DNA of 64,000 nucleotides. It comes from Ianthella basta (Eukaryota > Porifera > Demospongiae > Verongiida > Ianthellidae). The DNA lies in assembly GCA_964019415.1 (NCBI GenBank), contig OZ025869.1, forward strand, positions 2,679,142 through 2,743,141, in the 5' to 3' direction. How positions within the stretch are numbered: position 1 is the first letter of the stretch; each line of letters opens with the position of its first letter. Below the pieces are notes generated by a model that saw nothing but the letters and a program-made list of their open reading frames with translations, made no database searches and had not been told where the DNA came from. Both the position numbers and the translations under genes were made by a program. Of the stretch, positions 1-64,000 are shown one piece after another.

Positions 1-209
1 CGATTGTGAATTAAGTAACAACATTAGACCATTAAGTAAATTTCACAACTAGCATAATTATAACACACCTCTCATCTACATGGTATGAAATATCCAGTGA
101 CGTGTATAGGGATTGTACTAAGTTCTGCAATAGAATAATCACATGCAACTAATGAACAAAAGAATGCATGGGAAATGCAACATTGTATGCTTTTCTTTAC
201 GGGACTTAC

Positions 210-702
210 TGACAATCTCCGTGGCAATCGCTCTTTGTTTCTGAAACTGAGCTGGCCATTGCTTTGAACCTAACATTGGATACAGATAAAATGTGATGAT
301 ACATGATTTGAAATTTGTTCCATTATTAATCAATGAGTATGCATGTACCAACTTGTTCCCTCATCTCATTAATCTGCCGCTGTTGCTCCTCAGCCAGTGC
401 TTTTAGGGCACTGGCCTCCCTCTGCAGAGAACCAGTCAGCTGCTGCAGGTCATTTACAGCTGTAGCCTGCATAGCTACAATGTCTTGCAAGTCCAAGGAA
501 GCCTGATCATCCACAAAACCATCACCAAAGGAATACATCGGATTCTAAGGACACAAAGTGAAATGACTATAAGAGAGCAATGGTTTAATACTACAGTGTA
601 TGTTATTTGTTTGTACTATGACTGTAATTGCAGAACCTTGATTTTATTACAAACTCACTGTTGTGAAGGTGGAACAGTCATTGCGGGATGATGGGGCTTC
701 AC
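210..702 (-). CDS. Three exons of a small coiled-coil gene (partial)
   Basis: Three exons on the minus strand read in one frame: 702-659 (after ttgcag, before gtgagt), 544-353 (after ccttag, before gttggt) and 269-210 (after a ttag acceptor, before gtaagt). All join in phase 0. The middle exon is rich in Gln, Glu, Leu and Ala and has heptad spacing (LQQLTGSLQREASALKALAE), typical of a coiled coil. An open stretch at about 925-750, rich in Pro, Ser and Thr, could be a further upstream exon. Proteins of this shape (short linker plus Gln/Glu coiled coil) are common at the C-terminus of Harbinger-associated Myb-like proteins, but no Myb-like domain is visible here, so no function is assigned. The exon joins are predicted by eye. 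Confidence 0.4.
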
Positions 703-929
703 CTGCAATATACAGTATGAAAGATAAAATCACACCATTTAAGTGACATTCCACTTACAGTAAAACCTACTTGGAGTAGATCTCTGCCTGCTCATTACTG
801 CAGTCCACCCAAAGTTCATATACTAAAGTGAACCTACTTGGAGTAGAACTTGTGAATCGTGATCTAGGGGTACTGGTAAGAGGTGCTGCTCCTGTCTGTC
901 TAGCAGTACCAGCTGTTGGTGCAGGCAAT

Positions 930-1820
930 AACAGCACAGCATTATCAAAATAGCTAGCTATCTTTCAGCAGAGCACTATGAAGCAAGAAAATGTGAATGG
1001 AACCGACCTGAACTTGAGCGACCTTGAAAATCTCTTGCATAGAAAGGCATAGCTAGCTGCAACTGTATAAACTTTAGCTGTTATATAACTCTTTTAACGT
1101 TCAAACTTCGCGCCCGTTGACAGCTGATCGAGTTGTTCTAAGTACGCATGCTCAGAAAACACGTGCTCGACCTTCAAGATGGCCGACCACTTGCGCATGC
1201 GCAGTAAGTACGTGATCGACGTTGTAAGATGGCTGACGTCAACCGTACGAGTTGCGCTGCGAGTGCATCGAGTCGACTTTGCCCTCACTGCGACAGATGG
1301 CTGTCGCGCACTGCTTTCAATGAGCACAGAGCACTCTATTTTCATAAGGATACATCTTCGTGGAAGAGAGAAGCACATGTACGTTGGTTGCTGCGAAAGT
1401 AGCAATTGCTTCCTAGCTACCTAGCTAACCATGCCCAGGACATGATGGTTACGTACTTATAATCGGGCTAAATAGCTAGCTACACGGAACAAGCTCTTTC
1501 CGCTATGATTCAGCTAGCTACAAGAGTAGCACATTCTGCTCAGCTATCGCTGAACAGTAGAAAGTCGCTATGAAGTGCAGAAACCAATTTTATAGCTAGC
1601 TACAGTGCCAGTCAGTCGTAATTGCCTTGTGTAGCTAGCTAGCTACAGTGGTCTCATCTAGCTACAGCTAGCTAGCAAGTCCCCCGTAGCTAGCTTTTAG
1701 TGAACAATGCACTGAGGCTTCTGTTATGTAGCATAGCTATGCAGACATTGATGAAGCCAACCTGGCCACTGACTTGCGATTGCTAGCTAGCTATTTCCAG
1801 TCTGCAGATAAGTGTCAGTA
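930..1820. other. Intergenic, rich in tagctagc
   Basis: No supported gene. From about 930 to 1800 the DNA is scattered with runs of the self-complementary word agctagct, with the densest patch at 1590-1700. Short ORFs on both strands near 1100-1420 overlap each other antisense and have no recognisable domain. Confidence 0.5.
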
Positions 1821-1821
1821 T

Positions 1822-3571
1822 CTATACCAAATTTACTTTCTTTCCACAGAGTGAGAGTGTAGCAGCTAAACGATCTGAGTGTAATACTGTGATCTCTGCG
1901 TTTGAAGCAGTACTGCCATCCATGCACCCCCTTCCTGATTGGGATGAAACTGTCCAGTCTGGAGGTGGTTCTGTACCAGACCAAAGTGAAGCAGGGAGCA
2001 TGTCTGACTCTGACACAAGTGATGATTCAGAGCCCTTCTTGAGCACTATGCCATCAACCAAATCTGGTGCTATGTGGCTAAAGCGACTGCGGTACATCTC
2101 TTTCTGACGTGATCCCAAAACGTACATCTTTCCTTTCTCAGATGGACACGCTTTTCCAAAATCAACAATAGTTGGCCAAAGTCGAGGTACAGGGGCTTCA
2201 TTGCTTGCTGGTAAGCAGTCGCTTAGTGCTACATTGTCTGCTTTCAGGTCATTGTGCAGGATGCCTTTCCCATGTATATGGGAAAGTCCTGCAGCGATAC
2301 CTGCAAAGGAAGTGTATATACAACCGGCTTTAAAAGCCAGCTGACAATCCCTAGCTACAATATAATAGTTGTATAAATCCTGTACTTTCGGCTGTTGCAA
2401 CAATATACAACTGTAATAGTATATTGATGGAAGTAATACTATATATTCACACTGCAATATACCAGAATACCAGTATACCAGCCAGCTTTGCTTACAAATT
2501 TAAAATAGTGTAATTAAACATATCATTGCAGATTATCCCACTTATACAGCTTACCTAGCAAAATCAGTATGCAATCTTCTGTCATGATAGAATTGCTGCC
2601 TTTAAGCAAGGACTGAAGTGTTGTGGGTGAATTACCAACAGTGCTTAAAGACATGACCAGGGAAGGTAGTACATTGGACACCAAACCGTAAATAGCACCA
2701 AAGAAATGTGGTGTATTGGGATGTCCAGAGCAACACTGCATAAATAGGTCAACAAAACATGAACAAAATCATGCGGAACTTATGCACAATCACTGCATCA
2801 AGCAAACACTGCATGAACACCTTGCAGCATGAAAGTGTGGTAATACTCACCTGTAACATTTTAGCTTCCATTAAAACGTTCTTTTCTTGTATGATTCGGT
2901 GGTGAGGAGACTTCACTGCAACATTCATTCCAGCGTACCACATGACCTGACATGTGCCAAAGGTACCCTTTCCAAGCCACTCTATAAGAATATGGACATG
3001 AACTACATCCTAACACCATCCAAACCTATACGGTCAGATGCTACTAATGATGTTACAGAAAGGCTTGAGAGGTGACGGGGAAGAAGAAGCTATGATGAGG
3101 TTTGACCTTATGGCAACCATAGTTGAATCCTCTGAACACCAGGAGCTAGAATCAACATAAATAATATATATACTTATGCATGAACAGAGCCAAGTGACGG
3201 AAAGACACTATAGCTAGTTATGGTGTAGATCTTAGGGTTAGGGTTAGGGTTAACCCTAACCCTAACTCATGATCCTCCACGAATGCATCTTACCTATTGC
3301 TGGATGGTTCAGTAGAGGTCTAACTGATCCTTCTGCAAGCTGTTGTACATCATCATACTGAAAATCAGGGATAAGTCCAGTGGTAGAGAGACTCTTCCTC
3401 ATTCTGGGTGACTTCCTCAGTTGTGTCAATGTCTTTTCTAGTCTCACAATCTTCAGTCCTTGCACTTCTACTGTCTTCTTAAGTGATCTTCTTGTCCTAC
3501 TCCTTCGCTGGTTGCGTGTGGTATACACAGATGAGTGTCCTTGTCTCTTAGCAGGCATATCAACTGGCTGA
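1822..3571 (-). CDS. Divergent protein kinase, four exons
   Basis: Minus-strand exons 3571-3294, 2981-2851, 2735-2555 and 2300 to about 2017 or 1822 join with matching phases and canonical gtaag or gtgag donors. Exon 1 is basic and coiled-coil-like. Exon 2 starts the kinase fold with the glycine-rich loop GKGTFG, the ATP-binding lysine in VAVK and the helix-C glutamate in LMEAKML. Exon 3 spans the hinge. Exon 4 has the catalytic loop HNDLKADN, the magnesium motif DFGK and the activation-segment end HIAPDL. The Arg of the usual HRD is Asn here, while the catalytic Asp, the Asn and the DFG Asp are kept, so catalysis is possible without an RD-type activation switch. After HIAPDLVDG the frame continues into low-complexity Ser/Glu-rich sequence instead of the expected helix F, so the C-lobe exons are missing or far away. 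The family is uncertain, most likely a tyrosine-kinase-like type. Confidence 0.75.
3232..3266. repeat. Head-to-head interstitial telomere-type repeat
   Basis: Three TTAGGG units run into two and a half CCCTAA units with the mirror point at 3251/3252. TTAGGG is the telomere repeat of most animals. The block lies in the presumed 5' part of the kinase locus, just after exon 1's donor side. Confidence 0.85.
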
Positions 3572-3744
3572 CTGAAAAACACAAGAATATGACAGCTATA
3601 AAGGCACCAGCTTATTTATTGTGCAGACAGATCTAGAAGCCATGCATTCACCCTGCATTCCATGCCTATTAGTGGGAATTAGACAGCCACCTAAAGCCCC
3701 ATCAGTGCTACACACAGGTATAGCTACAAATTCCTTCAGACCTA

Positions 3745-4440
3745 GTCTCCAATGCTGAGTGTATACAACACCACATGTACACACATCTAACACCAAATTC
3801 CTGCAGCATGGTCCACATACCCTACTTTCCAAAGACCTCAATCACACATCCCCAGTAAATAGGTACCCTGCATACTAATTCGAGGAGGTTCACCGCGCAA
3901 CACTTGTATGACAAGCGAGCTGATAACGCAGCCTCTGCAGAGTCCTGTGCTACATAGGTTTTACCAATGCTGAGTGTATACAGCACCACACACACATGCA
4001 GCACCAAATTCCTTCAGCAATTGTTTCCAATGCTCAGTGTATACAGCGCCACACGCACATGTAACACCAAATTCCTGCAGCACGGATCACATACCCTACT
4101 TCCCAAAGGATCCCCAGTATATAGGTTCCCTGCATACTAATTCGAGGAGGTTCACCGCGCAACACTTGTATGACAAGCGAGCTGATAACGCAGCCTCTGC
4201 AGAGTCCTGTGCTACATAGGTTTTACCAATGCTGAGTGTATACAGCACCACACACACATGCAGCACCAAATTCCTTCAGCAATTGTTTCCAATGCTCAGT
4301 GTATACAGCGCCACACGCACATGTAACACCAAATTCCTGCAGCACGGATCACATACCCTACTTCCCAAAGGATCCCCAGTATATAGGGTTTACCAATGCT
4401 GAGTGTATACAGCGCCACATGCACAATACACCAAATTCCC
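3745..4440. repeat. 262-bp tandem repeat, about 2.6 copies
   Basis: Landmarks recur exactly 262 bp apart (for example gaggaggttcaccgcgcaac near 3880 and 4142, and matching 50-codon reading frames beginning at 3974 and 4236). A diverged first copy starts near 3745 and a partial last copy ends near 4440. Each unit holds a smaller internal duplication around gctcagtgtatacagcgcc. The ORFs in it are by-products of the repeat. Confidence 0.85.
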
Positions 4441-4959
4441 CAAATTCCTAACCCTAGCCCTAACACCAAATTCCTGTAGCATGGATCACAAAGCTACCCT
4501 AGCTATCTTCCAAAGTTATGCCCAAGGGGTGGGTGGATGTGCATCAGCTGTCTGACAATCCCCACCTCTGAGCTGGGGCATCTCAGGTGGGGGAGGTGGA
4601 GACAACGATTGATATATAGATAGGTGCATATAGTAACATTGGCTGCAGTGACTAATAGCATCAAATTGTTGGCTCATTAGCAACTAAACAATGAATAGCT
4701 AAGGGAGGAATGCTCAGTGACACCACAGGTTGTCTAAATTCACGTCTAGACTCAGCTTCTATGTCTTTCAGAGGTCTTCACCCGCCAAGTTCAGGATATT
4801 TCCGTCGTATTCATCGCACCTTATCTCAGTGGGTAAGCCTTCAAGCCTTAATACAGGGTTTCACTCGTAGCGAACACCCACGTGCACGGTATATGTTACG
4901 TATATATTAGATTGGCATAGCTATGGTACGCGCTGTACGTGCAATAGATCCACGGTGGA

Positions 4960-5228
4960 ATGGGGAAGACAAAAAGGAAAAGATCAGCAAGCTACAGAAG
5001 GAGACAAACGAAGAATCGGCGTAAGGCCAAGATCGAATTGACGAAAAGAGCGCGCGAAGACAAGAATCGAGCGCAAATGCCGATAGCCCAGCGTCCTCCA
5101 TCCCCGATTGCTACGGAGCTCGAGGTGGCTCGCAAAGATTGTAGCTCTGAACAGGTAGATGCGAAAGGTGAGCGTAGTTACTTCCCAGAAGAACACGCTA
5201 GAGATGTTGAGGACAAAGAATGCACTTA
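4960..5228 (+). pseudogene. Basic/Cys-rich ORF interrupted by a Harbinger insertion
   Basis: The reading frame starts with a very basic segment (MGKTKRKRSASYRRR) and runs 89 codons, closing just inside the transposon that begins at 5229. On the far side of the transposon, from 7913, the same frame can stay open for about 80 codons if the duplicated target is counted once as TTA. That part holds a Cys/His-rich stretch (CTYCQRL and FHSECVQCK) that resembles a zinc-binding module. If the target is read as TAA the frame stops at once. The host protein is not recognised. A basic N-terminus plus Cys cluster would fit a nucleic-acid-binding protein, which is inference only. Confidence 0.45.
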
Positions 5229-5412
5229 GGCGGCGTTCACACTACGGTAGAAATGACGGCGACGGCGACGGTACGGTCACTTTTCGTCGTTCACACTTCA
5301 CGTTACGTAACGTGGCCGTGACCGTGGGCGTGAACGTCACCGTGGCAATGGCCGCCACGGTGACGGTTACGATGACGGCAGTCGAAGGTGTTATTCAGCG
5401 AAGAAGCGAGCG

Positions 5413-6300
5413 ATGGCAGCTAAGGGCAAGAAGCCAAGAGTACAATGGGATTCGGAAGTCGAAAGAAAGCTGATCGACATCTGGGCGGACATCCTCGAAG
5501 AATTTGGCGGCAAAACGATCAAGAGGAAGAAGAAAGAGGCAATCGCGACCACCCGCCTGAACGTTTATGTGTCTGAGGAGCTCAGCAGAGCTGAGAAATA
5601 CACGGAGAAGGAAGTTTGCAACAAGATTGACAGCATCTTGAGGAAAGGAAAGAGTACGTACGTAAATTACCAGAAGAAGGGGGAGACAGGAAAAGAATAT
5701 ACGCAGGAAGAAGCCGATTTGGATTTGGAAGCTGCAGAAGCCCACTGGCCTAACTTTAAGACGTTCTATGAACGTTTCAAGGATCATCCTGCGTTGGGCC
5801 CAGGATCGGTGGATGACACAGCAGTGACCCCCATTGCCACAAGAGAAGAGGTTGTGGAGCTGGAAGGAGACGTTTCCACACCAAGCAGTTCTAGATGCCC
5901 AAGCAGGCAGTCAAACAAAAGCATCGGAGCTGATAGTGATAGTGAAGAGGAGGAAGATGAAATTCCTATTCCTGCTAAGAAGGCCAAAGGCGAGGAAACG
6001 CCACTTGTTGCCAGGGTTGGGAAGAAGAAGGGCAAGCAGACAGGAGCAACACAGTTCCTTGTAGCATTTGGTGAGCTGCAGGAACAGACTCAGATGAAAC
6101 AGCAGGAGCATGAGCGCAAGATGCAGCAAGAGTCTATGGCCTTCCAGCAGAAAATGGAGCAGGATAGGATAAAGTTCGAGGCAGAACTTTCAACAAGTCT
6201 GCAGCAGCAGAGCAGCCAGTTTCAAGCTAACTTGATGCAGCAAAACCAACTTTTTCAAGCTGAGTTATTCAAGAAATTGTTCGAAAAAAAGGACGACTAG
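5413..6300 (+). CDS. Harbinger Myb/SANT-like DNA-binding protein
   Basis: A 295-residue protein. Residues about 8-130 resemble the Myb/SANT-like (trihelix/MADF) domain of Harbinger accessory proteins: a tryptophan at the start of helix 1 (VQWDSEVERKLIDIWADI), a second helix near VCNKIDSILRKGKSTY, then a third segment ending in WPNFKTFYERF. Next come an acidic stretch (DSDSEEEEDE), two Lys-rich nuclear-localisation-like patches (PAKKAKG and GKKKGK) and a Gln/Met-rich coiled coil from about 215 to the end. In studied Harbingers this protein binds transposon ends and brings the transposase into the nucleus. The ATG at 5413 lies about 185 bp inside the left end and no better upstream start is in frame. 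Confidence 0.9.
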   Translation: MAAKGKKPRVQWDSEVERKLIDIWADILEEFGGKTIKRKKKEAIATTRLNVYVSEELSRAEKYTEKEVCNKIDSILRKGKSTYVNYQKKGETGKEYTQEEADLDLEAAEAHWPNFKTFYERFKDHPALGPGSVDDTAVTPIATREEVVELEGDVSTPSSSRCPSRQSNKSIGADSDSEEEEDEIPIPAKKAKGEETPLVARVGKKKGKQTGATQFLVAFGELQEQTQMKQQEHERKMQQESMAFQQKMEQDRIKFEAELSTSLQQQSSQFQANLMQQNQLFQAELFKKLFEKKDD

Positions 6301-6476
6301 CTAGGTAATTTCAGACTATAATTGTGCTGTCTTCAAGCCTTTTATTGAAACACTTATTATATTACATTATTATTATTACAAGGCTTATTACTATTGCTTA
6401 TATTCATGTGCACTTTAAGTTCTGCATTGTTGATGTAGCTATATATACCATGTAGTGGAAGTTGTTCATCAAATAA

Positions 6477-7808
6477 TCACTGTGGGGCTGGCCTGGTGCG
6501 ATGAATATGTCTTGCAAGAGCTTCTCGAACACTGGCTGCTGATCCAATTACTGCAGTCACTTGTAAATTGGGTGGTGTGGTGTCAACGTAGACACTTTCA
6601 TCAGGAAGCCAACCAGGTTCAAATGGGCATTGGTGTCTTTCACAAACATTGTGCAAGGCACAACAGACCACTGCCACATGCCGTACAAACACTGGGTCCT
6701 TTATTGTGCATTTTCCATCCATAATTTTCCATCGCCCCTTCAACCTGCCAAATGCTTGCTCCACTACTCTCCTTGTACGTATCAGACTGTAGTTGAAGCT
6801 GCGTCTGTAGGCTGGTTGGCCCACATCATAGCACTTCATACAAGATGCTGAGAGGGGAAAAGCAGAGTCCGCTACAAGGAATGGTTTGATGTTCACTCCT
6901 GCAATGGACCTTGTAGGATGTGCCAGCCACTCGCCACTTGCAATCTTCTGGTGCATGATGCTGTTCCGATACGCATAGGAGTCACCTACTGAACCAGGTC
7001 TACCAGCATTGACATAGGTGAAAATCCCCCTTGCATCTACACAGGCTAGGACAATGATAGCAATGAACTTCTTATAGCAGAAGTAGGTGTCCCCAAACTC
7101 TGATGGCTTTTTCATAGGCATGAATGTACCGTCCAAAGCACCACCACAGCATGGCAACCCACACAAGGCTTCGAAATCTATCATTACACGATCCAACTCT
7201 TGTCCAGTGGGGAATAGAATTACCTCTGGAACAAGTCTCTCCCGAAGAATAGTGATGCCTTCATGTACTACCACTGCAACCGTGGACTTTCCAATAGCAT
7301 ACATAGCTGCCAGTTCAGAGAAGCTGCTGGCTTGAGCTAGCCAGTGCAAAAGAATGGCCATTCTCTTTGCTGGGACAAGTGGTCGTCGCAATTGAGTAGT
7401 TTCCTTTCTGAAATGCTTGCCAAACGTTTGGCAGAGATACCAGAAGGTATCTTTTGACATCCTGAAATGTTGTAGGTAACAATTCTCCTCCCAGTCAGGG
7501 TAAATCTTCCCCATGTTCCGCCACAAGAGACACACATCCTTCTCCCAGAAGCCCTGCTCTCGAGGTGCTGCCCAAAATCTTCTCGGAGCTCGAAGAGAGC
7601 GAACCATGTCCTGAAAGGGAGGCAGAACCAAGAGCGACGACCAAGAAAGCAGACGCGACAACGATCCGCGGCTGCTGGGTGGACGGCGCTGGTCCAAAAC
7701 GTTGTAGGAGAGTCTGCGAAGACGAATTCTTCGAGCGCGGTAGGCGCTAGACGGCTGCGCTAGCGAGAAAAGGTTGATCCACATGAGCACAATATCCACG
7801 GTAGCCAT
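6477..7808 (-). CDS. Harbinger DDE transposase
   Basis: A 443-residue protein with an uninterrupted frame. The DDE triad is visible: first Asp in GALDGTFMPM (about 230), second Asp in GSVGDSYAY (about 285) and the Glu in VVEQAFGRLKGRWK (about 365), the signature of PIF/Harbinger nucleases. Upstream is the usual N-terminal block with NCYLQHFRMSKDTFWYL. The first 90 residues are Arg/Leu-rich and poorly conserved in this family, so the true start could be one of the later Met codons. It is expected to cut at the TIRs together with the Myb-like partner encoded convergently in the same element. Confidence 0.95.
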   Translation of the reverse strand: MATVDIVLMWINLFSLAQPSSAYRARRIRLRRLSYNVLDQRRPPSSRGSLSRLLSWSSLLVLPPFQDMVRSLRAPRRFWAAPREQGFWEKDVCLLWRNMGKIYPDWEENCYLQHFRMSKDTFWYLCQTFGKHFRKETTQLRRPLVPAKRMAILLHWLAQASSFSELAAMYAIGKSTVAVVVHEGITILRERLVPEVILFPTGQELDRVMIDFEALCGLPCCGGALDGTFMPMKKPSEFGDTYFCYKKFIAIIVLACVDARGIFTYVNAGRPGSVGDSYAYRNSIMHQKIASGEWLAHPTRSIAGVNIKPFLVADSAFPLSASCMKCYDVGQPAYRRSFNYSLIRTRRVVEQAFGRLKGRWKIMDGKCTIKDPVFVRHVAVVCCALHNVCERHQCPFEPGWLPDESVYVDTTPPNLQVTAVIGSAASVREALARHIHRTRPAPQ

Positions 7809-8154
7809 TTTTCCTTCATTTACTACGGATAGGTGTGAACCGTTTGGTTTTCTACCGTCACCGTCGCCGCTACCGTCGCCGTCATTTCTACCGTAGTGTG
7901 AACGCCGCCTAACTGCCAGCGTTTATGTACACTGCTTTATCAAGAACAGTGTAAACCTCGTGTATTTCATTCTGAGTGTGTTCAGTGTAAAAGCAAAAGG
8001 CAAGCAAAGACAGTAAAAGCCAGACAATCGTTATATTACAGGATGTACTCAGGGGAGTCAGCTGGATCAAGATATCTACTTGCTGCACTTGCTGCCAAGA
8101 AGAATAAAGTCTGTCACACTGCTACTTCAAAGCATTGCATGGCTGTATGTTATC

Positions 8155-9140
8155 ATTAGCTTACACCAATAAATTTGAAATATGCATCATCATATCATAT
8201 CATATCATACCATCCAGCATCACTGGAGCACAAATAAGCTTACATGCATTTGCAAACTTAGCCCAACAAGTGAAATCAGGATATCTGGCAATTAAACAAG
8301 AATGCAGTTCTTCCACTGGTCAGCTGTTAAGTCTGCAAATCCAGAAGCAATTTGGATGGAATTCTCTCCATAATACTAAGAGACTTTAATGTAATTATTC
8401 TATTCATTCCAGCTATGCAGTTTTCAGGCCTTTCCATCACTTTTGCTTCAGTTAGCTAAATATAAACATACGTAACATATATATTATTTACTTCTTGTGA
8501 TTCGCACATACTTGAATCTTCATCCATGTGTGTGCAATTCAATGATGATGTATAGTGAAGAACTGGTTCTGCACTTGTGTTGTATGTGTTACTTATATAT
8601 TAGACAATACATGACATTGTGCAACTGTAAAATATAATACAGGTTGCAATGTATATACAATACATAAATACTACACTACACCTATGGATACCATGAATAC
8701 ACTTAACAGTATTATGAATATGATTATATATTCATGACATGGTTTAACAGAGTTTAACAACTCTGTTAACTATCAACTCTGTTAAACCCTGTTAACTAAG
8801 CTGTTATTGCAAGTTAACAAGATCTTGGTCAACACTGGTAACTAAGACCATTGGTGCAGTGATGTTTACGGATATAAAACCGGAACGGTTACGTAATTTG
8901 AATGAATGATAATGAGGAATACATAGGCACACATGCGCAATGCCTGATAAAATAACAAGCAATAATTGACGAAATAGTGCATACATTACAGATTGTCATG
9001 TCATTGTCATGTCATTGTCAGATTGTGAGTCATGCCGAGGGTACTCGACCCTCTGCAATCGCCAACTCGATCACTGCAGCAGATTGACGGGAGGAATGAG
9101 CAGACCTTGATCCTCTGATTGCTGCTATGGCTGCTCGCAG
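8155..9140. other. Intergenic, AT-rich
   Basis: No supported gene. A cluster of self-complementary words built on gttaac/aactctgtt lies at 8747-8815 and could fold back on itself. A short gtcattgtcat repeat is at 8995-9022. Confidence 0.5.
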
Positions 9141-9149
9141 GGGGTTACG

Positions 9150-9332
9150 TAATTGCACCGAGCGTATTTTCGTACTTTGAGCGAGCGTAACTCGGGAACA
9201 GGAGCAGCTATTGAAGCGCAACAAAGTGCAACAGAGAGTCCATCAACTGTGCTGTGACTCAGTACCACTAACTCAAAATCGATTTTTAGCGCGAAATGGT
9301 CCCTTTTCTCAAATCCGCTCACATATAGTAAA
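9150..9332. repeat. Half copy of a dispersed TIR element
   Basis: This stretch matches 40310-40483, the right half of the complete element at 39874-40483. Shared words include gcgtaactcggg/gcgtatctcggg, actaactcaaaatcgat and the end ctcaaatcygctcacatata. Here only one end is present. The shared minus-strand ORF fragments (ALCCASIAA) come from the repeat, not from a gene. Confidence 0.7.
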
Positions 9333-9372
9333 ACAGCTACTTGAGCTCATAATGGTAAGGTATCATTTAAGT

Positions 9373-10838
9373 TCAGTATATATAAATCTCAAGTTGTTCT
9401 ACTCCTATATTCTCCACACCAATGTAATTACGAGAACACATTCTCACTTCAATGTCATCACTCACTTCCTGGTTCAGTGTGGTAGTGAACCATGGTCCAC
9501 CTCTGTTACAACAAGTGCTCCCACTTACACACCCCTGCGAGTCCCACAGTGGATTTTCAAGATACCACTGACGCTTGTATGTTCCAGCATTCGCCGACTC
9601 ACAAAAGTAATTTTCTCCAACAAATGGAGGTGCGGAAGGACCGTGGTATAGGGAAGCACAGGGGCAAGTGGTATCATCATATCCGTGGTTATTTGATAAT
9701 GCCGCTGTAAAGGTCCAAATGTGGCTTCGAGGAGAGCCATGTGTCAGAGAAAGACCCGATACATAGGAGCTGTCCAGTGTTTTCAGACCACCAATCAAGT
9801 AGTTGTAGAAAGCAGGTGTTAAAAGTACTGGTATCCTCTGGCTCTCCCACAGACCTTAGTGTAGGGTACCCCATGTGTTGGGAAGGTGACTGAAGAACAG
9901 CTGACAGAGCCAATATGCGAACGAGTGCACATTCTGGTGGAGTTGAAGATGCTGTATGTCAATCCCTGTGGACAAGTATTGCTCGCATTAGTCATATCAA
10001 AATATGCCACTCTCCTCCACCCTACAGTAATGTTACCACAATTGTTAGTTTCCATGAGGCAGTAGACCTGTACAGCTCCTGTGGTAGTGTTGATCCAGTA
10101 GTACCCAGATGGAAGGGTAGAATTGCATTCATAGATCTCTGTGCAAGAAGTAGCAGGTATGTTCTTGGAGTTCTTGGTTTTGCAGACTAGCTGATTTCGC
10201 ACTTCCCCCAGAATGTCTCCCATAAGTTGCTCAAATATAGCATCATGTGCTGTACCAGGTGGTCCAGTAGTGCCATTCAATCCTGGTCTACCAGGTGGAC
10301 CCTGAGCTCCTGCTAGTCCTTGAAGCCCAACTGGTCCAACTGGTCCACATTCGCCGTCACTACCATTCATCCCTGATACTCCACTTGGGCCAACAGGTCC
10401 CCTTGGACCGAATGGTCCTTGCTCTCCAATGTTTCCTTTCATCCCTGGTTCACCTTGAAGGCCAGTTGGTTCCTGCTCACCAGACATTCCACTCATTCCT
10501 GGTTGCCCAGGGCTTCCAGCTGACCCCGTTTCACCCTTTGGTCCTTGAGGACCTCGTGGCCCCAGCTGTCCAGCACTACCCTTCAGTCCTGTTGGCCCCT
10601 GAAGCCCTGGAGCACCATCCAACCCATTTCTTCCATCTGCTCCGACCTCACCCTTGGGCCCAGGTTCACCAGGGGCTCCATTGTTGCCAGGTGTACCAGT
10701 GAGCACTGGAAGAGTTTGGAGCAGACACCTTTCGCCACAGACAGTCCCTGCAGCTTCTAATACTATTGAGAGGGCCATGATTACAGCCAAAACCTTGATG
10801 ACAAGAATGAATTCTGGCATCTTGCAATGCGTACACAT
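9373..10838 (-). pseudogene. Collagen-like protein A with fibrinogen-related C-terminus, frameshifted
   Basis: Single-exon gene of the local collagen-like family. It has a hydrophobic signal sequence (EFILVIKVLAVIMALSIVL) and then about 55 Gly-X-Y triplets, the longest collagen run in the cluster, from residue 48 to about 213 with one break (GEQEPTG). The cysteine-rich domain follows, with CNSTLPSGYYW, NNCGNITVGWRR and STRMCTR. The frame closes at 9819 after VCGRARGYQYF. The remainder (LSLTHGSP, CPCAS, NPLWDSQGC, STCCNRGGPWF, GVEQLEIYIY) continues in another frame from about 9810 to 9373. A one-base loss near 9812 explains this. Either it is a recent pseudogene or an assembly error. Its ETS-like site lies only about 46 bp upstream, unlike its relatives. 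Confidence 0.85.
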
Positions 10839-10883
10839 CTGTATCTGCTAATACAGTACCTTTCTGTCATTATAATGAATGTC

Positions 10884-10891
10884 ACTTCCTG
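10884..10891 (-). promoter_or_regulatory. ETS-like site upstream of collagen A
   Basis: CAGGAAGT on the minus strand, in the same GTCACTTCCTGT context seen upstream of genes B, C, D and E. The spacing to the ATG (about 46 bp) is shorter than the roughly 200 bp of the others, which suggests a deletion in this promoter. Confidence 0.4.
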
Positions 10892-10899
10892 TATAATTG

Positions 10900-11750
10900 G
10901 AGGTCTGAGTTTAAACCATTGTAGCATAGAACAGTTTGTGCTGCAGGCACCTCATACAACAACCTGCTAAATGAAAGGTGCACAGCCACTGCACAAAGAC
11001 CCTACCATACCTGCAATGTACACCATGCATGCTGTTGGCATGAGTATGACACTTCATTCTGTATCGAAACAGTCATGGAATGCTGCTTCAGTTTCACAGG
11101 CAATTGACAGATTGAAACCAATGCTGCTTCTGTTTGTGTGTGTAGTAGTCACGACATTGTTTAACGCAGTTCATTCCCTAAACCATTGTCCATTGTATTG
11201 TTGAGTAACAATGCTAATGGACAGCTGTGCATAGTGTCCACTTGCCATTAGCTATAGAACTGCACTTTCTATTTCTTTGTCACTGAATACAATGTTATAC
11301 TGCATATTGAAGAACATAATACAACCATGGGTCACATGATGTGATGCTAGACATCTGATTGGTGCTTCATAAACCGACTTCTCCAAGTATTGCTAGGTGC
11401 AGAGAACTTGCACAGAGTAGTCTAGCCAAGTCTGTTATTGTATTTATGCCATTCTTGTCACCACGTACGAGAGACAAATGATCATGACAAAAGCTTAAAG
11501 AAACCTTATGTAGTTGGTAATGTCAAAGATATGATCACGAGTTCACGACAGAGTATTCAAATGCGTATGTGGCATTCTATATATGTCTAAATCACACACG
11601 ATGCAGCACTATTTGTAAAATGGGAACACACTAGTATGATAGTTACATGTAAAGTAAAATGGGAACACACTGGTATGATAGTTACATGTAAAGTAAAATG
11701 CTGCATGCTAAAGCCACTGTTAAATCAGTCTGCACTTGTAATACTTGATC
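10900..11750. other. Spacer between collagens A and B, with a 3'-flank repeat
   Basis: No gene seen. The last 250 bp are the 3' flank of gene B and share landmarks with the 3' flanks of genes C and D (an attcaaatg..gtggcattctat block and the phrase gtgggaacacag/tgggaacacac). A 38-bp direct duplication (aaaatgggaacacactrgta...) lies at about 11616-11693. Confidence 0.6.
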
Positions 11751-12827
11751 TCAGTAGACTAGAATCTCCAGCTGCTCCACTCCAATATTTTCCAGGTTAG
11801 AGCCAAAGACATGACACATTCTCATTTCAATGTCATCACTTGCTTCCTGGTTCAGTGTAGTAGTGAACCACGGTCCTCCTCGGTTACAACAGGTACTCCC
11901 ATCCACACATCCTTGCGAGTCCCAGAGTGGATCATCAAGGTCCCACTCTGCGTCATGATATCCAGTGTCTCCCGACTCACAAAAATAGTTCTCTCCCACA
12001 AATGACTGTCCGGCAGGACCAGCGAAAGAGGCACATGGGCAGTTGCAGCAGTATGCAAAATCATAATCTTTTGACAATCCTGCAGCAAAGGTCCAGATGT
12101 GGTTTTGAGGGCTGCCGTATGTCAAAGACAGACCTGAAACATAGGCACTGTCTAGACTATTTCGGCCAAGTTGGCTACTATGGAAAGCGTAAGTATGGCC
12201 AAACTGGTACCCTCTTGCTCTTCCACAGACCTTAGTGTAGGATATCCCATGAGCTGGGAAGGTGACAGTGGAACAGAGGCCATCATTCAGTCGGGTGCAC
12301 ATCCGTGTGGAGGACACAACAGTGTAGTTCAGTCCCTGTAGGCAAACACTGTCTGAGTTAGTCATATCAATATAAGCTGCCCTCATCCATCCACCAGTGA
12401 TGTTACCACAGTTGTTGGAGTTCATTTCGCAGTAAACTCGCACTGGTCCTGTGGTAGTGTTGACCCAGTAGTACCCAGCTGGAGTGTTTGGGTTGCACTG
12501 ATAGATCTCCTTGCAGGAAGTGGCAGGGTTATTGTCAGTGATTCCTTTGCATACTAGCAGAATCCTCACTTGCTCCAGAATGTCTCCCCTCAGTTGCTCA
12601 ATGGCAGCATCAGGTACTGTACCAGGTGGGCCAGGTTCACCAGGAGCTCCATTCTTGCCAGGTTTACCGGGCAACCCTTGAACAATTGGAACAGTGTTTC
12701 TCTGGTCACAGACAGCCCCTGCTGTTTCCCCTTTAAGGAATAGGACCACAACAGAGCACAGAAGGAATAGAAGCTTGACTGCAAACATTTTGGAAGCCAC
12801 AGTGTATCCCTTGGTTGTAGCAAACAC
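11751..12827 (-). CDS. Short-chain collagen-like protein B, intact
   Basis: 358 residues in a single exon. A second Met at residue 14 (MFAVKLLFLLCSVVVLFL) gives the better signal peptide start, so the true protein may be 345 residues. After AVC the collagen part is only about seven triplets (GLPGKPGKNGAPGEPGPPG), far shorter than in A, C or D. Residues about 90-358 form the cysteine-rich fibrinogen-related domain: [81 protein letters not shown] and GVEQLEILVY. It is predicted to be secreted, possibly trimerising through the stub helix. A matrix or lectin-like role is inferred from domain type only. Confidence 0.9.
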   Translation of the reverse strand: MFATTKGYTVASKMFAVKLLFLLCSVVVLFLKGETAGAVCDQRNTVPIVQGLPGKPGKNGAPGEPGPPGTVPDAAIEQLRGDILEQVRILLVCKGITDNNPATSCKEIYQCNPNTPAGYYWVNTTTGPVRVYCEMNSNNCGNITGGWMRAAYIDMTNSDSVCLQGLNYTVVSSTRMCTRLNDGLCSTVTFPAHGISYTKVCGRARGYQFGHTYAFHSSQLGRNSLDSAYVSGLSLTYGSPQNHIWTFAAGLSKDYDFAYCCNCPCASFAGPAGQSFVGENYFCESGDTGYHDAEWDLDDPLWDSQGCVDGSTCCNRGGPWFTTTLNQEASDDIEMRMCHVFGSNLENIGVEQLEILVY

Positions 12828-13028
12828 TATTAGGGTATCAACCTTTTATTTTGAAGGATGGTGTTGATCATAATATATAGGGTAAGCTGCGCATAGCTAT
12901 AGTGTTATGGTATTAGTACAATATACGTACATTCCCTTGTATAACTATATAATAATTCTATGTGGTGTACACATTCATTACACATGTGACTTGCATGTGC
13001 AGGATATTGGGCAGTCATAATGGAGACC

Positions 13029-13036
13029 ACTTCCTG
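13029..13036 (-). promoter_or_regulatory. ETS-like site upstream of collagen B
   Basis: CAGGAAGT on the minus strand within GGAGACCACTTCCTGT, about 202 bp upstream of the ATG, the same position as in genes C, D and E. A TATATATTA sequence at 12871-12879 is a possible core promoter element. Confidence 0.45.
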
Positions 13037-13289
13037 TATTTACATCATGTATGGAGACAAGTAGAGTTACAACCTTCAACACCATATACAGTAGAACCTG
13101 TCCAAGATGGTCACTGCCACAGCCATCTCTTTAAACCAGTCAGCCTCCCTGCCACCAAAGAGCACTAACATATCTCTTAAACACTGCAGTCTACCTCTGT
13201 AATGCAATCACCTACCTGGCCCACAGGTGGCTGTCTCAGTCAACTTTAACTGTATACTGCACACACAATTCAGTGAATTGTTCCAGAAT

Positions 13290-13869
13290 GAAGGAAATGC
13301 CTATATATGAAGAAGTGATGCAGGGGGATGAATTAAGCAATGAGACAGATACCAGGATCTTGATGGAATAGACCAGGAGGGATATTGGGAAGCTAAGAAG
13401 TGACAACGCTGGACGAGTGTGTGATGTCCAAGGATGTTGAAGGTAAATAGGAGGAGAGGTGGCAGCAAAGTGGTTAGCAGCAATCTTTAATGTAGCATGG
13501 AGGACAGGAATGACACCAAAAGATTGGAGGAGAGCGATCATTTTCCCAATCCACAAGAATGGCAGTAGAAGAGTATGCAAGAACTACAGAGGGATCAGTC
13601 TGCTGTGTGCGCCTGGAAAGGTTTTTGGGAAGATCTTGAATGACAGAATGAGAAGCATAACTGAAAGGAAGATTGTGGAGGAGCAAGTGGGGTTCAGACC
13701 AGGGAGAGGCTGTGCTGAGAATATGTTTGTGATATGCCAACTTGGCGAGAAGATGCTAGAGAGAGGAGAAAAATTGTACACAGCCTTCCTGGATCTAGAG
13801 AAAGTGTATGATAGCGTTCGGAGAGCAGGAATGTGGGAGGCCTTGAAGCAGTATGGTGTACAAGGTTAG
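13290..13869 (+). pseudogene. Non-LTR reverse transcriptase fragment
   Basis: Residues from GGEVAAKWLAAIF to KQYGVQG match the N-terminal half of a LINE reverse transcriptase: DWRRAIIFPIHKNGS (region 1), YRGISLL (region 2), EEQVGFRPGRGC (region 2a) and FLDLEKVYDSV (region A; the usual KAYD is KVYD). The frame stops before the catalytic FADD box. It resembles the minus-strand LINE at 52.1-54.0 kb, so both probably belong to one clade. Truncated at both ends and non-functional. Confidence 0.85.
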
Positions 13870-13884
13870 GCTATTGAGAGCAAT

Positions 13885-14641
13885 ACAGGGTCAGTACGAA
13901 TTGAAACATTTCCTGCATTGACTGTTTTGCATGAAATGGGATAGCATAACATAGCATTCTCCTATTGAGTCTCCCATGGACTCTCCTATTCACTTAATAT
14001 TCTCATGCATGTGCGAGAAGTTTCCAGCTGCAGGTTTGAAGACGTGGTTGCCTTACAGTGAATTCACAACCCAGCGTCTCTTAGCATAGAGAGCAAGACG
14101 CTTAAACTCGCAACACTTAATTGGCATACAATATGCACTGTCATGACAGAGCTGTAAAGTTCAATTATAATTAATTTTAGCAATGATAATTATTGGCACA
14201 GCATAATTATATGTCATTCAAGACACAATGAGTGACAAAGCTTGTAATCAATGTAATGGTAAGATAAGTGAGTTCAATGCAGAATGCTCAATAGAAATGC
14301 ATAATTAACTACATATTGTGGTATTCTATGATTAATTAAAACAACGATCCATGCAGGAGCATGAATGAATCCATGAAGGGCTCTGTCTCCATTGCAGGAT
14401 AGGTAGCTAGTACACATACAACATACAAGACACAAAATTTGCATACCAGCATATTAATCAATTGTCATGGTCAAAGGCTAATTGCATTAGTATTAAATTA
14501 GCTATATAATACTACTTAATTAAAATGCAGGAGCATACTATGCTATATTTGAATGTGGGAACACAGGTATATAGCGAAGTAGTGCAATGCTGCTAAAGCT
14601 GCTGCCATGCAGATTTGCTGAGTTTCATCTCAGTAGACAAT
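13885..14641 (-). pseudogene. Relic 3' flank of a lost collagen-like gene
   Basis: This segment parallels 15420-15968, the 3' flank of collagen C: the gactctcctattcac word, the gttgccttacagtgaattca word, tgtggtattctatg and atttgaatgtgggaacacagg all occur in the same order. It ends at 14633-14641 with ctcagtagac, which is the complement of the last codons (Val-Tyr-stop) of the family. The rest of the gene is absent. A further family member therefore once lay here. Confidence 0.6.
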
Positions 14642-15354
14642 GTGCGCATCATCTGTGGTGTGCACAATAATTTGATAGATAAGGGTGACTCAGAAAGGAA
14701 TTTATGAATATGGGGAGATGAGGAAGGAGTGCTTAAGTTTGTATTCCAAGGGGTGGAGAGGGGAATATTTCAAGAGTGTGGTGATGTGTGACACCTACAA
14801 TGGAACTTCATATGGGAAGGGACCAACTTCTCAGTTCTAAAGTGCATAATTATACACAGTCCTTGCATGGTATGAGGAGGTGGGTGAAATCCCTTCAAAT
14901 GCTCAGTAAGTGAACCCATCAACCTGTGGACAAAGATGCCTGGTATACAAATGCCTATTATTATTATTATTCTACTTGCTATGATTTAAACCCTTCTCAG
15001 CCTCAAACTATAGTATATAGCTATGACATGCATGTAGTATACACATATGCAATGTTTGCATCAAGCACAGCATCTGGTGCAGGTGGTCCAAACTACCATC
15101 TGACGTGTGTGTACTACAGTATGCACATGTGCTTGTATGTATGTACACTTAAATGAATAATTATTATTATATATTGTCTGTGTATAATTCTACATGTAAA
15201 TTGCTTTGTCTGTGCATGCATACATGACATTACGGGTGGTTGAGTGTAGTCTAGCCAACGTTGCAAATGAAATTTAAGTGTGTGAGAAACTCTCTGTGAA
15301 ATTGCCTCTTTGCCTGTACACTGTCATATACTTTATATAATTATTATTCATTAT
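14642..15354. other. Spacer without a gene
   Basis: No coding signal or domain seen. There are short AT-rich runs (ttattattattat near 14958 and 15165) only. Confidence 0.5.
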
Positions 15355-15964
15355 ATGCTGTACAAAGTAAGCAGTGGTCGTGTACACTATGGTCAGGTTC
15401 ATTCCCTGAAGACTTAATGAAATTAAAACAATTCCTCCTGTGTTGATGGCATTGTATGAATAGGAAAAAAATTCCAAGTTTCCCCTGCAATGCTGCTCCC
15501 TTGAATGGTTCCCAAGGACTCTCCTATTCACCTATTCTTGGTTAACATTCATGGGTATTTCTCACATATTGTTGCCTGTAAGCGAATTCATACCTAAGCA
15601 GGTTCTGTATAGACACAGTATAGATCAGTGTATCAAGTCACAACATTTGGCATGCAATTCACTGTGACTGTATAATACTGCAGTTCAAAATGAACGGCAA
15701 TGATCTTAATAGTACAACCTGTCATTCCAGTCACACTAGTGAGAAATGACAAATTAAGGTACAGAGAAAGCCTTAAGCACACAGAAAACCTTAAAGATAT
15801 ATGTTCACTACAAACTACTCAAATGCATAATGTGGCATTCTATGCATGACAAAGACCCAATGCATGATCACACCTTATAGACTATTTGAATGTGGGAACA
15901 CAGGTATGTGCAATGCTGCAAAACCTACTACTGTAACAGTATTGTTGATTCTGCTGAAAGTGCC

Positions 15965-17218
15965 TCAGTAGACGAATATCTCCAGTTGTTCCACTCCAAT
16001 GTTTTCCAAGGTGCCCCAATGATGAGAGCACAATCTCATTTCAATGTCATCACTTGTTTCCCGGTTCAGTGTGGTAGTGAACCATGGCCCACCACGATTG
16101 CAGCAAGTACTCCCACTAGTGCATCCCTGTGAGTCCCACAAAGGGTCATTCAGCTGCCACTGATCCTCATTCGCTCCGGTGTTCCCTGATTCGCAGAAGT
16201 AGTTCTGACCAACGAATGGAGGTGAAGCAGGACCGGGATAGGGTGAAGCACAAGGGCAGTTGTGTCTGTTGTAGTTGTAGTCTTTTGACCAACCTGATGC
16301 AAAGGTCCAGATGTGATTCCGAGGACTGCCGTGTGTCACTGACAGACCTTGGACGTAGGGGTAGTTCAGAGTAGGCTGGCTAGCATAGTTGTAATTGAAG
16401 AATGCATATGTTTGGCCATATTGGTATCCCCGGGCTCTTCCGCAGACCTTAGTGTACTGTACTCCATGTGTTGGGAAGGTGGCCGAAGAGCAGGTGTACG
16501 CACTGTAAAAGTAACTTTGCAAACGGGTGCACATTCGAGTGCTGGAATAGAGTGTGTACTTGAGCCCAGTTGGGCAGGTATTACCAGCAATTGTCATATC
16601 AATGTAAGCTGCCCTCATCCATCCTCCTTTGATATCTCCACAGTTGTTGGTGTCCATCTCACAGTAAACCTGAACTGCTCCAGTGGTAGTGCTTATCCAG
16701 TAATTCCCAGATGGAGCGTGGGGGTTACTTTCATACACTGACTTGCAGGAGATAGCGGGACAGGTTTCAGTCAATCCCTTGCGCACCTCACAAATTATCT
16801 CTGTCCTCAGCTGCTGCACCTGAGTATTGGATAGTGCGCCAGGTGGTCCAGTTGGTCCCCGTGAGCCTGTTGGTCCAGCTGGTCCCCGTGAGCCTGTTGG
16901 TCCAGCTGGTCCCCGTGAGCCTGTTGGTCCAGCTGGTCCCCGTGAGCCAGTTGGTCCAGATGGTCCCTGGAGGCCCGCCGCTCCCTTCTCTCCAGCATCT
17001 CCTTTTGTTCCAGTTGGTCCCTGTGCACCGTTACTTCCATTCAGTCCAGATTCACCCGGGATTCCATTCTTACCAGGTTTTCCGGGCAGCAGTGTAATAG
17101 TTGGGAATGGAGATCTTTCTCGGCAGGCAGCCTGTGCTGCTTCTCCTCTCATCACAAAAAGGACTGTGACTGAGCTCAGAGCAAATAGGAGCTTGGCAAT
17201 GAACATGATAGATTGCAT
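15965..17218 (-). CDS. Collagen-like protein C with fibrinogen-related C-terminus, intact
   Basis: 417 residues in a single exon. There is a signal peptide (about 1-30, [18 protein letters not shown]), then Gly-X-Y repeats from about residue 45 to 133. The last part of the collagen is a 27-bp minisatellite giving four GPxGPTGSR units. The cysteine-rich domain occupies about 150-417, with [85 protein letters not shown] and GVEQLEIFVY. It is predicted to be secreted and to form homotrimers. The domain resembles fibrinogen-related and short-chain sponge collagen C-termini by its GGW and CNxGGPW motifs. Gene D is its mirror copy. Confidence 0.92.
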   Translation of the reverse strand: MQSIMFIAKLLFALSSVTVLFVMRGEAAQAACRERSPFPTITLLPGKPGKNGIPGESGLNGSNGAQGPTGTKGDAGEKGAAGLQGPSGPTGSRGPAGPTGSRGPAGPTGSRGPAGPTGSRGPTGPPGALSNTQVQQLRTEIICEVRKGLTETCPAISCKSVYESNPHAPSGNYWISTTTGAVQVYCEMDTNNCGDIKGGWMRAAYIDMTIAGNTCPTGLKYTLYSSTRMCTRLQSYFYSAYTCSSATFPTHGVQYTKVCGRARGYQYGQTYAFFNYNYASQPTLNYPYVQGLSVTHGSPRNHIWTFASGWSKDYNYNRHNCPCASPYPGPASPPFVGQNYFCESGNTGANEDQWQLNDPLWDSQGCTSGSTCCNRGGPWFTTTLNRETSDDIEMRLCSHHWGTLENIGVEQLEIFVY

Positions 17219-17366
17219 GGCAGATTCCCAGCAGCAGTAGCAGATCTAGATCTATTCACTGAAAGAGCTGCTTTGATCGTAATGAACAAATTAATTAAGG
17301 TTGTTGGTCATTCAGAGCTCGTGATAGGGTTCTGTATTCCTCTGTGGTTTCACTGAGGTATTAGTA

Positions 17367-17374
17367 CTTTTATA
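17367..17374 (-). promoter_or_regulatory. TATA box of collagen C
   Basis: TATAAAAG on the minus strand, about 150 bp upstream of the ATG. The same motif lies at the same offset in the mirror gene D (18257-18264) and in gene E (22696-22703). Confidence 0.55.
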
Positions 17375-17424
17375 CACTCTGTGCATTCAGTTGTAACAGC
17401 TAGTGAGTGTGGCTAATGGAGGTT

Positions 17425-17432
17425 ACTTCCTG
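17425..17432 (-). promoter_or_regulatory. ETS-like site upstream of collagen C
   Basis: CAGGAAGT on the minus strand within CACACAGGAAGTAACCTCC, about 207 bp upstream of the ATG and some 50 bp upstream of the TATA box. Confidence 0.5.
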
Positions 17433-17937
17433 TGTGCACTTGATTAGGGTCAGAGTACAAACCATTGTGTGTTACATAGTCTTTGTTATGCTTGAAGGTA
17501 GCCACTGTCCCTTGGCTGACCGTGCAAGTGTATATGCTGCAACATCCTGCTTATGCATGTATCCCATGTGTGCAAGTGTTCACTCTTTGCTCTTCCAAAT
17601 ATCTAATAGTTGTAGTCATCTTTGTTTAGAATCTGTTTCAGATAAATTGTTTGATTTACAATCTCATTACTTTAGTTGGTGCGCTTGTGGTTCATATTGG
17701 CATATTTCATAGTAGAATTCCCTTACTGAAGACATTTTAGTATTCATGCAGCTGCGCATGCCACACTGCATCTGTGTATTGTGCCGAATGTCTGCAGTTC
17801 CTTTTACAACCCTGCTTGCTGTATGACTGTATGGAAGCTAGCCCTCATTACATCTATGGAGCTCATCCTTTATTAGTAACATAGAATAATTATTACAAAC
17901 AAGTTTGCTATACAACCAGTTCGATTGCAGACTGGGT

Positions 17938-17978
<41 letters not shown>
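17938..17978. repeat. (GT)n microsatellite
   Basis: About 20 GT units at the centre of the palindrome spacer between genes C and D. Confidence 0.95.
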
Positions 17979-17980
<2 letters not shown>

Positions 17981-18198
17981 AGTGTTTGGCAGAAGCTGTG
18001 TGAGTATGCCAGAAGGGTGACAGAGGTCTGGCATTCGGAAGGTTGAAAACTTGGTTTTTGCTTTGGTTACAAGTCTAGTCATACTTGTGAACCACAAACC
18101 ACTGGAAAAGTAAGGAACTTATGTAATTCTCTGTTAGGTGCTAGCGCAGGTTTGTCAGCGATGCAATGGTTTGTACTCTGACCCTAATCAAGTGCACA

Positions 18199-18206
18199 CA
18201 GGAAGT
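18199..18206 (+). promoter_or_regulatory. ETS-like site upstream of collagen D
   Basis: CAGGAAGT on the plus strand, about 207 bp upstream of the gene D start. It is the mirror copy of the gene C site. Confidence 0.45.
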
Positions 18207-18256
18207 AACTTCCATTAGCCATATTTACTAGCTGTTATAACTGAATGCACAGAGTG

Positions 18257-18264
18257 TATAAAAG
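18257..18264 (+). promoter_or_regulatory. TATA box of collagen D
   Basis: TATAAAAG on the plus strand, the mirror copy of the gene C TATA box. Confidence 0.5.
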
Positions 18265-18412
18265 TACTAATACCTCAGTGAAACCACAGAGGAATACAGA
18301 ACCCTATCACGAGCTCTGAATGACCAACAACCTTAATTAATTTGTTCATTACGATCAAAGCAGCTCTTTCAGTGAATAGATCTAGATCTGCTACTGCTGC
18401 TGGGAATCTGCC

Positions 18413-19639
18413 ATGCAATCTATCATGTTCATTGTCAAGCTCTTATTTGCTCTGAGCTCAGTCACAGTCCTTTTTGTGATGAGAGGAGAAGCAGCACAGG
18501 CTGCCTGCCGAGAAAGATCTTCATTCCCAACTATTACACTGCTGCCCGGAAGACCTGGTAAAAATGGAATCCTGGGTGAACCTGGACTGAATGGAAGTAA
18601 CGGTGCACAGGGACCAAGTGGAACAAAAGGAGATGCTGGAGAGAAGGGAGCGACGGGCCTCCAGGGACCAGCTGGACCAACCGGCTCACGGGGACCAGCT
18701 GGACCAACAGGCTCACAGGGACCAGCTGGACCAACAGGCTCACGGGGACCAGCTGGACCAACAGGCTCACGGGGACCAGCTGGACCAACAGGCTCACGGG
18801 GACCAACTGGACCACCTGGTGCATTATCCAATACTCAGGTGCAGCAGCTGACGACAGAGATAATTTGTGAGGTGCGCAAGGGATTGACTGAAACCTGTCC
18901 CGCCACCTCCTGCAAGTCAGTGTATGAAAGTAACCCCCACGCTCCATCTGGGAACTACTGGATAAGCACTACCACTGGAGCAGTTCGGGTTTACTGTGAG
19001 ATGGACACCAACAACTGTGGAGATATCAAAGGAGGATGGATGAGGGCAGCTTACATTGATATGACAATTGCTGGTAATACCTGCCCAAGTGGGCTCAAGT
19101 ACACGCTCTATTTCAGCACTTGAATGTGTACCCGTTTGCAAAGTTACTTTTACAGTGCGTACACCTGCTCTTCAGCCACCTTCCCAACACATGGAGTACG
19201 GTACACTAAGGTCTGCGGTTGGTCAAAAGACTACAACTACGACAGAAACAACTGTCCTTGTGCTTTGCCCTATCCTGGTCCTGCTTCACCTCCATTTGTT
19301 GGAGAGAACTACTTCTGTGAGTCAGGGAACACTGGACTAAATGAGGATCAGTGGCAGCTGAATGACCCCTTGTGGGACTCACAGGGATGCACAAGCGGGA
19401 GTACTTGCTGCAATCGTGGTGAGCCGTGGTTCACTACTACACTGAACCAGGAAACAATTGATGACATTGAAATGAGATTGTACTCTAATCAATATGGCAC
19501 TTCGGAAAACATTGGAGTGGAACAACTTGAGATATTCGTCTACTGGCGACAGAGGCACTTTCAGAAGATTCAACAGTACTATAGTAGCTTTTGCAGCATT
19601 GCACATACCTGCATGTGTTTCCACATTCAAATAGTCTAA
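18413..19639 (+). pseudogene. Collagen-like protein D, decayed mirror copy of C
   Basis: The frame starts like gene C ([18 protein letters not shown]) and has five GPAGPTGS(R/Q) units instead of four. Three lesions separate it from C. The Arg codon CGA of STRMCTR is TGA at 19121-19123. Forty-nine residues between VCG and WSKDYNY are deleted in frame. The final stop TGA is TGG, so the frame runs on to 19639. All other cysteine-domain motifs (CTSGSTCCNRGEPWF, NIGVEQLEIFVY) are kept and the promoter is intact. It may still give a truncated 236-residue secreted collagen. Confidence 0.88.
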
Positions 19640-19727
19640 GGTGTGATGATGCATTGAGTCTTTATATCATGCATAGAATGCCACATTATGCATTTGAGTA
19701 TAGTCTGTAGTGAACTTCTATCTTTAA

Positions 19728-20360
19728 CCCATTAGGGCCCAAAGACGCAAATTTGCGTCATATATTTGTATGCGCTTAAGGCCCAATGACGCAGATTTGC
19801 GTCAAGACGAACTTTCCCTTCGTTTGGCTGCCAAGAACGGAGGAATGGTACGAACTTTTCGCAGTACGCCTAGTAGTCATTTGGCCATCATTTCGGACTC
19901 TCGCCGTCTCTTCTGGTCGTTCTCGTGCCGCGCAATCAAGCGCCGAACGTTTTGCGAAGTTACGCACCATTTTGGTGTGTGGCCAGAAAGCTACCACGTA
20001 CCACGTAGCGACAAGAACGAATGCAGTCGGCTGTTGAACAAATATTCCAGCATCTAGAGCGGCTCCTAGGTCCTTTTCTGGGTCACAGAAGTGCCAGCAA
20101 GTAAAATACAAGCGTTCGCTTACCGTTCTCATCTTCTTCGGCAGCACACGCTTGCGAAGAGTCTAGAGCTGGGCCACGAACAACCCATAGCCTTCCTAAG
20201 AAACAGCACCATGGAATGCAACACCCAGTGTCAACCCTTTGCGCGAGAAGAGCCAGGAAAGCCATCGAAAAGTAAAAGTACGGGGGTTGTACGTAGCCGC
20301 CATTTTTTAAGTTGGGCTCACAGTACACGAGCGCGAAGTTTGAAATTGGGTCCTAATGGG
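19728..20360. mobile_element. piggyBac-type non-autonomous element
   Basis: 633 bp flanked by TTAA at 19724-19727 and 20361-20364. The ends are inverted (CCCATTAGGGCCCAA against CCCATTAGGACCCAA). The mirror arm of the palindrome lacks it, which shows it arrived after the inverted duplication. TTAA targets and CCCATTA ends also mark the autonomous-type piggyBac at 54.3-57.7 kb. The ORFs inside show no known domain. Confidence 0.85.
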
Positions 20361-20890
20361 TTAAAGCTTTCTCTGTACCATAATTTGTCATTTGTCACTA
20401 GTGTGACTGGAATGACAGGTTGTGCTATTAGATCATTGATTGTACCAATTTGCTCATGCAGTAGGTGCCTTGACATGAAGTAGAGCCATTGCTATATAGT
20501 TGGTATGTATATATAATGCATGTACTGTATATATGGCAGTAGTTGTGTACAATTCTGATGCATTTGATTGGTCAACTATGACAGACACATTTGGCAGTTC
20601 ATATACGCCTGAAACACTGATCTATACTGAGAGAACCTGCATGGGTATGAATTTGCTTACAGGCAACACTACTTTAGAAATACCCATAAAACTAAGAATA
20701 GGTGAATAGGAGAGTCCTTGGAAACCATTCAAAGGAGCAGCATTGCAGGGGAAACTTGGAATTTTAGTCCTAATCATGCAATGCCATCAACACAGGAGGA
20801 ATTGTTTTAGTTTCATTAAGTCTTCAGAGAATGAACCTGGCCACATTGTACATGGCCACTGCATATACGTACGTATGTTGTACAGCAATT

Positions 20891-22070
20891 CCCATAGAAC
20901 TGTAGGAATAAGTGAAAAGGAGAGACCTTGAGAAACACAATCGAAGGAAAGGGCATATTGCTAGGAAACACCAGAAATTCAAGCAAGATAGCCATCACTG
21001 GAGGACAGGTTTCAATCCCATTGCCTCTTCAGGCAAGAAACCAGCCCAAACGCACACTGCATACAATACAAGGTATGTGGCAGCTATAATTACAGGCAAA
21101 GACGAAATTCATACTTCAAAGAGACATGTTTCCCATGCATATACATTAGACTACATATGTTACGCGCATACCTCCAACTCTATATACACTGCACGTTCAA
21201 TCATGTGTGCTAGCCTGTATCTACCTACTTAAATATATGGTCACTGTCATGCTATCAAATATTATGTATAATACTATGAATGTTTAATATTATGTGATGT
21301 CATGCTGTCATAATCAATTGGCCATTATTCCATTCATATAATGTTGGCATCCCATGCACTCGTGGACTGACCAATCAAATGCATTAGAATTACACACAAC
21401 TACTGCCATATATGCAGTACATAAATGCTATGTACAGGTGTGTATAAATGTTTCCTCCAAAATCAAGGGCAGATGTAGGGATGGGCAGTGTGTACCTGCA
21501 AGGTAAAACTACCTGGCAGAAAATAATAGGAACAAGGAGGAGGGCCAGTCCATGCAAAGAGTGGGGCCAGCTGGTCCATGCAACAAGGAGGGTCGGTCCA
21601 TGCAAAACCCAGGTCATTAACATGTGCTGACTTTGAATACGTTTTCACCATCCCTACATCTGCCAACATTTTGCCATGCTTGCGGTCTTACTACCATCCC
21701 CTGTTTCTCCGCCTGCGTATTATAGTGCAATTGCAAGTGTACATGTGAGTGCATGTGCAATAACATGGGTTGCCACAGGAGACTATATCCTATTGCATGC
21801 ATATGCCCATTCCAGCTACATGTTCCCATGTACATCAATACCATGCACCATGCTGAATGCATACATCCATGTACAGCAGATTTATGCATCCTCGCAGCAG
21901 TTCCCATAACTGGGTAGTCTTTACCTGGGATACGAACGGGGTGACATATAATAGGTAGGTACAGTACCAGTCTATATCCTGGGTAACGACTGCCCATGGT
22001 GTGGGAACTGCTGCAAGGTTGCATAAATCTGCTGTACATGATCGATGACTGAAGCGCTAATGAGGAAAGG
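20891..22070. other. Spacer with a hairpin
   Basis: No gene supported. A foldback lies at about 21873-22042: the words catgtacagcagatttatgc and gcagcagttccca return as their complements after about 60 bp. A gtccatgcaa-type short repeat runs from 21549 to 21607. Confidence 0.55.
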
Positions 22071-22127
22071 CTGTGGTAGGTGGGTCAAGGATATATTTCA
22101 ATTACCTATGTTTGGATAGGCTGAGAG

Positions 22128-22553
22128 TTAGTTGTGGTCAATGCAGGTTAAGGCGGCTAGTGTATCGGATAGTGCACCAGGTGGTCCAGTTGGTCCTTGA
22201 GGGCCTGTCGCTCCCTTCTCTCCAGCATTTCCTCTTGTTCCAGTTGGTCCCTGTTCACCATTGCTCCCTTTCTCACCTTTTGCCCCTTGAGGTCTGTGTG
22301 GGCCAGGTTGACCATCACTGCCCTTTGTTCCTGTTGCTCCCTGTAGGCCTGGAGCACCATCAGCTCCCACCTCGCCCTTAAATCCACGTTCACCCGGGAT
22401 TCCATTCTTACCAGGTCTTCCAGGCAGCATTGTAATAGTTGGGAAAGGATATCTTTCTTGACAGGCTGTCTCTGCTGCTTCTACTCTCACGAAAAGGACT
22501 GCAGTTGAACCCAGAACAAATAGGAGCTTGACAGTGAACATGATGGTTCCCAT
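22128..22553 (-). pseudogene. Collagen-like protein E, C-terminal domain lost
   Basis: 141 residues with a signal peptide (FTVKLLFVLGSTAVLFV) and 27 Gly-X-Y triplets. The frame runs out into unrelated sequence after PPGALSDT, exactly where the cysteine-rich domain should begin. The promoter region is well conserved with gene C, including an ETS-like site at 22751-22758 and TATAAAAG at 22696-22703 on the minus strand. It could be a 3'-truncated pseudogene or a secreted bare collagen stalk. One triplet is broken (GPHRPQG). Confidence 0.8.
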
Positions 22554-22695
22554 TAATGTAGATCCTCAGCTGTGTCTATCAATCTATCGACTGAAAGCGC
22601 TGCTTTGATAGTAATGCAGAGCTCAAGGGAGACTGTTGTTGGTCATACAGAGCTTGTGATAATTAAGGTTCTGTGGTTTCACTGAGGCACTATTT

Positions 22696-22758
22696 CTTTT
22701 ATATGCATTCCAAGCATTGTAACAGCTAGTGAATGTGGTTTATGGAGGTCACTTCCTG
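22696..22758 (-). promoter_or_regulatory. Conserved promoter block of collagen E (TATA + ETS-like)
   Basis: TATAAAAG at 22703-22696 and CAGGAAGT at 22758-22751 on the minus strand, about 145 and 198 bp upstream of the ATG. The spacing matches genes C and D although the gene body is truncated. Confidence 0.5.
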
Positions 22759-22869
22759 TGTGCACTTGATCAGGGTCAGAGTACAAGTGCACCATTGTGT
22801 GTTACACACTCTTTCAAATTGTTAATATGCTTTAAGGTAGTCATTGTCCCCTGACTGGCCAAGCAACGC

Positions 22870-23975
22870 CATGCTCATGCATGCGCATTCCATGTGTGCA
22901 AATGCTTATTCTATAGTTTTGACCATGTGATACTTGCCAAAGATCTAATAGTTGTAGCCTTCTTTGCTTGGTTTCAGATGAACTGTTTGATTTAAAATCT
23001 CACTTCTTAAGTTAGCATGGTTCATTTTGGCATATTTTATAGTTGAATTCCCTTGCAGATACTTCAGTATTCTACCACACTACCACACTGCATGTGAGTA
23101 TTGAGCCTATAATGTCTGCAGTTCCACCAGAAACCATGCTTGCATGACTGTTTGGAAGAGCACACTATGTTGATAGAGCTCATCCTCCATTAATTAGTAA
23201 CATGGACTATTACCTATAGATTGCCTATATAGTAATCCAGTGAACGTCTGTGCAATCCTATATTGGTTGTTGCATGCTAGATTGTGTTATCAAAGCATAA
23301 ATCATCTGCAATCTGATTGGGTGCGCTACATGTGAGCTGCTACCCTGCCCAACTTGATCTATGCATGGCAGTGTACCAGTCTCATGTTCTCCATGCAAAC
23401 TATGTTTGGTTCACAATGCTAGCTATTTACATGGAGAGCCCACTGTAGAGCTATAGATGCACCACACTATAGTTGGCTAGGCGTTTGTACGGTCCAGTCA
23501 CAATTATTCCCCTTGTGCCTAATGCTAGCATTCCTGTGTGTGTATTTTACATTAACTTCTTTGAACACTGAGTTTGTCTGATGGTGATTGCTACATTGCA
23601 CACGAAGTGTGCTGAAAGTAAATAATAGTTGTATAATACTATTATTATTGTGATTATTTAATAGCTCCACATGTTTAGCATTGCATGACACGATATCAAT
23701 GTACCTGTGTCTTTTAAGTTAAATTGAAAGCTGTGCAACTGCATGTGGTATATTGTACTCGCAAAAGGCATTAGCATTGGCCAAGTGTGTAGGCATAAGC
23801 GTAGGAAGCAGGGGGGCAGCAAGGGCCCATGCCTCCCCTCTCAGAAGTCTCCTTTAGATAGCTAGTGCCCCACTGATCTGTGAAGAAGTAAAATATGTGT
23901 TTAGCACTATTCCTCAGTTAGGGAGCTCCTCTGAACGCATTATCTACAGCTATGTCAGTCACTGGCTACGCCCTT
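22870..23975. other. Spacer without a gene
   Basis: No ORF with a recognisable domain and no clear repeat structure. The left end keeps homology to the 5' flank of collagen C. Confidence 0.4.
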
Positions 23976-23978
23976 AAT

Positions 23979-24130
<152 letters not shown>

Positions 24131-24299
24131 AGACCGGACACATAATACTCAACTATTCCTGATGATTTCCTTGGTAAGAATACCAAAAAAGAAATCTCTA
24201 TTTTAGCCTCACTATATATGCTGGTGCAGCTGCAACACAGCTGTAGCTAGCCACATACAACGACTCTGACTCACTAGGAATCCTTTCTGAGTTAAGATT

Positions 24300-26510
24300 A
24301 TATAAGGGATAAGGCTTTTATGTCAGTATCCTCCAAAATATACTCAGCTGACAGCAGTGAGGTAACCTGCATGAGCAATATAATCTGTTGATGTGCATAT
24401 CACTGGCCGAAGAGAATGAGTATTGAATTTGATTGGTGCATGTGCCGGATGAATAGCCTTGTGGTGCCCGTCCACGGCCGGCTGCCGGATCAATAGCCAC
24501 TGCGTTTTATCATAACACTAAAAGAAGAATAAAGTAATACTGATTGCAATATTTCAGTATTCGGCATAATTCAATGTCCCATATTATAAGTTTGTATAAT
24601 ATTTATTATTATATTTTTACAATAATTCTGATGCATATTTTAAATGAAAGCTAGTTGTTGCAGCTGCTGAGACATCACTGTAGTTGCTATCTCAGGTCCA
24701 AGTGTGCTCTCCACTCCCTCGATCACTCCCTGCTACTATAGAGTGCAGCATGGACAACATGCACCTAGTATAGGAAGAGAGCAGCACACAGAGGTGATGT
24801 AGGTGGTGATGGGTATATGTGCAACACTGCAAGTGTGCCATATTAATGTAAAAGTGACTAGCATACAGGATGGAGACCAATGGCACACTTGAACACACCT
24901 GGACGTTCAGATTGTGCAATGGGGAGTGGTCCAGTGAGGTCACTCTGAGGTGCTGGGAAAGCTGTACATGGGGAAAGGACCATGTACATGAGAGTGAAGT
25001 AACCCACCATCAGTGGTGTACATTGGCAACAGCACAGACATCACACTCAGTGCAAATAATAAAGAGATGAGTTAGAACAAGAGCAATATGTGTGTGTGTG
25101 TGTGTGTGTGTGCACAATTTTGGCAGGAACTGTCATAAAATATCAATTTGGTGTAAACGTTTGGAGATGTGGCTCCTACTGTGCATGTGAGTGTCTATAG
25201 ACATGGAGGTCATGTAGCAGTAGGGAAGTCCCTGGAGTACTGGATCCACTATGGACCCCTTGCATTATAGGTCTTGGGAGGGTAGGTGAGTACATAAACA
25301 CACCAGTATATGGTAGTTATGGTACTTGTAACAATAAAGTGTCCGTATTTACTAGTGCAATGGTTGGGGTGTAGAACGGCTACTGGTACAGGTGTAGGAC
25401 GGGTAGGGGTACGAGTATAGACGGTAAGGCGCACGGTGATTCCACAATATGCATGTATGGGTACTGACCGTACTAACAAACTGCTCATTGACGCTTTTAC
25501 GAGGTGCTTCTGAACAAAATTCCATCATCATTTTACTCACGTTCTGCTTACATCACTACATTTTTTACGATGCAAAGACATTGTTCTCATTCTGCGTGTT
25601 GGAAGGTGCGATACTGGGATTTTCTGTTGTCAGAGTAGCTTTTCAGATTCAGAAGTAATTTTTTTTATATAAGTGCATGTGTATGCATGTACGTATCTAC
25701 ATAATCTTGAGTGTTTTCATTATGAACCATGGAAATAACTACGCTCAATGTCTTCCTAATCTCCACAGCAGACCATGCACTTGTGTATTGACCTGAAGAT
25801 GATTGTGTCAGCATTGTGGACTTCAGGAAGATTGTGGAAACGCATCTTGGACAAGTATTGTTTAGTCCAAGTAGGCAGAAAACGTTCAGTGGCATGACGG
25901 TGAAGATAGGAACCAAGAGAAGAATGACTCAGCTGGAGAGTCAGTTTAAATGATGAATCCTTAGACATTCAGAAGCCACAAAGGAGTGGAGGCAGGGCAG
26001 AAGAATGTGGCCACATCAAGTCCAAAATGCCAGACTGGCAACTCCTTGGTCTTAAAGACAGGGAGAAAGCATCGTGTTCCTCTGGCCAAGGTAAATGGTA
26101 GCACTGACAGCAATGAGGAAAATGAACAAACCAATGCTAAGAAGAAGACAAAAGAAAAGAGCCAAACATGTGCAGCTACATGGGCCCAAGTGTCTAGCTA
26201 GCCCCATGTAGCTACAAGGAAATTAGGAATGCATAGCGAACTTCATGGCAATGTGTTACATCATGGTGCTGAGTTACTGTTGCTTGTTTCTATGCTTTTT
26301 CTGCTGGCCATTCCTTTACTTCTAAGGGAATTTGTATACACTAGTTTGTGCAGTTTTTGCATATCCAAAGGACTATGGTTACATCAGATTGATACCAGCG
26401 CTGACTAATACCCCTGCCTTAAATTAGCTGAAGATTGTATACATATGTATATGCACATGCATAAACTACATTGATCCTATTAGCTATGTCATATATAATA
26501 GTTCAGAAGT
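24300..26510. other. Spacer without a gene
   Basis: No supported gene. A short (GT)n tract lies at 25088-25112 and a diverged gtacgggtac-type simple repeat at 25330-25430. ORFs at 25665-26201 are short, overlap antisense and have no domain. Confidence 0.4.
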
Positions 26511-26517
26511 AAGTAAA

Positions 26518-26613
26518 ACATCAGTCCAGCCAGCTGGACCCTCCTTACCGTTTAATTCGTAAGTGTCCACACGCCGGGAAGGAAAAGGAGGGTTTAGCAT
26601 CAGTCACTGAGGT
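26518..26613. repeat. Short foldback repeat, copy 1
   Basis: About 95 bp, with ends ctggaccctcctt and aaggagggttt that are inverted relative to each other. The block returns in opposite orientation at 30044-30146 (ctggaccctcctttccc ... agaagggtccag). Confidence 0.7.
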
Positions 26614-27329
26614 TGCACAACATCTGACCAACAGAATCTTACTACCCCGAATTGGGGTAATAGAATTCATGATTTGCAGTTAGTAGTGGACCATGTCTAA
26701 ATGCAAAGATGGCAGGTGCCAATCGCTTCAGCGACATTGTCCTTGTGGCTTTACAGTTCCTGGATAAGGATTGTCTCAGGCTTCATCCTTGGCAACAAGA
26801 AGTGCTCTTACAAATTTTGTCTGAACGTGACACATTTATTACACATGTGGGACATGTCCATTATGTAAACAATGTGGCTTCTGTGCGGCCAATTTTGCCC
26901 TTTGTATTTCAGCTTATATCTTATACAGGCTCAGCTGGATCACAGCTGGACAAGTACGAAAAGTGAAGAAAAGAACTCTCCTATAACTCTCCGCATAAGT
27001 GTTGTTTATGTAATAGTTGTGAGGCGTTGATGAGCATTCACGTAGCTAAAAAGGAAAGTTCAAGTAAAACGTTTCGACCACGAGGGTCTTCATCAGTTAC
27101 AAAACTGAAGTGTACAGGTACAGGGATTGGCTTTATACAGCAGTATGTGTTCAAAAAGGCGGGAAAGTCAGGTGACAGGTGACAGGTCATGAGTGAATAA
27201 TAGAAATAATAATAATAATAATAATAATAATTAATCATAAGAATAAAATGATAGTAATATAGTAGTATTGATGATAAGTCATAGAGTTGATATAATGAGA
27301 ATATGTTGACCTGTCTGTTTTTGTAATGG

Positions 27330-28074
27330 TCATGGTGGGTTCAATATGGGGTTCCACATTGATGGCAGGCATAGACCACGGTCCAAGTTCATGGTCTTCT
27401 TGTTGCGTTGGATATGGATGGCCTCTGTTGTCTTCCTTTGCCAAAACCCATTGACGCATCTTCTGACCTTGGCTTCATCCCAATTGATAGCATGTTTGGT
27501 CTCATGAGCGTGGACCGCGATACCATTCTTGGGGTCCCCTCTCTTCACTGCAGACTTGTGCTCCCCAAGTCTGATTTTCAAGGTCCTCTTTGTTTCACCT
27601 ATGTAGACACCATCACATTCTTTACATGGAACCTCATACACCACACTCTTCTTCTTTGCTTCTGGAATGGGGGTCTTCACTTTCATTAGGGTCTTTCGGA
27701 TGGTTCTCACTGGTCTGAAGGCGGCTTTCACACCAAGGGGGGTGCATATCCTTTCTATCTTTTCACTGATGCCCTTAACATATGGTAGACATATGATCTT
27801 CGGTGCATCGTCTTCCATAGGGGGGGGGGTCTTCATCGGAGGGGTTGATGGAGGGGCTCTTTGGTGCATCATCCTCAGGGGGGTCTACATTGTCTGTGTC
27901 AGTAGAGGAGGCTTCTTGTGTATGACTGTCAGTGGGGAGAGTTCCATTGTGGGTAGCAGTGGACGGCTTCTCCGCATCATCATTCATCATCTTCAGTTTT
28001 GTAACTGATGAAGACCCTCGTGGTCGAAACGTTTTACTTGAACTTTCCTTTTTAGCTACGTGAATGCTCATCAA
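27330..28074 (-). pseudogene. Penelope-like GIY-YIG endonuclease C-terminus (frame-split)
   Basis: The part at 27872-27330 holds the GIY-YIG nuclease module: the Cys pair in VPCKEC, YIGETKR (the YIG box), the catalytic-type Arg and Glu-His in LKIRLGEHK, then HAINWD and a Glu in KTTEAIHIQ. The part at 28074-27775 (Ser/Thr/Asp/Pro-rich, starting in the inverted repeat) precedes it in another frame. The two frames meet at a run of ten C on the coding strand (27829-27820), so a slip of that run explains the split. This type of endonuclease nicks target DNA during retrotransposition. It is unlikely to be active without the reverse transcriptase. Confidence 0.88.
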
Positions 28075-28080
28075 CGCCTC
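27991..28080 (+). ncRNA. Hammerhead-ribozyme-like core in the Penelope repeat
   Basis: The repeat reads CTGATGA (28005-28011), a short stem GACC/GGTC closed by a five-base loop, then GAAAC (28026-28030). This is the invariant core order of a hammerhead ribozyme. The opposite copy (27110-27021, minus strand) carries it in the sense of the retroelement. Hammerhead motifs are an established feature of Penelope-like terminal repeats. Stem III looks very short here, so activity as a monomer is doubtful. Confidence 0.6.
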
Positions 28081-28130
28081 ATAAACCTGCTAGACAACGT
28101 AGCATGAGCCTCTACCACATTATGTAATAG

Positions 28131-28250
28131 TTAAATGCTGACTAAGAGGTGTCTCTGAGATTTAGAGCACGAGGCGCGAGGGCGCGAAGTGCCCGAGTGC
28201 CGAGTGGTCTAAATCTTCAGAGACACCGATTGGTCAGCATTTAAGTGTTA
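28131..28250. repeat. Imperfect hairpin
   Basis: The left arm ttaaatgctgactaagaggtg and following bases return as the complement before 28245 (caccgattggtcagcattta). The loop is G/C-rich (gaggcgcgagggcgcgaag). Confidence 0.75.
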
Positions 28251-28689
28251 TAGATCCCAACGATTGGTCAAGGAGCGGCAGCGAATCAGTTTAACTACTT
28301 GTACTTGCGTCATCACGCGTCTTCCGGAAGTAGTTAGCAATTTCTGACAATGGCCGAGAAAACGTCGTTTGGTTATTGGGTTTGTCATCTCGCAGCAGAC
28401 GTTCCTAAAGGTCGGCAGTGGATGCGGCGCATAAGCTAAGTGTAAGCTTACTCACTGTCGGCCCCGTCAGCCACAGCGTTTCCCAGAGCGGTGTCCTAAG
28501 CCTGTTCCCAGCTCGTAACCAGTTTCTTTCTCGGCTCTGGTTTGTAGGCCACTGCATGCCGGATTGTTGCTTTACCCTGTTTGTCGACGAAACAAGTAAG
28601 CCGGGCAACCTTTGCATCGTATGTTGTGGGGTTAGCTACTATTGTTATCGCAGCTGCAGTTTCTCTGCTATAGACTACGGCCCTGAGCT

Positions 28690-28790
28690 ACGCCTATGCT
28701 CTAAATCGCTATTTAGAGCACAGGTGCGAACGCCGCGCCTGCCACGCCCATGCTCTAAATCGCGATTTAGAGCATAGGCGCGAACGCCGC
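28690..28790. repeat. Tandem palindromic repeat
   Basis: Two copies, about 55 bp apart, of a palindrome on gctctaaatcg. The second, at 28750-28775, is a perfect 26-bp palindrome with centre cgcg, and the first is imperfect. Each is followed by gcgaacgccgcgc. Confidence 0.85.
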
Positions 28791-30043
28791 GCTTCCAATT
28801 AGAACACGGCTAGACGAAATAGACCACGGCACGAAACAACATCCGGGGTGTCTACGACGTTTAGAAACATCGTTTAGACGCACATTACCATGGCAACGGG
28901 ATCTATAATTCTTTGTTATATCAAGTTATAGCGACAATTATGAAGCCATCAAAATAGCAGTAAACAGCGATGTCAAAATCAATGGAAGGGCAGAGAATGG
29001 CATCAATGGATGTGCAACAGTACTATCTAACTTTGGTATGAGGGATTAGTTGATCAACCAATCTACTGAGAACTTATAGCAAGGAAACTATGACTACTCG
29101 TTTATCTAAAAACGTTCGGGTCGCCTAACTCTAGATAGGAAAGGTGCAAAGCATAATCCCTTATGGAAAAGTTAGAAAACTCACTTGACAAACCACTTCA
29201 ATCTTTATCTGCCAAAGTAATTGGCGATTTGTTGGTAAACGGCGATTTGTAAAAACAATGGCAGGAAAGCCTCTTTACCAAGCGCATCACATGGTGTTCT
29301 CGTGACAATCCATATATGGAGTACAAAATGGAAACAATCATATGACGTCATACAATGTTCGCCAAGTTCGAAGTACGAAATTCCTTTGTATAAAGCCTTG
29401 AAACGTCGATCCTTTTAAAGTTAATGTGAGAACAACGAAGACATCAGCTCTGTTTCCCTTTTACCAATACGTCTTCTTGGCCTCTTAAATTTTGTTTCTT
29501 GCCGCCGCTAGATATGACGTTCAATTTCTGAATGCTCTTGAATCACGCGCACATCACATGCAGCGAGGGCGTAGTCATGGCAACATAGGAATTTCACACC
29601 TCAAGGTGTGAATACCTCAAGGCTCACTTTATGTAAATGGACTGGACATGTCCCACAAGCGTAATGTCCCAACTGAATTTGGGAAGAGTTTGAAATTTGA
29701 ACTAACGTTGCTTTGCTTCAATCGCCAGAGAAACAATACCCCTGGGAAGCCCGAAGGTACTTATCATATCACATTTGATTTCCCTTATGAAATCTCAGAT
29801 CAGTGATCTGACAGAAAGGGGCTAAAAGCTGCACGACTATCCAATGGGACAGAAGCGAGTGTGCAGTAGAATGAAGTATCCCTCCACACAGCGATGGTGG
29901 CTCAGTCTTTGGAACAAGCAATAGGCCATTGGCCCAAGGATAATGCAGCAAAGCCTGCAGCATCGTGCAGGCCTGTACAAGCGGCTGACATTTTTGTAGT
30001 ATAATTATGTACCACACAGTCAAAGAGGTGTTAAATTATAATT

Positions 30044-30146
30044 CAGTTAGTGATTGGTGCTGGACCCTCCTTTCCCTTTCCGCTCTGTGGGTGCTTATAA
30101 ATTAAACGGTCAGAAGGGTCCAGTTTGCTGGACTAACCACAAAAGA
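30044..30146. repeat. Short foldback repeat, copy 2
   Basis: Reverse-oriented copy of 26518-26613, with ends ctggaccctcctttccc and agaagggtccag. Confidence 0.7.
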
Positions 30147-30149
30147 ACA

Positions 30150-31200
30150 TGAAAGCAATTGTCTCACAGCGTTAGTAGCCTGTTGCTGCTCCCTCACACT
30201 GAGTCACTTCAGGGATGACTTTCTCATGTGGCCAATACACTTATACATATGACACTTTTCAATTGTCACTGTGGTCCAGAATTTCTTGATTCCAGCTATC
30301 AGTGGAGCCTTTGATTTGGGCTTCACTTCCCTTCTAATGAATTCTTTTATATCTCATGCCAATGCGTTCAGTGGGGTTTAAGTCAGGTGCTTCAGGTGTC
30401 GGCCACGAGTTGATCCCGCCAACTTTGAACAATGTTTTGGATCATTGTCCTGTACCATTTGGTGTCCATGAAATCAAGGACTTCCTCAAATAGAAATGAA
30501 CGATGGGGTGTTCATTTTTCCTTCAAAGGTTGACATTTGACACCTTCCGCAACTACTGATGTCTTCGCAAACATGCACCTTTACAGAATGCTTAGACTGG
30601 GTTTATAGTGTGGTAATACCCTTACTTGTAGCAACATGTCTGCCTGTGAATTTCCATCTGTATATTGGTCTCATCCATAAAGATGACATTATCAAAGGTG
30701 GTGTCCTCATTGTCTTTGGCACATTTCAATTTCTTCTCCTTGTTCACATCTCTAATCATCTGGCAGTTCCTTTCGCTGTCCACCCCAAGTCATTTCTCAA
30801 TCGAAGAATTGATGACACCAAAGCATCAAATAACTCAATTTCATTCTTCAGTAGCTTTTGTAGCTCCAGTCCCTTGGTTTCATCATTTTTCATTATCTGG
30901 TCATCGATGATCTCCCAAATTTGATTGGTCAACTTCGAGGCTTGGCCAGTTCCAGGAGCACAGGTTATAGTGCCTGTCTCCCGATAATGGCGAAGGAACT
31001 TCAAGACGTCAGCTTTGCTGGCCATATGTCCCTCTTCTGCCAAATAACAAAGGATCAGTGAGCTGTTCTTCTTGGACTGGCAGTAAAAAAGAATTTTCTG
31101 CTTCACATAATCCGAGTAAACCATCCTCTGAGACACCGGAAGTACGCACTGGAACAACTTGAACACTGTAGAACACTTGAAGAAAGGGTAACATGTCAAA
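30150..31200 (-). pseudogene. Tc1-like transposase, degraded
   Basis: From 31200 downward the minus strand encodes the N-terminal paired-type helix-turn-helix half (VYSDYVKQKILFY, DVLKFLRHYRETGTI, GLELQKLLKNE). The nuclease half follows in broken frames: VIFMDETNIQ with the first Asp near 30680, QDNDPKH with the second near 30450, and LKEFIRREVKPKS-like sequence near 30330. Stops and shifts interrupt it (VKVHVCEDIS for the usual VKVHVWGGIS). Terminal repeats were not identified. Confidence 0.8.
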
Positions 31201-31569
31201 ATATACGCATGCGTCTTGGTGAGCCTGTTACATTCCATTATGTTTAGCACCTGTTTCATTAGTTACTACGGGTACAGACACGGCTATGGGTGTGGAATGG
31301 AACAGCTGTGGCTACAGGCGATGCACAGCTTATGGAACGAGCGTATTTCGATACTAATACGGGAGAAGTATGGGTACAGGTATGGATGTAGTACAGGCGT
31401 ACAACAGATACATTTTGTACGACATACCGTAGTTAGACACCATCCCATAATGCCTTCTAGCTAGTAAGGCCATTCGAGGGGCAGGATGGAGTGAACAAAC
31501 CCCATGCACCAAAGTGTATTGTGGTGTGACCTACAGTACAAGTGTACAGTGAAGGATGTGTGTACTCAC

Positions 31570-31789
31570 TTGATGGAGAGAGGCGGATGCAGGGATAGCA
31601 CTCAAGAATACCAGGCTGGTACTGTCCAATTGTGAAATTGTTACTTGCATCAGCTAGTCTTGCTAGCATCTCGTTAAGTAATTTCTTTCGCTTACCACCG
31701 TCATTCAACACAAAGTCACCAATGCTGGTACTCTGTGAAATGCCTTTCAACACATACTCTCCTAGTTCTAACATCAGTGAGTTTGGCAC
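31570..31789 (-). CDS. Exon of a minus-strand host gene
   Basis: Acceptor ttggtag before GTGCCAAAC and donor gtgagtac after CCATCAA. The 73-codon exon (NSLMLELGEYVLKGISQSTS ... QPGILECYP) has no recognised domain. It lies downstream of the LRR modules on the same strand and may be a late exon of that gene, which is inference. Confidence 0.5.
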
Positions 31790-31875
31790 CTACCAATTAA
31801 GGGGGAAACAAGTCCAAATGTGAAATAAACACTGACAGAAACATGGTGACAAAAAATTGCAATATATAGGAATTA

Positions 31876-31946
31876 ATGCAGCACACACATGCACACAGAC
31901 ACACACAGACAGACACACATACACACTCACACACAAACACACACAC

Positions 31947-31979
<33 letters not shown>

Positions 31980-32095
31980 CACACACAGATACACAGAGAC
32001 ACACAGACAAACACACACAGACACACAGACAGTCAGACAGACAGACAGACAGACACACACACAACACACAACACACACACACACACACACACGCG
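31876..32095. repeat. Complex CA/ACAG microsatellite
   Basis: About 220 bp of CA runs mixed with acag, acat and acaa units, lying between two predicted exons of the minus-strand gene. Confidence 0.95.
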
Positions 32096-32290
32096 TAGCC
32101 ACATGCTTGACGGGTTGGTTGGACAGTACAACTTCCTCGTTCGCCATGGCACATGTGAGGAGCTCAGATTATACTTATACATACACATCCAAACACTAGC
32201 TGGCATTCAGACCACACATCACAATCCCATGTCTTGTGCACTAAGCACTTGGCACTGACTCAATCAAGTGCAATGACACGTAAAACTTAC

Positions 32291-32371
32291 CTGACCACTC
32301 ATTCCCAGCACCAACGTCTCCAGTTCGCTCATCCCAGCCAGAGCCTGTTCCATTTCATTCAACTTCAGTTC
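32291..32371 (-). CDS. LRR-like exon of a minus-strand host gene
   Basis: 27 codons bounded by ctgtag and gtaagt, phase 0 at both ends. The translation (LKLNEMEQALAGMSELETLV) has Leu spacing like half of an LRR or a short amphipathic helix. It shares strand and phase with the LRR modules at 34.4-61.1 kb, so it probably belongs to the same transcript. Confidence 0.5.
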
Positions 32372-32569
32372 CTACAGACACACAACATTCTGCTAGAGAC
32401 CATTGTCACACAGCACACTCTGACATACAAACATGCAGGATACACACAACATAAAACAAACAACACACAACACACAACACATGCACAGAGACAGAATGCA
32501 TGCTATAAAATTAAAACTTATGCACTGCGTAAGTTTTTAGAAAATGATGCCAAAAAATTCATGACCTAA

Positions 32570-33640
32570 TGTAGCGGAATCGTGGACAACACATATGATT
32601 GGCTGAAGTGAATGTGTTAGGCAATTTTTTGGCTATCTTTCAGCACTTATTTGAAAGCCGTATGAGCTTGCACTGTGGAGAACAAGCTCTGAATTTGCAG
32701 TCATGTACGAAGAGTCGCCGCATGTCAGCAATTTTATGGCTTCAGAAGCTGCCTGTAGCACTCCTAGTGCTACTGAAGTTGTCATTCATACATCGCAGAA
32801 CCTCAATAATTTGGTGTCAAGGTCGCCGCAAGGAAGAAAAAGTCACGGACTGGAGAATTTCTTCACGGGGAAGTCAAGATTGGCTTATGGTCTGGAAAGA
32901 AGTATATCGAGCCCAGGAAGCTCAGCAACAGATGAAAAGGCACAGATGTAATGGAACAGCGTTGTAACCGTGGATGCAGTGGAGCAAAGGCTTGAAATTC
33001 GACACAATGTAAACTGGTTGTCTTCTCGAGTGGCCATTTTTGCCCTCATTAATATTCAAAATGTCAAATTTCGTGCCACGTAATGATCTTCTACAGGCTA
33101 TATCTCCTTTGCGGAAATGAATTCAGCTCTAGGACTAGGTTCACAACTAGCCATTCTACACAAAAATGCAAACATGTTTGATTTCTAACTTCGACTGCCA
33201 CATGTGTTATTACTGCACACTACGTATTAGGGGGTGGACCTCCAAAACACTAATGAATGCCTTTATTGATGAATATCATTAGCACATCAACCACACTGTA
33301 TATATTCCATACTATACATTTGCCATAGAAAATGGCTGACAGAACCACCGTAGCATTTCTGTGCTGTTCTCCATCCTGTTAATCCTTCTTGTCACAAGGA
33401 TGTGAAATCCTATTCAATTTGAAAATTTGTATTTCTGTAATTTCAGCATATCCTCCATTAGTTTTGAACTTACCAACCAAATAGGACCAAGGTGAAAGTT
33501 AGAGGCCAAGGAGTGAAGGCCCCAAAAGTGAAAGATCAGCTGGGTCAGCAGAAAGAGAAGGACTCTGTAGGTCATTGATAGCATGCGTTTTTGCATATAC
33601 TGGTCTACCCTTAGGACAGTTCGGCACTATCGTCTGCTGT
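32570..33640. other. Intron or spacer without a recognised gene
   Basis: Two overlapping plus-strand frames at 32599-32967 give Ser-rich sequence with no domain. No splice-supported exon or TIR was found. Confidence 0.35.
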
Positions 33641-34190
33641 CTTCGTTACTTGTGTAAGTGTGTCCTTGTAAGCGCCCTAGTCTGCCCTGTAAGCGCCCTC
33701 ACCTGCCTAAACTTGTGCCATAGTCTGCCTCCTTGTGTTCCCTAGTCTGCCTCTGTGTGTGCCCTAGTGTGTCTCTGTGAGTGCCATAGTTTGCCTCTGT
33801 GTGTGCCCTAGTCAGCCGTTGTGTGTGCCCTAGTCTGCCTTTGAGTGTGCCATAGTCTGCCTCTGTGAGGGTCCCAGTCCGATTCTGTGAGGGCTCCAGT
33901 CGGACTATGTGAGGGCTCTATAGTCTGTCACCATGATTGCCCTAGTCTACCTCTGTGAGCTGGGGCCCTAGACTGCCTCTGTGAGCTGGGGCCCTAGTCT
34001 GCCTCTGTGAGCTAGGGGCCTATAGTCTGCCTCTGTGAACTGGGGCTCTAGTCTGCCTCTGTGAGCTAGGGCCATAGTCTACCTCTGTGAGCTAGGGGCC
34101 TAGTCTGCCTCTGTGAGCTGGGGCCCTAGTCTGCCTCTGTGAGCTTGGGCCATAGTCTACCTCTGTGTGTGCCCTAGTCTGCCTACTACA
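33640..34190. repeat. Minisatellite on tagtctgcctctgtgagc
   Basis: About 20 diverged units of roughly 22-30 bp, each around ctagtctgcctctgtg followed by tgtgccc or agctggggcc. Confidence 0.9.
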
Positions 34191-34350
34191 TCTACTAGAG
34201 AACTACCCCTAAAATTACATATGCCTACAGAACAGTTATTCCTAGACAAGGTGATATGACATAATGCCCATAATCAAAACACTGTCAACAAGTGATTAGT
34301 ACAGAAGACTATAGTGCCCAAGTCACACTGTACATGTGTACTCACCGTAC

Positions 34351-34830
34351 CTCATTTGGTGGATGGATGTCACAACACTCCAGTCTTTTTATAGTACTGA
34401 ACAAGTTCAAGATGAACATGCTTGCCAACACGTCCATTGGAACGCCACACAGAGTAAGACGTTGTATGCTCACTTGATCACCTACTGGCACTGGGTCGGG
34501 AAACAGGCGTAGAGATGAAAATGTAAATACAATACCTACGTATACATTCTTAACTTCACATAGAAGACGTCATCACTATTGCTTTTTACATACTATACCG
34601 TCGCACAATACGTGACTGACCTACACCAACCTACTATTAATAGGACAATCCCAGGACTGTGGGTGAAAGGACAGGTCTACATCTGACAGGGAAGAATTTC
34701 TCCTGATTCCAAGGAGAAGGTGACGACAGAACTGCTTTGGCAAACTACTACCATTCAGTGTCAGCTTGCTCATGATCTTGTTTCCTGAAAGCGACCTTTC
34801 CATCTCCATTAGGACCTCCTGGCAAATTGT
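34351..34830 (-). CDS. LRR module 4 (exons A and B)
   Basis: Exon A 34830-34635 follows ctctacag and ends in gtaggttgg. Exon B 34481-34351 follows a cagtag acceptor and ends in gtacgg. A starts in phase 0, A-B is split in phase 1, and B ends in phase 0. A encodes EVLMEMERSLSGNKIMSKLTL ... LGIRRNSSLSDVDLSF, the Leu-rich pattern of ribonuclease-inhibitor/NLR-type LRRs. B encodes SIQRLTLCGVPMDVLASMF ... LECCDIHPP, another LRR-like strand-helix unit. About 109 residues in total. Last of four modules in transcript order. Confidence 0.7.
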
Positions 34831-34999
34831 CTGTAGAGTAAGACATTTACACAGTCCATCATGCAGTGGGATGGGGACAAACACCATTTGACACTGTCAC
34901 TATTGTTTGCCATCAGTGGACATTACTCAAGTTGTCATATGTAATAAAATCTACCACACATGCATATATGGATATATTATGAGAAATTTCCCAAGGTTG

Positions 35000-35915
35000 A
35001 AGTGCGAGAGATATACCATGCACCAATACATCCCCTAAACATGTAGCATGTATGAATGTACCTATGAAAGTACTTTCTGTTTGGTATGAAAACAACAACT
35101 AATTAGAGTTTGTAGCACACAAACGTCATTTCCTTGGTAATGTCACAGCTACATGCCTGTATATATACATCTGGTAGGGTGTTTGGAAACATGGAATACA
35201 GAATAAATTATTCAAATGACAGACATCTTGTATGCAAACAAATGTCACTGCCATGTAATTGTATTTTCAAATGGGTATAGTGACAACTATGTGGAAGCGT
35301 TTCATGCAGAAAGGTTTCTTTGACTGAAAGCAAGCAACTAATTATCATTTCCATCACACACAAACTCGGGAAAGGCATCATAGCATGTCAGCCTTGTATC
35401 TACTCAGTGGGGAGCGCTTACATCGCTTGCTGAAGTAGAGTTTCATCCTATGCCAGTATATGTAATAGCATACAGAGAGTGCATTGTACTGATAGCTACT
35501 TGTATATATAAACTGTGAATCGCAAAAGTGTAATTTTAAGTGTGACAGAGCCTCACTCTCTGCAAGGTAGGCTCATCACCCCGTCAAATTTAATGTTCTC
35601 TCCACTTCCTCTACCAACAGCCTGCCTGGTACTGGGTTTTGGGACAAGACATGTGGTGTACTGTATAACTGTCGTTGGGTTGGGACATAAATAGGATATA
35701 TAGAATGAAGCTCTATATACTACAACGAGTGACGTAGGCTCTCTCTGCCAAGTGGATATTGGCTGTACAGTGCCTTCTTGAGTTGAAGTGAGGAAAACTA
35801 GGATTACCCGTTTTTCATTCCAAGAAATCTTTCTGCGTGAAACATTTCCACAGTGTTGCCAACACACTCCAACTTCAAATCCTTCTGGGCAGCAATGCAT
35901 GCTAGCAACATATTG
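35000..35915. other. Duplicated intron sequence of the LRR locus
   Basis: Contains the recurring intron blocks ataccatgcaccaatacat, aatgtcacagctacatgcctg, ggcatcatagcatgtcagcc and ccaagtggatattggctgtac, which recur at 40.5, 42.3-43.1, 45.9, 49.7-51.2 and 61.4 kb. No exon seen. Confidence 0.7.
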
Positions 35916-35917
35916 TA

Positions 35918-36287
35918 CTGATCGGTTGTTAAGCGCACCCCCCTTATAAGCGCATAACCTCTGTTAAGCGCACATTTCTTTACCAGTTTTTCACCCTAAT
36001 TGTTAGGCGCATAGTGATTTCAGGGGTTCACCCCTTCCATTAGGTGCATAAAAGGACTCCCTGGTAGCCTAGCCACTTGCCTGAAATAATGACTATAAGC
36101 TAGTTATAATAACGCTTGAATGTGAGAACTCACTTACTGCGCTACGCGGCCGCCATCTTAATATGATGTTTGCATATCACTATAATATCTTGAACCATTC
36201 GTTTGTAAAGTGCGTATCCTTTAATTTAATAGGCGCATATTTTCTTCCTGCCAGAACTATAAGCGCATACACTTAACAACCGATCAG
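35918..36287. mobile_element. TA-flanked 370-bp inverted-repeat element
   Basis: The ends CTGATCGGTTGTTAAG are inverted, with TA on both sides. The interior repeats the word taagcgcat in both orientations. Non-coding. The comparable sequence near 57.7 kb lacks it (gctagtaacacttgtttgcat). Confidence 0.75.
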
Positions 36288-36542
36288 TACGGTATTGTTT
36301 GCATTTGTGGTGTCCTATTATAATAATAGTTAAACTTCGAGTTATATTATTCTGCATTCTGTGTTTTGAAAACTCCCCATCTGCCACAGAACTTGCCCAA
36401 AATGTAGACTTACCTTACACATGCCTACAGAATAGTCATTCCTAGACAAGGTGATATGCGATAACATTATTATTCAAAATACTGTCTGTGATTGGTACAA
36501 AAGACTAGTGCATCCCAAATCACACTGTACCCGTGCACACAC

Positions 36543-37041
36543 TTGTGCAGGACAGATGCGTTGACACTTCAGTTCTTTGACAGTACTGAACAAGGTGAAC
36601 ATCTTAGCCAATACATCCACTGGAACATGCCACAGAGTAAGACATTGTATGCTCCCTTGATCACCTGTAGGCACTGGGTAGGGAAACAGGTGTAGAGTTA
36701 AGCATGTAAATACGATACTGATGTATGCATATTTAAATTCACTTATATTCATGTCCTCACTATTGCTTGTTATGTACACACCATACACTACATCCAACTG
36801 AGTCACACAATATGTGATTGACATACACCAACCTACCATCATCAGGACAATCCCAGTTCTGTGAGTCAAAGGACAGGTCAACATCTGACAGAGAAGAATT
36901 TCTTCCGATTCCAAGTAGAAGGTGAATACAGAACTGTTTGGATAAAGTCACACCACTACAATCACTCAGCGTGAGCTTGTTCATTGCCTTGCTTCCCGAG
37001 AGTGTCCTTTCCATCTCCATCAGGACCTCATGGTCCATTGC
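36543..37041 (-). CDS. LRR module 3 (exons A and B)
   Basis: Exon A 37041-36837 and exon B 36664-36543, with the same borders and phases as the other modules. A: MDHEVLMEMERTLSGSKAMN ... LLLGIGRNSSLSDVDLSFDS. B: GDQGSIQCLTLWHVPVDVL ... VKELKCQRICPAQ. Both are open and splice sites are canonical. The A exon carries two extra residues compared with module 1, in the loop after LTLSD. Confidence 0.75.
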
Positions 37042-37352
37042 CTGTAGAATAAGACATCGGCCATGGTCATGATGCAGTGGGATGAGGGCAAACACTATTT
37101 GATACTGTCACTACTGATTGCCATCAGTGGACATTATTTAAGCTGTCATATGTAATACAATATACCACACTTGTGAGGATGTATATTACCACGTTTACAC
37201 TGACCCGGTTTGGTTTAGCTCAGTTGGAACAGTTGATTGTTGGCCACCTGGCCTGGGTGTTAGACAGGAATAATGATATTCATAATATTATGAATATCAT
37301 TATACAGAATAACTGTTGCAGTGTGGTGTGAAGTTCTCTTTCTAGCCAGCTA

Positions 37353-38621
37353 TTGAGCATGTTGCTGCAGACTTTCTTGTTTTGGGTCAGGGTTCTTGCA
37401 GTTTTGCTGCAGCTTAATTGTCTGCGTTCTGTGATTGGCCGTCGTAGAAGAAGGCTTTTGGCATTTAGGAGACAGCAAGTGGTTCAGAGAATAGTTTTGG
37501 TGCAGCTTCTTGTCAACTCAGTGACTTGTCCCTGGCCACATAGACTGTGGGTTAGAGACAGGTCAGGACATTGGTGGCAGCAAGTGGTCTCTGCCTTCAC
37601 ACCACATGATTGGTTGGAGAACTTCAGATTGAGTAAAACCATTTTTGATTATCTTTGTGCCCAGCTAAGGCCCTTCATTTCAAGGCAGCACACTCGCTTG
37701 CGGTCACCAAGATCTGTAGAGGGTAGACTTGCAATCACTCTTTGAACCTTAGCAACACCAGCAGAATATTGTACTATTGGGCACTTGTTTAGAGTGGCAC
37801 GGTCCACTGTGTGTGTAATCGTACACTCCACTTGTGAGGCCATTGTGAAGCCCTTACTTCCCAAGTTCATAACATTCCTACGAAGAAATGCACTGAATGA
37901 AACAATTGCAGGATTTGAAAGGAAGTGGAATGTTCTTCAGTGTGCTGGGGCAATCGATGGTAGTCACATCCCAGTGTGTGCTCCTGCAGATTCCCATACC
38001 GATTATTACAATCGAAAAGGATGGTACTCCATGCTGATTCAGGCAATTGTGAATCACAATTACCTTATCACTGATATTAACATTGGATGGCCTGGTAGTG
38101 TACATTATGCGAGGGTGCTTGTACACTCCAACTTTTACAGACAGGCAGTAACTGGAGTCGTCCTTCCATTTAGCAAGTCCAAATTAATTGGTAGTGTGCA
38201 AGTACCACCATACATTATTGGAGATCATGCGGCATATCCACTGAAATCATGGCTAATGAAGCCATTTCCACAGACTGAGCTAGCAGAGGACACGAAGACA
38301 TACAATTACAAGATTTCACGACCCTGAATGGTAGAGGAAAATGTATTTGGCAGATTGAAGGGAAGATGGCGTCATCTCATCAAGAGGTGTGACATGACAC
38401 TTGACAAAGTGCCAAACATCATTGCAGCATGTTGTGTACTGCACATTGTATGCGAATTGTACCAGGAAGAATATGACGAAAAATGGAGTGAGACTGTGAG
38501 ACAGGCAATAGAGGACATGCCACAGCCAAGTGACAGCTCAGCTGATGGTGACACACACCATGTGCCTCAAGGAATCAGGAATGCACTGATTCTGCACTTC
38601 AAAAGCCACCCAACAGCGTAA
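37353..38621 (+). pseudogene. Harbinger-2 transposase, multiply mutated
   Basis: Three pieces in sequence. 37353-37745 is the N-terminal block (WLENFRLSKTIFDYLC). 37785-38327 has the first Asp in GAIDGSHIPV. 38328-38621 has the Glu in VEENVFGRLKGRWR. Lesions are a stop at 37743-37745 and a frame change before MFRVARSTV, a TGA at 38325-38327 where relatives have Arg (CGA), and Tyr for the second catalytic Asp in GSVHYAR. The protein cannot be an active transposase. Confidence 0.92.
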
Positions 38622-38664
38622 GCACTCAATGGACTTAATTGTCTTTGCTTGCATTGCCTTGATC

Positions 38665-39301
38665 TTAATGATCACCGGGTGGGGGAAAGTTATGCAGTAT
38701 TGGGGGGTAATACGGCTGGCTGTATGCACCCACTTGCGGCAACATTCCACTCATAAGAGCTAAAGTGCTCTGCAACTGGCCCATCATCATTTCCTCCATT
38801 TTCAATCTTTTATCTTCAATTTCAAGAAACTTTTGATCACTGGCATGCTGTGCAGAGGTGACCTTCTCAATTGCAGCATCAAAAAATTCCCCCCGAGCTC
38901 TTTTCTTTAATTTAGCCATCTTTTTCAATGGGCTCTTGCCATTTGCTTCCTTCATGCTGGGTGAAGACTGTGATGAACTAGGTTTATCGGCCAACTGATC
39001 TTCACTTGCTTCCTTGTCTTCATCATCTCCTTCAGGTTCTTTGTGACTCTCTTCTTGATGCACGCTTGCAGTAGTATCTATTGTAATCGGTGGCTCTGTT
39101 GCATGTCGAGTGCCAAGGACTGCATCCATGGCATCAAAGAAGGGCCAATCATGTCTCCCTGCTCCAGATGTCTGCTGTGCATCTCGTTTCTTATTGTACA
39201 TATTTTTCAATTTCTTAATCTTGCCCCTGCACTGCTCTGCAGTCTTCTTAAACCCAGCCTTCCCCATTTCTTTGACAATTCTTTCATGAATTGAAGTGAG
39301 G
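38665..39301 (-). pseudogene. Harbinger-2 Myb/SANT-like protein, 5' end lost
   Basis: The frame reads HERIVKEMGKAGFKKTAEQC then KIKKLKNMYNKKRD and WPFFDAMDAVLG, the second half of a Myb/SANT-like (trihelix) domain. An acidic Glu/Asp/Ser linker, a Lys-rich patch (KKMAKLKKRARG) and a Met/Gln-rich tail follow. Upstream, the frame meets a TGA at about 39312 and the sequence changes into the hairpin, so helix 1 is gone. Its partner transposase is also dead. Confidence 0.85.
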
Positions 39302-39335
39302 GCTTCTCAGCTGGCTCAGGCATCAGAAAGGGTTG

Positions 39336-39486
39336 GTTCCCTAATACCAGCTTCACAACAGGGTTGAAAACCTTGCCGACGTTTCGACCAGATGCTCTGG
39401 TCTTCTTCAGGGCGAAGAAGACCAGAGCATCTGGTCGGAATGTCGGCAAGGTTTTCAACCCTGTTGTGAAGTTGGTATTAGAGAAC
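39336..39486. repeat. Hairpin with degenerate hammerhead-like core
   Basis: 73-bp arms with about four mismatches and a five-base loop (agggc). The minus strand of the left arm reads CCTGAAGA, a stem GACCAGA/TCTGGTC, then GAAAC, which is the hammerhead order with one change (CTGAAGA for CTGATGA). It resembles the terminal repeat of the Penelope-like element at 27-28 kb and is probably a head-to-head pair of such repeats. Confidence 0.65.
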
Positions 39487-39873
39487 TACCCTTTCTTTCA
39501 TAAATTGCTTTGTTCCTTTTTGCTGACTCCAGAAGAGCCTGGATTTTCGCATCAGATCCTAGTGCTTGTGCGTCACTTTGGAAACAGTTATCATGTCCTT
39601 GTCGAAACAGGTGCTGTACATGTTCGTTTGCTAACTAAATTTGAGTGAAAACGCTGGCAAAAACGGCCATTCTCCATTGATTGCTTTGAAAACAGTTGGC
39701 ACAGTTAAGGAAGCGTTCACACTCACGATAGAATTGAACCGAACCGTGCTGACCTGGTTCAGTTAGGTAGTCCCAGCACGGTTTGGTTTGGCATGGTTTG
39801 GCACAGTTCATCCTACATTTTGTAATCGTTCCTGAACTGATATCGGAACCAAACCGGGTCAGTGTAAATGCTG

Positions 39874-40483
39874 TATATGTGAGTGGATTTGAGAAAATGA
39901 CCCACTTCGTGCAATATGTAAACAATGGCTATGGGACAAAACAGTCATGTGGGTGATATTTCGGCGAAAAACAGATTATGACATCATTTAAATCTTCGGT
40001 ACAGTCCCTATCTTGTGGCCAAATTTGAAGCCCATATTCCTTCTCTGAAGCTCAAATGAAGACTGTGAATTTACACGGTGGCCGTCGGTCGCAACGTATA
40101 TGAACATGTCATGTAAGCGTAAAAAGCTATGCACGTTATTCAAGGCAACCAGGCTTTGCTCGAAATCGTCGTACGTACACTAATCCAGCAAGCGTGAAGA
40201 CCTTCCCGTGCTGAGGACGAGGCAGATTCGCTTCCCACAATGACCAACCCAACTCATCCGCCATTTGTGCCGTAACCGGAAATCCATGTTTTTAAGACCT
40301 TTTTTGGCCAAGCACCTAGCGTTATTTTGTATTTTAGGCAAGCGTATCTCGGGAAATGAAGCAGCTATCGAAGCACAGCAAAGGGCAATAGAGAGCTCAG
40401 CCATTCTGCTTTAACACGATGTTACTAACTCAAAATCGATACACTGCACGAAGTGGGTTGTTTCTCAAATCTGCTCACATATA
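39874..40483. mobile_element. 610-bp non-coding TIR element
   Basis: The ends TATATGTGAG(T/C)(G/A)GATTT are inverted for about 40 bp, up to ACCCACTTCGTGCA. It lies directly against the right end of Harbinger-2. A half copy is at 9150-9332. No coding capacity. Confidence 0.75.
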
Positions 40484-40633
40484 TTAAGAAAATTTCCCAA
40501 GCTTGATGGCCGAGAGGTATACCATGCACCAATACATTACCTGCACATGTAGTATGTATGAATTACCATGGAAACAACAACTGATTATAGTTTGTAGCCC
40601 ACAAAATTTGTTTACATGGTAATGTCACAGCTA

Positions 40634-42319
40634 CAGTGCACTCCACTTAATCCGCCACAATTGGTTCCAGCAAATTAATGGCGGATTAATGAGTTTGGCG
40701 TCCATTATAGCTTCGTTTACACCAACATCTGTTATATACATAAGTGAACACAGTTGACAAATGCAAGAGTATCACAAAGGCACCTACATGCACTGCACAC
40801 ATCAAGTTAAATTAATAACAGTTCATTAGCAATGATAATAATCAAGCAAAGATGTTTGCACTTCCTGCCTTGCAGCAACGTCATAACGTTTTTTCTGTAA
40901 CCCGAATATAGCCTAGCTGCTTTCCTCATCTTTACTGTCGAAGAAGCTCTGTAATATTCTAGCAGCCTCAACAGCCTGCCTATGGGAAGGAGGGGCAATA
41001 TGGTTGTCTTGGTCATCTTCAGTGTCCTCAGTCGGATCATCTTTTTCCACCAGTGCAATAATGTCTTCCTCTGTTGGCAATTCCCCGGTTTCCAACTCTT
41101 CATCAGCGGTCAAATAATCTGAAGTTGACTGGCAAGCGGCAGACAGCAGAGTGTGAGTGCTCAGGAGTGTCTGATGAAGATCACCTGCTGGGTCAAATTT
41201 ATGTCTGGTTTCTTATCTTCCTCTAGCAATTCAATCAGTCTCTTCACTTGTGATTGCTGATACCAAGCCTTGAAATCTCTGATTATGTCAGTATCAGGAG
41301 GCTGCAGGTGGCTTGTGGTGTTGGGTGGGAAGTAATGCAACTTAACGCACTCCAGAGGTACATCTGGGAAGTGGCTTGCAACATTATCCATCAGCAACAG
41401 AACTTGTCTGTTCTTTCTTTGTTTGATGTATCGATCAAAGTGATGTAGCCACTTGAAAATAAATAGCCAGTCATCCAAGCTTTTGTGTTATTCTTGTAAG
41501 TAACATACATACTCATAGCAAAATCCTTGAAGCACCGGGTTTGTGCACTCTTACAAATAATGAATGGTTTGATCCTGTCTGATCCATCGGCATTAGTACA
41601 CAAGCTACAGTTATACAATCTTAAACTGTTTGGTGTCATGGCGAGGTCCTGGATTTGCTTAGTGGCATTCTATAAGATAGGCCAGTTTCATCAATATTGT
41701 AAACATTGCATCATGCAAAGGCACTGATGAACTCTTGTAGCTCAACATGAGCAGCTGAAACAGCACCTGTATCGACAGAGGCAGCTTCTCCATGTAGCAA
41801 TCTTAAGGAAATACCATGCCTACTTTTTAAGCGACTAAGCCAACCTGCTGAAGCTGTATACTCTGGGCAGCTCAGACGTTCAGCAAAGAATCTTCCTATT
41901 GCCTTCAACTGGTGTGCCTCTGCTGTATTCCAATCAGCCTTCCTCTTCAAAATGTCTCCAATTTACCATTCTCCTGGCTATCGATGTGCTCTGAATCCTT
42001 GAAAAATGCTCAGCAATTTGGTCCTGAGTTGCTTTTGTGTTCTTCTCTTTGTAGTCACAAATCGCCTTCTTCTGTACCATAGTTAAATCTATTCTGGATC
42101 GTTTGGAGGCAATGGCCACACCAGAGCTTGGCGGATTAAGTGTTATGTAACACATTTACTATTTGGAAATGATGTCACAAAACAATGGTGGATGGCGGAT
42201 TTCCGGGTTGGCAGATTATGTCAATAGTTTTGTCATACATTTGAATTGGTGTATGATAAAAGCCGGCGAATAAAGCGGTTTGGCAGATATAGCGCTGGCA
42301 GATTAAGCGGAGTGCACTG
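40634..42319 (-). mobile_element. Tigger/pogo DNA transposon, inactivated
   Basis: The ends CAGTGCACTCC(A/G)CTTAATC are inverted, with TA at 40632-40633 and 42320-42321. An uninterrupted copy of the target (cacagctacatgcctg) survives at about 35148-35163, confirming the insertion point. Length 1686 bp. It contains a broken transposase on the minus strand. Confidence 0.95.
40913..42120 (-). pseudogene. Tigger/pogo transposase, frame-broken
   Basis: In order from 42120 down: the CENP-B-type helix-turn-helix (KRSRIDLTMVQKKAICDYKE), the second CENP-B domain (CPEYTASAGWLSRLKSRHGI), then the catalytic region. The latter has the first Asp in NIDETGL (about 41680), the second in LLLMDNVASH (about 41390) and the third in LQPPDTDIIRDFK (about 41290). 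The pieces lie in different frames with stops between. The acidic C-terminus reaches about 40913. All three catalytic Asp are still present, so the decay is mainly frameshifts. Confidence 0.9.
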
Positions 42320-42754
42320 TACATGCCTGTATACATCTACTAGGGAGTTTGGAAAATGAAAACGGGATAAATTATTAAAATGGTATACACTTTGCATGCA
42401 AACAAATGTCACTGCTATGCGTTTGTACTCAGAAAGGTTTTGTATTTTGAATGAAATGAAGGGAAATGGGTATATCGACAACTATGTAGAATTGTTTCAA
42501 GCAGAAAGGTTTCTACAACTAAACACAAGCAGCTAATTATCATTTCCCTTGCACACATAAACTCAGGAAAGGCATCATACAGTATCAGTCTTGTATCTTC
42601 TCAGCAGGAGAGCCAACATCGCTCACTGAAGTAGAATACTATCCTATCTCACGTCCTAATGCAATTACAGCTACATGTTTACTGCAATGTCTTGTCCACA
42701 CTCCCGGCACCAGGCAGTTCTCTAAGGGTATTAAGCCAGGTCTATGGCCTCCCC

Positions 42755-42807
<53 letters not shown>
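42755..42807. repeat. (CA)n microsatellite
   Basis: About 50 bp of CA within the duplicated intron unit. The paralogous position at 50.8 kb also carries a CA run. Confidence 0.95.
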
Positions 42808-42810
<3 letters not shown>

Positions 42811-43199
42811 CACATATGTACACAGGGACACACTATATGGCATGTGACAGAGTTAACCTGTATGCCAGTAAGTGCATTAACATAGAGAGAGTGCATATAC
42901 TGATATAGCTGCATGTATAGACTGGCTCTGTTGAATACAAATGTGTGATTGTAAGTGTGACAGAGCTTCACTCTCTTCAAAGTAGGAGCCCCACCCCCTC
43001 AGAATGTTTCCTCCACTTCTTCTACCAACAGCCTGCCTTGTGTTGGGTATGGGTTCAAGACTTGCGGTGTACAGGTATAACTGTTTTGGGTTGGGACATA
43101 TACAGGATATATAGTATGGTGATTGCATCACCATAGGGATAGGGAAGTTAAGCATTGGCAGGATGTACTATATACAACATACGGACCTGAATTAACAGG

Positions 43200-44160
43200 C
43201 AAATTGTGAAACAAGTCTGATATCAAGAGTGTGGTGTCCACTTTAATAATGTCCTCCTACCAATGTCAGGTCAAGTAGTTTTCAATGTGGCTGTGACAAT
43301 GAGTGCTGTGGAAGATCAGTAAGCTCCAACAAAGCAGTCACATAAGCGAATTTTGTCGCAGTGAAGTATAGTCAAAGCTGTACATTGGAATGTCTTGATA
43401 TTGGCCACTGTGGTCAATCCTGTGGTACAACACAATGGCATTTAAGATGCGCAGAGCTGGACTGTTGAACAAATTCTTTGTGTTAGAACGGGCAACATTC
43501 AGCAGAACAGAGTCAAAAGCCCCCAATTGTGGTTAAAATGGCCCTGCCAATTTTGTTTCTGCATAGATGGTTTTCCTCGACAAACATTAGCTCAATGGGT
43601 AGCTTTTCCAATCCTTCACAGCACCCCCTGTCATGGCCACAATGCTGACTGTGCATAATTTTGAATTCCGGTTCCTCTCATCTCAATGGTCAACCTGCGG
43701 CCAAAAGGCACGCAGCATTCTAGTTGGTCCAGCCCGAAAGCCCATTGTGACATCATGTAGGCATCTATGAATGCCAATAGCGCCTTTTCTGTCCTTCTTC
43801 AGCCAGTGACGTAATGCAAGCGCTTAGTGGATGCAAATGACGTCTAAAACAGGGAGGTAATTTTGCTCTGGATCTTGATTACCGAGAAGGTTCGCTCCTG
43901 TTGCACACTCACCATACAATATACTAGCATTAATAAAATTTATCTACTAAAACAGTAGGAATATAGGGATGGCACAAAAAGTATAGAAACAATTAAAAGC
44001 TGTTACACAGTGGGGCATTAACCATGGTCCCTGCATGCAAGAATGTCGCACCTTATAGTCCTACATTCTTGAATGTAGGGACGATGGTGAAGGTATGTAG
44101 AGAGTTTAGGGTCACCTCTCAGAATTTCCTGAATAGCTGATATATTCTTTGTACTATTCA
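43200..44160. other. Intron or spacer without a gene
   Basis: No exon, domain or clear repeat seen. Confidence 0.35.
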
Positions 44161-44173
44161 TCCTTCCTCAAAT

Positions 44174-44746
44174 TAGTCAGGCGTCGTGTGACCCCTCCTC
44201 ACGGAAGGGTCAGGTTAAGTCTAATACATTGACTTGTCCATGCAGAATGCAATTATGTGCTGTGGAATGTAATTATTGCGCAACATTATGCTTCGCTTGT
44301 GGCTGCAAGTACGTGCGATGGCTTGCGACACTTACCTGATCTTTCATAATAGCCGTCAAAGGAGCGACAGCAATGACTGTAGATGTCCCTTCGACCGGCA
44401 ACACCAGGCCGAACACTGTCGGTGGACACGCGTAGCACAGGCTCTTGCCGAAGCCAGTCGGCATAACAGCAGAAACATCCCTCACAGAAATGACGCCAGA
44501 CACGACCTGAAGCTGCTCTGGCTTCATGGTAGAATAACCAAGGTGCTGGATGGCTTCCGTCGCAGAGTATAACACTCTCTGGTCCATGCTCTGGTCTGCT
44601 GCCATTTGCAAACATGCGAGCGATAAATATTTCACACCTTTCCTGCAATCTGATTGGGCACGCAACCATTGTGGCGTGCTACACAAGTCAATGTATTGGA
44701 CTTAACCTGACCCTTCCATGAGGAGGGGTCACGTGACGCCTGACTA
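44174..44746. mobile_element. MULE-like element carrying a RecQ helicase exon
   Basis: 64-bp inverted ends with 60 matches, starting TAGTCAGGCGTC, flanked by a perfect 9-bp target duplication TCCTCAAAT (44165-44173 and 44747-44755). Long inverted repeats, a 9-bp duplication and a captured gene piece are the hallmarks of Pack-MULE elements. The interior of about 445 bp is largely a helicase exon on the minus strand and no transposase is present. The superfamily call rests on target length and TIR length only. Confidence 0.8.
44336..44604 (-). pseudogene. Captured RecQ-type helicase exon
   Basis: Reading from MAADQSMDQ: ATEAIQHLGYSTMKPEQLQ (the Q-motif region of RecQ), ISVRDVSAVMPTGFGKSLCY (Walker A with GFGKS) and VIAVAPLTAIMKDQV (motif Ia). 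The exon ends at 44336 with ATCAG followed by gtaagtg, a good splice donor, so exon plus intron start was copied as genomic DNA. The other helicase motifs are absent. Alone it cannot be a helicase, but transcription could give a spliced fusion or antisense RNA to a host RecQ gene. Confidence 0.85.
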
Positions 44747-44759
44747 TCCTCAAATGTGA

Positions 44760-45550
44760 AAGAAGAATTTCGAAAAGTGCATGCACAGCGCTGAAACTGT
44801 CCTTAAAAGATTGCAAATTACTGTGTACGAATGCATTCCCAAAAAGGAATTTAGTGACTGGAAATAGGTTAGGCAATATTGTTATGACAGACACCTTTGT
44901 TGTGGTGAGATTTTGGTTGGCTTCATTCCGACCGTTGATTCACAAGAATGCACTTCCGTTCTGCAAACGCATTATCGTGTGCTATCATGTGAACCAGTAG
45001 GAAGCGTATCAGTTCTGGTACGCTGTCTTTCTGGACAATTCCGCCTGGTTTGCTATGCGCAATCGACTCTATGTCACCGTTTCCTGTTGCTGGAAGATGG
45101 TCTACGGTCATAGATACAGACGTACTACGCTACAGCTACGGGCGTACCAATGCCACAGGTACGGGCGTACTACGGCTACGGGCGTACTGTGGCTATGGCT
45201 ATGGGTGTACTATGGCTACGGCTATGAGTGTACTACGTCAAGACTATGGGTGTGGGGATAGTACGTTAATGTTTACTGCGTATACTGTATATTACATAAC
45301 TAGGCAGATGTTCAACATCATAGGGGCGAGCCTGAGTGAGTGGAAGCGTAGTGTGAAGCACATGCTGGGCGATTGTAGAAAGTAGTGAAGCTAGCTGGTG
45401 TGTACTCCAAAGTTGTAGACATATTTCAGATTGTGCAGGTATGGCCACGTGCAGAGCCCTGTCTCTCTGCTGAAACCATGATCATGGCAGTATTAGGTGG
45501 ATGAATGGTAGTTATTAAGGCAGTGATTGTATCCCCCTGTTAGAATAATG
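44760..45550. other. Spacer with gtacgggc minisatellite
   Basis: No gene supported. From 45110 to 45255 the DNA repeats short units around ctacgggcgtact/ggctatgggtgtact, similar in style to 31265-31400 and 25330-25430. Confidence 0.55.
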
Positions 45551-45559
45551 ATGTGGTCT

Positions 45560-45577
45560 CCCCCCCCCCCCCCCCCC
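45560..45577. repeat. Homopolymer of 18 C
   Basis: Uninterrupted run of C on the plus strand, a likely site of length variation or assembly error. Confidence 0.95.
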
Positions 45578-45579
45578 GC

Positions 45580-45799
45580 AGGCGTTTTTGTTCGCTGAAA
45601 CCATTGTTGAAACTCAGGCTCTCCCCAATTATTCGCCATATCAGTGCCTGTGTTCGCTGACTAGATGGTAGTTAGGTAATTTGCCAGCTTTTCGTTCACT
45701 CAAACCAGTGTTGAAACTTGCTCACAGTGAACATACTCGAGGTTCGCGTCCGGTAGCCATTTTGTAGCTGACAAATGGAAATTTCCGGTATGACGTATG

Positions 45800-45845
<46 letters not shown>

Positions 45846-46820
45846 TACAGACAACAGCGACATACATCACTTTAGTGTGGGGCTTGCTCAGGCTCGCTCC
45901 AATTATAGAATGTGCAATTCAGCAAGTGATGTAGGCTCTTTTCTCCAAGTGGATATTGGCTGTACAGTGCCTTTTGATTCAAGTGAGGAAACTTGGATAA
46001 GCTGCTGGTTTAATCAAAGAAACACAGGGCTGTCAACACAAACACTTAGTTTCATTAACTCCAATTTCAATATGTTCATGGCAGAAATGCACAAGGTAGT
46101 TATACCTGGAAACCACTAACATGGCTGCAATATTTGCACCTTTTTGAAACATATTATTGCTCTCTGAATGACTCTACGAATACAAATGGCAGGAGAAGGA
46201 AGTATGATCTTAGTTTTATCAGAAATGTTTACAGCGCAATGGAGAGAGCTTGGATAAAGATGTTTGAAGGTATTGAAAATGGCATACTTGCCAACATTCA
46301 AAGCAAAACTGGCATATCTAGACAACACCTGAAACACATGTAGTTGTGCTGGTTAGATGTATGGAAATGTAAAGTTTCAGAATCAACTGAGAACTGGGCA
46401 TATAATGCATCTGTTCACAGAGAAAATAAAACACCTTCTTGGTAGTAATTTTGTCACAATTCACACGTTCAAATGCTATTTTCTCAAAAACAGACTACAG
46501 TACACTTCTGTTCTCATTCGAATATGAAGGTATATTTACTACTAAACACGATGATGTGCAGCACACTCACCAAAAAGGGGCTCGAAGTATGCCAGTATTT
46601 AGACAAAATTTCCTGAACAACAAACCGGCCATTGTGATGACGTCAACAAATGTCACTATACGTTATCGAATAGCAATGTGTTAAAGGGAAGTTAGGACGC
46701 AGTTCGTTGACCGAAGTGCAGCAGATCGAGGACAGTAGCCATTATTTCTGTCAGGCCCACAAAACTGGAAGAGTATGATTTAGTGAAGGTACATTGGGGT
46801 GCATCTATGTGTACCACACT
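45580..46820. other. Duplicated intron block and (CA/TA)n tract
   Basis: A CA then TA microsatellite at 45801-45836 precedes a copy of the intron block ccaagtggatattggctgtac at 45945. The stretch 46030-46085 is the empty counterpart of the piggyBac target at 54.3 and 57.7 kb. No exon seen. Confidence 0.6.
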
Positions 46821-46829
46821 ACACGCTGC

Positions 46830-47430
46830 CTAATTCATTGCTCAGCTCCAATTAACGCATTGTCTCACTCCACACACAGCCTCAGTCCACGCACTGTTTA
46901 AGTCCATGCACTGCTTCACTCCACATACTGCCTCATTCCGTACATGACCTCACTCAACACACTGCCTCTGTCCGCGTGCTGTCTCACTCTACGTGCTACA
47001 TATGTAGCTAATTTAACACAGTCTCATTCGACGCGCTGCTTTGCTCCACAAACGTTTTCTTATTCCACACGCTGTCTCGCTCCACACGTACTCAGTATCA
47101 ACTTGATTATTACTGTAGACAAATACTGAAATACAGAGAATAACTTCATTGGGCAAGACTCTTGTGTGAGCACTATAAGAGTGCTTATCTGTTATGTAAG
47201 CACTCTAGCATAGGCCTAGTCTGTTGTGTGAGTACTCTATTGAAGTGCTGGTGTGTTGTATAAGCACTCTAGTCGAGTGCTGGAATATTGTATAAGCACT
47301 CTAGTCGAGTGCTAGAATATTGTATAAGAACTCTAGTCGAGTGCTGGTCTATTGTATAAACATTCTCGTGGAGTGCTGATCTATTGTATAAGCATTCTAG
47401 CAGAGTGCTGGTCTGTTGTGTAAGCTGTAC
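46830..47430. repeat. Two minisatellites
   Basis: 46830-47095 repeats diverged units around ctcactccacacactgc. 47160-47430 repeats an approximately 32-bp unit around ttgtataagcactctagtcgagtgctgg about eight times, each unit holding the palindrome gcactctagtcgagtgc. Confidence 0.85.
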
Positions 47431-47710
47431 TAATGTCATTTGTGACATCACTAAGTTTCTCCCTCCAAAATTGTTAATGAAGGAATTTAGCGATTATCCA
47501 CACCTTTCACCTTTCACGTTTCATGGTATAATTACCCTGTGTGCATGCTAGCAACACTTCTATGCATCTGAGGTGTCTACCATATTAATATTTCTGTATT
47601 ATGTTATTCCGCATTCTGTGTTACAAAACACCCCCATCTGCCACAGACCTAGCCCAAAATGTAGACTGACCTTACACATGCAATAATACAGAGCAGTAGT
47701 TCTTAGACAA

Positions 47711-48929
47711 CGCATGGGTTATGTCCACTGCTGCCAAACATTGTTTACATAGAGTGAACCGTGTGGTTTTATCACATTCTTCTGTGTTACTATGGCTACG
47801 CATGTGACTGCGTATGACTGGCGTGAGATTTTAGACCCCAAATTGTTCAGAAATGCAGAATTCGCCGTTCCTGTCTGAAGCACAATCAATCAATCAGTCA
47901 TACACAGCTTTATCTCCAATGCCGGATGCTGCTAGAAGCTACACAGGTAATAGCTAGTTCGCATTATGCTGTACAAAATAGTTAAATAATTAACTGTTCA
48001 ATTTACTTTCAGATCATCAGCCCATCATTTCCTTGGTCTTCCCCTTGGTCGCTTTCCCGACACATTCTCCACAAACACTTAGGGCCCTAACCCTGAACCA
48101 TTCTGTCATCTGTCATCTGTCATCTGTCATTTCTTCCATCTTCTTAAACCACTCTGTCTTCTTTTCCTCTACTCTCAATATCATTGCCACCTGTCCTAGT
48201 CTTGATCTAATGTCCACATTCCTCACCTTGTCCAACATAGTCACTCATTCATCTCCTCAGGCATCTCTTTTCAAGGGCTTGCATTTTGCTCATGTGTCTG
48301 AAGCAAATAAATCGTTCCATGTTGCAGCAAGACGTCTGCGGCTTGAAGAAGTGCTCATTTGAACAAATTATGACGTTTCAGCAGAAAGTCACAACATTGT
48401 CACGTGACAATGGCTGTTCGGCATGGCTGCCAAAATCGGCTTGTGAACAGAGGTCTTGCAAGAAAAAGGTACAGAGAAGGCTGATTTTGCAATCGAAGAC
48501 AATGCTCTAACATTTCCATGTAGGCTTTTTTCTATGACATTTCTTTGCTGAGTTATAAGGTGCATAACTTGCAACAAAGGGGGAGGAATTTAGTATTCTT
48601 GATGTAACTTTGCAGCGGAGTAATGTACAAACTTTGCCCACATGGAAAAGTTAGAATGCATGATTGTGTATTGCGCTTTGTGCTTAGTTCCTGCTGATAG
48701 ACCCTCTACATCGCTATCTACACTGACGATATGTGCTATTTTACTGGGTTACTTGACTGCAATGTTTTTCTTATAGGAGACCGATTAGCATACAGTTGTA
48801 GTATAAGGATAGATAATTACAATGATGCCAAACACGAGTTCCTCGAATGCAATTTCGAGGAGAAATATGGCGACAAACTTTCACCCGTGCGGAAGCCCCA
48901 TTGTTTACATAGGACATAACCCACATGCG
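47711..48929. mobile_element. TIR element, family X copy 2
   Basis: The ends CGCATG(TG)GGTTATGTCC are inverted, and ATGTAAACAATG words lie near both ends. AA lies on both sides, and the empty target is seen in the paralogous intron at about 34240 (tagacaaggtgatatg). Length 1219 bp. No transposase. Confidence 0.75.
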
Positions 48930-49033
48930 AAGGTGATATGTTATAATGTCCATAATCAAAACACTGTCAAATAGTGATTGGTACAGATGACTAGTGCATT
49001 CCAAGTCACACTGTACATGTGCACACACTGTAC

Positions 49034-49535
49034 CTTTTCTGGGGGATGGATGTCATAACACTCCAGTTCTTTGATAGTACCGAACAAAGAGAACATCTTT
49101 GCCAACATGTCCACTGGAACATACTTCAGAGTAAGATGTTGTATGCTCCCTTGATCACCTGCAGGCACTGGGTAGGGAAACAGGTGTAGATTTGAACATA
49201 TAAATTTAATACAATACCTACATATACATACTTAACCTCACATAGACGTCCTCACTAATGCTTGTTGCACACTATACACTATATCCAACTGAGTCACACA
49301 GTATGTGACTGACTTACACCAACCTACCATGATCAGGACAATCCCAATTCTGTGAGTTAAAGGACAGGTCAACATCTGTCAGAGAAGAATTTCTTCTGAT
49401 TCCAAGGAGAAGGTGATGACAGAACTGCTTTGGTAGAGTCACACTACGGACAGTATCACTCAGTGTCAGCTTGTTCATGGTCTTGTTTCCCGTGAGTGAC
49501 CTTTCCATCTCCGTCAAGACCTCATGGTCCATTGT
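49034..49535 (-). CDS. LRR module 2 (exons A and B)
   Basis: Exon A 49535-49328 (after ttccacag, before gtaggttgg) and exon B 49158-49034 (after ctgcag, before gtacagt). A: MDHEVLTEMERSLTGNKTMN, then VTLPKQFCHHLLLGIRRNSS and LTDVDLSFNSQNWDC. B: GDQGSIQHLTLKYVPVDMLA, then LFGTIKELECYDIHPPEK. The whole module is open and symmetric in phase, so it can be added or removed without shifting the frame. The Leu spacing fits ribonuclease-inhibitor-type repeats. Confidence 0.75.
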
Positions 49536-49559
49536 CTGTGGAATTAGACATTAACACAG

Positions 49560-50790
49560 TCCATCATGCAGTGGGGTGGGGGCAAACATCATGATTTGAC
49601 ACTGTCACTCTTGTGTTACATCAGTGGACATCATCTAAGCTGTCATATGCAATAAAACATACCACCCTTGTGGGGCTGTAACAGGGGGAAGTCCGAGGGA
49701 TACACCATGCACCAATACATCCCCTAAACATGTAGTATGTATGAATATACTTATGAATGTACGGTTCGGCATGGAAACCACAACTAATCAGAGTTTGTAG
49801 GTCACAAACTTCCTTTCTGTAGCAATGTCTAGCTACATGCCTGTATACATCTGGTAGGGAGTTTGGAAACACGAAATATGGAATAAATTATTAAAATGAT
49901 AGACACCTTGTATGCAAACAAATGTCACTGCTATGCGTTTGTGCTCAGAAAGGTGTCGTATTTTGACAGAAACGAAGGGAAATGGGTGTATTGACAACTA
50001 CAGTACATGTCATCAGTAATTTGAATTCGTATGCAGGATTGCCGTCCAGGTATCTGGATATGGCAGAGAGGCAAGTTGTTAATATTGGTGCATGGAGCAA
50101 TAACTAGGGACTCATATGGCAACATATGGAAATAGTCTGTAGTGTCAGTGCAATAGTTCGCCATAGTCTGGGTATTTGAACTGGGAACGGTTGTTAACAG
50201 GCTAGTCTGAATTGATTTACAGAGCTCAGTTCAACAATACACTCTCGAAACCACAAATTTTCAGCTTCTGCGTCCTTTGCAAGTGCCATGTTCTTGACAT
50301 CATGCGAGAGTCGACAAAATGCCGTTACTCCCGTGGAGTGTTCTACAAACTGTTCATGGGCACTGTAAAATAGCTCTGTACAGATTGCACGTTCATGCTC
50401 TGCAGTAATTTTCATTGACATTCAATGAGTGCCTCAGGCTGGCTGCAGACTTCAGAGAAAAAATTTTTGTGACACATACCGAATGTGGTATTGTTTCATG
50501 CAGAAAGGTTTCTTTGATTGCAAACAAGCAGCTAATTATCATTTCCCTTGAAGACAAACTCAGGAAATGGCATCATACAATGTCAGCCTTGTATTAGCTC
50601 AGCGGGGAGAGCAGACACAGCTTGCAGAAGTAGAGTTCTAACCTATCTCATATCTCAATGCAACGACAGCTAAATGTATACTGCAATGTCTTGTCAACAC
50701 AACCTGCACCAGGCATGTCTCTAAGGGTATTAAGTCTATGCCATGGCCTCCTCCATATAGACGCGTAATAGAATGCAGAATGAAGATGCT
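49560..50790. other. Duplicated intron sequence
   Basis: Carries the recurring intron blocks described for 35.0-35.9 kb (caccaatacatcccctaaac, gcctgtatacatc, ggcatcatacaatgtcagcc). No exon recognised. Confidence 0.65.
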
Positions 50791-50796
50791 ACCTGA

Positions 50797-50857
<61 letters not shown>

Positions 50858-50871
50858 TGCACACACACACG

Positions 50872-50919
<48 letters not shown>
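50797..50919. repeat. (CA)n microsatellite
   Basis: About 120 bp of CA with acgcacatgc interruptions, paralogous in position to 42755-42807. Confidence 0.97.
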
Positions 50920-50921
<2 letters not shown>

Positions 50922-51529
50922 GTATTAGCATATTGAGAGTGCATTTATACTGATAGCTACATGTATAGAATGGCTCTGATATATACAAAAGTGGAATTAT
51001 ATGTGGGACAGAGCCTCACTCTCGTCAAAGTAGGAACTCCGCCCCCTCAGAATGTTCCCTCCTCTACCTACAACCTGCCTTGTGCTGGTTGTGGGGACAA
51101 GACTTGTGGTGTACTGGTATAACTGTCGTTGGGTTGGCACATAATTTTATACAGGATAATAATACACAATTAAGCTCTACTTCAGTGAGTGATGTAGACT
51201 CTCTCTCCAAGTGGATATTGGCTGTACAGGGCCTTTTTGAGTTCAACTGAGGAAATTTGGATAAACTGCATTTTCAATGAATCAATCAATCAATGGAATA
51301 GGAATAAGAAGTGCAGTGCAGCTGGCACCCTCCGCCTTCTTGGCTTCAGCCACTGGCTCATCTGCCCTTATCCGCCAGATCCTCCCGGACGGTTTCAGTG
51401 GCCTCCCGTATGCTGCAGAGGATGTAGCTCTCTCTCTCTGAAGTCAGAGTCACAACAGTCCTGCCCCTCAGGGGGTAGCTGCATGTCAGCAGAAAGTTTG
51501 GGATGCACCCAGTGTTCAAGATATCTACC

Positions 51530-51865
51530 AAGCCATCTTGGCCAGCTCTACAGATTGCAGGTCCCGTGCCTGTCTCCTTGCCGCTGCTACTAAGGAGTCT
51601 GGTGCTTGGCTTAATGCCTTGCCCATTTCCGCTGTAGGCCTCAGGATGGGTGACGAAGTGGTAAGGGTGGCAGTTGGTCTTCGCCTGGGGGCTGCGCATT
51701 GCCTTGTGCCAACCCCATACCTGCCAGAGGTATGGAGCCCAGGTTGACTTGACTGATACTCATGGCCTAAGCTGCTCAAGGAGTGAGGGCAGACACCCTT
51801 GCCATGCCGCCCTCAACGACGTCATTCGAAGATCCTTGGCAGCTGCCCACATCCCGTTCACCCAC
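51530..51865 (+). pseudogene. Retroelement polyprotein C-terminal fragment
   Basis: The frame gives SGAWLNALPISAVGLRMGDE then VVRVAVGLRLGAAHC, and in another frame CQRYGAQVDLTDTHGLSCSR and ALNDVIRRSLAAAHIPF. This Cys/His-bearing region follows the reverse transcriptase in a group of invertebrate retroelement polyproteins. It is frame-broken, and the homology stops at about 51865 where the minus-strand LINE begins. Confidence 0.6.
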
Positions 51866-51869
51866 TCAC

Positions 51870-54029
51870 TTGACATAGTTTCTCCCTGATGTCTACATTC
51901 CTTATCCTATCCAGTCTAATTACTCATTCAATCTGCCTCAAGACATCGAGTGGCTTGTACCCTAAATTGTAGATGCTTTGACAGGCACCACGTCTCACAA
52001 CCATACAATAGTGTGGGGACCATTGTCGCATTCACCACTTTCAATTTTGTGCTCCTGCTCAATTCCTTCCTCTTCAATACGGTTTTGTTCATGCCCCCAA
52101 TCACTCATGTTGCACTCCCAATCCTTGCCTTCACTTCTTTCTCCATCCTCCCATTACTACTTATTATCGCACCCAAGTACTTCATTTCATCTGCCCGATC
52201 TATTACCTCCTCACCAATTTTAACTTCACAATCCTCACTCTTCCTAGCCACCCTCATCTTCTTAGTCTTCCTCCAATTTACTTTCAACTCCAATTTGCTT
52301 AACACATCACTCATTACTTGCATATTATGCTGAGGTCCCTTCACCAATTCTGACATTACCACCATATTGTCTGCAAAGAGGAGTACTACTATATTCCCAG
52401 TAGACAACCTCACCTCACTCTGAAACTGCCTTTTTGCCTTCCTCATCACCCTGTCCATAAAGACTTTAGAAAGCCATGGAGATAGGGTACAACCCTGTCT
52501 TACACCTCTGCACACAACAAACAGCTCCGATGCCATTCTCCCAACTTTCGACCTTGTCCTCCCATCCACATACATTGCCTGTACTGCCTGAAGTAACTCC
52601 CCTTTAACCCCATACTCATCTAACACTTTCCAAATCTTCTCCCTACTTACACTGTCATATGCCTTCTGTAAGTCCACAAATGCCATGTATGTCTTCTTGT
52701 CCTTCTAAATGGTCTTCTCCACAATTTGTTTGACTGCAAAAATCTGGTCATTGCATCCCCTTCCATTCCTGAAACCTCCTTGCTCGTCCATCACTTTATC
52801 AACCATCAATTCCTTCACCCTCTCATTCAATACCTGTGCAAACATCTTGCCAACAACACTCATTAGGCAAAATTCTCCTGTAATTTGTGCATTCCAGCCT
52901 ACTGCCCTTCTTGTACACTGGCACAATCACTGCATTCTTCCATTCACTAGGGGCCACCCCCTCTCTCCAAACTATATTAAACACCTTTGCCAGCCAATCC
53001 ACCACCACTTCACCCCCTGCTTTTAACATCTCTGGTACAATCTCACAGGTCCCAGGTGCCTTTCTTGTCTTCAGCCTCTTTATCTCACTTCCTCCTTCAC
53101 TATCTCCAGATTGTCCTCCAGCATTACTTCACTGTGTTGCGCGGCCTGATAGGGTGAATCTGCTTCCTGAAATAGTCCTTCAAAATGCTCTTTCCACCTC
53201 CCTATAACGTCAATCACCTCTGACAATACTTGCCCATTCTTATCATTAATGTGTATCATACTCTCCTTCGTCCTCCTACTTTCGTTCAACCTAGCCCAGA
53301 ATCTCTGCTGATTGCCCTTAGCATCCTTTTCCAATTCCTTCCCAAATTGCACCCACTCCTCATTTTTAGCCCTTCTAACCATTCTCTCTGCCTCTAGCTT
53401 TGCCTCCTTGTACAGTTGGCAACCTATCTCTACCCCCCTCACTGCCTTGACATCGATTACCTGCTTCCTCACCTCGTTACCCACCAAGAAGTAGTCAAAG
53501 AGAGACCTGAGCCCTTTACCTTGACATTCCCACATGTATTTGTGAATTCGTTTGTGTGGGAACCATGTGTTAGAGATCCAAAGATTGTGCTCACTGCTGA
53601 ACTGTAGGAGTCTCCTCCCATTCTCATTGCACACTTCCTCACCATGCCTGCCTAGGACCTCACCCCAAATACCTGTGTCATCCCCCACTCTAGCATTCGT
53701 GTCTCCCGTTACTATCAACAGGTCACCCTGAGCCACTCTCCCCAATGCCTCCTGCAGCCTCAAGAATCCTTACTGGCCACACCACTATCATCAGTGGGCG
53801 TGTACACATGCACCAAAGACACCCAAACTCCCTCCACCTTCAGCCTAATCCACACAATTTGTTCATCTACGCACCTCCATTCCTTGAAATACCTACCAAA
53901 TCGTTCTGACAAGAAAATCGCTATACCCGCTTTTGCTCTTCCTCCCTGCACCCCTGAATACATGCATGTGGTATCACCAATCATTCGTACCCCATTCCCT
54001 CTCACCTTTGCTTCGCTCACACCTAACAC
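51870..54029 (-). pseudogene. LINE endonuclease and reverse transcriptase, frame-broken
   Basis: From 54029 down: an APE-type endonuclease (GVSEAKVRGNG near the start, LLIVTGDTNARVGDD, LFDYFLVGN), then linker, then reverse transcriptase blocks (EWKNAVIVPVYKKGS, DEQGGFRNGRGC, FVDLQKAYDSV, CRGVRQGCTLSP, LLFADNMVV, MKYLGAIIS). The catalytic box is FADN instead of FADD, and several frame changes split the ORF at 53760, 53080, 52820 and 52690. Endonuclease upstream of RT in one ORF fits an RTE/CR1-like clade. The fragment at 13290-13869 is related. Confidence 0.9.
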
Positions 54030-54969
54030 CTCCAGTCGACACCTCTACATTTCTTCAACCCTTCAACTCCTGCTCTCTATATACCATTCATTGTACTGAC
54101 ATTCCAACAACTGAATCTACTAATGTTATCCAAAGCGCTATGATTTCTGTTCCTTCCACCCATCACTCTTCAATCTCATAAATCTACTCAATCCTTACGA
54201 TGCTGGCAGGCTGCCTACAACAAATCACCCAGCACAGCGCTCATCTGCTTACGCCAATTTAACTGCATTTTCAATCAAAGAAAACTTTCTGTGTCAAACA
54301 CTTCCACAGTGTTGTCAACACATCCATTTCGCTTTATTTCATTAACTCTTTACTGCCGGAATTTTGAACAGCATGCACAACCTTGAGTGCCAGAATAAAA
54401 AATGACTGAAATACGTGGTGAGCTTTGCATAATAGGAATCACACGTTTTACACTTTCTTGAGCCACGAACAACGATGCTGGACATTGGTTTCTGTGAAAA
54501 TGTCTCTACACAACCTTCCGGATCATGAACATCAGCGACCAAGTGTCTACGCAAGCTTCTCGAAAAGATCCTGTGCTGATGTGGAAGTTCTACACGAGCA
54601 CGCTAGGAAGAACCAAACATGGTAAGTGTTCCATGCAAGTACCCTAGTATATGCCTGTTTGGTTTATGCAACTGTAATTCAGTGTGTGCTAAGATTTACA
54701 TTCTTTCAACAGTGTTGTGAAATATAGTACATACACTACAACAGAACAGTACAATGTCATGTGTGGGCAACACTGAGGAGTGATCTTGTACTTGTATGAT
54801 CATTCCTCACAGCCAGGTCCATGGTGACTGTGGTAAAGAAGGAAGCAGTCCTGCTCTGCACCATTGTGGTAGAGAAACAGGTTGCAGTCTTCACAGTACC
54901 ATACAGTGGCTCGACGCTCCTGTCTGTACTTCGCGCAGTAATGGCAGCGGTGGACCTGGTCACTGCCAC

Positions 54970-55625
54970 CGCATGTGAGTTATTGCTATGTAAACAATGC
55001 CGTTGCTGCGTGTGGCCGATTTTGACCTTTGTATTTTCTTCCTATTGTCCTTTAAATCGAGTCTGGATAACAGCAAGAATGGGATGAAGACGAAGCCCAA
55101 ACTTTCATCTTTATGCAAATGTCTGCTATTCATCAGTATTCCTTCTGTGAAGCGAGAAATGTCGCCGTAAACAAACCCTATAAAATAACACTTATTACGG
55201 AAGCAGATTTTTTGAGACGGTTAAGAGGCAAAGTAAAGACATAGGCAAGTGCAGAAACGTACTACCTAACGTTTCCATGAGGGGGATTTTTGTAAACCAA
55301 CCAGTCATTAAGTTACATTAGTGCAACGGAATATTTTGAACACATTCATGCACTGCGCGCGCTTTAACTCTACACAGAGACCCAGTACAAAAATCCCCCA
55401 ACGATTGAACGATTCAATCAAACCTTTACATTTAGGATTGCCACTGTCTTCAAGCACTTACATAGTAGCAGAACACTACTTTTTAAGGGGGTTTCATCCA
55501 GAACTTCCTGTGCAGTCACACGAATGTCACAGGACAACGCTCGCATATCCATGACAACACAGGAAGTCACACCTATCAGGTGTCATAGTTCCTTATGTAA
55601 ACAGAACTGACATATCCCACATGCG
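54970..55625. mobile_element. TIR element, family X copy 3 (MITE-sized)
   Basis: The inverted ends CGCATGTG(A/G)G share GTTTACATA/TATGTAAAC words with copies 1 and 2, and AC lies on both sides. 656 bp, non-coding. Its right half (ccttatgtaaacagaactga, aggtgtcatag) matches the right end of copy 1 in order. Confidence 0.7.
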
Positions 55626-57243
55626 ACATGTGGAGAAATGATGTTGACAGAAGCGCTTGCCTGAAGTGATGCTAACCCTACCAGCCCTCTTCCGGCTGTT
55701 GCAGTTGCCAATAAGTTGCTTCGCCAATTCCACCCTGAAATTCTTCATTGTCTTGGTATCCAAGGCTGAAAACTCTTTAGAGAGTATGAAGGAATTTGTA
55801 ATGGCAATGTCACACAGAAAGCAGAAGTATTTGTAACTTTTGTGGCACTTAATGGGAGTGTGGTAGTAGCCTCTAAGTTGATCATTGTGATTCACACTTC
55901 CCATGTATCTATTGTAAAGGTCAATGGCAGGACAGGAGTAGGTCTCTCTACTACCATCTTTCTTCCTTCTTTGCACTGTTTCCTTCTTGGTAAAATCAGT
56001 GTTACTTGCAATGACAACAACAGGACAATTGTCTTTCCACAATGAGATGGTTATATTTATGCCCTTGTGTTGCACGATCATACTACCACCTCTTGCTTAC
56101 AGCCCTTTCTTCACGTAGAGTTTCAGTGTATTGGGAAATGCCTTACAATTGGATTGCAAGGTTCCACAGCCATACAGTCCCACACGCCAGAGATCCAGTA
56201 AGAGGTCTACGCTGGAGAAAAAAGTTGTCAAAGTACAGATGACGGTGCGTATGGTGCATGTCCGTACTGAGTTGTTTCACAATGTTTGCCCTCAATCCAT
56301 GTTCTGCCTTTTTCCTTTTCTTGCCAGTGTACACATCAAAGGCAGAAATGTAGCCATTTTCTGCCTCTGCTCTCATCCATACCTTGAAGCCCCATTTTAC
56401 GGGCTTCAAAGGTAGATATTGCTTCATACTCAACCTTCCTTTAAATGGTATCATATCATTGTCGATGCTAATGTTTTGTCCGGGTTCATACACTGCTGAA
56501 AATTGTTTACACAGGGCAGTTAGTATTGGCCTGATCTTCCCTAGCTTGTCATAATCTGGCAAACCTGGTGTGGAGAGTGATTCAATATTGATGAAATGTA
56601 AATAGTGATGTACGTCAATAAATCTATCTCGCGCAATCAGATTCGTTATGTGCCTTTCTTCCAGTAGTCACATACGTAGTAAAGGGAGCTTGACAAAGTC
56701 CATTAATATCAAGAACCCCATATAGGCACACACTTCCTTTGCTGTAACTGGTGTCAGTGTTGTGAACTTGTCTCCCATGCATGCTGCTGCATACCTGTTC
56801 GCTTCCACCACTAATATGTCAACTATGGCAGAGGTGAAAAACAAGGAAAAGATCTTCTTTGCTGTGCTTGGGATAGTGCAGCGCAGACCAGCCTGACAGG
56901 TAAATGGCCGTATCTGGTTTGGAGGACTTGGTGCTATATGCAGTATTCTGCATTGGTTACACCAACTAGTCTTACAGGAAGTGGAGCGAATACACACCTG
57001 AAGTCAGCAGATGAAGACTGTGTCTGCTGTGGTACCACTGTAAACATGTAGAGTGCATGTTCATTGTTAGTATATTATTGGTCATTCTGCAACCAACCTA
57101 GGCACGTCTTCATTCTCTTCTTTTTCCTCCTCCTCTAGAACACCAATTTCATCATCTCTACGAGGGAAAGGGCTTCATCCTCTTCCTCAATGTCTAGGAG
57201 AGCAAGGACTTCCTCTCCAGTGAGTTGGGAGCTGAAACTGGCC
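55593..57243 (-). pseudogene. piggyBac transposase, frame-broken
   Basis: It starts at 57243 (MASFSSQLTGEEVLALLDIE) with an acidic N-terminus, then fragments at 56997-56668, 56562-56143 and 56081-55593. Catalytic Asp are visible in SIDNDMIPFKGR and LYFDNFF. The third site, usually VDxxDQ, is VNHNDQLRGYY, so the first Asp of that pair is Asn. The C-terminal Cys-rich domain is cut short near 55600. Frameshifts plus the Asn make it inactive. Confidence 0.9.
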
Positions 57244-58411
57244 ATGCTTTATTTGTTGTTGCTGTGTGTGTGTAAGATTATTTGTAAATGTTAGTTGGAT
57301 CACGCTCTTGTAGCCGGAAGACTTTACGTCTGGCGTTATCTAGTGCTGGTGTGTGCAGTTGTCTGTGGGTGCTCTTGTGCAACAGTTGCAACGAATTTCG
57401 TGCCTTTGAAAGGTTTCTTTCTTGCACGGAAAGGTTGTGAAATGGCGTCGGTTACTGCGCATTTTTCAGAAGGTTCGCTCTTTGAAAATCCACAGTTACG
57501 GCTAACGAACGAAGCATGGAGACTAAATGCTGCAGCGCCAATGATAAAAGAACAGCGCCTCTCTCCTGTGTTTCAGAAAGACTCGCTTTTTGACCCACCT
57601 GGAAATGTCCAGTGTACTGGTCATTCAGTACTCGGGGGTTATGCAGTGGTCATTTGGCGTTAATGGGTTAACTCAAACATCAATATGTTTTGGGCAGAAA
57701 TGCATGCTAGTAACACTTGTTTGCATTTGACGTGTCTACCACGTTAATAGCTATCTTCTATATTAAGTTATTCTACATTTGAATTTCGAAGACTCCCCAT
57801 CTGCCTCAGACCTAGCCCAAAATGTAAACTGACCTTACATATGCAATAATACAGAACAGTTGTTCCAAAACAAGGTAATACGTTATAACGTCCATGATAA
57901 AATACTGTCAAACAGTGATTGGTACTATTGCATCAACTAGCTTCCCAAGCCAATTTTCGCCCGTGTGGAAGCCCCATTGTTTACATAGGACATAACCCAC
58001 ATGCGAAGGTTATATGTTATAATAGAGAGGTTTAGCATAGCGTATTTCAGTTACGGTATCCCATGGATACCGTTTTAAGATTTAACGTATATCCGGAAAT
58101 GTGGAAGCGTTTGGCATTGCATAGTTTCGGGAAAGTGGTAAATACGAACAAACGTCATGGCGGCTTTCGCGGCAGACGCTCGGACCTTGCTGGATGGTCT
58201 GATATTGGAGGACGACAACGACTTAGAAGAACTTTTCATGCAGTACATGGTCGAGGAGATGGATTTACGTGAACAGGACCGTCTTAGCAGGAAGCGGCTG
58301 GATTTGAACGCTCTTTCGGACGAAAGGTTTGTCGCTGCGGTAGCTTGAAGATTATAAGATAGTTGGTCATGTAAAGTGCAACCAGCTTAGCAGTGACACA
58401 GTGTTGCTAGC

Positions 58412-59369
58412 TTGATGCGGTTTTGCTTGGATTCGTTCGATATGTACAGGTGTAAAGAACTGTTTAGGTTTACGAAGTTGGAGCTGGAGAGAATGCAAGC
58501 TACCCTACATATTCCAGACCAAATTAGAGGGAAGAACAGAAGTGTGTTCTCAGGAATGGAAGAACTGTGCGTTCTGCTTCGTAGACTCGCATTCCCTTGT
58601 CGTCTGTGTGAACTGGAGCCAATTTTTGGACGTGGAAAAGCAGAGCTGAGCATTATTGTCAACACCATGCCGCTTCTTCTCTACAAAGAGTGGAATCGCC
58701 TATTCACTAACATAGGTCATCACAGGCAACACTGGCTAACACAGGAGAGGATGGAGGAAGCCTGTGCAGCGGTTCAAGGGAAAGGCTCGCCACTGCCAAA
58801 CGTATGGGGCTTTGTAGATGGCACTATTCGACGAATCTGTCGTCCACAAAATGGCCAAAGATTGTTTTATAATGGACATAAAAGAATCCATGGCCTTAAA
58901 TTTCAAAGTGTTGTCACACCATTTGGCATTGTTGTTCATCTTTATGGCCCAGTAGAAGGGAAAAGACATGATGCTAGCATGCTGCGTGAAAGTGGCCTCT
59001 TGGACGATTTACAGAACAGAGCAAGCAGCAAACACCAAATGGTGTGTACAGCCTTTACGGAGACCCAGCATACCCATTATTACCATATTTGCTGGCTCCC
59101 TTTGGGGGTGCCACAATAACGCCTGCAGAGGCTCAGTTTAACCAGTCAATGAGTGCGGTTCGTGTCACGGTTGAATGGGCTTTTGGCCACACCACGGGCT
59201 GTTTCCTTTTGTTGATTTTCGAAAGAATTTGAAGGTTCTTTTGCAGCCCGTTGGTCTTTATTATATTATTGCTACTCTTCTCAGTAACTGCCACACTTGC
59301 ATCTACAGCAACCAGATTGCATCATTCTTTAATCTGGTTTCTCCCTCACTTGAAGACTATCTGCAGTAA
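58412..59369 (+). pseudogene. Harbinger-3 DDE transposase, two frameshifts
   Basis: The main frame 58412-59119 has WGFVDGTIRRICRPQ (first Asp) and VEGKRHDASML (second Asp). The frame then shifts near 59040 to YGDPAYPLLPYLLAPFGGA and VRVTVEWAFG (the Glu), and again near 59205 to NLKVLLQPVGLYYIIATLLS, ending at 59369. This is the lineage common in cnidarians and sponges whose DDE tail reads GDPAYPL and VEWxFG. The catalytic residues are all still there, so the shifts are probably recent. Confidence 0.9.
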
Positions 59370-59588
59370 ATGTGATGTATAGCTATGCATATATACTATG
59401 ACTGCATGCATTATGTTGGTCACTATTTATTCAATGACTTCGTAACACATGTACATCTTATGTAATATACATGACAACTGTAATGCAATGTCCAGTAAAT
59501 AATAAGTACAATGTCATATACATATACATATATAATCATATACATATACATCATGAAGGTCTCAATTATACGCAGAGCTATATTTAAT

Positions 59589-60386
59589 TTACTTCTTGCT
59601 CAACTGGCTCATCAATAGACTTATCAGCATTTTTCTTTCTTTGGCATCTTCCTTAGCCCTCTGCTGCTCCATTGCCATGCGTTGTCTTTGTACCTCCAAC
59701 TCTTGCTGGCGTACATCCAATTCTCGTACCTTCAATTCCATTCGCTCTTCAAAGAGCTGACGAATATTCATTCGTTTCTTCTCTTTCCTTTCTACTGGAA
59801 TGTGGTCTGTATCAGCTTCACCACCTTCGACAATGGCTGCAGTAGAACATTTCCCCTTCTCTCCTAGGGGCACAAGTGCTGCACGTCTCATGGCTAAGGC
59901 AGTAGCACGGTCCTTAGCTTCCTTCTTCTTTGCTGCAGCAGTTTTCACTTTCAAGTCCTCATGCTCTTCATACCTCTGCCTTAGGTCCTCCAGCAATGAC
60001 TGTTTCTCAGTGTATTGCTCGTCAGTCCCACTCATCTTCTTAAGTTTGTTGTCATCTGTAATGTACAACTTTATGAGTGTCACTGTTCTCTCCTTGGCAG
60101 CGCGGGCTGTAATCCCTCGCAGACGGTCACAGTTGTCGCTTAAGTTCGCAGCGACTTCCTCCCATGCGGGTGACGCCCTAGCAAACGGTTGCTCGTGTAC
60201 AGTTACCTCGCGTAACAGTAGAATGTCCTCTGAAGTGCTGAAACGTATCCTTGAAGCTATCATGCTCGTTGAAGAAGTAGTTGACTCGCTTGCCAGCGAG
60301 AAAGGAGTGCCGCTCGCGGCTGTAGGAGCAGGCAAGCTCGACAGACCAGACGGAGTGTCTCCGGTGACTGGACAAGATGTAGACAT
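59589..60386 (-). CDS. Harbinger-3 Myb/SANT-like protein
   Basis: 265 residues, unbroken. The N-terminal 50 residues are Ser/Thr/Pro-rich. About 48-150 is Myb/SANT-like: FSTSEDILLLREVTVHEQPF, WEEVAANLSDNCDRLRGITA and RAAKERTVTLIKLYITDDNK. A Lys/Glu-rich coiled coil follows, with a KRMNIRQLFEERMELKVREL segment at the C-terminus. It lies convergent to the broken transposase, as in Harbinger-1. It could still bind the TIRs of related elements. Confidence 0.85.
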   Translation of the reverse strand: MSTSCPVTGDTPSGLSSLPAPTAASGTPFSLASESTTSSTSMIASRIRFSTSEDILLLREVTVHEQPFARASPAWEEVAANLSDNCDRLRGITARAAKERTVTLIKLYITDDNKLKKMSGTDEQYTEKQSLLEDLRQRYEEHEDLKVKTAAAKKKEAKDRATALAMRRAALVPLGEKGKCSTAAIVEGGEADTDHIPVERKEKKRMNIRQLFEERMELKVRELDVRQQELEVQRQRMAMEQQRAKEDAKERKMLISLLMSQLSKK

Positions 60387-60661
60387 GCTTTCTCATGAAG
60401 CAGGCTCGCAAAAACTGCTGGGAGAATCCAAAGACGTACTAAAACTCTTTACCGTCCTTGACAACGATAACTTCCTGCCGTATCGTAAAAAATGATAGCT
60501 TTTAACGTATTTCTGCTTCCGCGGTTACCGTAACAGAAATTCGTATCGTTTTACGCTATGCTAAACCTCTCTAATGTCCATAATTAAAACACTGTCAAAT
60601 AGTGATTGGTACAAATGACTAGTGCATCCCAAGTCACACTGTACATGTACACACATTGTAC

Positions 60662-61147
60662 CTCTTTTGGGGGACAGATGACATGACACTTCATTTCTTT
60701 GATAGTACTGAACAAGGAGAACATCTTTGCCAACACGTCCACTGGAACACCACACAAAGTAAAATGTTGTATGCTCCCTTGATCACCTGCAGGCACTGGG
60801 TCGGGAAACAGGACTGGTGTAGAGTTAAACATGTAAATACAATATATAACTATGTATACATTCTTAACTTCACATCGACGTCATCACTATTGCTTTTTAC
60901 ACACTATATAGTCACACAATACATGACTGACATACACTAACTTACCATTATCAGGACAATCCCAGGACTGCAGTTTAAAGGACAGGTCTATATCTGACAA
61001 GGAAGAATTCCTTCTGATTCCAAGGAGAAGGTAATGACAGAACTGCTCAGGTAGAGTCACACTACTACTATCCAGTGTCAGCTTGTTCATGGAGTTGTTT
61101 CCCGAGAGTGACCTTTCCATCTCCATCAGGACCTCATGATCTATTGC
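60662..61147 (-). CDS. LRR module 1 (exons A and B)
   Basis: Exon A 61147-60946 (after attctacag, before gtaagttag) and exon B 60786-60662 (after ctgcag, before gtacaatg). A: EVLMEMERSLSGNNSMNKLT, then VTLPEQFCHYLLLGIRRNSS and LSDIDLSFKLQSWDC. B: GDQGSIQHFTLCGVPVDVLA and IKEMKCHVICPPKE. Phases are as in the other modules. It is the first of the four in transcript order, and any further 5' exons (a possible NACHT or other domain) would lie above 61.2 kb or outside the window. Confidence 0.75.
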
Positions 61148-61199
61148 CTGTAGAATATGGCCCCAATAGAGTACATGATCCTCTTAACAGTTTGAGCCA

Positions 61200-62130
61200 C
61201 AAATGTGGCTCACACTGTGAATACCATTAAGTTGTGCGTATCATCGAGATTGCAAAATTGCTAAAACCAATATATAATTCGATTGAGCATAGCTTTCTCA
61301 ATGCGTATGCAGAATCTGAATGTGATATACACTTACTTATAAATCATAAAGAAAGCTTCAAAGTAGTCAAAATTAGTACAGAAAATGCACATTATCATTG
61401 GGTCCCACACTTATACAAACAAGTTTACAGAGGTTGAAGAGAGATATACCATGCACCAAAATACATCACCTGAGTATGTATGAATATATTTTCTGTTTCC
61501 ACGGAAACTGTGTGGCAGTTGAGATTAGATAGAAAATATTATACCAATAGTTGACTTTGTGGAAATGGTGTTGAACGTTTTCGTACAATTTTGATGTGAC
61601 ATGTACATTGATTGCTTATTGTGCCTTTGCGGCTCTTTTAATGGGCTTTCTACTGGTCTATGTTCAGTGCCCATACAAAACAGCATCACAGAGAAACTGC
61701 GACAGGAAGATGTAGGAAGATGCGCAAGGTACATGCGCTCTCTCTCAAAAGGCATGCACACTCTTTTTGGGGCGCCGAAGGCGCCCCTATATTGTTTTCA
61801 GATTTAGGTATTCGTATGGCTTCATGTTCGTATACATATATATATATATATACAGTGCAAGTTACAATATACACCACTAAAGTAAATAATATAATATAAT
61901 ATAAATAAATAAATTAATAAATAATTCCCAGGGGGGTTGGCGGCCTTCATGAGCATATGCTAGATATGTCTTTGAAGTACGGGAGATTTTAAGACTTTTA
62001 AATGAGACGAAATTTTTAATTCAGTCTTCATTCTTCTGCAAGCAGCCTGCAAAATACTAATATAAATACGCATAGGAGAACACTTAATGTATGGTGCATT
62101 TATATTGATGCATAGTGGTATCTTGTATAT
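61200..62130. other. AT-rich spacer
   Basis: Starts with the duplicated intron word ataccatgcacca (61447). A (TA)n tract is at 61838-61853 and an ataat/aaat-rich run at 61887-61925. No gene seen. Confidence 0.5.
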
Positions 62131-62139
62131 TAATGCAAC

Positions 62140-62490
62140 TGGTCTCGTTGAGACATGAAACTTGGTGGACACATCCAAGTGGTCCACCTTCCTATGTTAT
62201 TAGCGGGATTTTTTAATTAGTCTCAAAATGGCTGACAAATGTGAGGTGTACGATTTATTTAACCAGCCAGGCCTGCTCAGTCTTGACACTTGGTGGACCT
62301 AGCCAGATAATCCAACTGTTCATGTCATTAACAGGATTTCTTAATTAGTTGCAAAATGGCCGAGAAAAGCGAGGTTCAATGCATATCCCACCTACCCGGC
62401 CCCGCTAAGTCTTGATACTAAGTGGACATAGTTAGATGGCCCATTTGCTCATGTCATTAGCAGGATTGCTTAATTAGTCACAAAATGGAG
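62140..62490. repeat. Three-copy tandem repeat of about 120 bp
   Basis: Units share cttggtggaca, tcatgtcattagcaggatt, ttaattagtcacaaaatgg and gaggt in the same order. Confidence 0.85.
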
Positions 62491-62883
62491 GCAATGTTTT
62501 GAACAATCACATTTTGGCACCAATTTGTAGGCATTTGCTGCTATGCTGGAGCAGAGCAGCACCCACATGTACACTTGCTCACAACTATCCAGCCACAATA
62601 TTCAGCTACTATACTACCAATAGATATATACAACCACCATCACCACCACAGTGGAAGTTGCAATGAGTAGTATATTATGTGCTACAGCTGAAAGAAAACA
62701 GACCACCATGCACATGCATCAGGTGCTGCTACCATATACTACTACCACCACCACACAGTGCAAGTTACAATATTACGGCCACCACATGCATTACTAGATG
62801 AAACGACCGCTGCCACCACCACACTGTGCAAGTTTCAATGCATGCATTCAGTATATGCGCCATTGCTCTAGAAAAAAAACACC

Positions 62884-63645
62884 ACCGCCACCACCACCAC
62901 ACAGTGCAAGTTACAATATCGCAGCCACCACCACCTGTGCCAGTAGAGTATCTGTGTCAGTTGGTCATAGAAAAGACCACCAGTGCAAGTTACAGTAGCC
63001 ACCACCACATGTGCCAGTAGAGTATCTGTGCTAGTTGATCATAGATAAAGACCACCAGTGCAAGTTACAGTGGCTCCAGGCCAGCACATGCACGCACCAT
63101 TCGCACCACCACATGTGCCAGAAAGTGAATGCACTCAATGGCTGAAGGAAAAGACCACCAGCGCAAGTTACAGCCAGTCAGTACCTGCACCGCCACCATT
63201 GGAGTGCACGCTGCAGCAAGCAATTGTAACTTGCCCAAGGGCATGCCATTGAATTTCTTCCCATGCACTCTCAATTCAATGGCATGCCCTTAGGCAAGCT
63301 TACATTTGCTTGCTGCAGGGTGCACTCCAATGGCGGCGGTGCAGGTACTGACTGGCTGTAACTTGCGCTGGTGGTCTTTTCCTTCAGCCATTGAGTGCAT
63401 TCACTTTCTGGCACATGTGGTGGTGGGAATGGTGCGTGCATGTGCTGGCCTGGAGCCACTGTAACTTGCACTGGTGGTCTTTATCTATGACCAACTAGCA
63501 CAGATACTCTACTGGCACATGTGGTGGTGGCAGCTGTAACTTGCACTGGTGGTCTTTTCTATGACCAACTGACGCAGATACTCTACTGGCACAGGTGGTG
63601 GTGGCTGCGATATTGTAACTTGCACTGTGTGGTGGTGGTGGCGGT
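62884..63645. repeat. Palindrome with arms of about 370 bp
   Basis: The left arm 62884-63255 and right arm 63273-63645 are reverse complements around a 17-bp loop (63256-63272). Each arm holds four or five copies of ccagtgcaagttacag interleaved with gccaccaccacatgtgccag. The arms carry short mirrored ORFs that have no domain. Confidence 0.9.
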
Positions 63646-63649
63646 ATAT

Positions 63650-64000
63650 ATATAAATATATTTCTGTCATTGCAAATGGCGGCGCTCACGTCAATCTTTA
63701 CAAAGCTTTAAATCCTCTCTAATGACGTTTCGCCATGTTTGAATCGAAGGAAATGTGGTCATAAACATGTGTTAATAGAGTGATACTAATAAAAAGCCTA
63801 AGGAACGTCTCTTCTGCGAGATACAGCTCCAATTATCACTGACGGACATTGTAAAATGGCCGCGCGCTCGACGCTTTCTGTTTGCTAGGCTCAAAACCAT
63901 CTTTCTTTAGATTTCGCCGTGTATCCAAAGAACACAAAGTGTTTCTAGAACATGTTTAAGTAATAGTATTGTGGTAGGAAGCTTACTTAACTGTTTTTTT
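63650..64000. other. Right edge, no gene seen
   Basis: No recognisable coding or repeat structure in the last 350 bp. Confidence 0.4.

Follow-up and report, generated by a model that had tools for sequence, protein, structure and literature searches.

A DNA transposon family of the sponge Ianthella basta with a RecQ-type helicase exon, probably acquired anciently and formerly translated

The window analysed in this study, a stretch of 64,000 nucleotides of the Ianthella basta genome (C2:2679142-2743141), contains a short element with terminal inverted repeats (TIRs) that carries a RecQ-type helicase exon on its minus strand (Table 1). The original prediction had described a 573-bp element with 64-bp inverted ends and a perfect 9-bp target site duplication (TSD), and the window sequence confirms all three features: the arms are complementary at 60 of 64 positions, and the same 9-bp sequence lies on both flanks. 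An imperfect palindrome with 34-nt arms is found just upstream of the element (window 44018-44091). Elsewhere in the window, four related collagen-like ORFs (labelled by reading) are clustered at 9819-19123, which fits an animal host, and a strong GC skew of -0.49 was recorded at 52001-54000 over a region with a reverse-transcriptase-like ORF (also labelled by reading).

Table 1 Features of the RecQ exon-bearing element in the window and of related micro-elements
Feature	Position or loci	Strand	Basis or remark
Left TSD, TCCTCAAAT	44165..44173		Identical to 44747-44755
Right TSD, TCCTCAAAT	44747..44755		Window sequence
573-bp non-autonomous TIR element	44174..44746		Among the 40 scored full-length members of its family
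Left TIR, starts TAGTCAGGCGTC	44174..44237	+	64 nt, 94% complementary
Right TIR, starts TAGTCAGGCGTC on the minus strand	44683..44746	-	Inverted-repeat comparison
5'-leader-like stretch from TIR to ATG, CCAAT inside (putative promoter role)	44606..44682	-	Sequence
90-codon RecQ-type exon: start codon, Walker A TGFGKS, motif Ia, MKDQ end	44336..44605	-	Profile and PDB matches
Splice-donor-like GTAAGT right after the exon (CAG/GTAAGT boundary)	44330..44335	-	Sequence; GTAAAC there in L082 and L148
Remnant from donor to the other TIR	44238..44329	-	About 200-250 bp more in longer copies
Micro-elements of 43-60 bp, hairpin-like, exact 9-bp TSD	L062, L075, L117, L118, L120, L124, L125, L126		

The minus-strand frame opens at an ATG (44605) and runs for 90 codons to ...IMKDQ (44336), directly before GTAAGT, and the peptide reads MAADQSMDQRV...PTGFGKS...APLTAIMKDQ. 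This peptide matches the RecQ profiles TIGR01389 (E = 2.5e-13) and TIGR00614 (E = 5.6e-13), as a fragment under the whole-protein cut-offs, and Pfam DEAD over the cut-off (E = 1.6e-6), with E. coli RecQ as its top PDB match (1.3e-8). Judged from these matches, the likeness to RecQ is not a chance one, and the proposed minus-strand exon with Walker A, motif Ia and donor is upheld. The window copy itself is most likely without function.

Searches of the 209-Mb assembly recovered numerous other copies with the same ends, as had been anticipated. The DNA search returned 271 candidates, and all 40 that were scored, including the window copy, are full length with 90-100% identity. A 26-base pattern of the end, two mismatches being allowed, occurs 276 times genome-wide, as against no occurrence of the reversed control, and the exon protein gave at least 152 matches (150 scored of 635 candidates), of which nearly all those inspected lie inside copies of the family. 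Both ends were located in 38 of 39 fetched copies (L022 has no end pair). The TSD in these 38 copies is an exact 9 bp in 21, and has one mismatch in 9, two in 4 and three to seven in 4. Every one of the 21 exact duplications has a different sequence; the copies are separate transposition events rather than one duplicated locus. With its 64-bp TIRs and 9-bp TSDs, the family does not fit Helitrons, which are not known to have either.

In the young dispersed copies, the exon decays neutrally. An alignment of 45 copies was made from the window copy, 38 of the fetched copies and six from other loci, with one locus of subfamily A (see below) entering twice, L010 being the second copy in L065. Exon changes from the consensus comprise 333 nonsynonymous, 167 synonymous and 20 stop changes, where the non-coding spectrum predicts proportions of 0.62, 0.35 and 0.03 under neutrality, and 24 of the 45 exons have neither gap nor stop. 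Changes per site per copy amount to 0.031 in the TIR, 0.046 in the leader, 0.043 in the exon and 0.057 in the intron remnant, the lower TIR value arising partly because the ends served to find the copies.

More diverged copies, with about 70-78% identity, follow the same plan as the 573-bp form, and the RecQ exon and its 5' junction are the same in old and young copies. Based on shared changes in the alignment, assigned by eye, six copies form group B (L148, L150, L080, L152, L153 and L154) and five form group C (L078, L079, L081, L146 and L145); the leader junction is identical in subfamilies A, B and C. The candidate old copies L067, L147, L149 and L151 turned out to be A-type and L082 an A-like long form, and these were excluded from B and C. 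Because the whole family has the same exon and 5' junction, the earlier description of the window element as one that "has captured" an exon is misleading for this copy.

Comparison of the subfamilies points to purifying selection on the exon between A and B. Between the A consensus and the majority of the six B copies, dN is 0.116 and dS 0.608 (ratio 0.19), and the differences are distributed as 10, 10 and 27 over the three codon positions (P = 0.0004, CpG stratified). Simulated neutral A-B change has a mean pN/pS of 0.72 as against the observed 0.26, a value as low appearing in 0 of 2000 simulations. Pooled pN/pS within A and within B is 0.63 and 0.70, respectively, which is the neutral level, and a more cautious test of A-B nonsynonymous and synonymous counts against those among copies gave Fisher P values of 0.008 (A copies) and 0.010 (B copies). 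An earlier test on differences common to at least three of four old copies gave P = 0.005, but this result, judged from its list of differences, leaned on CpG sites. L148 and L150, both in B, give a pN/pS of 0.26 between them, and group B may therefore be mixed. The A-C comparison (ratio 0.36, P = 0.06) weakly suggests constraint in the same direction. The TIRs changed at only 2 of 60 sites between A and B, compared with 17 of 72 in the leader (Fisher P = 0.0009). These patterns suggest that the function of the RecQ exon was preserved in a transposon lineage, and the simplest account of coding constraint together with near-unchanged TIRs would be an active element in which the ends and a translated RecQ exon both mattered.

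Four copies, L082 (784 bp, TSD AGTCTATCC), L080 (731 bp, TSD ATACAAACA), L145 and L153, have in common extra DNA between the exon and the right end. The post-exon sequences of L082, L148 and L154 are mutually similar, non-RecQ and intron-like, and translation of the long copies by eye beyond their acceptor-like CAG revealed no likeness to RecQ coding sequence. The intron-like sequence kept after the donor in older, longer copies argues that the exon was copied from genomic DNA, supporting the original prediction that exon and donor were copied as DNA and not from mRNA. It also supports a true intron copied as DNA, with the 573-bp form as a deletion product that probably lost about 200-250 bp. 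The apparent donor might instead be no more than three codons, Gln-Val-Ser (CAG GTA AGT), with the capture breakpoint lying within a longer exon. Such an explanation agrees with five host RecQ-like ORFs (L050, L051, L052/L054 and L056, two of them near-identical) that read through MKDQ or its counterpart with no intron and continue, for example as ...MKDQVS..., to DEAHC.K.W. It is rather unlikely, however, given that L148 of group B and the long A-like L082 have GTAAAC followed by non-RecQ, intron-like sequence at this very point.

RecQ-like loci are numerous in the host, including 10 loci with the zinc-binding domain (PF16124) and 46 matches to the segment that follows MKDQ. Among 28 RecQ-like loci compared with the exon, 18 of which are stretches picked from the 46 post-MKDQ matches, 25 match it, with a best amino acid identity of 51.4%; the alignment to host RecQ genes that had been proposed thus revealed no parent gene among these loci. 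In addition, 150 exon places, pooled from the exon searches with some second pieces of split matches excluded, were compared with 54 RecQ places, namely the 46 post-MKDQ matches and 8 of the 10 zinc-binding-domain loci; none of the exon places has a RecQ place on its strand in the 60 kb downstream. Several RecQ-like segments recur with equal scores and lengths, at C9:542051 and C5:5052181, at C13:7462676, C18:6344196, C18:6388084 and C22:3650075, and at C3:978861, C6:7519043 and C6:7532198; judged from sequence, the segments recurring on different chromosomes look as if they were mobile or recently duplicated.

A functional host RecQ gene could in principle have been the source, with its exon 1 situated between two TIRs or captured repeatedly, and with A, B and C spawned at different times. 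Constraint at the source with neutral copies would then follow, and host RecQ-like genes or pieces are indeed many (the 46 matches). However, conservation of the TIRs exceeds that of the leader and the synonymous sites, which is not expected of TIRs merely within a host gene, the same junctions in the subfamilies speak against repeated capture, and the 150 exon places, a subset of the copies, have no RecQ place close by on the downstream side. We regard a host-gene source as very unlikely. An ordinary Pack-TIR or Pack-MULE, in which gap filling or fork switching copied exon 1 from a host RecQ gene a single time and an inert chimera then multiplied, the exon never having had a role in the element, would account for a non-autonomous element with TIR and TSD, for a genomic fragment with its donor and for neutrality within young copies, and this process is known in animals according to the accessible part of a published survey (PMC8277862). 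Such an origin is nevertheless unlikely in view of the coding constraint between A and B, which have TIR, junction and leader in common, and of the lack of a parent gene above 51% amino acid identity among the 28 loci.

We favour, with a probability of about 0.7, a non-autonomous DNA transposon family with an anciently acquired RecQ exon that was formerly translated in an active source lineage. The element would be moved in trans by a transposase that recognises ends starting with TAGTCAGGCGTC and makes 9-bp duplications. A RecQ first exon would have joined the family once, long ago, bringing along its leader, its donor and some of the intron, and the source lineage would have been an active TIR element in which translation of the exon persisted, probably within a longer RecQ helicase gene. 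Internal deletion would have given rise to the 573-bp form before it spread.

The hairpin copies of 43-60 bp may derive from additional internal deletions, for which gap repair that was aborted following excision is a plausible cause. Fifteen end pairs less than 75 bp apart were read; they span 36-60 bp, most form near-perfect hairpins, and eight have an exact 9-bp TSD (Table 1) and little beyond the two ends. A strict micro-element pattern was found at 8 loci genome-wide and at none in the control, and one 58-mer has a predicted fold of -36.1 kcal/mol (z = -12). Since the centres of the micro-elements differ between sites, they would represent independent internal deletions, not an amplified family. 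A different rearrangement was noticed at L108 (C3:2562300-2563450), near the copy at C3:2563445, where a 24-bp inverted duplication with an 8-bp spacer spans flank and end of an element, possibly as the scar of an aberrant event.

The 13 loci with a MULE domain (PF10551) have within about 1.5 kb, some stretches of which are masked (N), only 10-base look-alikes of the ends with two mismatches, and none of these extends into the longer end of the RecQ element. The ends of the best-preserved MULE among them differ from those of the RecQ element. One MULE copy has the end ACGCGCGACTAGAGACAGG and, by reading, an 8-bp TSD; the MULE-domain elements L089, L087, L088 and L090 (C2, C5) have inverted ends containing CGCGCGACTAGAGACAGGAACACC, and the flank GTCTCTAG is readable at both sides of L089. 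No transposase was present in 20 surveyed end regions, mostly odd-spaced and drawn from 100 listed of the 276 end places, nor at 33 of 43 ends with differing inner sequence that were read, and the places inspected contained no full-length RecQ-bearing element with these ends; the assembly may lack an autonomous partner. The longer-spaced pairs L058, L070, L072, L076 and L077 were rejected as autonomous partners, their extra DNA reading as other inserted sequence, and the tail of L145, considered as a transposase source, matches other repeat families. Copies with the same ends and different cargo, another expectation of the original prediction, gave no clear case among the places read, the candidates L066 and L073 being broken micro-elements by reading. 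At L107 (C13:2240700-2241900, TIR at 124), a short ORF that looks secreted and has no Pfam match is preceded by a lone element end, which starts some 140 bp before the ATG; this end could be a remnant lying in a promoter or belong to another gene-bearing element. The insert at L058 (about 4535-5555 in C9:3868000-3877999) is about 1 kb long and nested in a RecQ element, with ends TGTCACAGG...CCTGTGACA and CCGG on both sides (by reading), and carries a PHD-finger ORF (PF00628, 7.7e-8); its ends and target presumably resemble those of Ginger-type transposons.

The favoured transposon family may descend from a TIR transposon, autonomous or a helper, that made 9-bp TSDs and had its own, transposon-selected RecQ-type helicase, with exon 1 just inside the 5' end and with the 573-bp and hairpin copies as deletion derivatives. 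We put forward this descent, with an autonomous element encoding RecQ as a plausible but unproven source, tentatively and at somewhat below even odds. The substrates of RecQ helicases include broken DNA and hairpins such as are left behind by cut-and-paste transposition, and a transposon-encoded RecQ would therefore offer a direct way to study how such elements repair their own gaps.

Among known systems, MITEs are likewise short, non-autonomous, internally deleted, high-copy elements with TIRs and TSDs, whereas the RecQ family retains a recognisable helicase exon, free of gaps and stops in the 24 copies noted above. The accessible parts of the literature on sponge MITEs and DNA transposons, on RecQ in transposons and on Pack-TIRs describe no RecQ-exon TIR family in an animal. 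Mutator-like elements make TSDs of 8-11 bp according to the available text of PMC6446971, a range that includes the exact 9 bp of the window copy and of 21 of 38 copies, with 9 more copies at one mismatch. The Pack-MULE interpretation first proposed is thus consistent with the 9-bp TSD and the long TIR, but MULE membership of the 573-bp family is unproven, and no MULE transposase was tied to its ends at the 13 PF10551 loci. Plant Pack-MULEs and the fly Pack-MULE Ssk-FB4 of Drosophila similarly have long TIRs, a 9-bp TSD and a gene fragment with its upstream part, although the TIR is about 64 bp in the RecQ family and about 700 bp in FB4, and the survey, as far as its text is accessible, lists no Pack-MULE in reference genomes (PMC8277862).

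The same survey, in its accessible part, reports 370 Pack-TIRs in 100 animals, mostly of hAT and Tc/mariner type, and only four (1.4%) are multicopy, one example being a frog Pack-TIR on three chromosomes (Tan et al. 2021, PMC8277862). Like these, the RecQ family is a TIR element with a piece of a cellular, non-TE gene between its ends and with a distinct TSD in each copy; unlike them, it has 276 matches to its end and 40 full copies among those scored, together with old subfamilies and a source that appears to have been constrained in its coding sequence, and its parent gene was not found among the 28 RecQ-like loci compared. As nearly all animal Pack-TIRs in the available survey data are single-copy, the many-copy RecQ family stands out. 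A RecQ helicase in a DNA transposon has a precedent, since KolobokH and Kolobok-1_CCri encode one as an accessory protein; KolobokH is reported from fungi only in the accessible text, and the TSD of Kolobok is the 4-bp TTAA (PMC9587614). The RecQ family differs in its 9-bp TSDs of varied sequence and its TAG...CTA ends, with no transposase seen at the places inspected. A RecQ-encoding source, if true, would be an animal counterpart, with 9-bp TSDs, of the fungal RecQ-encoding KolobokH. The 276 end matches, the old subfamilies and the apparently constrained exon suggest that a captured exon was unusually successful or else that a RecQ helicase was recruited by a transposon.
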